DNA of 36,936 nt, taken from NCBI GenBank assembly GCA_012841575.1, contig DUUL01000012.1, positions 1 to 36,936 on the forward strand, given 5' to 3'. Origin of the DNA: Candidatus Moraniibacteriota bacterium. Lineage in GTDB: Bacteria > Patescibacteriota > Minisyncoccia > Moranbacterales > DUUL01. Below the pieces are notes generated by a model. The model had not been told where the DNA came from and made no database searches. It was given only the letters and a program-made list of their open reading frames with translations. Numbering within the stretch: the first letter of the stretch is position 1; the number at the start of each line of letters is the position of its first letter. Both the position numbers and the translations under genes were made by a program. Positions 1 to 36,936 of the stretch are shown here, in pieces.

Positions 1-52
1 AAGCTAGTGCTAAATTGGCAAACAGCTTTCTTGATTGCAATAGCATTGTCAT
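1..52 (-). CDS. possible start of an unidentified gene running off the left edge
   Basis: An ATG at 52..50 opens a frame that stays open for 17 codons to the edge of the window; a second in-frame ATG lies at 46..44. It sits about 35 nt downstream of a good promoter at 94..122, so a transcript surely starts here. The peptide is too short to identify. Another frame over the same bases is also open and has a more protein-like composition, but lacks a start codon, so the reading frame is uncertain. Confidence 0.25.
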   Translation of the reverse strand, partial: MTMLLQSRKLFANLALA

Positions 53-93
53 TATTTTCGTTTTAATTTTTTAATTATGTTAAACTTGCCTGA

Positions 94-122
94 ATTATAG
101 CATGAAGAGAAAGTGGTGGCAA
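94..122 (-). promoter_or_regulatory. sigma70-type promoter downstream of secF
   Basis: On the minus strand TTGCCA (122..117) is followed after exactly 17 nt by TATAAT (99..94). This is 5/6 and 6/6 to consensus at ideal spacing. It lies just after the secF stop and points off the left edge, so the next gene is independently transcribed rather than part of the rpmF-secF operon. Confidence 0.7.
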
Positions 123-135
123 GGGGGAAATGAGG

Positions 136-1038
136 TTATTTCAGTCTTTTGTTCTTGTAAAAATAAATTGAAACCAGCAGCGGACTTGCAATAAAAATAG
201 AAGAATACGCTCCAAAAGCAATTCCAATTAAAAGTGCTAAAGAAAAATCTTTAATGGATTCGCCGCCAAATAAAATTATTGCCACCAAAACCATAGCCAC
301 CGTCAATGAAGTGTTAATTGAGCGCGCTAGAGTTTCGTTAATGGAGCGATTAACTGTATTTTCAAAATCTTTCTTCGCTCCCGCTTTATTCAAATTCTCT
401 CTTATTCGATCAAAAACCACGATGGTGTCATTAATGCTATAACCAAGAATAGTTAACAAGGCCGCAATGAAGGGAGTATTAATTTCAGTTCCATATTTCC
501 ATCCAAAAAAAGCAAAGAATCCAACAGTAATGACAATATTATGCATTAAGGAAATTAGTGCTGCCACTCCATATTTCCAGCTCTCAACTGGATAAGAAAC
601 TTTACGAAAAGCCCAAGCAATATATAGCGCAATAGCAATTGAAGCTATAATCACCGCAATAATAGCCTTTTTCTTTAATTCATCTGAAATAACAGAGCTA
701 ATAAATTCCACTCTGTTAATGGAAATTTCTTCGCCTAAAGACTTAATTTCTTCCTGCACTAATTGATTTTGCTGATCATCGTCTGAAGAAAAACGAATAA
801 TAAAAGAATTATTTTCAGCTACTTGAACTGATAGAGAGTCTAAATTTAACTCTCCTAAGTTGTCTTTAATGTCAGATTCACTTAAGCCTTCCCCACTCAC
901 CTCAATCAATGTTCCTCCACGAAAATCAATGCCCAGCTTTAATCCAAATTTAAAAATAAAAAAAGCGCTTGCAAGTAAAAAAACAATCGAAACAGCATAA
1001 AAAATATTTCTTCTTTGAATGATTTGAATAGTCTTCAT
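136..1038 (-). CDS. secF: protein translocase subunit SecF
   Basis: SecF is the RND-type membrane partner of SecD, which helps the SecYEG channel finish protein export using the proton gradient. The sequence shows an N-terminal membrane helix, the GIDFRGGT motif before the periplasmic domain, and the conserved block LGYSINDTIVVFDRIREN in the membrane core, with about six helices in all. The length, about 300 residues, is normal. I place the start at the ATG at 1038, 4 nt after the rsmI stop; an upstream ATG at 1059 would overlap rsmI by 17 nt. Neither has an SD motif. It is the last gene of the rpmF-nusB-rnc-smc-rsmI-secF run. SecD, usually encoded directly upstream, is absent here; rsmI takes that place. 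The family assignment is firm; the start is not. Confidence 0.93.
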   Translation of the reverse strand: MKTIQIIQRRNIFYAVSIVFLLASAFFIFKFGLKLGIDFRGGTLIEVSGEGLSESDIKDNLGELNLDSLSVQVAENNSFIIRFSSDDDQQNQLVQEEIKSLGEEISINRVEFISSVISDELKKKAIIAVIIASIAIALYIAWAFRKVSYPVESWKYGVAALISLMHNIVITVGFFAFFGWKYGTEINTPFIAALLTILGYSINDTIVVFDRIRENLNKAGAKKDFENTVNRSINETLARSINTSLTVAMVLVAIILFGGESIKDFSLALLIGIAFGAYSSIFIASPLLVSIYFYKNKRLK

Positions 1039-1042
1039 TTTA

Positions 1043-1738
1043 TTATGATTGCTTAGCATTATGGAGAATAATCACAAACTCTCCCTTGACTTTATCTTGA
1101 TTTTTTTGATAGTAGTCAAAAATATTATTTAAGTCACCTCTTCTTATTTCTTCAAAAACTTTCGTCAACTCTCTTCCAACAATTAAAGATATTCTAGCTC
1201 CATTACTTAATTCTTGCAATAGTCTCAGATTTTTCAAAAAACGATAAGGCGAATCATAATAAATCACCGCCTTATCCTCCTCCAACACTCTTCTAAAAAA
1301 AGTCTCTCTGCCCTTTTTATTTGGCGGAAATCCATAAAAAATAAACTTGCTCAAATCAATGCCTGAAACTGAAGCCAATGTCGTTAGTGCTGATGGGCCA
1401 GGCACAGGAATAATTTGCAACTGAGATTCGTCAAAAAAACTTATTAACTTTGCTATTAATTCATTGCCTGGATCAGAAATTCCCGGAGTCCCAGCATCAG
1501 TAACTAAAGCCAAATTTTTGCCAGCCTGCAGATGCTCAATAATTTTTTCAATGCGCGTTAACTGCGAACGTTGATGATAGGCTAAAAGTGGCTTTTTGAT
1601 CTTATAATAATCTAAAAGCTTTTTTGTTTGGCGAGTATCTTCACATAAAATTAAGTCAACCTTCTGCAGGGTTTCAATTGCACGAAAAGTGATGTCTTTT
1701 AAATTGCCAATCGGCGTGGCAATGATGTAGAGATTCAT
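1043..1738 (-). CDS. rsmI: 16S rRNA (cytidine-1402 2'-O)-methyltransferase RsmI
   Basis: RsmI methylates the ribose of C1402 in the ribosomal decoding centre using S-adenosylmethionine. The tetrapyrrole-methylase-type fold is recognisable from its beginning NLYIIATPIGNLKDIT, the CEDTRQT block, the SAM-site segment VTDAGTPGISDPG, and PVPGPSA, followed by the F-Y-GF-P segment and YDSPYR (usually YESPHR). At 231 residues it is about 50 shorter than the E. coli protein (286) and stops after the methylase domain, so the small C-terminal domain is missing. It lies between smc and secF on the same strand, with 47 nt before and 4 nt after. The family call is secure. Confidence 0.94.
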   Translation of the reverse strand: MNLYIIATPIGNLKDITFRAIETLQKVDLILCEDTRQTKKLLDYYKIKKPLLAYHQRSQLTRIEKIIEHLQAGKNLALVTDAGTPGISDPGNELIAKLISFFDESQLQIIPVPGPSALTTLASVSGIDLSKFIFYGFPPNKKGRETFFRRVLEEDKAVIYYDSPYRFLKNLRLLQELSNGARISLIVGRELTKVFEEIRRGDLNNIFDYYQKNQDKVKGEFVIILHNAKQS

Positions 1739-1785
1739 TTAATATCTTTAATGTCTTATTTGTGATCATTAAGGACTAACTTAAA

Positions 1786-4128
1786 TTATTTCTCAATTAG
1801 CCCTTTCTTTTCAACCTGGTCCAATTTTATACTCAAAAGCCGAGAAACTCCATCATCACCCATAGTAACACCATATAAAAAAGATGCCTCTTGCATTGTT
1901 TGACGATTATGAGTGACTAAAATAAATTGAGTTTTCTTAGATAGTTCTCGTAGAATCCGACTAAAACGTTTTGAATTAGCCTCATCTAAAGCTGCTTCTA
2001 CCTCATCTAAAAGAGCAAATGGTGGCGGGTTATGCGCAATTACAGCAAACAATAAAGCGATTGAAGTTAGTGCTCTTTCTCCTCCGCTCAACATTCCTAA
2101 GTTGGTAATTTTTTTTCCCGGCGGAACAGCTATCACCTCAATCCCAACTTGACTTTCTTCTTCCTGAAGATTTTCGTCAGCTTCACCAGTTAAAGCATCT
2201 TTTCCAGAGCTAGTTATTTCCTCCATATTTTCATCACTGTCTGGCTCTAAATTTCGAGTAACAGATTTAATTTCTTTTTTTTCTAAGCCAGCTCTCCCAC
2301 CCCCGAAAATTATCTTAAAGTAACGCTCAAATTCTTTATTAATATATTTAAAAGTTTCCTGAAAACGCTCTTTGATTTGCATCTCTAGCTCACTTACAAC
2401 TCTTTTTAATTTCTGGATTGTCTCATTTAAGTCATCCACTTCTCTTTTTAAGAAATCATAGCGCTCAGAAGTTTCTTTATATTCTTGAATAACTGTCTCA
2501 TCAATCCCACCAATCTGTTGTAATTGTGCTTGCAAGCGACTGATTCTGATTTGTAGCTCATTTAAATTTGGAGTCTTGCCTTCGATATAACTCAACCTTG
2601 AAGGATAAGTTTTTAATTCTGTCTGAATTCGATTGCCTAACTCTTCTTCCTTTGCCTCCATTTTTGCCAACTCAATCTGAACTTCATTTAATAAGTCTCT
2701 CACCTTATCCATTTCAAATCGATCTTTTCTTAATTTATCCTCAAGTTCAATAGCCTTTTTTCTTTCTTCCCTGTCTTCTTTTACTAAATCTTGAATAGCC
2801 TTTTCGCCTTCTTTCAAACGCCTAATAAATTCACTTTTTTGTTTTTTTAGCTGTGTAATCTTATTTTCTATGGCGACTATCTTCTTTTGCACTAATTCTT
2901 TTTGCTTCTTAATTTCTTGGTCTGGCTTCTTTTTCTCTTTCTTTCCTTTAATAATCGCTCCATAAAGCTCATACACCTCTTGAGTGATTGCTCGTGCATA
3001 TTCTTTAATCTCCTGCACACTGTCACCAGGATCTAGCTCTGATATTCTGCGCACTAATTCTTCTTGTCTGATTTTAATGTCCATTAAACTATCTTTTATC
3101 ATTTCCATATTTACTGGAACTAAAATCACAGTCTCAATGCGCTTTGCTCTTTCCTTTTCCAACTCTAACTTCCCCTCCTCCAAAACTAAACTTCTTTCAA
3201 TTGAACTCAAATCATTATTTAACTTTCTCTGTTGCGCCTCTTGATCAGAGATTTTATTCTGTAGGTGAAATTTTCCTTGTGACTCCTGCCTTAAGCGCTC
3301 ACTAATTTCTTGATTGACTTTTTGTAAAGCAGTTAGTTGCTGTCTAATCTCTTTTTCTTTCTTTAACTTTAAGGCCTGCTCTTGCTTCAAAGTTTGCCAA
3401 AGATAGCCAAAGAAGATTTGTTGCTTCTCTTTTAATTCCACACGATAAAGCTCTCCTTTTTGAGCTCGATTATTTTGACGCTTCAATGTCCTTAGGTGTG
3501 GTTCAATTTCCAACAAAAGCGCTTTAACCTTTTCTAGATTTGCTAAAGCTCGATTCAATTTACGCTGACTTCTTTCTTTTTTTATTTGAAACTCCTTGAC
3601 TCCAGCTGCTTCTTCAATAATTGCCCTTCTTTCTAAAGGACTAGCCTGTAAAATTTGATCCGCCATTCCTTGGTTAATAATACAGTAGCTTCTCTGCCCA
3701 ATCCCCGCTCGTGCTAAAAAATCAACAACATCTGTCAATCGCACTTTTGAACCATTAACTAAATATTCACTTTCTCCGCTACGATAAATCTTGCGTGTCA
3801 CAACTACCTCATTAAAGTCAACTGGAATTTTTTGATTAGTATTGTCCAGAAAAATAGAAACTTGCGCCGCACTTAAGCGAGCCTTTTTCTTAGAACCGGC
3901 AAAAATAACATCTTTAGATTTCTTCCCTCTAATTGCTTTCATGGATTGCTCGCCCATCACCCAGCGCAAGGCATCAGCAACATTCGACTTTCCAGAACCA
4001 TTGGGTCCAACAATAGCTGTGATATTAGATCCTCCGCTTAGCTTCCCTTTTTTCCCACCAGAAAAATCCAAAGTTGTTTTTTGGGCAAAAGATTTGAAAC
4101 CACTAATTTCTATTTTTTTCAAAAACAT
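1786..4128 (-). CDS. smc: short, apparently hinge-less SMC chromosome-organising ATPase
   Basis: SMC ATPases extrude and organise chromosomal DNA. Both halves of the head are clear: Walker A GPNGSGKSN at 41-49, Q-loop INQG at about 151-154, ABC signature LSGGE at 680-684 and Walker B LLDEVEAALDEAN at 706-718. Coiled coil fills about 165-340 and 400-595. At 780 residues it is some 400 shorter than ordinary bacterial SMC, and I see no globular hinge between the arms, only a 60-70 residue break around 331-400 with no zinc-hook CxxC. A roughly 45-residue acidic insert (about 617-661) interrupts the C-terminal head before the PPGKK motif. It follows rnc, as in many bacteria. RecN- or RecF-like proteins are alternatives, but the head motifs and rnc neighbour favour SMC. 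Confidence 0.9.
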   Translation of the reverse strand: MFLKKIEISGFKSFAQKTTLDFSGGKKGKLSGGSNITAIVGPNGSGKSNVADALRWVMGEQSMKAIRGKKSKDVIFAGSKKKARLSAAQVSIFLDNTNQKIPVDFNEVVVTRKIYRSGESEYLVNGSKVRLTDVVDFLARAGIGQRSYCIINQGMADQILQASPLERRAIIEEAAGVKEFQIKKERSQRKLNRALANLEKVKALLLEIEPHLRTLKRQNNRAQKGELYRVELKEKQQIFFGYLWQTLKQEQALKLKKEKEIRQQLTALQKVNQEISERLRQESQGKFHLQNKISDQEAQQRKLNNDLSSIERSLVLEEGKLELEKERAKRIETVILVPVNMEMIKDSLMDIKIRQEELVRRISELDPGDSVQEIKEYARAITQEVYELYGAIIKGKKEKKKPDQEIKKQKELVQKKIVAIENKITQLKKQKSEFIRRLKEGEKAIQDLVKEDREERKKAIELEDKLRKDRFEMDKVRDLLNEVQIELAKMEAKEEELGNRIQTELKTYPSRLSYIEGKTPNLNELQIRISRLQAQLQQIGGIDETVIQEYKETSERYDFLKREVDDLNETIQKLKRVVSELEMQIKERFQETFKYINKEFERYFKIIFGGGRAGLEKKEIKSVTRNLEPDSDENMEEITSSGKDALTGEADENLQEEESQVGIEVIAVPPGKKITNLGMLSGGERALTSIALLFAVIAHNPPPFALLDEVEAALDEANSKRFSRILRELSKKTQFILVTHNRQTMQEASFLYGVTMGDDGVSRLLSIKLDQVEKKGLIEK

Positions 4129-4169
4129 TCCTTATTTTGAAACACTTTTTTAGTTTTATTCAAAAAATG

Positions 4170-4862
4170 CTACTGCCAACCCTTAATTCTTAAAGCTTCA
4201 CTAGCAGCATTTCTTTGTGCGGATTGCTTAGAATCACCCTCTCCCTCAGCAATTTTTTCTTCTCCCAAAAATACACCGATTAAAAACCTTTTCTCATGAT
4301 CTGGACCCCACTCCTTTAAAACCTCATAATGCGGAGTGACTTGCTCAATTTCCTGCGCTCTTTCCTGAAAGTAGCTTTTAGCATCCAAGTAGGTCCTCTC
4401 TTTTAAAATAGTTGGCAACTTCACAATGATATTCTCCTCTACAAACTTCTTCGCTGCCTCATAGCCGCTGTCTAAATAAAGCGCTCCAATTAAAGCCTCC
4501 ATTGTATTTGCCAATAAATACTGCCTCGCCTTGCCAGTGTCTCGCTGTTCTCCCCGCGACATTAATAGGTGCTGCTCAATTCCCAGTTCTCTACTAATCT
4601 TAGCTAACATTTCTCCATTAACCAAAGAAGCTCGCCAGTTAGTAAGCTCACCCTCAGGTCTATTATAGTTAGAGAAAAGGTGCTCTGTAGTAATTAATTC
4701 TAAAACAGCATCCCCCAAAAACTCCATTCTTTCATTCTGATCCACAGGATGACTGCGATGCTCGTTTAAGTAGGAACGATGCGTCAGCGCCTCTAAAAAA
4801 AGAGCCTCGTTTTTAATTTTTACTTTTAGCACCGCCTCTAATGCTGCCTTATTTAAATGCAT
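4170..4862 (-). CDS. rnc: ribonuclease III
   Basis: RNase III cuts double-stranded RNA and matures rRNA precursors. The catalytic domain carries the signature ERMEFLGDAVLE at 44-55 (metal-binding E47 and D51) and the second metal site NTMEALIGALYLD at 119-131 (E122). The position equivalent to E. coli D114 is Asn here. A double-stranded-RNA-binding domain occupies about 160-230, ending with the typical K-S-A-Q-x-x-A-A helix. The length of 230 is normal. It sits between nusB (88 nt upstream) and smc (41 nt downstream) on the same strand; rnc-smc linkage is widespread in bacteria. No SD motif precedes the ATG. Confidence 0.96.
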   Translation of the reverse strand: MHLNKAALEAVLKVKIKNEALFLEALTHRSYLNEHRSHPVDQNERMEFLGDAVLELITTEHLFSNYNRPEGELTNWRASLVNGEMLAKISRELGIEQHLLMSRGEQRDTGKARQYLLANTMEALIGALYLDSGYEAAKKFVEENIIVKLPTILKERTYLDAKSYFQERAQEIEQVTPHYEVLKEWGPDHEKRFLIGVFLGEEKIAEGEGDSKQSAQRNAASEALRIKGWQ

Positions 4863-4950
4863 TAATTTATTTTAATTCTTTTAAACACTTGGGAGTTTAA
4901 ATTTAAATTAAGTCTTATTTCCTCCAGTCTTTACTTATTTTTGAAAAATA

Positions 4951-5523
4951 TTATTTTTTCTCATCTAACCTTAAATCGACTTTTTCAGCTGAATCTTCAT
5001 CTTCTTTTTTATTATCTTCTTTTTCGTCATTATCAACTTTACCTAAACTTTCTTCATTCTCTCGTCGCTCCCTTCCTGCTTCAGTATTGTCATTTTTCAT
5101 AGGCTCACCCATTTCTCGGTAAACTGTTCCTAAGACACCGTTAATAAAGCGACCAGAACCGCTCCCGCCATATGCCTTTGCCAATTCAATCGCCTCATTA
5201 ATTGCAACCTTAGGCGGAGTTTCATCATAATCACCAAACATTAATTCATAAATGCCCAGCCGTAAAATATTACGATCGACAATTGTAATCTGCTCCATTG
5301 GCCACTCTGGCGCACACTTTTCAATAATTGGATCAATTACTGACTGTTTTTCCAAAACACCCTTTGTCAGTTTTTCAATAAAATCTGCTTGAATAGAGTT
5401 TGGTGCAAATTCAGCAATATTGTGCCTAATAATTTCATCGATTTGCTCATTACTAAGCTCATTAAAGTCTAATTCATAGAGACTTTGCATAGCGATAGAG
5501 CGCGATAAATGACGACTGGCCAT
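4951..5523 (-). CDS. nusB: transcription antitermination factor NusB
   Basis: NusB binds the boxA RNA of rRNA leaders with ribosomal protein S10 and keeps RNA polymerase elongating through rRNA operons. The alpha-helical domain covers residues 1-140, with the N-terminal arginine-rich helix [18 protein letters not shown], the core [14 protein letters not shown], and the closing block [17 protein letters not shown] then [10 protein letters not shown]. It carries an extra tail of about 50 highly charged, low-complexity residues (141-190, rich in E, D, K, N) beyond the usual end of the family at 130-140 residues. It lies 54 nt after rpmF and before rnc on the same strand. Confidence 0.95.
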
Positions 5524-5577
5524 AGAGAATACTTTTAAAATAATTAAAGTGCTTGGCTTTTAGCCTTATCTAATTTT

Positions 5578-5769
5578 CTATTTTTTAACCTCAACGCTTT
5601 TTTTAACCTCCTTGCCTTTGTAATATCCACAAAAAGAACACATTCGATGCATTTGTATCGCCTGATTACACTGAGAGCATTTAACTAAATTCTTTTTTTC
5701 TAATTTTCGATGACCACCTCGTCGACGCTTTCCACGAGAAGAGTTGTGTCTTTGCTTAGGGACTGCCAT
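5578..5769 (-). CDS. rpmF: 50S ribosomal protein L32
   Basis: L32 is a small zinc-binding protein of the large ribosomal subunit. The protein begins MAVPKQRHNSSRGKRRRGG, typical of the family, and has a zinc ribbon made of two CxxC pairs (CSQC, then CSFC about 14 residues later). The length of 63 residues is normal. It is the first protein gene after tRNA-Leu and is probably transcribed from the promoter at 6021..6049. The complete cysteine set suggests the zinc-containing form. Confidence 0.96.
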   Translation of the reverse strand: MAVPKQRHNSSRGKRRRGGHRKLEKKNLVKCSQCNQAIQMHRMCSFCGYYKGKEVKKSVEVKK

Positions 5770-5852
5770 AATTTAAATGAGAATACTGAGAGTTGACTTC
5801 ATTATCACCAACTTCACTTTATCCTTTAATTAAATAATTATTTAAACCAACG

Positions 5853-5935
5853 TGCCTCGGGAGAGAATCGAACTCTCATGGAGAAACCCCACACGATTTT
5901 GAGTCGTGCGCGTCTACCAATTCCGCCACCGAGGC
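5853..5935 (-). tRNA. tRNA-Leu(CAA)
   Basis: An 83-nt class II tRNA. The acceptor stem GCCTCGG/CCGAGGC is perfect, with discriminator A. The anticodon stem CACGA/TCGTG holds the loop CTCAAAA, anticodon CAA (5901..5899), reading UUG leucine codons. A long variable arm and the T arm GAGAG-TTCGATT-CTCTC follow. CCA is not encoded. It heads the rpmF-secF run and is probably transcribed with it. Confidence 0.97.
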
Positions 5936-6020
5936 ATAAGCAATAACTTTAGCCAACAAAAAACGATCCTGGACTCACTGGCTCTGTATTAATCAGAAAA
6001 TTTCTTACTTTTCGCTTCTC

Positions 6021-6049
6021 ATCTTAATCAAAAAGTCATTTATTGTCAA
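6021..6049 (-). promoter_or_regulatory. promoter for tRNA-Leu and the rpmF operon
   Basis: On the minus strand a perfect TTGACA (6049..6044) is followed after 17 nt by TAAGAT (26 to 21 of the 6000s; 4/6 to consensus). Transcription would begin about 80 nt before the mature tRNA-Leu 5' end. The rest of the 5936-6261 gap holds the imperfect hairpin at 6062-6107 and the plus-strand promoter at 6206-6234; I see no gene in it. Confidence 0.6.
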
Positions 6050-6061
6050 TTTTTTATGTAG

Positions 6062-6107
6062 CTAATTCTATAAATTGCGTTAGAGGTTAATTTCTATAGC
6101 GAATTAG
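6062..6107. repeat. imperfect AT-rich inverted repeat between divergent promoters
   Basis: CTAATTC (6062-6068) pairs with GAATTAG (6101-6107), and TATAAATT (6069-6076) pairs with AATT (6089-6092) plus TATA (6095-6098). That is 15 bp in total with two 2-nt bulges and a 12-nt loop. It lies upstream of the minus-strand tRNA-Leu promoter and the plus-strand promoter at 6206. It could be an operator or a transcribed hairpin; there is no T-tract that would make it a terminator. Confidence 0.35.
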
Positions 6108-6205
6108 ATTATTATAGACTTTGAGAGGTTAAATTTAGACATTAATTAGCCTGCTTCCTCGAAAAAAAGAAAGCATTACTCTTCAATTGCATGTCTTATT
6201 ATCTC

Positions 6206-6234
6206 TTTACTCCTTTCTAAAATAACGCTATAAT
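6206..6234 (+). promoter_or_regulatory. promoter for the small membrane protein at 6262
   Basis: TTTACT (6206-6211, 4/6) is followed after 17 nt by a perfect TATAAT (6229-6234). Transcription would start near 6241, about 20 nt before the ATG at 6262. Confidence 0.6.
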
Positions 6235-6261
6235 AAGGACAATTAACTTTTTGCTATTTTC

Positions 6262-6600
6262 ATGTTACGCTATCTACTTGCTATTCCTATTGCTTTATCA
6301 TTTCTGATTACTTTATATCAAACTGTTTCAGGCAACTGGCTTTATTTTTTTCTTTGGCTTTTTGTAACTGTTGCTCTGGCACTAGCCTTGATTCCAGTAA
6401 TCAAAAAAGACACTGATGATAGAGTGGTTCCCGTTATTCAAATTTTTGTCCTCTTGTTCTTCTTCCCAATAATCATGATGATTATTGCTTATTTTGACTT
6501 TGAAAGGTTAGCTTTGGGACCAGGTGCAACTCTGTTTTATTCTATCCTCTCTGGCTTTGGCGTCTTAGCCTTAATCATGATTCTAAAGGGAGAAAAATAA
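6262..6600 (+). CDS. small four-helix membrane protein of unknown function
   Basis: I do not recognise this family. The 112-residue protein is almost entirely hydrophobic, with predicted membrane helices at about 5-22, 27-46, 57-77 and 89-108, and a short charged loop (KKDTDDR) between helices 2 and 3. There are no catalytic-looking conserved residues. It has its own promoter and is read alone on the plus strand, facing the minus-strand operons on either side. Its 3' end lies only 14 nt before the -35 box of the candidate small RNA at 6649. Confidence 0.75.
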   Translation: MLRYLLAIPIALSFLITLYQTVSGNWLYFFLWLFVTVALALALIPVIKKDTDDRVVPVIQIFVLLFFFPIIMMIIAYFDFERLALGPGATLFYSILSGFGVLALIMILKGEK

Positions 6601-6614
6601 AATTATCTAAACCC

Positions 6615-6642
6615 TTGACAGTACCTGAAAAGTGTTTATAAT
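6615..6642 (+). promoter_or_regulatory. near-perfect consensus promoter for the small RNA
   Basis: TTGACA (6615-6620) is followed after 16 nt by TATAAT (6637-6642); a second overlapping TATAAT is at 6642-6647. Both boxes match the sigma70 consensus completely, the best promoter in the window. No ORF follows it on the plus strand, only a structured region and a terminator. Confidence 0.85.
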
Positions 6643-6648
6643 ATAATC

Positions 6649-6777
6649 ATTGGTAAATAAAGATTTTTGCCTGTTGCGAGGCGCGTCCTCCATCCTTGCT
6701 GTTTTCAATTCTCCTCCTTTTCCAGCAAAATAAACGCGCCTCGCACTTTTCTATAACTCCCATCTGGGAGTTTTTTA
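6649..6777 (+). ncRNA. candidate structured small RNA with exposed anti-SD motifs
   Basis: A transcript from the consensus promoter would start near 6649 and end at the terminator at 6755-6777, giving about 130 nt. A perfect 12-bp GC-rich stem is formed by TGCGAGGCGCGT (6675-6686) and ACGCGCCTCGCA (6734-6745). Inside it TTGCTG (6696-6701) pairs with CAGCAA (6723-6728), capped by a 21-nt pyrimidine-rich loop. The loop contains CCTCCTTT (6713-6720), the same as the 3'-terminal anti-SD tail of 16S rRNA. A second CCTCC (6687-6691) is unpaired in the internal bulge. It lacks SRP RNA, tmRNA and RNase P hallmarks, and is short for 6S RNA. No protein frame of interest lies on this strand. Promoter, structure and terminator are seen directly; the function is unknown. 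Confidence 0.72.
6755..6777 (+). terminator. intrinsic terminator of the small RNA
   Basis: AACTCCC (6755-6761) and GGGAGTT (6766-6772) form a 7-bp stem with a 4-nt ATCT loop, running directly into a T-tract. The minus strand has no T-tract on the far side, so this works in the plus direction only. Confidence 0.85.
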
Positions 6778-6793
6778 TTTGATAATATAACAA

Positions 6794-8062
6794 CTAACAA
6801 CAATGCAACTGATCTGGAGTCTCATCGGAATCTTTTTGTCCAAAGGGATTACCGGTGCTTTTAGTCTTATCAATCATTTTAATGTTCTGCTCTGTTTGCA
6901 GTTCTTCTATTTCTTGTTGCTCACGAATCTTTCGCACGTAACCATCTAATGGGATCTTCATCGGACAATTAAAACTGCACGTCTCACAAAGAGTACAATT
7001 GAAACTGCCCCCCGCTCTTGCCTTCACTAAAGAAGCTTCCCCCAATTTAGCTGCCATTACAATTCCCTTTGAACCAGCAAATTTTCCTCCGAATTTTTTT
7101 CCCATTTGATGATAAACTGGACAAAAATTTAAACACGCTCCGCAACTTATGCACTGATTCATTTTCTCAAATCCCTCTTTCATCATTTTTCTGCGTCCAT
7201 TGTCTAACAAAATAATCATTACCTCCTGCGCTCCCTGTGCTCCCTGAACTAACTGATTTTCAATATCAGCTGTCTTAGATGGACCAGCAATCACTGAAAT
7301 ATACTGCGGTTGATCCTGACCAGTGCCAAAAATTGCTGCTGCTTGACAAAGCTCGGTGGCATCTTGCACTGACTCTACTAATTTATCAATTCCACAAATA
7401 ATTAAATGCTTACGTGGCAGACGGGTAATTAAAGATATATTCCCCTCATTCTCAAGCAAAATAACTTCTCCGGTTTTAGTAAAAAAATTAGCTCCCGTAA
7501 TTCCAGCATCCGCTTGTAAAATTTCCTCCCTAATTTTTCTTGACAAATAGCGAGTAATCGCTTCTGGATCTGATTCAACCTCTTCACCATAATACTCTTT
7601 AATTCTCTTTGCAATTTCAGTGCTGTCTAGGTGTAATGCTGGTAAAACATAGTGTTGATCTTCCGCCTTCAATAAGTCAACTACAAAATCACCTAAGTCA
7701 GTTGAATGCAATTTCTTTCCTTTGCTTGCTAAAATATCTTCAAGATTAATCTCTTGACCAGTGTTAGTTTTTGACTTGACTAGATTATTGCAATCTACTA
7801 AAAACTCTTCAATTTTACTACTAGCCATTTGCTCATCAAGCGCTTCAAAAACCTGGAAACCATGGGCTTTTAAGTTTCTCTTAGCCACTTCTAAATTATT
7901 CTCAAAATCAACAAAGGTACCTGCTCTCTTCTTAGACATTTTCTCTCTATAATCATCTTTACTTAAACCAAGTCTGGCTAATGCCTTACGTCGCTTGACT
8001 CCATATTTATGCGCCACCTCTTTAATTGATCTTTTCGCACCTTGACTTAAAAAATTATCCAT
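6794..8062 (-). CDS. LutB-like iron-sulfur protein (LUD domain plus two 4Fe-4S motifs)
   Basis: This resembles LutB of the LutABC complex, which oxidises L-lactate to pyruvate. The LUD domain spans about 55-300, including GITGANFFTKTGEVILLENE (187-206) and LPRKHLIICGI. Two four-cysteine motifs follow: C304/C307/C310/C314 (CISCGACLNFCP) and C356/C359/C362/C366 (CTLCETCSFNCP), each expected to bind a 4Fe-4S cluster. A GNPFG segment at 404-408 recalls the linker found in fused GlcF/HdrD-type proteins, and the chain ends in Cys-Cys. The matching Cys-rich CCG subunit is encoded at 9643, three genes upstream on the same strand. No LutC is visible. Lactate is the likeliest substrate by family, but this is not proven here. 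Confidence 0.82.
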   Translation of the reverse strand: MDNFLSQGAKRSIKEVAHKYGVKRRKALARLGLSKDDYREKMSKKRAGTFVDFENNLEVAKRNLKAHGFQVFEALDEQMASSKIEEFLVDCNNLVKSKTNTGQEINLEDILASKGKKLHSTDLGDFVVDLLKAEDQHYVLPALHLDSTEIAKRIKEYYGEEVESDPEAITRYLSRKIREEILQADAGITGANFFTKTGEVILLENEGNISLITRLPRKHLIICGIDKLVESVQDATELCQAAAIFGTGQDQPQYISVIAGPSKTADIENQLVQGAQGAQEVMIILLDNGRRKMMKEGFEKMNQCISCGACLNFCPVYHQMGKKFGGKFAGSKGIVMAAKLGEASLVKARAGGSFNCTLCETCSFNCPMKIPLDGYVRKIREQQEIEELQTEQNIKMIDKTKSTGNPFGQKDSDETPDQLHCC

Positions 8063-8100
8063 TTATAAGTGTAATTAATACTTGCTTTATCATTGTTAAT

Positions 8101-8808
8101 TTAAAATGCAATATACTCTTTCCAGACTCGATAAAGTTCAGCAGTTGAACTCAAGTCGCGCGAATTATACTGGGCAATTTCTAAGTATTTTCCTTCTCCA
8201 AATAATCTGGTCACATCATCACCGTTCACGCCATCTGCCTTGGGGCTTTTTATGCCAAAAGCTCGACACGCCATATGCAAATTAACTTTCCCCCATGTTG
8301 CACCATAAAAATTAAGCTGCTCCATTAAATCGATATGTTTTGCATTAGTTGGTTGTGCGTTTAGATAGCGGTTAGCCAGTAAATTTTTTGATGGTCGAAT
8401 ACGATGTACTGCGCTTCTCAGCATCAAAAAAGGCGCATCAAAACCTCGTCCATTAAAACTAATGAAGGTATCTGCACTTTCTGCCACTCTCCAAAAATTT
8501 TCTAAAATCTCTTCCTCGCTCAAAGGTTTGAATTTTATTCCATTTTCCTCTTTTTCCTCAGTGTCTTTTAAATTTTGATAATAGACTGCTCCTTTTTCCG
8601 ATTCTACATCCAGCACACCAACTGCTACAATCTGTGCTGTTAAAGGAGAGAAGACAGTTTCCTCTTTAATTTTTGCCAGCTCACGCTCTAACTCTTCAGG
8701 TGAATTAGACTTCGCCTCTGCTTTTTTTCTAAATAAATTCTGGGTTGTTTGATCCATTTTTTCAAAGTCTTCTCCGGCAGTCTCAATGTCAAAAACAATT
8801 TTGGGCAT
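8101..8808 (-). CDS. DEDDy-type 3'-5' exonuclease (PolB-like, RNase H fold)
   Basis: The protein has the three exonuclease motifs of the DEDDy class: FDIET with D7 and E9 (Exo I), SFNGRGFDAPFL with D124 (Exo II), and YNSRD with Y214 and D218 (Exo III). The NGRGFD form is typical of the stand-alone predicted PolB-like 3'-5' exonucleases. No polymerase domain is attached. The length of 235 residues is close to the usual size. It would trim DNA or RNA 3' ends; the substrate is not evident. It sits between a small anchored protein and the LutB-like gene on the same strand, 38 nt from the latter. Confidence 0.85.
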   Translation of the reverse strand: MPKIVFDIETAGEDFEKMDQTTQNLFRKKAEAKSNSPEELERELAKIKEETVFSPLTAQIVAVGVLDVESEKGAVYYQNLKDTEEKEENGIKFKPLSEEEILENFWRVAESADTFISFNGRGFDAPFLMLRSAVHRIRPSKNLLANRYLNAQPTNAKHIDLMEQLNFYGATWGKVNLHMACRAFGIKSPKADGVNGDDVTRLFGEGKYLEIAQYNSRDLSSTAELYRVWKEYIAF

Positions 8809-8842
8809 AACTACTTTAATTTAAATAATTATCTTATTAATT

Positions 8843-9091
8843 TTATTGCTCTTTTACTTCTCGATAGGTTTTCTTGATCTGTTCTTTAATTTGATCATCA
8901 ATTTCATCTGGCACTAAATCACCCTCTGGATTATGAATGGTTGCCTCACGATAAATCAAACCAACAACTTTTCTAGCGCCGATCTTTAATTTCTCTTCTA
9001 CATTACTCCAACCAATCAAGCTACCCCAGATAAAAACAACTAGTGCCAACAAAATTAATAGCGTGAAAAATGTTTTTATTAACTTGAACAT
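8843..9091 (-). CDS. small single-helix anchored protein, unknown function
   Basis: I do not recognise this 82-residue protein. Residues 1-27 form one strongly hydrophobic N-terminal helix with two lysines near the start, i.e. a membrane anchor or uncleaved signal. The remainder is soluble, with an acidic stretch (PDEIDDQIKEQ) and a helical C-terminus. It begins 1 nt after the stop of the YgjP-like gene, so the two are probably translated from one message. Confidence 0.7.
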   Translation of the reverse strand: MFKLIKTFFTLLILLALVVFIWGSLIGWSNVEEKLKIGARKVVGLIYREATIHNPEGDLVPDEIDDQIKEQIKKTYREVKEQ

Positions 9092-9092
9092 C

Positions 9093-9614
9093 TTATTTAT
9101 TCCTTAATTCTTGTGAAAAAAATTTGCAATCTGCAATAGTCTCTTCAACTAGCCTCCAGAAATTTACTGAATGATTCATCTCCTTAAGATGACACAACTC
9201 ATGAACAACCAAGTAGCTAACCAGTTCATCTGGAAGCAAAACCACCCGCCAGTTAAAATTTAAATTACCTCGACTGCTACAAGATCCCCAGCGCGTAGTT
9301 TGATTACGAATGGCAATTCTTCCGTATTTAAAATTGTAGTGGCTATTATAGTAGTCTATTTTGCTTTTGACCAGTGCTAGCGCCAGTGGTTTATTTTTTA
9401 AATAATCTTCTTGATTTCCAAACTCCAGAAGACTTAGATTTTTGTGAATTGACTTTTGCTTTAAATTTTCCCGAATCCAATCTATTTTTTCTGCCACGAA
9501 GTTCTCCGCTGTGCGCCGATTGGACCAAAAGGGATAAGTTACTAAAGCACCATCTCGCTTTAAAGTAATTTTAATATGTCGATTAAGGCGGTTGCGCCGA
9601 TAAATAATATTCAA
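9093..9614 (-). CDS. YgjP-type zinc metallohydrolase
   Basis: The protein ends in the YgjP/DUF45 metallopeptidase-like domain. The zinc site is HELCHLKEMNH (H138, E139, H142, with H148), preceded by the family hallmark TRWGSCSSRGNLNFNWR at about 107-123. The N-terminal part has the typical V-x-x-x-x-RRTAE segment. The length of 173 is slightly short for the family (usually 220-240). Some members are reported to hydrolyse UTP and others may be peptidases; the sequence alone does not decide. It lies in the cluster between the LutA-like and LutB-like genes, all on the same strand. Confidence 0.88.
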   Translation of the reverse strand: MNIIYRRNRLNRHIKITLKRDGALVTYPFWSNRRTAENFVAEKIDWIRENLKQKSIHKNLSLLEFGNQEDYLKNKPLALALVKSKIDYYNSHYNFKYGRIAIRNQTTRWGSCSSRGNLNFNWRVVLLPDELVSYLVVHELCHLKEMNHSVNFWRLVEETIADCKFFSQELRNK

Positions 9615-9642
9615 TGCTTCTAGTTATTCTTCTTAATTACCC

Positions 9643-10362
9643 CTAAAAATCAAACAAATGACTAATATCGATCACTTCCATTTTTTCTCCCTGATTATTT
9701 TTTAAATGAGCCATGCACATTGAACAAGCAGTGATTAAAACTCGTGCTTCCGTTTGCACGGCCTGAGAAATACGATCTTCAGCAACACGTTTTGCTAACC
9801 CTTGGTTATTGGCGCTAACTCCTCCTCCGCCTCCACAACAAAAGCTATCCTCTCGATTTAGCTCCATCTCCACCAAATCATAGCCCGCTGCTTGGATGAT
9901 TTTCCTAGGCTGCTCATAAATTCCCAATCGACGACCTAAGTGACAAGGATCATGATAAGTCGCCTTAGTCTCTGGTTGCACTTTTTTAAGCTTAGTTAAG
10001 CTCTTATTAATTATTTCTGTTATATGCAACACTTCTATTTTCCAACTCTCTCCTAATAGTTTCGAGTAATCATTACGAAAAGTCGCCACGCAACCGGGAC
10101 AGTTTGAAACAATTCTTCTTATTCCATGCTCCTCAAAAATCTTCTTATTTTTCTGGGCTAGTTCAGAAAAAACCTGTTTACTACCAGCATTTTTAATCGG
10201 CGAGCCACAGCAAACCTCTTTATCCTTCAACATAATAAAATCAATCCCCTCCCATTTTAAAATTTGCTTGTAATTTTCCACTAAATCCTTAGTTGCAAAT
10301 TTAGTTAAACAACCAGGATAGTAAAGTGTATTACCAGCAAAAAGCTTATTTAAAAATCCCAT
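9643..10362 (-). CDS. LutA/HdrB-like protein with two CCG iron-sulfur domains
   Basis: Two CCG (cysteine-rich) domains are complete. The first has C18 (YYPGC), C51-C52 (VCCGSP) and C88/C91 (CPGC). The second has C140 (DPCHLGRR), C175-C176 (FCCGGGGG) and C213/C216 (CSMC). Such pairs hold iron-sulfur clusters in LutA, GlcF and heterodisulfide reductase B. The length of 239 residues matches LutA. It most likely works with the LutB-like protein at 6794 as an electron-transferring oxidoreductase, probably in lactate or similar organic-acid oxidation. It is the first gene of the minus-strand cluster and has a candidate promoter at 10393..10421. Confidence 0.84.
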   Translation of the reverse strand: MGFLNKLFAGNTLYYPGCLTKFATKDLVENYKQILKWEGIDFIMLKDKEVCCGSPIKNAGSKQVFSELAQKNKKIFEEHGIRRIVSNCPGCVATFRNDYSKLLGESWKIEVLHITEIINKSLTKLKKVQPETKATYHDPCHLGRRLGIYEQPRKIIQAAGYDLVEMELNREDSFCCGGGGGVSANNQGLAKRVAEDRISQAVQTEARVLITACSMCMAHLKNNQGEKMEVIDISHLFDF

Positions 10363-10392
10363 TCATTAAATTCCTATTAATTAATCCCTGAT

Positions 10393-10421
10393 ATTGTACT
10401 ACACTCACCACTATTTCACAA
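10393..10421 (-). promoter_or_regulatory. promoter for the LutA/LutB-like cluster
   Basis: On the minus strand TTGTGA (10421..10416, 4/6) is followed after 17 nt by TACAAT (10398..10393, 5/6). It overlaps the divergent plus-strand promoter at 10415-10442, so the two may compete. Confidence 0.45.
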
Positions 10422-10442
10422 ACTATTTAAAACAGCTATACT
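10415..10442 (+). promoter_or_regulatory. promoter for the O-antigen ligase gene
   Basis: TTCACA (10415-10420, 5/6) is followed after 16 nt by TATACT (10437-10442, 5/6). Transcription would start about 15 nt before the ATG at 10464. Confidence 0.55.
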
Positions 10443-10463
10443 TAAACAAAAGTCACTTATTTT

Positions 10464-11777
10464 ATGCAAAAAAATCAACTTCAAAAAATAGCTTCTTATT
10501 GTTTATACCTTGTAATTATTCTGATTCCCTTTAATGCACGTCACATTCTAAACTTCGAAAAGATTAAAGCAATTGAGGGTTTTAGAGAAAATCTTTCTTG
10601 GTCTGTTTATTTTTTTGACCCAATTCTCATCTTTCTGTTTATAGCAATCTTGTTGATTCACTTCTCTCATAAGAGAGTAAATTTTAATTTGAAAAAAGTC
10701 ATCTATCAACCGCTATTTTGGCTTTTCCTCATTATTATTTTAAACTTACTTTTGTCCAATGAAAAAAATTTAGCAATTTATCAAATCATCAGATTAACAA
10801 TCGCTATTGGCCTTTTCCTTTCAATTAGATTTTCACTTAGAGACAAAAAGGTGAAATCCAACGTTGTCCTGTTAATTTTTATCGGCGGAATTTTTCAGTC
10901 TCTAATTGCTGCCCTTCAATTTATTCTTCAAAAATCAGTTGGCCTAAAAATAATTGGAGAAAGTGTGATTGCACCCAATGTTTTGGGTGTAGCTAAGTTT
11001 GAAATTTATGGAGAAAAAATACTACGAGCTTATGGCACTTTTCCTCATCCTAATTTACTGGCAGTTTTTCTGGTTTTAAGTCTAGCAAGTGGCTGGTGGC
11101 TTTGGACTCAGAGGAACCAAAAAATAAAGTCTTTGTATTTGCTAGCTGGAACACTCTTTATTGGTGTCGGATTAATAGCAACTTTTTCTCGAAGTGGTTT
11201 TCTTGCCGCCTTTTTATTATTAATACTTTTTCTTTTAAATAACTGGAAGAAAATAGCTAATCCATTAAAAATAGTTTTTGCCCAAAAGACAGCGCTTGCC
11301 CTGGCTGGTTTACTTCTTATTTTGGGAATAGGTTTTTCTGTCTATAAATTAGTTCAGCCTAGATTGTGCTATAATTGCCCGGAAGAAAATTCTATTCAAC
11401 TGCGTAGAACTTACTCAACTTATGCACAAAAAATTATTACTGAAAAACCGCTCCTAGGAGTCGGTTTTGGTAGTTTTACCCTTATTCTAAAAGAAAAAAG
11501 CACCGAGTTGGCTAACTATGGAATTCAACCGGTGCATAATTTATATTTACTAATCGCAACTGAATTAGGAGTTCTTGGTTTAGTCTTTTGGCTTTTGTTT
11601 GTTTTAAAATACAGTCACGCCACCAAACGAAATTTATCTAATCCATTTTTTTCAACTCTGCTGGTTTTTCTCTTAGTTGGCTTCATCGATCACTACTTTT
11701 GGACTCTCCCTCAAGGACAATTGATTTTCTACCTATCCTTAGCTCTACAAGAAAAACTGAAGGTAAGTATGGCTTAA
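10464..11777 (+). CDS. O-antigen ligase/polymerase (Wzy_C family) membrane protein
   Basis: A 437-residue polytopic membrane protein with about 10-12 predicted helices. A large loop before the last helices holds the family motif G-V-G-x-G-S-F, then PVHNLYLLIATELGVLGL at about 354-371, where the H-N-x-x-L and E-x-G pattern is typical of the Wzy_C domain. Members polymerise or ligate lipid-linked sugar repeats at the outer face of the membrane. In a CPR cell this could build a surface glycan or glycosylate S-layer proteins; that is inference. It stands alone on the plus strand with its own promoter. Its stop is 1 nt from the murD stop on the other strand, with no terminator between them. Confidence 0.82.
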   Translation: MQKNQLQKIASYCLYLVIILIPFNARHILNFEKIKAIEGFRENLSWSVYFFDPILIFLFIAILLIHFSHKRVNFNLKKVIYQPLFWLFLIIILNLLLSNEKNLAIYQIIRLTIAIGLFLSIRFSLRDKKVKSNVVLLIFIGGIFQSLIAALQFILQKSVGLKIIGESVIAPNVLGVAKFEIYGEKILRAYGTFPHPNLLAVFLVLSLASGWWLWTQRNQKIKSLYLLAGTLFIGVGLIATFSRSGFLAAFLLLILFLLNNWKKIANPLKIVFAQKTALALAGLLLILGIGFSVYKLVQPRLCYNCPEENSIQLRRTYSTYAQKIITEKPLLGVGFGSFTLILKEKSTELANYGIQPVHNLYLLIATELGVLGLVFWLLFVLKYSHATKRNLSNPFFSTLLVFLLVGFIDHYFWTLPQGQLIFYLSLALQEKLKVSMA

Positions 11778-11778
11778 A

Positions 11779-13209
11779 TTAAAGCAACTCCACTGCTTTT
11801 TTAAATTTTTCTCCCCGATCAAACTCATTAGCAAACATTCCAAAACTAGCACATCCTGGAGAAAGTAAGACTACCCGACCAATATTTTCTCCGTCTTTTT
11901 CTGTAAAACCATCTTTCTTAGCTATTTCATAAGCTTCTTGCGTTGCTGTCTCAATATTGTCGTAAGTTGCTGCGATCTTATTCTCTCCATCATGGCCTAT
12001 GATTAGCTTTTTTAATCCCCCAGTTGCCACCCCATTCAACAAAAAAACTTTTCTGATTAATTCTTGCTCAACAATCTCTTTGGCCAAACCATCTAGCTCT
12101 AAATTTTTATTAGCACCACCAGCAATTAAATAAATTGGTCGTTTAAAAGAATTAAAAGCTGCAATAGCTGACTCTGGAGTAGTGGCAGCCGTGTCATTAT
12201 AAAATGAGACTTCTCCAATCTTTCTAATAAACTCTAACCTATGAGGAATATTTTTGAATTTCTTAATCGCCTGCTTAATTGGCTTGATATCTATACCAAA
12301 AACCAATGCTGCTGCTACTGCTGCCAAAACATTGCTTATATTATGTGCCCCTCGCATCCTAATTTCATCAATATCAATAATCAATTCCTCATTAATTCCT
12401 GATTTGTAATAAATCTCCTTGTCTTTGAGATAAACAATCCTATCCTGATCTGACTTTGACTGAGAAAAGAAAACCACCTGACTAGGTGCCACTTGAGAAA
12501 AATTCCAATCTTCTTCTTGATCATAATTCACAACCAGAAAATCATTTCTTTTTTGATTTTCAAATATCGCCTGTTTATCTTTAACATAGGTGCTCATTGA
12601 AGAATAGTGATTAAGGTGATCGGGATAAATATTAGTAATCACGGCTATCTTAGGGCTAAGTTCAGTTCTCCTTAGCCCAGATAAACGCCAAGAAGAAAGT
12701 TCGAAAACTACTGGCGTATCTTTTTTAATCTTATCTAATTTACTCATGAGACTGCCTTGACCAATTCCAACCGCTACTGGCTTTTTGCCTGCCGCTTCCA
12801 AAATATTAAAAATTAGAGTTGATGTTGTTGTCTTTCCTTTGGTTCCAGTTACTCCAATAATATTTTTACTAGGACAAAATTGAAAAAATAAACTAGCGTC
12901 AACCTCAACTGGAATTTTCTTTGCCAATGCCGCCTGAATATATTTATCCCTCCAAGGCACACTGGGATTTTTTACAACTAAATCTGCATTAATAAAATCA
13001 TCTAGGTGGTGCTGTCCCAAAACTAGCCTTAAGTTTTTAATACCTGCCATCTTTTTCAATGAAGGAGCTAATTCCTCCCTTGATTTCATATCAGTAGCGG
13101 TTACCCTAGCTCCTTCGTTCAATAGCCACAAAATCATATCCACTGCTCCACCATGCAAGCCGATTCCCATCACCGTTACTTTTTTATTTTTAAAACTAAT
13201 TTTACTCAT
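11779..13209 (-). CDS. murD: UDP-N-acetylmuramoylalanine--D-glutamate ligase
   Basis: MurD adds D-glutamate to UDP-MurNAc-L-Ala in cytoplasmic peptidoglycan synthesis, using ATP. The N-terminal Rossmann-like domain starts with VMGIGLHGG, the central domain has the ATP loop GVTGTKGKTTTS, and the Mur ligase signature ELSSWRLSGL then ITNIYPDHLNHY follows. The C-terminal domain has the NDTAATTPESA block. I take the ATG at 13209 as the start; a TTG two codons upstream (13215) is possible but less likely. The length of 476 residues is slightly long for MurD. It lies 47 nt after gap and runs convergent with the O-antigen ligase gene. Confidence 0.94.
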   Translation of the reverse strand: MSKISFKNKKVTVMGIGLHGGAVDMILWLLNEGARVTATDMKSREELAPSLKKMAGIKNLRLVLGQHHLDDFINADLVVKNPSVPWRDKYIQAALAKKIPVEVDASLFFQFCPSKNIIGVTGTKGKTTTSTLIFNILEAAGKKPVAVGIGQGSLMSKLDKIKKDTPVVFELSSWRLSGLRRTELSPKIAVITNIYPDHLNHYSSMSTYVKDKQAIFENQKRNDFLVVNYDQEEDWNFSQVAPSQVVFFSQSKSDQDRIVYLKDKEIYYKSGINEELIIDIDEIRMRGAHNISNVLAAVAAALVFGIDIKPIKQAIKKFKNIPHRLEFIRKIGEVSFYNDTAATTPESAIAAFNSFKRPIYLIAGGANKNLELDGLAKEIVEQELIRKVFLLNGVATGGLKKLIIGHDGENKIAATYDNIETATQEAYEIAKKDGFTEKDGENIGRVVLLSPGCASFGMFANEFDRGEKFKKAVELL

Positions 13210-13256
13210 TCTCAATTTGAGCTTTATGGCAAATAATCCAATAAAAACTAAGTTAA

Positions 13257-14252
13257 CTACCTCATTAATTCAGTTAGATCTGCTAAACGAACACTATAGC
13301 CCCACTCATTATCATACCAACCAACTACCTTCACCAAATTACCGTCGACTACTTTTGTTAATTCAGATTGAATAATCACTGAATGTGGATCACCAATTAT
13401 ATCAGCTGAAACTAATGCTTCATTAGTCACCTTCATAATGTCTTTTAACTCTCCTTCAGCTGCTTCCTGGAAAGTCGCATTAACTTCCTCCTCACTCACA
13501 TCCTTTCCCAAAACTGCCACCACGTCACTAGCTGATCCAACTAAAGTTGGCACTCGAAAGCTCATCCCATCAAACTTTCCCTTTAAGTCAGACATCGTTA
13601 AGGTTGCTGCTACCGCTGCTCCAGTTGTTGAGGGAATGATATTAACTGCTGCTGCACGACCTCTTCGCATGTCTTTTTTCCCACCTGGACCATCAACCAA
13701 TAACTGAGTCGCTGTATAGCTATGAACTGTTGTCATTAATGACTTCTCCACACCAAAGTTATCCTTCAAGACTTTAATCATCGGCGCAATGCAGTTGGTG
13801 GTACAAGAAGCCATAGAAACAATACTGTCCTCTGCAGTCAACTCTTTTTCATTACAGCCAAGTACAATTGTTTTAATCGTTTCGTCTTTTGTTGGTGCAG
13901 AAATAATCACTTTTTTGGCACCAGCCTGTAGATGTTTTTGCGTCCCCTCTCGATCAGTAAAAACTCCAGTGCTTTCTAAGACTAAATCAACCCCCAACTC
14001 TTCCCAGGGCAAGTTAGCTGGATCTTTCTCGCATAGAATCGTAATTTCCTTTCCATCAATCACTAGCTTATCGCCGACAACTTCTATAGATTTTTCATAA
14101 ACTCCGTAGGCAGTGTCATACTTCATTAAATAAATTAAATTCTCTAACTCACCCAGATCATTAACTGCCACCAATTCCAAATCTGGTCGATCAAGAATAA
14201 TCTTAGCATAAGCTCGACCAATTCGACCAAAACCATTAATTGCGATTTTCAT
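13257..14252 (-). CDS. gap: type I glyceraldehyde-3-phosphate dehydrogenase
   Basis: GAPDH oxidises glyceraldehyde-3-phosphate to 1,3-bisphosphoglycerate with NAD in glycolysis. The protein begins KIAINGFGRIGR, the NAD-binding turn. VNDLGE (around D32) favours NAD over NADP. The active site is ASCTTNCIAP with catalytic C150, and H177 lies in TTVHSYT. The C-terminus WYDNEWGYSVRL is typical. The length of 331 is normal. It sits between the broken Cys-rich gene and murD on the same strand. Together with the [FeFe]-hydrogenase it fits a fermentative, glycolytic energy metabolism. Confidence 0.97.
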   Translation of the reverse strand: MKIAINGFGRIGRAYAKIILDRPDLELVAVNDLGELENLIYLMKYDTAYGVYEKSIEVVGDKLVIDGKEITILCEKDPANLPWEELGVDLVLESTGVFTDREGTQKHLQAGAKKVIISAPTKDETIKTIVLGCNEKELTAEDSIVSMASCTTNCIAPMIKVLKDNFGVEKSLMTTVHSYTATQLLVDGPGGKKDMRRGRAAAVNIIPSTTGAAVAATLTMSDLKGKFDGMSFRVPTLVGSASDVVAVLGKDVSEEEVNATFQEAAEGELKDIMKVTNEALVSADIIGDPHSVIIQSELTKVVDGNLVKVVGWYDNEWGYSVRLADLTELMR

Positions 14253-14286
14253 TTTAATTTTTTAGTTATTAATTGATTATAATAAG

Positions 14287-14571
14287 TCAGTCTCTACAAC
14301 CACTTAAATTACAAACTTCTTTGCAAACTGGAGGCAGCTTTAAATCATCCAAATTATAACTTGTGCAGTCACGACCACAATCGAATCTATCCACCTTATC
14401 ACTAGAAACATTTAACCCCGCCTTGAAACATTCATTTTTAGAAGAATATTGTAACCTACTAATTATCTCTCCATTTTTATATAAACTTAATGTCCACTCT
14501 TATTTTTTCAAAAGAAAAAATAAGCTCAAAAAAATGATTAATAAGATTAAAATAATTATTATTTTTTTCAT
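14287..14571 (-). pseudogene. small membrane-anchored Cys-rich protein with an in-frame stop
   Basis: This fills most of the 375-nt gap between gyrB and gap. From the ATG at 14571 the frame encodes two lysines and a very hydrophobic helix (residues 4-21). It then meets TAA at 14502..14500 (codon 24) and continues open in the same frame for 70 codons to TGA at 14289..14287. The second part has a W-T-L-S-L-Y-x-N-G segment and six cysteines (C48, C65, C69, C83, C87, C92) in the patterns FDCGRDC and VCKEVCNLSGC, which looks like a genuine secreted or anchored domain. One base change (CAA or AAA to TAA) would explain the break. No in-frame ATG follows the stop. Alternatives are stop readthrough or a base-calling error. 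The family is not one I can name. Confidence 0.6.
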
Positions 14572-14627
14572 TCCCTTAGAATTGATCGGTGTATATAATG
14601 ATAAATTATCTATCTTAATAAAAGCCC

Positions 14628-16628
<2,001 letters not shown>

Positions 16629-16737
16629 TTAATTACACTATCTTATTCTTCTAAATAAACAAAAACCTTTCTCGCCCAAATATTCTTCTCACCAAAAGCT
16701 CAACTTAATAAAAAAACAACTGTCACTTTTCCAAAAA

Positions 16738-17130
16738 TTACCTTGAAAGAAAATATAATTCCACCATTAGCACTGCTCCCATCGCTAATAACCCATCCCA
16801 CCAAACCAACACTCGAAAGCTTTGCATTAACAATAAAATCACCAACATTAAAGACAGCAGCGCACCTTGACGTAAACACAATAAAACCCTATCTGCCACC
16901 TCCCGCTCATCTCGTATTTTACCCTGAAACCAAAGTAACAATAGGGTAAAAATTCCTGTTCCCGCTAACCAAAAAAATAAATAAAAAACCAAAACTGGAA
17001 TAATAGTGCGATTAACTGGCCATTCAACCGCGCCCTGATCAGAATATGCTGGTAAAAAATTAATCACCAAAACCAAACCGATCAATCCAACTAAAACCAA
17101 AAACCACATTCTCAACTTAAATGTTCCCAT
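16738..17130 (-). CDS. four-helix membrane protein of unknown function
   Basis: I do not recognise this 130-residue protein. Hydrophobic helices lie at about 8-27, 45-68, 86-105 and 109-127. A charged segment (GKIRDEREVADR) sits between helices 2 and 3 and would face the cytoplasm if the positive-inside rule holds. It lies upstream of gyrB on the same strand, with 136 nt between, and has its own promoter at 17242..17270 giving a leader of about 105 nt. No functional residues can be named. Confidence 0.72.
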   Translation of the reverse strand: MGTFKLRMWFLVLVGLIGLVLVINFLPAYSDQGAVEWPVNRTIIPVLVFYLFFWLAGTGIFTLLLLWFQGKIRDEREVADRVLLCLRQGALLSLMLVILLLMQSFRVLVWWDGLLAMGAVLMVELYFLSR

Positions 17131-17241
17131 TTAGCTTATTTTTATTTTTTATTTTTCCATAAATTATCAAGCCACTCATTCGCTAAGATAATTTAAAACC
17201 AATCATCACTTCAACCAGAAAACATTCTCTCCAACAAGGCA

Positions 17242-17270
17242 ATTATACCTTAATCCAAAACAAAAATCAA
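17242..17270 (-). promoter_or_regulatory. promoter for the membrane protein at 16738
   Basis: On the minus strand TTGATT (17270..17265, 4/6) is followed after 17 nt by a perfect TATAAT (17247..17242). It separates the dgkA-ybeY group from the 16738/gyrB group. The rest of the 217-nt gap holds a weak 5-bp hairpin (ACTGC/GCAGT near 17281-17294), without a T-tract, after the lipid kinase gene. Confidence 0.6.
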
Positions 17271-17347
17271 ACTTGAGACTGCTCTTGCAGTAGCACAAAA
17301 AACTGATTATTTCTATTTGGATAGCAAAAACCGCAACCAATTATTAT

Positions 17348-17710
17348 CTAACCAAAAACATACGGCCAAAAAATTACAGTGCCAACAACTGCCGCCATTG
17401 TAGCTGCTAAAAAAACTGCCGCTGCCATTAAATCTTTTAATACTCCCACTTGAGCATTAACTCGAGGTTTAATAAAATCAATCAACCTTTCCACTAAAGT
17501 ATTTAAGATCTCCATAATAATCACCGTAAAGACAAGTAACAACAAAACAACCGCCTCCCATTTCTCGACCTGTAAAACCAAAATTAAAACAATAACAACG
17601 AAAGCAGCTACCAATTCAATCTGCAAGTTCCGCTCACTTCTAATGGCATAAAAAAGCCCGCTTAAAGCGTTAGAAAAACTTCGTCTCAAATTAGATAATA
17701 TTTTCAACAT
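17348..17710 (-). CDS. DgkA-type diacylglycerol/undecaprenol kinase
   Basis: A small integral membrane kinase of the DgkA fold that phosphorylates diacylglycerol or undecaprenol with ATP. Family hallmarks are an N-terminal amphipathic segment with SFSNALSGL and RSERNLQIE, the catalytic block MEILNTLVERLID (E67, N70, E74), and the following K92-D93 (LKDLMAAAV). Three membrane helices are apparent. The length of 120 residues matches the Gram-positive undecaprenol kinases as well as E. coli DgkA, so the lipid substrate is not settled; recycling of the peptidoglycan carrier is the more likely role. It starts 4 nt after ybeY, and the dgkA-ybeY pairing is common in bacteria. Confidence 0.88.
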   Translation of the reverse strand: MLKILSNLRRSFSNALSGLFYAIRSERNLQIELVAAFVVIVLILVLQVEKWEAVVLLLLVFTVIIMEILNTLVERLIDFIKPRVNAQVGVLKDLMAAAVFLAATMAAVVGTVIFWPYVFG

Positions 17711-17714
17711 TTTA

Positions 17715-18137
17715 TTAAATAATTACTTGTTTTAATAAGCCTTCTTGCAACTCAAACATTTCATTGGAGTGCTCAAGACCAATAATGTGTAATAGCCCGT
17801 GAATTAAATTTTTAATAAACTCATTTTCAAAATTCCGACTATCTTCTTGGGCATATCTCTCAATTACCTCTGGCGCTAAAATAATCTCTCCAGCAATTTC
17901 TTCTTCTGTCTTATTATAACAAAAAGAAAGCACATCTGTCGAACCTTTCTTTGATCGATATTGCTGATTCAATTTAGCGATTTCCTTCTCTTCAACCAAG
18001 GCAATGCTCAAATTAATTGACTCTGATTTAATAAAACGCTTTTCTTTCAAAAAATCAACGCTCAGCTTCAAAACCGCTCCGATTTTTTCATCAGAAAATT
18101 GACTGACAGATTGATTATTGATCTCAATTTTTAGCAT
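17715..18137 (-). CDS. ybeY: endoribonuclease YbeY
   Basis: YbeY is a zinc-dependent endoribonuclease that matures 16S rRNA 3' ends and takes part in ribosome quality control. The zinc motif HGLLHIIGLEH is present with H113, H117 and H123; the usual form is HGxLHLxGYDH, so Tyr-Asp is replaced by Leu-Glu here. An upstream block STDVLSFCYN matches the usual TDVLSFP, again with the Pro replaced. The length of 140 residues is slightly short (about 150). It sits directly upstream of the lipid kinase gene and 17 nt after ligA. Confidence 0.93.
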   Translation of the reverse strand: MLKIEINNQSVSQFSDEKIGAVLKLSVDFLKEKRFIKSESINLSIALVEEKEIAKLNQQYRSKKGSTDVLSFCYNKTEEEIAGEIILAPEVIERYAQEDSRNFENEFIKNLIHGLLHIIGLEHSNEMFELQEGLLKQVII

Positions 18138-18153
18138 AAATCATTAACATAAA

Positions 18154-22085
<3,932 letters not shown>

Positions 22086-22189
22086 ATTTATTCAAAACAA
22101 AAAAATAGAGCCTGTTTATTTTTACTAAAATAGCTTAATTGCGATATTGCGATTAAAATAAATTTTTTTATAAATCAAAATGACTAAAA

Positions 22190-22543
22190 TTAAGCAACAC
22201 GCTTAAAAGCCACCCGATAAACAGGCTGATATTCATTATCATATTCATCCTTAATCTGGATACTTTTTCCTTCCGCCAACTCTGATAGTGCCATATCACT
22301 CATCATCTGTTCCAGCTCCTTTAACTTGTCTTTTCCTTCTTCTAGTTTTTCATAACGAGACCCCATTTGTGCTTGCGCAATCTTTTCTAGCTCCTTCTTT
22401 TTTTCTCGTAACTCTTTATTTTTTTCTTTCAACTCCTCAAATTCATCCATACTCTCTAATAAGTCCTTATATTCTAGTTTGATCTGTTTTTGCTCTTTTT
22501 TTAAGGCTTGAATTTCATCAAATACCATTTGCGCATCTTTCAT
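22190..22543 (-). CDS. coiled-coil protein of unknown function
   Basis: I do not recognise this 117-residue protein. Residues 1-90 are almost wholly heptad-like and highly charged (K, E, L), i.e. a long coiled coil. The last 30 residues (KDEYDNEYQPVYRVAFKR) look like a small beta-rich end. There is no signal peptide or membrane helix, so it is probably cytosolic. It is read toward the hydrogenase gene with 104 nt between; that spacer holds a tandem 8-nt repeat (ATTGCGAT at 22138-22153) but no terminator. Confidence 0.72.
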   Translation of the reverse strand: MKDAQMVFDEIQALKKEQKQIKLEYKDLLESMDEFEELKEKNKELREKKKELEKIAQAQMGSRYEKLEEGKDKLKELEQMMSDMALSELAEGKSIQIKDEYDNEYQPVYRVAFKRVA

Positions 22544-22618
22544 TTTAATTCTTATTTTAATTAATTAAGTTTTAACAATCACATTGTAGCACAGGTCATT
22601 AAGAATTAAAATCACATC

Positions 22619-22646
22619 TTTTCACTTTCCTGTTTTATGCTATAAT
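22619..22646 (+). promoter_or_regulatory. extended -10 promoter of the RNA upstream of valS
   Basis: A perfect TATAAT (22641-22646) is preceded by TGC, an extended -10 element, with a weak -35 TTTTCA (22619-22624, 4/6) 16 nt upstream. Transcription would start near 22653. Confidence 0.7.
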
Positions 22647-22652
22647 GAAATG

Positions 22653-22787
22653 GAAGAAGTCTTCACGAAAGAAGGTTGAATACAATGAAACCCACCTGAA
22701 TATTCAGGGAAAAAATATAATTTTTTCCGACAATATTTTATCAAGGGATTCATATGCCATCTGGAGTTGAGGACTTTTTCTTTTTTT
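22653..22787 (+). ncRNA. candidate structured RNA upstream of valS
   Basis: This occupies much of the 384-nt gap before valS. Its ends pair over 13 bp: 22653-22665 (GAAGAAGTCTTCA) with 22768-22780 (TGAGGACTTTTTC), including two G-U pairs. The 3' arm runs into seven Ts (22781-22787), so the closing stem could itself act as a terminator. Inside are two further hairpins, CCTGA-ATAT-TCAGG (22695-22708) and GGAAAAAA/TTTTTTCC (22708-22728). No convincing ORF or known RNA hallmark is present (no T-box sequence, no tmRNA, SRP or RNase P core). It may be a free sRNA, possibly 6S-like in outline, or a valS leader/attenuator. Structure and promoter are read from the bases; the role is unknown. Confidence 0.6.
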
Positions 22788-22801
22788 GAACTTCTTTGAA
22801 A

Positions 22802-22830
22802 TTGATTTAGCTTTTTCTTCTTTTTAATAT
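22802..22830 (+). promoter_or_regulatory. possible second promoter closer to valS
   Basis: TTGATT (22802-22807, 4/6) is followed after 17 nt by TAATAT (22825-22830, 4/6). If used, it would give valS its own mRNA with a leader of about 90 nt, starting after the structured RNA. In such an AT-rich stretch a chance match is quite possible. Confidence 0.3.
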
Positions 22831-22885
22831 TAATTTTACAGGGAAATTTAAACTCTTCTTTTTTAATAAAAAAATTTGCTTTTTA

Positions 22886-22929
22886 ATAAGGTTGAGTTAA
22901 GATTAAAACAATCAATAATTCAACCTTAT
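22886..22929 (+). promoter_or_regulatory. hairpin burying the valS start codon
   Basis: ATAAGGTTGAGTT (22886-22898) pairs with AATTCAACCTTAT (22917-22929) over 13 bp, with one G-U pair and an 18-nt loop. The 3' arm includes the A and T of the valS ATG (22928-22930), and no SD motif is free upstream. Translation would therefore require the hairpin to open. The sequence AAGGTTGAAT inside the upstream RNA (22672-22681) is perfectly complementary to 22918-22927 and could compete for the same arm while leaving the ATG free. Confidence 0.6.
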
Positions 22930-25597
22930 GAAAAAAAATCTTCCCAAAACTTACGAACCTTGGAAATATGAAGATAAAATTTACCGACGCTGGGAAAGGT
23001 CAGGTGCCTTTAATCCTGACAAACTAGTCTCCGCAGAAAAATCTTCATACTATTCAATTGCCATGCCTCCTCCTAATGTTACTGGCGTTTTGCACCTAGG
23101 GCATGCTCTGGAGAACTCCATCATGGATATCCAAACCCGTTTTCAACGAATGCAAGGCAAAAAAGTTCTACTTGTTCCAGGAACTGATCATGCTGCAGTA
23201 GCAACCCAAGCTAAAGTTGAAAAGGAATTAGTTAAGGAGGGTATTAAAAATCCCCGAGAACAATTAGGCAGGAAGGAGCTGCTAAAAAGAGTGCGTCAAT
23301 ATTCCGAACAATCAAAGAAAACAATCATCAGTCAAATTAAGAAAATGGGGACTAGTTGTGACTGGAGCCGCCTTGCCTACACCCTTGACAAAGAAAGATC
23401 TGAAGCAGTTAATGAAGTATTTGTCAAAATGTTCAAAGACGGATTAATTGAAAAAGACTACCGTGTTATTAATTGGTCAGTTAAGGGGCAATCTACTTGC
23501 TCAGATGATGAATTGGAGCATCGAGAAGAAAAAACTACTCTTTATACTTTTAAATACTCTAAGGACTTTCCTATTGCAATTTCAACCACCCGACCAGAAA
23601 CCAAACTGGGAGACACTGCTGTGGCTGTTCATCCTAAAGACAAGCGCTATAAAAAATACATTGGCAAAACCTTCACCGTTGATGTTGGTGCTAAAAGCCC
23701 TTTGAAAATAAAGGTTATTGCCGACCGAGAGGTAGATCCAGACTTTGGCACTGGTGCTTTGGGTGTTACCCCCGCTCATAGCCAAATCGACTTTGAAATG
23801 AAAGAAAAAAACAACCTAGATCTTATTGCAGTTATTGGAAAAAACGGAAAGATGAATGAAAATGCCGGAAAAGAATACACTGGATTAACCATTAAGCAGG
23901 CACGAAAAAAATTTGTAACATGGCTAAAAAATCAATCTTTACTGGAAAAGGAAGAGCTAATCACTCACAATGTCAGCACCTCAGACCGATTTGGTGACAT
24001 CATTGAACCCTTGCCAATGGAGCAATGGTTTGTTCGAGTGAATAAAGAAATTCCTGGACATAATGGGAAAACTCTCAAGGACTTAATGAAGGAAGCGGTC
24101 ACTGTAGGTCATAACGGGGATAGGAGCAAAAAAATTATCATCACTCCTAATCGTTTCATCGATCAGTATTTACACTGGATTGATAATTTGCGCGATTGGT
24201 GCATTTCTCGCCAAATTTGGTGGGGTCATCAAATTCCAGTTTGGTATGATGGCACAAAAATTTACTGCAACACCGAGCCGCCCTCAGGCAAAAAGTGGCA
24301 ACGCGACCCCGACACTCTAGATACTTGGTTTTCTTCTGGTCTTTGGACTTTTTCAACATTAGGTTGGCCTCAAAAAACTAATGATTTTAAAAAATACCAT
24401 CCAACAAGCTGGATGCAAATGGGCTATGAAATTTTGTTCTTCTGGATGGCAAGAATGATTCTGATGAGCACTTACACTCTAAATGAAATTCCCTTTCAAG
24501 AAGTTTACATTCATGGAATTCTTAGAGATAAAACTGGTAGAAAGTTTTCCAAATCACTAGGCAATGGAATTGATCCAATTGATATGATTAAAAAATACGG
24601 CACTGATGCTCTACGTCTCGGATTAATTTCTGGAATTGCGCCTGGCAATGATTCTCGCTTTTTTGAAGAAAAGCTGGAAGGCACTCGCAATCTAGTTAAT
24701 AAAATTTGGAATATTAGTCGCTACATCCTAGAAAATCAATCAACATCTTCGCCACAATCCTTAAGCAAAATAAAGCCTGAAGAGTTGACTTCGGCGGACT
24801 TATTTATCCTGAAAAAAATGATGCGCCTCATTGAGAGCACCAATCAACAGCTAGAAAAATGTGATTTTTCAGGTGCTAGTGATCAGCTAAGAGACTTCAC
24901 CTGGAATGAGCTGGCCGACTGGTATTTAGAAATAAGTAAATTTGAGGATAATAAAAAAGTTAAAACTGCTATCCTCTTTACCGTACTAAAGGATCTATTA
25001 AAACTCTGGCACCCCTTTATGCCCTTTGTAACAGAAGAAGTATGGAGTAAATTCAACGATTCACTCTTAATAACAGAAAAATATCCTCGTAAAAATAGCT
25101 ATTCAAAAATAATTAAAAAAGCTAGAAGAACTCATGATTTTGACTTAATTAAAGATTTAATCGTGGCTATTCGCAATATTAGAGCGGAGTATAAAATCCC
25201 TCCCGCAAAAAAAATTAAAGCTATCATATACGGACATTCTCTAGTAAATGCAATTAAATCTGAAGTAGAGCTAATCAAAAAATTACGCACTGGGATTGAA
25301 GAATTAACAATCGAAAAATCTGGACCAAAAATAAAGCGGGCTGCTTTTGCCTCGGTTAATGAAATAGAGATCTATATCCCTTTAGCCGAACTTATTGATT
25401 TTAAAAAAGAAACAGCACGTGCTAAAAAGGAATTGGCTAATTATGAAAACTTTAGTAAGCAACTAAAAAACAAATTGTCCAATAAACAATTCACCAAAAA
25501 TGCTCCTAAGGAAATTGTCGCCAGGGAAAAAGAGCGACTGGAAGTGACTTTAAAAAATATTAAAAAAATAAAAACCTACCTTAAAAGCATTGCCTAA
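22928..25597 (+). CDS. valS: valyl-tRNA synthetase
   Basis: ValS charges tRNA-Val. Class I signatures are present: the HIGH-type motif HLGH at 56-59 in PPPNVTGVLHLGH, and the KMSKS-type motif KFSKS at 539-543. The editing domain lies between them, with STTRPETKLGDTAV, and the DWCISRQIWWGHQIP block before the second motif is typical. The tRNA-binding domain and a C-terminal coiled coil (about 820-889, K/E-rich) close the protein. The length of 889 is normal. The start is fixed by the N-terminal LPKTYEP motif, typical of ValS. No SD motif precedes it; the start codon lies in a stable hairpin. Its 3' end overlaps the next gene by 8 nt. Confidence 0.96.
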   Translation: MKKNLPKTYEPWKYEDKIYRRWERSGAFNPDKLVSAEKSSYYSIAMPPPNVTGVLHLGHALENSIMDIQTRFQRMQGKKVLLVPGTDHAAVATQAKVEKELVKEGIKNPREQLGRKELLKRVRQYSEQSKKTIISQIKKMGTSCDWSRLAYTLDKERSEAVNEVFVKMFKDGLIEKDYRVINWSVKGQSTCSDDELEHREEKTTLYTFKYSKDFPIAISTTRPETKLGDTAVAVHPKDKRYKKYIGKTFTVDVGAKSPLKIKVIADREVDPDFGTGALGVTPAHSQIDFEMKEKNNLDLIAVIGKNGKMNENAGKEYTGLTIKQARKKFVTWLKNQSLLEKEELITHNVSTSDRFGDIIEPLPMEQWFVRVNKEIPGHNGKTLKDLMKEAVTVGHNGDRSKKIIITPNRFIDQYLHWIDNLRDWCISRQIWWGHQIPVWYDGTKIYCNTEPPSGKKWQRDPDTLDTWFSSGLWTFSTLGWPQKTNDFKKYHPTSWMQMGYEILFFWMARMILMSTYTLNEIPFQEVYIHGILRDKTGRKFSKSLGNGIDPIDMIKKYGTDALRLGLISGIAPGNDSRFFEEKLEGTRNLVNKIWNISRYILENQSTSSPQSLSKIKPEELTSADLFILKKMMRLIESTNQQLEKCDFSGASDQLRDFTWNELADWYLEISKFEDNKKVKTAILFTVLKDLLKLWHPFMPFVTEEVWSKFNDSLLITEKYPRKNSYSKIIKKARRTHDFDLIKDLIVAIRNIRAEYKIPPAKKIKAIIYGHSLVNAIKSEVELIKKLRTGIEELTIEKSGPKIKRAAFASVNEIEIYIPLAELIDFKKETARAKKELANYENFSKQLKNKLSNKQFTKNAPKEIVAREKERLEVTLKNIKKIKTYLKSIA

Positions 25598-26072
25598 GAA
25601 TTTTTTTCAAAACAGCTTTATCTTCCTTCTTATCGGAGTATTTTCCAGCTTTCTTGCCTTGGCGCTTACCTCGCTTTACGGACTTTTTTTAGAGTTAAAT
25701 TCTCTCGGCGGAATCATTGTTAGCACTGTCACAGAAGAACTTTCAAAGCTGCTCTTTCTATCTTATTCAATCTACTATCTTTTTTCAAAAAAGGAAAAAT
25801 TAATCCAAACTCTTTGGCTATTTATTGTCTTTGGCATCGGCTTTGCCTTATTGGAAAGTATATTTATCTGGAACGCTCATCAAATTAATCCTAGGCTATC
25901 GACAATTGAGTATCTTTTGCCTAGCTTAGTCCACCTTGTCACCTCTCTTGTTCTCGGACTTGGCATCTTCATTAATGAAAAATTAAACAATAAAAAAATT
26001 TGGATTTCACTCCCTTTTATTATCGCCCTATTAATTCACCTTGCTTATAATTTATTTGTTCTCTTTTTTTAG
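25590..26072 (+). CDS. short PrsW-like intramembrane protease family protein
   Basis: A 160-residue membrane protein with about five helices and the PrsW family pattern: the E-E-x-x-K motif (TEELSK, about residue 48), F-x-x-x-E (GFALLES, about 87-93), and His-bearing segments VHLVTSLV and IHLAYNLF. PrsW-type proteins are putative glutamic intramembrane proteases, some of which cleave anti-sigma factors. The start is a TTG at 25590 inside the valS 3' end (8-nt overlap); no ATG is available in this frame, and an in-frame stop lies at 25569. That suggests translational coupling to valS. Its own 3' end overlaps the convergent gene at 26052 by 21 nt. Confidence 0.7.
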   Translation: MPKNFFQNSFIFLLIGVFSSFLALALTSLYGLFLELNSLGGIIVSTVTEELSKLLFLSYSIYYLFSKKEKLIQTLWLFIVFGIGFALLESIFIWNAHQINPRLSTIEYLLPSLVHLVTSLVLGLGIFINEKLNNKKIWISLPFIIALLIHLAYNLFVLFF

Positions 26073-26528
26073 TGAAAGATTTTTTGAGTTTTTAAACTTT
26101 GCATCTTGATTTAATTCAAGAAGATTTTTCATTAAGAAAAAAAGTCCACTAATACCAACCAAATAAACAATTCTCTGCTCCAAGGAAACTTTGTACAATG
26201 CAAAAAAAAGCGTAATTAACAGCAAAACTATTACCACCAAGATCAGACCCTTCGGATATTGGCTCATTTGACTTTTGCTTAACTTAAGTCTCCTTTTGAA
26301 GAAAAAATCACTCGATATAGAAAGAAAAATTATTAACAATCCAAGAGCTGCCACTAATAACCAATTAAAGTTAAATATACTAACTATCAGCCCTGGCAAA
26401 ACTGTTTCAGCGCAAAAAAATATAGCATAAATTAATAAAAAAACCATTGCTATTTTTATTACCAAGTCAGTCAAGAAAATCCGCTGTCTTAAGAAATTGC
26501 TTTTTTTGATCCACTTTATTTCTTTCAT
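26052..26528 (-). CDS. membrane protein of unknown function (four helices)
   Basis: I do not recognise this 158-residue protein. Helices are likely at about 19-40, 52-72, 93-112 and 119-136; the ends are lysine-rich. It begins with an ATGA overlap on the stop of the preceding gene (26525-26528), so the two are translationally coupled. Its last 21 nt overlap the 3' end of the convergent PrsW-like gene, which is unusual in this otherwise well-spaced window. Confidence 0.72.
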   Translation of the reverse strand: MKEIKWIKKSNFLRQRIFLTDLVIKIAMVFLLIYAIFFCAETVLPGLIVSIFNFNWLLVAALGLLIIFLSISSDFFFKRRLKLSKSQMSQYPKGLILVVIVLLLITLFFALYKVSLEQRIVYLVGISGLFFLMKNLLELNQDAKFKNSKNLSLKKENK

Positions 26529-27493
26529 AATAAATACTGATAATATCTTAAATATAAGGAGTTTTTGACTACAGCCAAGGACTGTTTAATTGAATTTAGA
26601 TCAAGGGTGTTGGTTGTGGCTAAAGTAATAGCACTGTCTAAATTTCCTGCTAAAAGACTTTCAGGAATTTCAAAAATATAACTGTCTCCCGGAATAGGAT
26701 AGGTATTTTTAGCCGTCTTCAGTCTGCAATTGAATATTTTTTTAAAACTGACTGTCCTCTGACAATCTCCCACCTTGTCTAGTTCTAATTGATTAAGAAT
26801 TATTTTAGAAAAATTATAATCTTCATTGGCAAGCACTGAAGAGTTAACAACCTTTCTTATCTTTTTTTCATAAATCAAGAAATCCTCCCCTTTCACAGTA
26901 ATTATTGTCCCACTAGGGTGAGGCATGTTGTAATCAATCGCTTCCCCCTTTTCAAAATTACTAAATTGACTTCCAGAAATTCCTTGCACCTTCTCCCAAT
27001 CAAACCCTAATTTATTAAACACCTCTGGCTCCACAAATGGTCGTGCAGCGCCCTTGGAAATAAAGTAAACTGCTCCATTGTATTCAACTAAGGTTCCATT
27101 GGGTATTTCAGCTTTAATTTCACCAAACAATAGATCATTCAACTCATCCTCACTCTCAATCACCTGACCCATTGGATAAAGTTGAGCAACATGTCCCTTC
27201 CAAATTGGAACACTTTGAAGAGAATCATCCAGTTCATAATTTTCTACCATCTTTAATCTTAGAGAGTGAAAATTATAATCTAAGAAAGGAGAAACTGATA
27301 GAAAACTTTTCCCCTCCAACTGATAGGGCACAATAAAAACTACTGGCTTCCCTGTATACTTAATTGCTTCATCAGAATATTTAAAAACGGGGAAAATAAT
27401 CCTCAGTAAAACCCAAACTAAAATCAATAAGCCGATAGTCAAAGCGACTATAGTATTAAGTTTGAAAATTTTCTTATCACTCAAGAGAGCCAT
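26525..27493 (-). CDS. membrane-anchored protein with surface-type repeat, unknown function
   Basis: This 322-residue protein has a single N-terminal helix (12-34) and a large outer domain. Residues about 128-190 contain a repeat I associate with CPR surface proteins, of the form G-x-L-V-x-Y-x-x-x-V-Y-x-I-x-x-G-x-x-R-P-F followed by F-x-x-x-G-F and a V-x-x-I segment. A degenerate second copy follows (GTIITVKGEDFLIYEKKIRK). Two cysteines (near DCQRT and FNCRL) could form a disulfide. It sits between a PrsW-like protease and a small membrane protein in one operon. A substrate or partner role for the protease is conceivable but is inference only. Confidence 0.7.
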   Translation of the reverse strand: MALLSDKKIFKLNTIVALTIGLLILVWVLLRIIFPVFKYSDEAIKYTGKPVVFIVPYQLEGKSFLSVSPFLDYNFHSLRLKMVENYELDDSLQSVPIWKGHVAQLYPMGQVIESEDELNDLLFGEIKAEIPNGTLVEYNGAVYFISKGAARPFVEPEVFNKLGFDWEKVQGISGSQFSNFEKGEAIDYNMPHPSGTIITVKGEDFLIYEKKIRKVVNSSVLANEDYNFSKIILNQLELDKVGDCQRTVSFKKIFNCRLKTAKNTYPIPGDSYIFEIPESLLAGNLDSAITLATTNTLDLNSIKQSLAVVKNSLYLRYYQYLL

Positions 27494-27514
27494 ACTTTGT
27501 TTATGAAAAATTAA

Positions 27515-28249
27515 TTATTTTTTAGAAAATCCATAAATTACTCCTAAAACAATAAAACCCGTTAAAATTACTAGTGGCACTAAAAAACTATAATTCCCAA
27601 TCAATAACAAATTAAATAAAGTGTGAATCGTTGTCGCTAGCAACAAGGAACTAAAGATTATGGTAATTTTTGATAGGTAGTTTTTAGACGAGAAGGCTTT
27701 ACTCATTAAAGCACCCATGAAAGCGGAATAAATAATGTGTGCTGAAGTGGAGAGAATAAAGCGTAAAAAAACTGTTCGAAAAATTAAAGCTCCTGAAGCT
27801 CCTGAATTAATCTCAGTCACAAAATAAACTCCGTTTTCCGTAACAGCAAAGGCTAAGCCGATAATAACCCCAATAGTAATTCCAAAAATCAAGTCTGTTT
27901 TACCTTCTTTCAATAAAGCTGCTAAAATTGCCACCCCCTTAAAAAATTCCTCTAAAAATGCCATTAATAAGGTAGTCGCAAATAAAGTCATAGTAATTCC
28001 TCCAGCTAAATCATGACGAAATATCTTTTTAATCAAATTTAATACTATACTCTCACCTCCATATTCTGCAATCATTATACCAAAAACACCTACCGGAATG
28101 GCTGTTAAAACTCCCCAAAAAAAGAATTTGAGCATCTTTTGTCTTTCCAACCAAGCATGCTGACCTCCTTTAATAATAAGCCACAGCCAAATAATCGCTG
28201 GAACAATCCCAATCAAACTAGCAATTAAAACTAACTTATAAGCAATCAT
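27515..28249 (-). CDS. PrsW family intramembrane protease
   Basis: A 244-residue polytopic protein with about seven or eight helices and the PrsW motifs: E-E-x-x-K as LEEFFKG (around 96-101), F-A-V-T-E-N (around 132-137), a His in STSAHIIYSAFMG and a last His-Asn pair in HTLFNLLL. PrsW proteins are thought to cut membrane-bound regulators; in Bacillus the target is an anti-sigma factor. No sigma or anti-sigma gene is visible here. A TATAAT (28265..28260) lies so close to the ATG that the mRNA leader would be only a few nt. It is followed by the surface-repeat protein 21 nt downstream. Confidence 0.85.
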   Translation of the reverse strand: MIAYKLVLIASLIGIVPAIIWLWLIIKGGQHAWLERQKMLKFFFWGVLTAIPVGVFGIMIAEYGGESIVLNLIKKIFRHDLAGGITMTLFATTLLMAFLEEFFKGVAILAALLKEGKTDLIFGITIGVIIGLAFAVTENGVYFVTEINSGASGALIFRTVFLRFILSTSAHIIYSAFMGALMSKAFSSKNYLSKITIIFSSLLLATTIHTLFNLLLIGNYSFLVPLVILTGFIVLGVIYGFSKK

Positions 28250-28301
28250 CCCTAAAGAAATTATATTAACTTAACCTGTCTTAGCATAACACAATTAACC
28301 A

Positions 28302-28335
28302 TAAAAAAACAGAACCTAAAACTGGCTCTGTTTTT
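28302..28335 (-). terminator. intrinsic terminator after recA
   Basis: On the minus strand AACAGAGCC (28332..28324) pairs with GGTTCTGTT (28316..28308), 9 bp with one G-U pair and a 7-nt loop, followed by a run of T (28309..28303). It closes the recA transcript 20 nt after its stop. A T-run on the other side makes it potentially bidirectional. Confidence 0.85.
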
Positions 28336-28352
28336 AAAATTATCCAAGTTGA

Positions 28353-29387
28353 CTATTCTTGCTTTTTCGCCTCCTCTTTGATTTTCTTCAGAATCTCTTT
28401 CGCCGCCTTAGGATTTTCTTTTAAAAATTTCTTAGAAGCCTCCCTTCCCTGCCCCAACTTTATCTGATCAAATTGAAACCAAGCACCTGCCTTCTTAACG
28501 ACTCCCAATTTCACTCCCAATTCAATTAAATCTCCTTCCTTAGAAATTCCCTCATTGTACATTATATCAAACTCAGTCATTTGAAATGGTGGCGCTACTT
28601 TGTTTTTAACAATCTTAACTTTAACCCGATTCCCAACAATATTTTCTCCTTGCTTAATTTGAGCTGCTCGACGCACCTCAATTCGAACCGAAGAGTAAAA
28701 CTTGAGCGCATTTCCTCCAGTAGTAGTTTCTGGATTACCAAACATCACTCCAATTTTCATTCTGATTTGGTTAATAAAGATTACTGTAGCATTAGTTTTA
28801 GCAATAACCGCTGTAAGCTTGCGTAAAGCCTGTGACATCAAGCGTGCCTGCAGTCCCATGTGAGAAGCCCCCATCTCTCCTTCAATTTCTGCTTTGGGAG
28901 TTAAGGCTGCAACAGAATCAACCACAATTATATCCACTGCATTAGAGCGAACCAAAGTTTCCACAATCTCCAATGCCTGCTCACCAGCGTCTGGTTGGGA
29001 GATTAATAAATCATCAACATTCACACCAATTTTCTTAGCATAAGATGGATCCATTGCGTGCTCCGCATCCACAAATGCAGCGACTCCACCCTCCTTTTGT
29101 GCATTGGCAATAATATGTAAAGTTAAGGTTGTTTTACCGGATGATTCTGGTCCGTAAATTTCAATAATTCTACCTCGGGGCACTCCACCAATTCCCAGCG
29201 CCATATCCAAGGAAGCTGCCCCTGTTGGAATAGCTGCTACATCCACCTTCTTTACCTCACCTAGCTTCATAATGGATCCTTCTCCGAATTTACTCTTAAT
29301 CTCACCAATCACCTCCGCAATTTCCTCCTGTTTTCCAGTTACCTTTTTTTCTTCCTTTCCCCCCTTCTTTTTTTCTTTTTTTTGCAT
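28353..29387 (-). CDS. recA: recombinase RecA
   Basis: RecA forms filaments on single-stranded DNA for homologous recombination and SOS signalling. It shows Walker [10 protein letters not shown] (79-87), the [12 protein letters not shown] block, Walker [11 protein letters not shown], the [15 protein letters not shown] helix, loop L1/L2 regions with [20 protein letters not shown], and a Lys-rich C-terminus. The length of 344 is normal; the extra charged N-terminal 18 residues are lysine-rich. It lies 27 nt after the RodZ-like gene with no terminator between, so the two are probably cotranscribed. A strong terminator follows. Confidence 0.98.
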
Positions 29388-29414
29388 AATCTAAAAAATA
29401 ATTAATATATTAAG

Positions 29415-30422
29415 TTAATTTTTTTCATCAAATTCAAATAACACATCTCTAGCTACACCCGGAGAATCTCCTAGGATCTTCCAGTCTTCCTCATTTTTTC
29501 TAACCAATGTTTTATTGGCCTTGCCGGAAGTAACTGCTATTTTTTCACTCGCTTCAAATATTTGAGTCGAACCTGGAAGCATTGTACTGCTTTGATTGCC
29601 AGAATCATCAACCTTAACCGCTACCCAAACTGGCTCATCCTGAGTTTTGATTTCTAACCTAAATATTCCTTCTTGGCTTACCTGTTCTCCCATCACTTTC
29701 TCCTCCCCTTGATTTTCTGCACTATTTTTAATTGCTAATTTATCCTCAAATTCTGCGGCAACTTTAATTTTCTTAGTGCTCTCATTGCCAAAATGATTAA
29801 TGCTCTTCACCTCCAGCTCATTTATTCCCTGTCTCAAATTAATTGTTTCATGGAAACCACCAGACTCATTAACTGCAATAGGTTGTCCATTTAGAAAAAC
29901 CTGACTTCCTTGCTCTGAAGTTCCAATCATATCTAAAGTATCAGCTTGGACGGTAACGTCACCCAAAGGCTGAGTTAAAACCAAATAAGGAGTCGCCGAA
30001 AAACGACTAATCTCTCGATAAAAGTAACTTCCTCCCAACAAGATCAAGATTAGAGAAATTGCGCCTGCCGTAATCTTAGGCGTAATAGTTAAAGTTGGTA
30101 AAAAAAACTTTGGAGGTTTAGTTTTGCTTATCAAATCTATTTTCTTTAGGTTATCTTGAATGCCAACTTCCTTTTTATACAGTTTTAAAACATCTTTTTC
30201 GCTTAGTCCTAAATAGCTAGAATAACTCTTCAGGAAACCTTTCACATAAACATCAGGAGGCAACTGTTCATAGCAACCGCTTTCTAAGCACTCAAGATAT
30301 TTTTTCCGCACCTTAGTAACTCGAGCTATTTCATCTAAAGAAATTTTTGACTCTGTTCTGATTTCTTTTAATTTTTCTCCTAACGTTTGTGCTTTTACTT
30401 TTTTTTTAACAAAACTTATCAT
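29415..30422 (-). CDS. RodZ-like protein: HTH, one membrane helix, outer beta domains
   Basis: Residues about 13-75 form a Cro/CI-type helix-turn-helix of the RodZ kind (LGEKLKEIRTESKISLDEIA). A membrane helix lies at about 116-134. Outside follow an Ig-like/glucodextranase-B-like domain (about 150-225, with QPLGDVTVQADTLDMIGTSE) and a C-terminal beta domain resembling DUF4115 (VWVAVKVDDSG). RodZ links the MreB cytoskeleton to the cell-wall machinery; the middle Ig-like domain is an addition to the usual plan. No mreB is in the window. It lies between the surface beta-domain protein and recA on the same strand. Confidence 0.78.
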   Translation of the reverse strand: MISFVKKKVKAQTLGEKLKEIRTESKISLDEIARVTKVRKKYLECLESGCYEQLPPDVYVKGFLKSYSSYLGLSEKDVLKLYKKEVGIQDNLKKIDLISKTKPPKFFLPTLTITPKITAGAISLILILLGGSYFYREISRFSATPYLVLTQPLGDVTVQADTLDMIGTSEQGSQVFLNGQPIAVNESGGFHETINLRQGINELEVKSINHFGNESTKKIKVAAEFEDKLAIKNSAENQGEEKVMGEQVSQEGIFRLEIKTQDEPVWVAVKVDDSGNQSSTMLPGSTQIFEASEKIAVTSGKANKTLVRKNEEDWKILGDSPGVARDVLFEFDEKN

Positions 30423-30521
30423 AAACTCTTTTTATTTAACCAAAAAAAACAAAGAAAATTATACTAAACAACTTAACTAAAGATAAAACAAAACTAAATA
30501 ATTAGCAACTAAAATGACTGA

Positions 30522-32519
30522 CTATTGAGTTGGTGTCGTCGTACTTGATTCTTGCAAATTAGTTGAACTTGCATCTTCGTTTGTTTGAGTAGATTGCTCT
30601 TGTTCAGACTGACTAGCAGGCATTACTCTTGACTCTCTAATGTCCCTTACACTGCCAGTATTGGCCCCGCCAAACTCATATTGAATTTTTTTCTTGGTAA
30701 AAGTATCGTCAGCAAAGATTACTAAATTATTTAATAAATCTGGAGCTTCTCTAATTTGATTTTGAGAAGGCGTAATGCCAATTTTGAAAGCCAAGGGAAT
30801 GGCTGGCTTCAAAAAACCAGTATGTGCATCCACAGTTCCGATAAACCAAGATAATTCATTAGTCCTCTCATTAAATTCAATTCCTGAGTTTGTTGGCTCT
30901 ACTTGGCTTTTCCATGCCACACCAGAAGGAAGACTAGTTTTTAGTGTAACATTTTTTAAATCGTTAGAGGTGTTCAAGACTCTTAACTTAACCAAAAATG
31001 TTGTTTCTTTGTCCACTTCTAGAGGAATAGGTCCTTCTGTGGAAATTAATTCATCCTTTTGCACTATCTCACGTTCCAAGATTAGCTTTGAGTTAACCAA
31101 GACTTCTTTATTGGAAGAAAATATTTTTTTATTATGACCAATTGGAGAGTCCACGTCTAAACTATGAATTTCCGCCTGAGAAACAATTTTAAAGTTTTTA
31201 TCATCCTTATTTTTCGCTGGTAAATTTTCTTGCAAAGAAACGGTAAAACTAACTTTTGCCTGCTGATTTGGTTCAAGCACTTTCAACTCAGGAACGTCAC
31301 TGGCCTTCCAAGTAATCGTATTTTCCCGACTGTTGTAAAAACCACCATTAGCTGGGTAAACTGATTCTTTGTTAATAATTGCCGAAGAGATGTGTTGAGT
31401 TAATATTAAATCTCGCAATGCAATAGGAGAAGAATTCCTGAAAAAAACATCGTAAGTTAGGCTTTGACCAGCATATACATTTTCCTGGCTAACTACTTGT
31501 TGTAAAGCCAAACGATCTGTTACCATTCTAATAACGGCTTCTGTGTCAAAAATTACTCGCTCTCCACCTTGGTACTCCTCCTTTAAAACTCCTCTGATCT
31601 GCTTCACTGTCTCATATAAACCTTCCAGTGTCCCTTCAATTTTAATTTTTTGCTCTTCCTGCGGATTAATCTTGCTAATCAACCAGCGATTATTCCCCGT
31701 GGTCGGTTCTGGCTCTCCTTTTAGAAAAGAGAAATCCTCTGGATAATTTAGCTCCACAAAAATATTTTCCCTGGGCGACTCACTTTCATTTTTAACAAAA
31801 ACATCAACAGCTATCTTTTCTCCACTAGCCGCCTGACTAGTCGGAACTAACTTTAAGGTTAAAGAGGAAGGGATAACTAGAATATCCTTTGACGCACTTG
31901 CCGAAAATTGACTAGAAAAATTTTTAGGCTGATATTCTAATTGAACATTGATGTAAACCTGGTCTTGTTTTGATGCAAGGAAGTCAATTTCAATAGAAAA
32001 CTTCTTGCTACTCTTCTTGCCGATTGTGCCTAAATTTTTTTTAACCCACCGTTCATTTTGAACTTCAACTTCCTCACTTTGCACAAATTTTCCCAAAAAG
32101 GGCCCTTCCACAAATACAGCTGCGTTTTCCAACTCAACTAAATTGTCATTTTTCACTTCTATCTCATACTTAGCTCTAGTTGGAGATTCTACTCTTTCTT
32201 GTCCTATTATGTTAATTCTAACCTTATCATCATTATAAGTGTTGCTGGTCACTCTTAAGTAAATCAAAAAAGAAACTGCTAAAGTTAAAACTACCCCAAA
32301 AATTATTGCGCCCTTGATAATGGTTTCACGATTTTTTTCTCGTTGCACTTCTTCTGGCATTGCGCCAACTTCTTGCTCTTGATAAATGTCTCCGCTAATC
32401 TTAGCAAATCGACCCTCTTTCTCTCTTCTGGGATCATAATAATCACGAGAAACTTTTCGCTTAGTTACTTTAGGCTCCTCTCGGTAAAATATTTTTCTTA
32501 ATATATCAGTTAATTTCAT
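30522..32519 (-). CDS. anchored surface protein with repeated beta-sandwich (DUF11-like) domains
   Basis: A 665-residue protein with a basic cytoplasmic N-terminus (1-66), one membrane helix at about 67-90, and a long outer part. Several beta-sandwich repeats are recognisable by the pattern Y-E/D-V-x-V-x-N-x-S/D and by L-P-x-G/Y-P-x-x-F segments (for example AVDVFVKNESESPRENIFVE and TYDVFFRNSSPIALRDLIL), as in DUF11/CARDB-type wall-associated proteins. The last 35 residues are a Ser/Thr/Gln/Glu-rich tail. There is no LPxTG sorting signal. It could be a cell-envelope or adhesion protein. It has its own extended -10 promoter, and the RodZ-like gene follows 100 nt downstream. Confidence 0.75.
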   Translation of the reverse strand: MKLTDILRKIFYREEPKVTKRKVSRDYYDPRREKEGRFAKISGDIYQEQEVGAMPEEVQREKNRETIIKGAIIFGVVLTLAVSFLIYLRVTSNTYNDDKVRINIIGQERVESPTRAKYEIEVKNDNLVELENAAVFVEGPFLGKFVQSEEVEVQNERWVKKNLGTIGKKSSKKFSIEIDFLASKQDQVYINVQLEYQPKNFSSQFSASASKDILVIPSSLTLKLVPTSQAASGEKIAVDVFVKNESESPRENIFVELNYPEDFSFLKGEPEPTTGNNRWLISKINPQEEQKIKIEGTLEGLYETVKQIRGVLKEEYQGGERVIFDTEAVIRMVTDRLALQQVVSQENVYAGQSLTYDVFFRNSSPIALRDLILTQHISSAIINKESVYPANGGFYNSRENTITWKASDVPELKVLEPNQQAKVSFTVSLQENLPAKNKDDKNFKIVSQAEIHSLDVDSPIGHNKKIFSSNKEVLVNSKLILEREIVQKDELISTEGPIPLEVDKETTFLVKLRVLNTSNDLKNVTLKTSLPSGVAWKSQVEPTNSGIEFNERTNELSWFIGTVDAHTGFLKPAIPLAFKIGITPSQNQIREAPDLLNNLVIFADDTFTKKKIQYEFGGANTGSVRDIRESRVMPASQSEQEQSTQTNEDASSTNLQESSTTTPTQ

Positions 32520-32540
32520 TTTTTTTATTTAGTTCTTTTG

Positions 32541-32549
32541 ATTATACCA
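32541..32549 (-). promoter_or_regulatory. extended -10 promoter for the surface protein gene
   Basis: TGG directly precedes a perfect TATAAT (32546..32541) on the minus strand, giving an extended -10 element about 22 nt before the ATG at 32519. No good -35 box is seen at the usual distance. Confidence 0.5.
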
Positions 32550-32562
32550 GAAAATAAAAAAA

Positions 32563-33309
32563 TTAAAAATCAACTTTTTCCCCTAAGGAAAAAGACAGTA
32601 TTTGCCTTGTAATTACCTCTAATACAGCCAAATCTTCTTTTCTAACAACTATTCTTTCTAAAACTTCATTCGAACAGGTCGGTAAAATCCTCATCAATTT
32701 TATAACATTTTGGTTTACCAAAACAGATGCTTGTCGCTTTTGCCCCGACTCTAAGCAATCAATACAAAGTACTCCTTGCGCTAATATCAATTCGTAACGG
32801 ACTTGTGAAGTAATTTTATTTTGACAACAGGTGCAATTAAATAAGTCTGGCTGAATGCCATTCCAACAAATTACTCGCCACAATAATCTTAATAAAAAAA
32901 GCCTCTCTGTGTTATTTTTTAACTGACTATTTTCTAGTCTAAAAAGCCAGCTTTCTAAAGCCTCGTAGATCTCTTTATTCGCCTCCATCTCCGGAGACAT
33001 TTTGTCTAATATCCTCAAAACCCTTTTTGCTACAACTATTTTTTCCCAGTCCGCTCTAATCGCTTGAAATTGTTTAAGAATGATAACTCCTCGCACCCGA
33101 TCCAACGCACGACCTTTCACCAAAAAAACCTCTGCCATATTAATTGGCTCTAACCCAGACGCTAGTTTTGCCTTTATCTTCCTTGTACCAATGCCTATAA
33201 ATCTAATTTTCCCCCGCTCTTTAGAAAAGGCAGAATAAATTCGATCTGTCTCCTTGGCTTCAAACGATCTTAATATTACAAGTTCTGTTTTATTGACTGA
33301 ATCTTTCAT
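32563..33309 (-). CDS. recO: DNA repair protein RecO
   Basis: RecO anneals DNA and helps RecR load RecA onto SSB-coated strands. The N-terminal OB fold is typical (TELVILRSFEAKETDRIYSA, then the GKIRFIGIGTRK turn). The C-terminal helical part holds a four-cysteine zinc finger at C159, C162, C182 and C185. The length of 248 is normal. It lies on the same strand as recA, four genes upstream. The 78-nt region before it is shared with the divergent cls gene and contains two overlapping TATAAT-like boxes on the minus strand, but no clear -35. Confidence 0.92.
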   Translation of the reverse strand: MKDSVNKTELVILRSFEAKETDRIYSAFSKERGKIRFIGIGTRKIKAKLASGLEPINMAEVFLVKGRALDRVRGVIILKQFQAIRADWEKIVVAKRVLRILDKMSPEMEANKEIYEALESWLFRLENSQLKNNTERLFLLRLLWRVICWNGIQPDLFNCTCCQNKITSQVRYELILAQGVLCIDCLESGQKRQASVLVNQNVIKLMRILPTCSNEVLERIVVRKEDLAVLEVITRQILSFSLGEKVDF

Positions 33310-33387
33310 TTTACTGATAAATAGTTGCTATTTATTTATTTCATTATATCATTATATTAGATTATCTTTTAGCTTTAATTAAATTAT

Positions 33388-34899
33388 ATGACTTTAAGTC
33401 AATTAATGAATTTCTCCTTTACAATGGCTGAATTTTGGCTAATTGTTTACGTGATATTCATGACTATATTTGTCATTTTAATTGTATCAGAAAATCGTGA
33501 ACCTGCCTCTACTTTAGCCTGGCTATTGCTTTTTTGGTTTTTGCCTGGAGTTGGTTTTTTTCTCTATATTGCCATCGGAAGAAATTGGCGCCTGCGTTCC
33601 AATAAAAAAATCAAGGCCAGTAAAAAAATAAACAAAGAGCTGCAGAAAATTTTAGAACTACCTTTTAAACAAGAAAATGCTGTCATTAAAAAGCTTAGAA
33701 AAGATACTCCTGACAACCGTATTGATAAAATAATTTCTCTACTAAAAAACAATACAGACTCTCTTTTTACTGAAAATAATCAAATTACTATCTTGCAAAA
33801 TGGCTCAGAAAAATTCCCTCGACTTATTGAAGACATTAAAAAGGCAAAACACTTTATCCATTTAGAGTATTTTATTTGGCAAAATGATTCACTAACAAAA
33901 GAAATTACTGAACTTTTAATTAAGAAAAAAGAGGAAGGTGTTGAGGTGCGTCTAATTGTTGATCCAATTGGCTGGTTTCTTTTTGATAAAAGATTTCTCT
34001 CCAAGCTAAAATTAATGAAAAAAATGAGAAAATCTGGACTTGAAGTTCTATTTTTCTTCAACACTCTTTCCCCTCTTCGCTTCACCACCCTGAATTATCC
34101 TCTCCATCGAAAAATTGCTATTATTGACGGTAAAATTGGCTACACTGGTGGCATGAATATGGGCTTGGAATATCTTAATGGATCGAAACGATTTGCTTCT
34201 TGGCGTGACACTCACCTAAGAATTGAGGGAGAGGCTGTTTTAGCCCTTCAGGCTTTTTTTGCTCAAAACTGGAACCAGGTGACCAGTAGTAATAAGCTTT
34301 TTAACTTAAAGTACTTTCCTGTCAAAAAACTGTCTTCAGAAAAAAACAACTCTCAGATAATCAATTTAATCGCCTGTGGACCTGATTCTGAGTGGGACGC
34401 TATTCGTCAACTCTTCTTTTTAATGGTGATGCAAGCCAAGAAAAATGTATACATTCAGTCACCTTATTTTGTTCCTGACTCCGCTTTTTTTGAAGCCCTG
34501 AAAATAACAGCTCTCTCCGGAGTAGATGTCCGTTTAATGATTGCCGGCAGACCAGATAAAAAAATTCCTTATTGGACAGCGCACACTTATTTTGAAGGAC
34601 TATTGCAAGCTGGAGTAAAAATTTACCATTACAAAGAGGGATTTTTACATACCAAAACAATCACTATGGACTCTGAAGTTTGCACTGTCGGTAGTAGCAA
34701 TTTAGATATTCGCAGCTTTCAAATCTCTCATGAAATAAATGCTCTTATTGCTAATAAAAAAATTGCTCTAGAATTAGAACAAGATTTTCTTAATGATCTA
34801 AAAAAATGTCGTCGATTTACCTTGAAAGATTATGCTAAAATTGGAAGATTAAAAAAACTACGCAACTACTTTGTCAAACTATTAGCACCGCTCCTCTAA
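33388..34899 (+). CDS. cls: cardiolipin synthase
   Basis: Cls joins two phosphatidylglycerols into cardiolipin and glycerol at the membrane. Two N-terminal helices (about 12-35 and 45-65) are followed by the PLD_N segment and two phospholipase-D catalytic motifs: HRKIAIIDG at about 240 and HTKTITMD at about 421, each with the H-x-K-x(4)-D pattern and followed by GGMN and GSSN. The length of 503 is normal for the bacterial ClsA type. It stands alone on the plus strand, divergent from recO, and faces the tRNA cluster. There is no SD motif before the ATG. Confidence 0.95.
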   Translation: MTLSQLMNFSFTMAEFWLIVYVIFMTIFVILIVSENREPASTLAWLLLFWFLPGVGFFLYIAIGRNWRLRSNKKIKASKKINKELQKILELPFKQENAVIKKLRKDTPDNRIDKIISLLKNNTDSLFTENNQITILQNGSEKFPRLIEDIKKAKHFIHLEYFIWQNDSLTKEITELLIKKKEEGVEVRLIVDPIGWFLFDKRFLSKLKLMKKMRKSGLEVLFFFNTLSPLRFTTLNYPLHRKIAIIDGKIGYTGGMNMGLEYLNGSKRFASWRDTHLRIEGEAVLALQAFFAQNWNQVTSSNKLFNLKYFPVKKLSSEKNNSQIINLIACGPDSEWDAIRQLFFLMVMQAKKNVYIQSPYFVPDSAFFEALKITALSGVDVRLMIAGRPDKKIPYWTAHTYFEGLLQAGVKIYHYKEGFLHTKTITMDSEVCTVGSSNLDIRSFQISHEINALIANKKIALELEQDFLNDLKKCRRFTLKDYAKIGRLKKLRNYFVKLLAPLL

Positions 34900-34984
34900 T
34901 CAGTTGACTAACTTCTCTGTTCAAAAATCAAATCTATTAAAAAAGACTGAACTTTTACTTTTGATCTTTGTAAAGCTTTAAGGG

Positions 34985-35056
34985 AGCCGAGAACGAGACT
35001 TGAACTCGTAACCTACCGCTTACAAGGCGGTTGCTCTACCATTGAGCTATCTCGGC
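34985..35056 (-). tRNA. tRNA-Thr(TGT)
   Basis: A 72-nt tRNA. Acceptor stem GCCGAGA/TCTCGGC, discriminator T. Anticodon stem ACCGC/GCGGT with loop CTTGTAA, anticodon TGT. T arm ACGAG-TTCAAGT-CTCGT. CCA is not encoded. Confidence 0.97.
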
Positions 35057-35144
35057 TTAAAATACATTATGCTCTCAGAATATTACTGTTAAATTCGCAG
35101 AGCAAAATTAATCTAATTTTAAAAAACTATTCTTATTTTGGTTG

Positions 35145-35227
35145 TGGGCCGGGAGAGATTTGAACTCCCGTAGGCTTGCGCCGCCAGATTTACAGTCTGG
35201 TGCATTTGACCACTCTGCCACCGACCC
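35145..35227 (-). tRNA. tRNA-Tyr(GTA)
   Basis: An 83-nt class II tRNA. Acceptor stem GGGTCGG/CCGGCCC with one T-G pair, discriminator A. Anticodon stem CCAGA/TCTGG with loop CTGTAAA, anticodon GTA. A long variable arm is present, as in bacterial tRNA-Tyr. CCA is not encoded. It lies 88 nt upstream of tRNA-Thr(TGT). Confidence 0.97.
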
Positions 35228-35345
35228 AATTAACCATACAATTTACAAACACTGAAAACATAACTTAAGATATCAAAGAAATGAAACTTAGTCCAGTAAA
35301 CAGCTGTAATGGAAATTAATCTCCGGACTTCACTAAAGAATAAAA

Positions 35346-35364
35346 TAAGATTACAAACAATCTT
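35346..35364 (-). terminator. possible weak terminator after tRNA-Thr(GGT)
   Basis: AAGATT and AATCTT (35364..35359 with 35352..35347) form a 6-bp AT-rich stem with a 6-nt loop just after the tRNA 3' end, followed by ATTTTATTCTTT on the minus strand. The stem is weak, so it may instead be a processing hairpin. The remaining 120 nt up to tRNA-Tyr show no clear feature. Confidence 0.35.
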
Positions 35365-35365
35365 G

Positions 35366-35438
35366 AGCCGTTGCGCGGGATTGAACCGCGGACCTCATCC
35401 TTACCATGGATGCGCTCTACCAACTGAGCTACAACGGC
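35366..35438 (-). tRNA. tRNA-Thr(GGT)
   Basis: A 73-nt tRNA. Acceptor stem GCCGTTG/CAACGGC, discriminator T. Anticodon stem CATCC/GGATG with loop ATGGTAA, anticodon GGT. T arm CGCGG-TTCAATC-CCGCG. CCA is not encoded. It is the first of the three-tRNA group, 38 nt after the TPR protein gene. Confidence 0.97.
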
Positions 35439-35476
35439 ATAATTATTCAAAGAAAACCTCTTATTAGCAAACTTAA

Positions 35477-36385
35477 TCAACCTCTTTTTTTCAGTCTTCT
35501 CAGTAACTTTATCTTCTCGAGCTTCCTTTTTGCATCAGAATTACGCGGTGATGTTTTTAAAATAAACTTATAAACTTCCTCCGCATCACTAAATTCGCCC
35601 ATCTTAATATATAACTCTCCTAACTGACGAAAAACCTCAATGTCTTTTGGATTTTTCTCTACCCTTTGAAGAATTTTTTTCTCTAATATCCTATAATCAA
35701 CTCCTAGATCAACATCATCATCAAAAGTTAATCTTTTCTCCACAGCCACCACATCTTTGACAAAATTTCCCTCTTCCTTCTGACTAGCAGAACTTCTCTC
35801 TCTAATAGAAACAATTGCTTCTGAAAAATCCTCTCCTTCCTCCTTTTCTGATAATAAAATTTCACCACTCAGATTATTATCTTCAGCAAAATTGTCTTTA
35901 CCTCTCTTTTCTTTTTTGAAAAAATTTGTTAGCATCCCACCAATCATTTCTCTTGTTGGTTTTTGCTTTGAAGAAAAAGTCTCATCTTCACTTAAAAGTG
36001 TCTTATCATCCTCACTATGAGTAACTTGGCTTTTTTTAGATTTGATAAAACGCTCTAGAGTAACTTCATCGCTATCAGCTAAATTTGACCATTGATTTTT
36101 CTGCTGCTCCTCTCTTATATCTTCTTTCCTAGTAAAATCTGGCCCTTGTTTTTCTAAATTTTCTAAAGATATGCTTTCTGAGCTATTTTTTTTGAAAGAC
36201 AAAAAGCCGTTCTTCACTTTATTCCAAAAAGCAACCCATTTTATTTTTTTTAAATTTTCATCTTCCCGGGTAGAAATATTTTCCTTGAGCCGACTAATTT
36301 TTTCAACATTTTTACTAAAAATCAAAACTATTACCGCTAAACTCAAGAAAATTAATCCCAGGAGAAGAAGGCTGGTTAAATTCAT
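35477..36385 (-). CDS. membrane-anchored TPR protein
   Basis: A 302-residue protein with an N-terminal membrane helix (about 4-23), a long low-complexity, highly charged Ser/Glu/Lys linker (about 30-225), and TPR repeats at about 235-290 (IEVFRQLGELYIKMGEFSDA then EEVYKFILKTSPRNSDAKRK). TPRs mediate protein-protein contacts, so it may be a scaffold on the inner face of the membrane. No enzymatic motif is visible. It lies between ricT and the tRNA group on the same strand. Confidence 0.75.
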   Translation of the reverse strand: MNLTSLLLLGLIFLSLAVIVLIFSKNVEKISRLKENISTREDENLKKIKWVAFWNKVKNGFLSFKKNSSESISLENLEKQGPDFTRKEDIREEQQKNQWSNLADSDEVTLERFIKSKKSQVTHSEDDKTLLSEDETFSSKQKPTREMIGGMLTNFFKKEKRGKDNFAEDNNLSGEILLSEKEEGEDFSEAIVSIRERSSASQKEEGNFVKDVVAVEKRLTFDDDVDLGVDYRILEKKILQRVEKNPKDIEVFRQLGELYIKMGEFSDAEEVYKFILKTSPRNSDAKRKLEKIKLLRRLKKRG

Positions 36386-36454
36386 CTTTGGACTTTTAAA
36401 AAACGAACAACTTTCTTATCTATAATGACAATAATATAATAACAACTATTCTAC

Positions 36455-36486
36455 TAAATTCAACCTCCAATAAATTCAACCTCCAA
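36455..36486. repeat. perfect tandem duplication of a 16-bp unit
   Basis: The 16-mer TAAATTCAACCTCCAA occurs twice head to tail (36455-36470 and 36471-36486). On the minus strand each unit carries GGAGG. It lies in the 116-nt spacer between ricT and the TPR gene. It contains AATTCAACCT, also found just before valS. Confidence 0.85.
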
Positions 36487-36501
36487 CCCTTAAACACTAA
36501 A

Positions 36502-36936
36502 CTACTCTAAATCCTTCAAGTCAACCACAACATAGCTACCGTCCTTTAAAACTACTTTTATTTTTTGCGCTAATGCCTGTGCTTCAATGACCGTCCCTTC
36601 CTTACCTCCTTTCAATTTCACCACACTGCCCAATTCGGGCAATTCCTTTAATAACTCTTGGTATTGTTCTGCCTCATAAGCCAGACAACACTTAAGTCGA
36701 CCGCACAATCCAGAAATTCTTTCTGAACCACGATGCACAATCATTTGACAACGAGCCATGTCAGTTGAAATGCTCTTCAATCCTCCAGAAAACTTAACGC
36801 AACACAATTCCATTCCGCAAATTCCACAACCACCACACTTTCTTGCCTCATCTCGAGAACCAATTTGCTGAAGACGTACAGATTTACCCAACAAGGAGGA
36901 AAGCTCTTTTACTAAAAATCTAAAATCAACTCTTCC
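36502..36936 (-). CDS. ricT: RicT/YaaT-type PSP1 protein, 5' end cut by the window
   Basis: The reading frame stays open through the right edge of the window (the last 42 nt encode GRVDFRFLVKELSS), so the N-terminal part lies outside. The visible 144 residues match the C-terminal half of the PSP1 family: QQIGSRDEARKCGGCGICG, MELCC, then ISGLCGRLKCCLAYE. The many cysteines fit the iron-sulfur-binding RicT subunit of the RicA-RicF-RicT complex, which in Bacillus helps RNase Y process mRNA. In other bacteria ricT often lies near holB or tmk; neither is in view. A short TTG-started version (36894) would be wrong, since conserved residues lie upstream of it. Confidence 0.9.
   Translation of the reverse strand, partial: GRVDFRFLVKELSSLLGKSVRLQQIGSRDEARKCGGCGICGMELCCVKFSGGLKSISTDMARCQMIVHRGSERISGLCGRLKCCLAYEAEQYQELLKELPELGSVVKLKGGKEGTVIEAQALAQKIKVVLKDGSYVVVDLKDLE

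Follow-up and report, generated by a model that had tools for sequence, protein, structure and literature searches.

The rhizobial small RNA (sRNA) NfeR1, whose loops carry an anti-SD sequence, blocks the ribosome-binding site of its targets and does so independently of Hfq (PMC10746234). In the alpha-r14 RNAs, three hairpins each present CCUCCUCCC; these RNAs are conserved across the Rhizobiales and their targets are proven (PMC10746234, PMC3927594). RNAIII, CyaR and AbcR1 hold a partial anti-SD motif in a loop, and there it binds the ribosome-binding site of the target (PMC3927594). In searching the literature we found no comparable report of an anti-SD-loop RNA for the group of bacteria considered here, and nothing about regulatory sRNAs in bacteria of the candidate phyla.

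The locus that we compare with these systems lies in a window of 36,936 nucleotides (the whole stretch of DNA analysed, to which the positions below refer), which is contig C100 of a genome (G000) of the Moraniibacteriota type within the Patescibacteria, approximately 1.0 Mb long and assembled in 131 contigs, of which about 790 kb are readable and the rest is masked as N. A sequence-only reading of the window had proposed that a strong promoter there drives an RNA that exposes the anti-SD sequence of 16S rRNA. The features of the locus are these:

6262-6600, plus strand: upstream neighbour, a gene for a 112-aa membrane protein, whose homologues occupy the equivalent position in three relatives without the RNA
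6615-6642, plus strand: sigma70-type promoter, with a perfect -35 TTGACA (6615-6620), a perfect -10 TATAAT (6637-6642) and a spacer of 16
6649-6777, plus strand: inferred transcript of about 129 nt, starting some 7 nt past the -10 and ending in the T-tract of the terminator
6652-6671, plus strand: weak, AU-rich 5' hairpin of 6 bp, from folding
6675-6745, plus strand: main hairpin, with a GC-rich outer stem of 12 bp (6675-6686/6734-6745) and an inner stem of 6 bp (6696-6701/6723-6728)
6687-6695, plus strand: 5' side of the internal loop, CCUCCAUCC, with the first unpaired CCUCC at 6687-6691
6702-6722, plus strand: pyrimidine-rich apical loop of 21 nt, UUUUCAAUUCUCCUCCUUUUC, the proposed seed, with CCUCCUUU at 6713-6720
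6755-6777, plus strand: intrinsic terminator, with a 7-bp stem (AACTCCC/GGGAGTT), a tetraloop and a T-tract
6794-8062, minus strand: convergent neighbour, a gene for a LUD-domain/4Fe-4S protein (LutB-like)

The promoter is the sole perfect match to TTGACA-N16-TATAAT in the window, where shuffled sequences give 0.02, and the transcript of approximately 129 nt is deduced from its position and that of the terminator, the stem of which (6755-6772) is followed by TTTTATTT. The outer stem of the main hairpin is perfectly paired and is separated from the inner stem by an internal loop of 9 nt on the 5' side (6687-6695) and 5 nt opposite, while the apical loop contains CUCCUCCUUUU. The minimum free energy of the RNA is -42.9 kcal/mol, compared with -20.9 +/- 3.2 for shuffled sequences (z = -6.9), none of 200 shuffles being as stable, and in computed folding both copies of CCUCC (6687-6691 and within 6713-6720) have an unpaired probability of 0.95-1.0. 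Reading frames across the RNA are limited to TTG-started frames of 27-29 codons, none of which is a real ORF. All of the anatomy first described, namely a promoter without an ORF, stems of 12 and 6 bp, a 21-nt loop, a terminator and a second CCUCC left unpaired in the bulge, is therefore present.

Perfect promoters of this type number 11 in the readable genome of about 790 kb, against approximately 0.4 expected when the shuffle rate of the window is scaled up, which indicates that such sites are real promoters in this genome. A scan for a strong promoter followed within about 260 nt by a terminator, with no overlapping gene, gave 18 hits with the window RNA at the top; its recovery of one tRNA and one T-box-like leader provides an internal positive control, and the window RNA was the only candidate that contained any CCTCC. 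Given this anatomy, and a scan that recovers its controls, a noncoding RNA gene is likely, and we consider the feature very probably a real RNA encoded by a stand-alone sRNA gene.

The same scan and the set of perfect promoters drew attention to other loci. The T-box-like leader (G000:C18, plus strand from about 2905; locus L065), GGTGGAACCGCGG, was recognised by its motif alone. On the minus strand of G000:C106, a perfect TTGACA-N16-TATAAT at 25529 (locus L187, about 5450-5730) precedes a second orphan RNA candidate, a structured noncoding stretch of about 155 nt with a terminator hairpin at its end, which had no match in Rfam even at E 1. A further perfect promoter, on the minus strand of G000:C116 from 241 (locus L163) and near the contig end, precedes a sequence with stem potential (CGGTTG...CAACCG); the candidate transcript had no credible match in Rfam.

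The 16S rRNA of the assembly (contig C22) has the 3' end GGATCACCTCCTTTCT, in which the anti-SD is intact, and CCUCCUUU in the apical loop is identical to this tail over 8 nt. The claim that the loop repeats the 16S tail, which had been made of bacteria in general, is thus confirmed against the rRNA of the assembly itself. Among dinucleotide shuffles of the RNA, 2.2% contain two copies of CCUCC and 2.0% contain CCTCCTTT; among intergenic windows of 128 nt the corresponding figures are 1.2% and 1.0%. A chance of 1-2%, before allowing for the many other motifs that might have been noticed, is suggestive and not overwhelming. Throughout the window CCTCC is strongly biased by strand (77 on the plus strand, 5 on the minus), mirroring the purine-rich coding strands of genes that lie mostly on the minus strand.

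Use of SD sites is scarce in this genome, as the sequence-only reading had supposed from the window. With the first ATG taken as the start, GGAG or GAGG is found at -18 to -4 in 42 of 609 genes; the peak is narrow and lies at -10, where there are 15 occurrences of GGAG against approximately 0-5 at most other positions, and by our estimate the genes that really rely on an SD number about 25 (4%). On large contigs such sites are rarer still (C36 has 2 among 91 genes, the window 1 among 29). Contamination of the bin may account for some small contigs rich in SD sites, C22 perhaps among them.

Homologues of the RNA were sought at several phylogenetic distances. Rfam offered no credible family at gathering or at permissive thresholds, and blastn matches in 57 relatives were judged, with their flanks, to be due to chance. 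A covariance model built from the single sequence (self-score 138 bits), run against 113 genomes of the order and 384 of the class (about 480 in all), gave no credible homologue. Its best order-level match (22.7 bits) is a tRNA gene with a terminator, and the others resemble coding sequence or a bare terminator; the best class-level match had an E-value of 7e-4 per genome, where about 0.3 such matches are expected over the set of 384, and at the match sites in five class-level genomes that were followed up there was no DNA similarity, and the double-CTCC pattern was missing. A search of 131 order-level genomes for the promoter together with CTCCTY returned 13 matches against 2 for a control, none of them in the family and none recognisably homologous, and plasmids, phages and viral contigs contained no match to the RNA.

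The gap itself tells a similar story. The relatives that carry the LUD protein bear the names Patescibacteria and Candidatus Moraniibacteriota, and a search for it across genome contigs returned the same relatives and distant ones, with no new close locus. The same convergent gene pair is found in three relatives (G009, G003 and G007). The gap measures 70, 2 and 167 bp in them, respectively, against 193 bp in G000, and in none of the three does it hold the RNA. In G007 (locus L034, about 1331-1497) a long AT-rich inverted repeat stands in place of the RNA, and the content of the gap therefore appears to change between genera.

With no homologue in the searched genomes, the loop has no support from covariation or from conservation of its motif. 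It had been said at the outset that a lack of conservation of the stem or the CCUCC loops in close relatives would count against the proposal, and at the distance of genera this is what the covariance searches found. The nearest relatives compared are, however, other genera of the same family, such that absence demonstrates lineage restriction rather than a lack of function, and with the flanking LUD protein at only about 50% identity the signal could also have been lost through divergence. On these comparisons the RNA is, so far as we can judge, an orphan that belongs to this genus or species alone.

We propose a model, to which we would give an even chance, in which the RNA is a young, lineage-specific and Hfq-independent sRNA that acts in trans, using C/U-rich seeds to occlude SD sites. 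The consensus promoter would produce an RNA of about 129 nt, ended by its own terminator, in which the GC-rich stem would keep both the 21-nt C/U-rich loop and the C/U-rich bulge open. The loop would then pair in trans with purine-rich SD sites of the AAAAGGAGGAGAA type, thereby blocking the binding of ribosomes. Hfq was not found in the genome, part of whose assembly is masked, and for this reason we propose that the RNA would act without it. Because few genes possess such SD sites, the regulon would be small.

When, in a prediction of targets, the loop was paired with 644 start regions the mean duplex energy was -6.3 kcal/mol, compared with -6.4 to -6.9 for shuffled loops; pairing was weaker at start regions than in coding sequence; and exact complementary matches of at least 10 nt numbered 17 against 16 for a sense-sequence control. 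With no excess over shuffled loops or the control, targeting of start regions across the genome is unsupported. On C19 and C94, exact matches upstream of genes (14 and 11 nt, respectively) were rejected, since each falls at the 3' end of the gene before (...GGE-stop) and outside SD position. A small set of SD-led genes remains, and the top candidate target among them is a strongly promoted gene for a 99-aa membrane protein (G000:C107, minus strand, ATG at 3503; locus L154), which is preceded by TTGACA-N17-TATAAT, a 50-nt stretch and then AAAAGGAGGAGAAAATG. Here the loop is predicted to form 13 consecutive pairs with AAAAGGAGGAGAA, across the SD, at -20.9 kcal/mol, while the 16S tail reaches -12.9 at the same site; but this match is partly tautological, since any good SD will match any anti-SD, and it is not independent proof. 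The suggestion that the RNA masks mRNAs with an SD thus retains one strong candidate pairing, with no enrichment over shuffled loops across the genome.

Other explanations must account for the same structure. An abundant, structured RNA might bind a protein instead of mRNAs with its C/U-rich loops, serving as decoy or scaffold for a partner such as Rho, S1 or a KH protein. A 21-nt loop made up almost wholly of pyrimidines, which a very stable stem keeps open, is consistent with this, as is the lack of base-pairing enrichment at start regions, but no cold-shock-domain protein was found in the genome and no particular partner is indicated, and we think such a role improbable. We would place slightly above it, though still as unlikely, a young transcript with no selected function in trans, acting at most as local antisense to LUD mRNA. 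The RNA is restricted to its lineage, the motif has a chance of 1-2%, and the RNA lies between convergent genes in a gap with no clear minus-strand terminator after the LUD gene, so that LUD mRNA may extend across it. Against this, a perfect promoter and a perfect, GC-rich 12-bp stem would be hard to maintain without selection in a contig of 36% GC, and the relatives do without any such element in gaps of 2-167 bp.

A diverged housekeeping RNA that Rfam had missed is very unlikely. Neither 6S RNA nor small SRP RNA was detected elsewhere in the genome (for the latter there was no hit at E 0.001, part of the assembly being masked), and Rfam detected 6S RNA in none of 57 genomes from the order; moreover, the transcript is promoter-driven and resembles 6S RNA (RF00013) in being a single rod-like RNA with a strong promoter. 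Yet it is much shorter, it matches neither the 6S family nor small SRP RNA (RF00169) at E up to 10, the long 6S rod and the SRP tetraloop domain are both missing, the apical loop being one of 21 nt and rich in pyrimidines, and an RNA with a housekeeping role would be expected in relatives as well, whereas the relatives searched lack it. Most improbable of all, by a small step, is a short leaderless peptide gene of 27-29 codons with a TTG start. Frames are open at 6650-6733, 6667-6756 and 6696-6782, and initiation without an SD dominates in this genome, but none of these frames has an ATG or is conserved, they cross the GC-rich 12-bp stem, and such lengths are common by chance.

What stands of the original proposal, therefore, is the anatomy of an sRNA gene exposing an anti-SD and the scarcity of SD use around it; conservation and an excess of pairing, which might have spoken for a regulatory role, are both wanting. 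If an sRNA that occludes SD sites in trans is nonetheless the correct reading, it would show that a genome of about 1 Mb can exert post-transcriptional control without the help of Hfq, and it would provide a reason why a few genes retain an SD in a lineage that otherwise initiates without one. Our broadest conjecture, which we think rather unlikely to hold, is that in an Hfq-less, SD-poor lineage of Patescibacteria a new sRNA bearing a copy of the 16S anti-SD could become a switch for the remaining SD-led genes, such that SD use itself would mark a regulon. The few SD-led genes of G000 merit study as a group.

In comparison with known RNAs, the closest likeness is to alpha-r14 (NfeR1/SmelA075, RF02344): an anti-SD in a hairpin loop of a small, trans-encoded and Hfq-independent RNA, although action without Hfq and blocking of the ribosome-binding site are proposed here. 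The window RNA differs in having one main hairpin with two different CCUCC sites, in loop and bulge, a candidate rather than a proven target, and no homologue in the genomes searched. Its covariance score against RF02344 is 11.8 bits (E 3.8), far below the gathering cut-off of 58.8, and in place of three CCUCCUCCC hairpins it has a single one with CUCCUCCUUUU in the loop and CCUCCAUCC in the bulge; it consequently falls outside alpha-r14. Nor was any relationship in sequence or structure to RNAIII, CyaR or AbcR1 detected, and while the hosts of those RNAs use SD sites widely, this genome hardly uses them. Trans-acting anti-SD sRNAs form a mechanistic class rather than one of homology, and two features of that class are found at this locus, an independent promoter and terminator without an ORF and an anti-SD held unpaired. 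RNAs with anti-SD loops are already known, and the window RNA, although it shows no sign of common descent with them, would be of the same kind in its proposed function.
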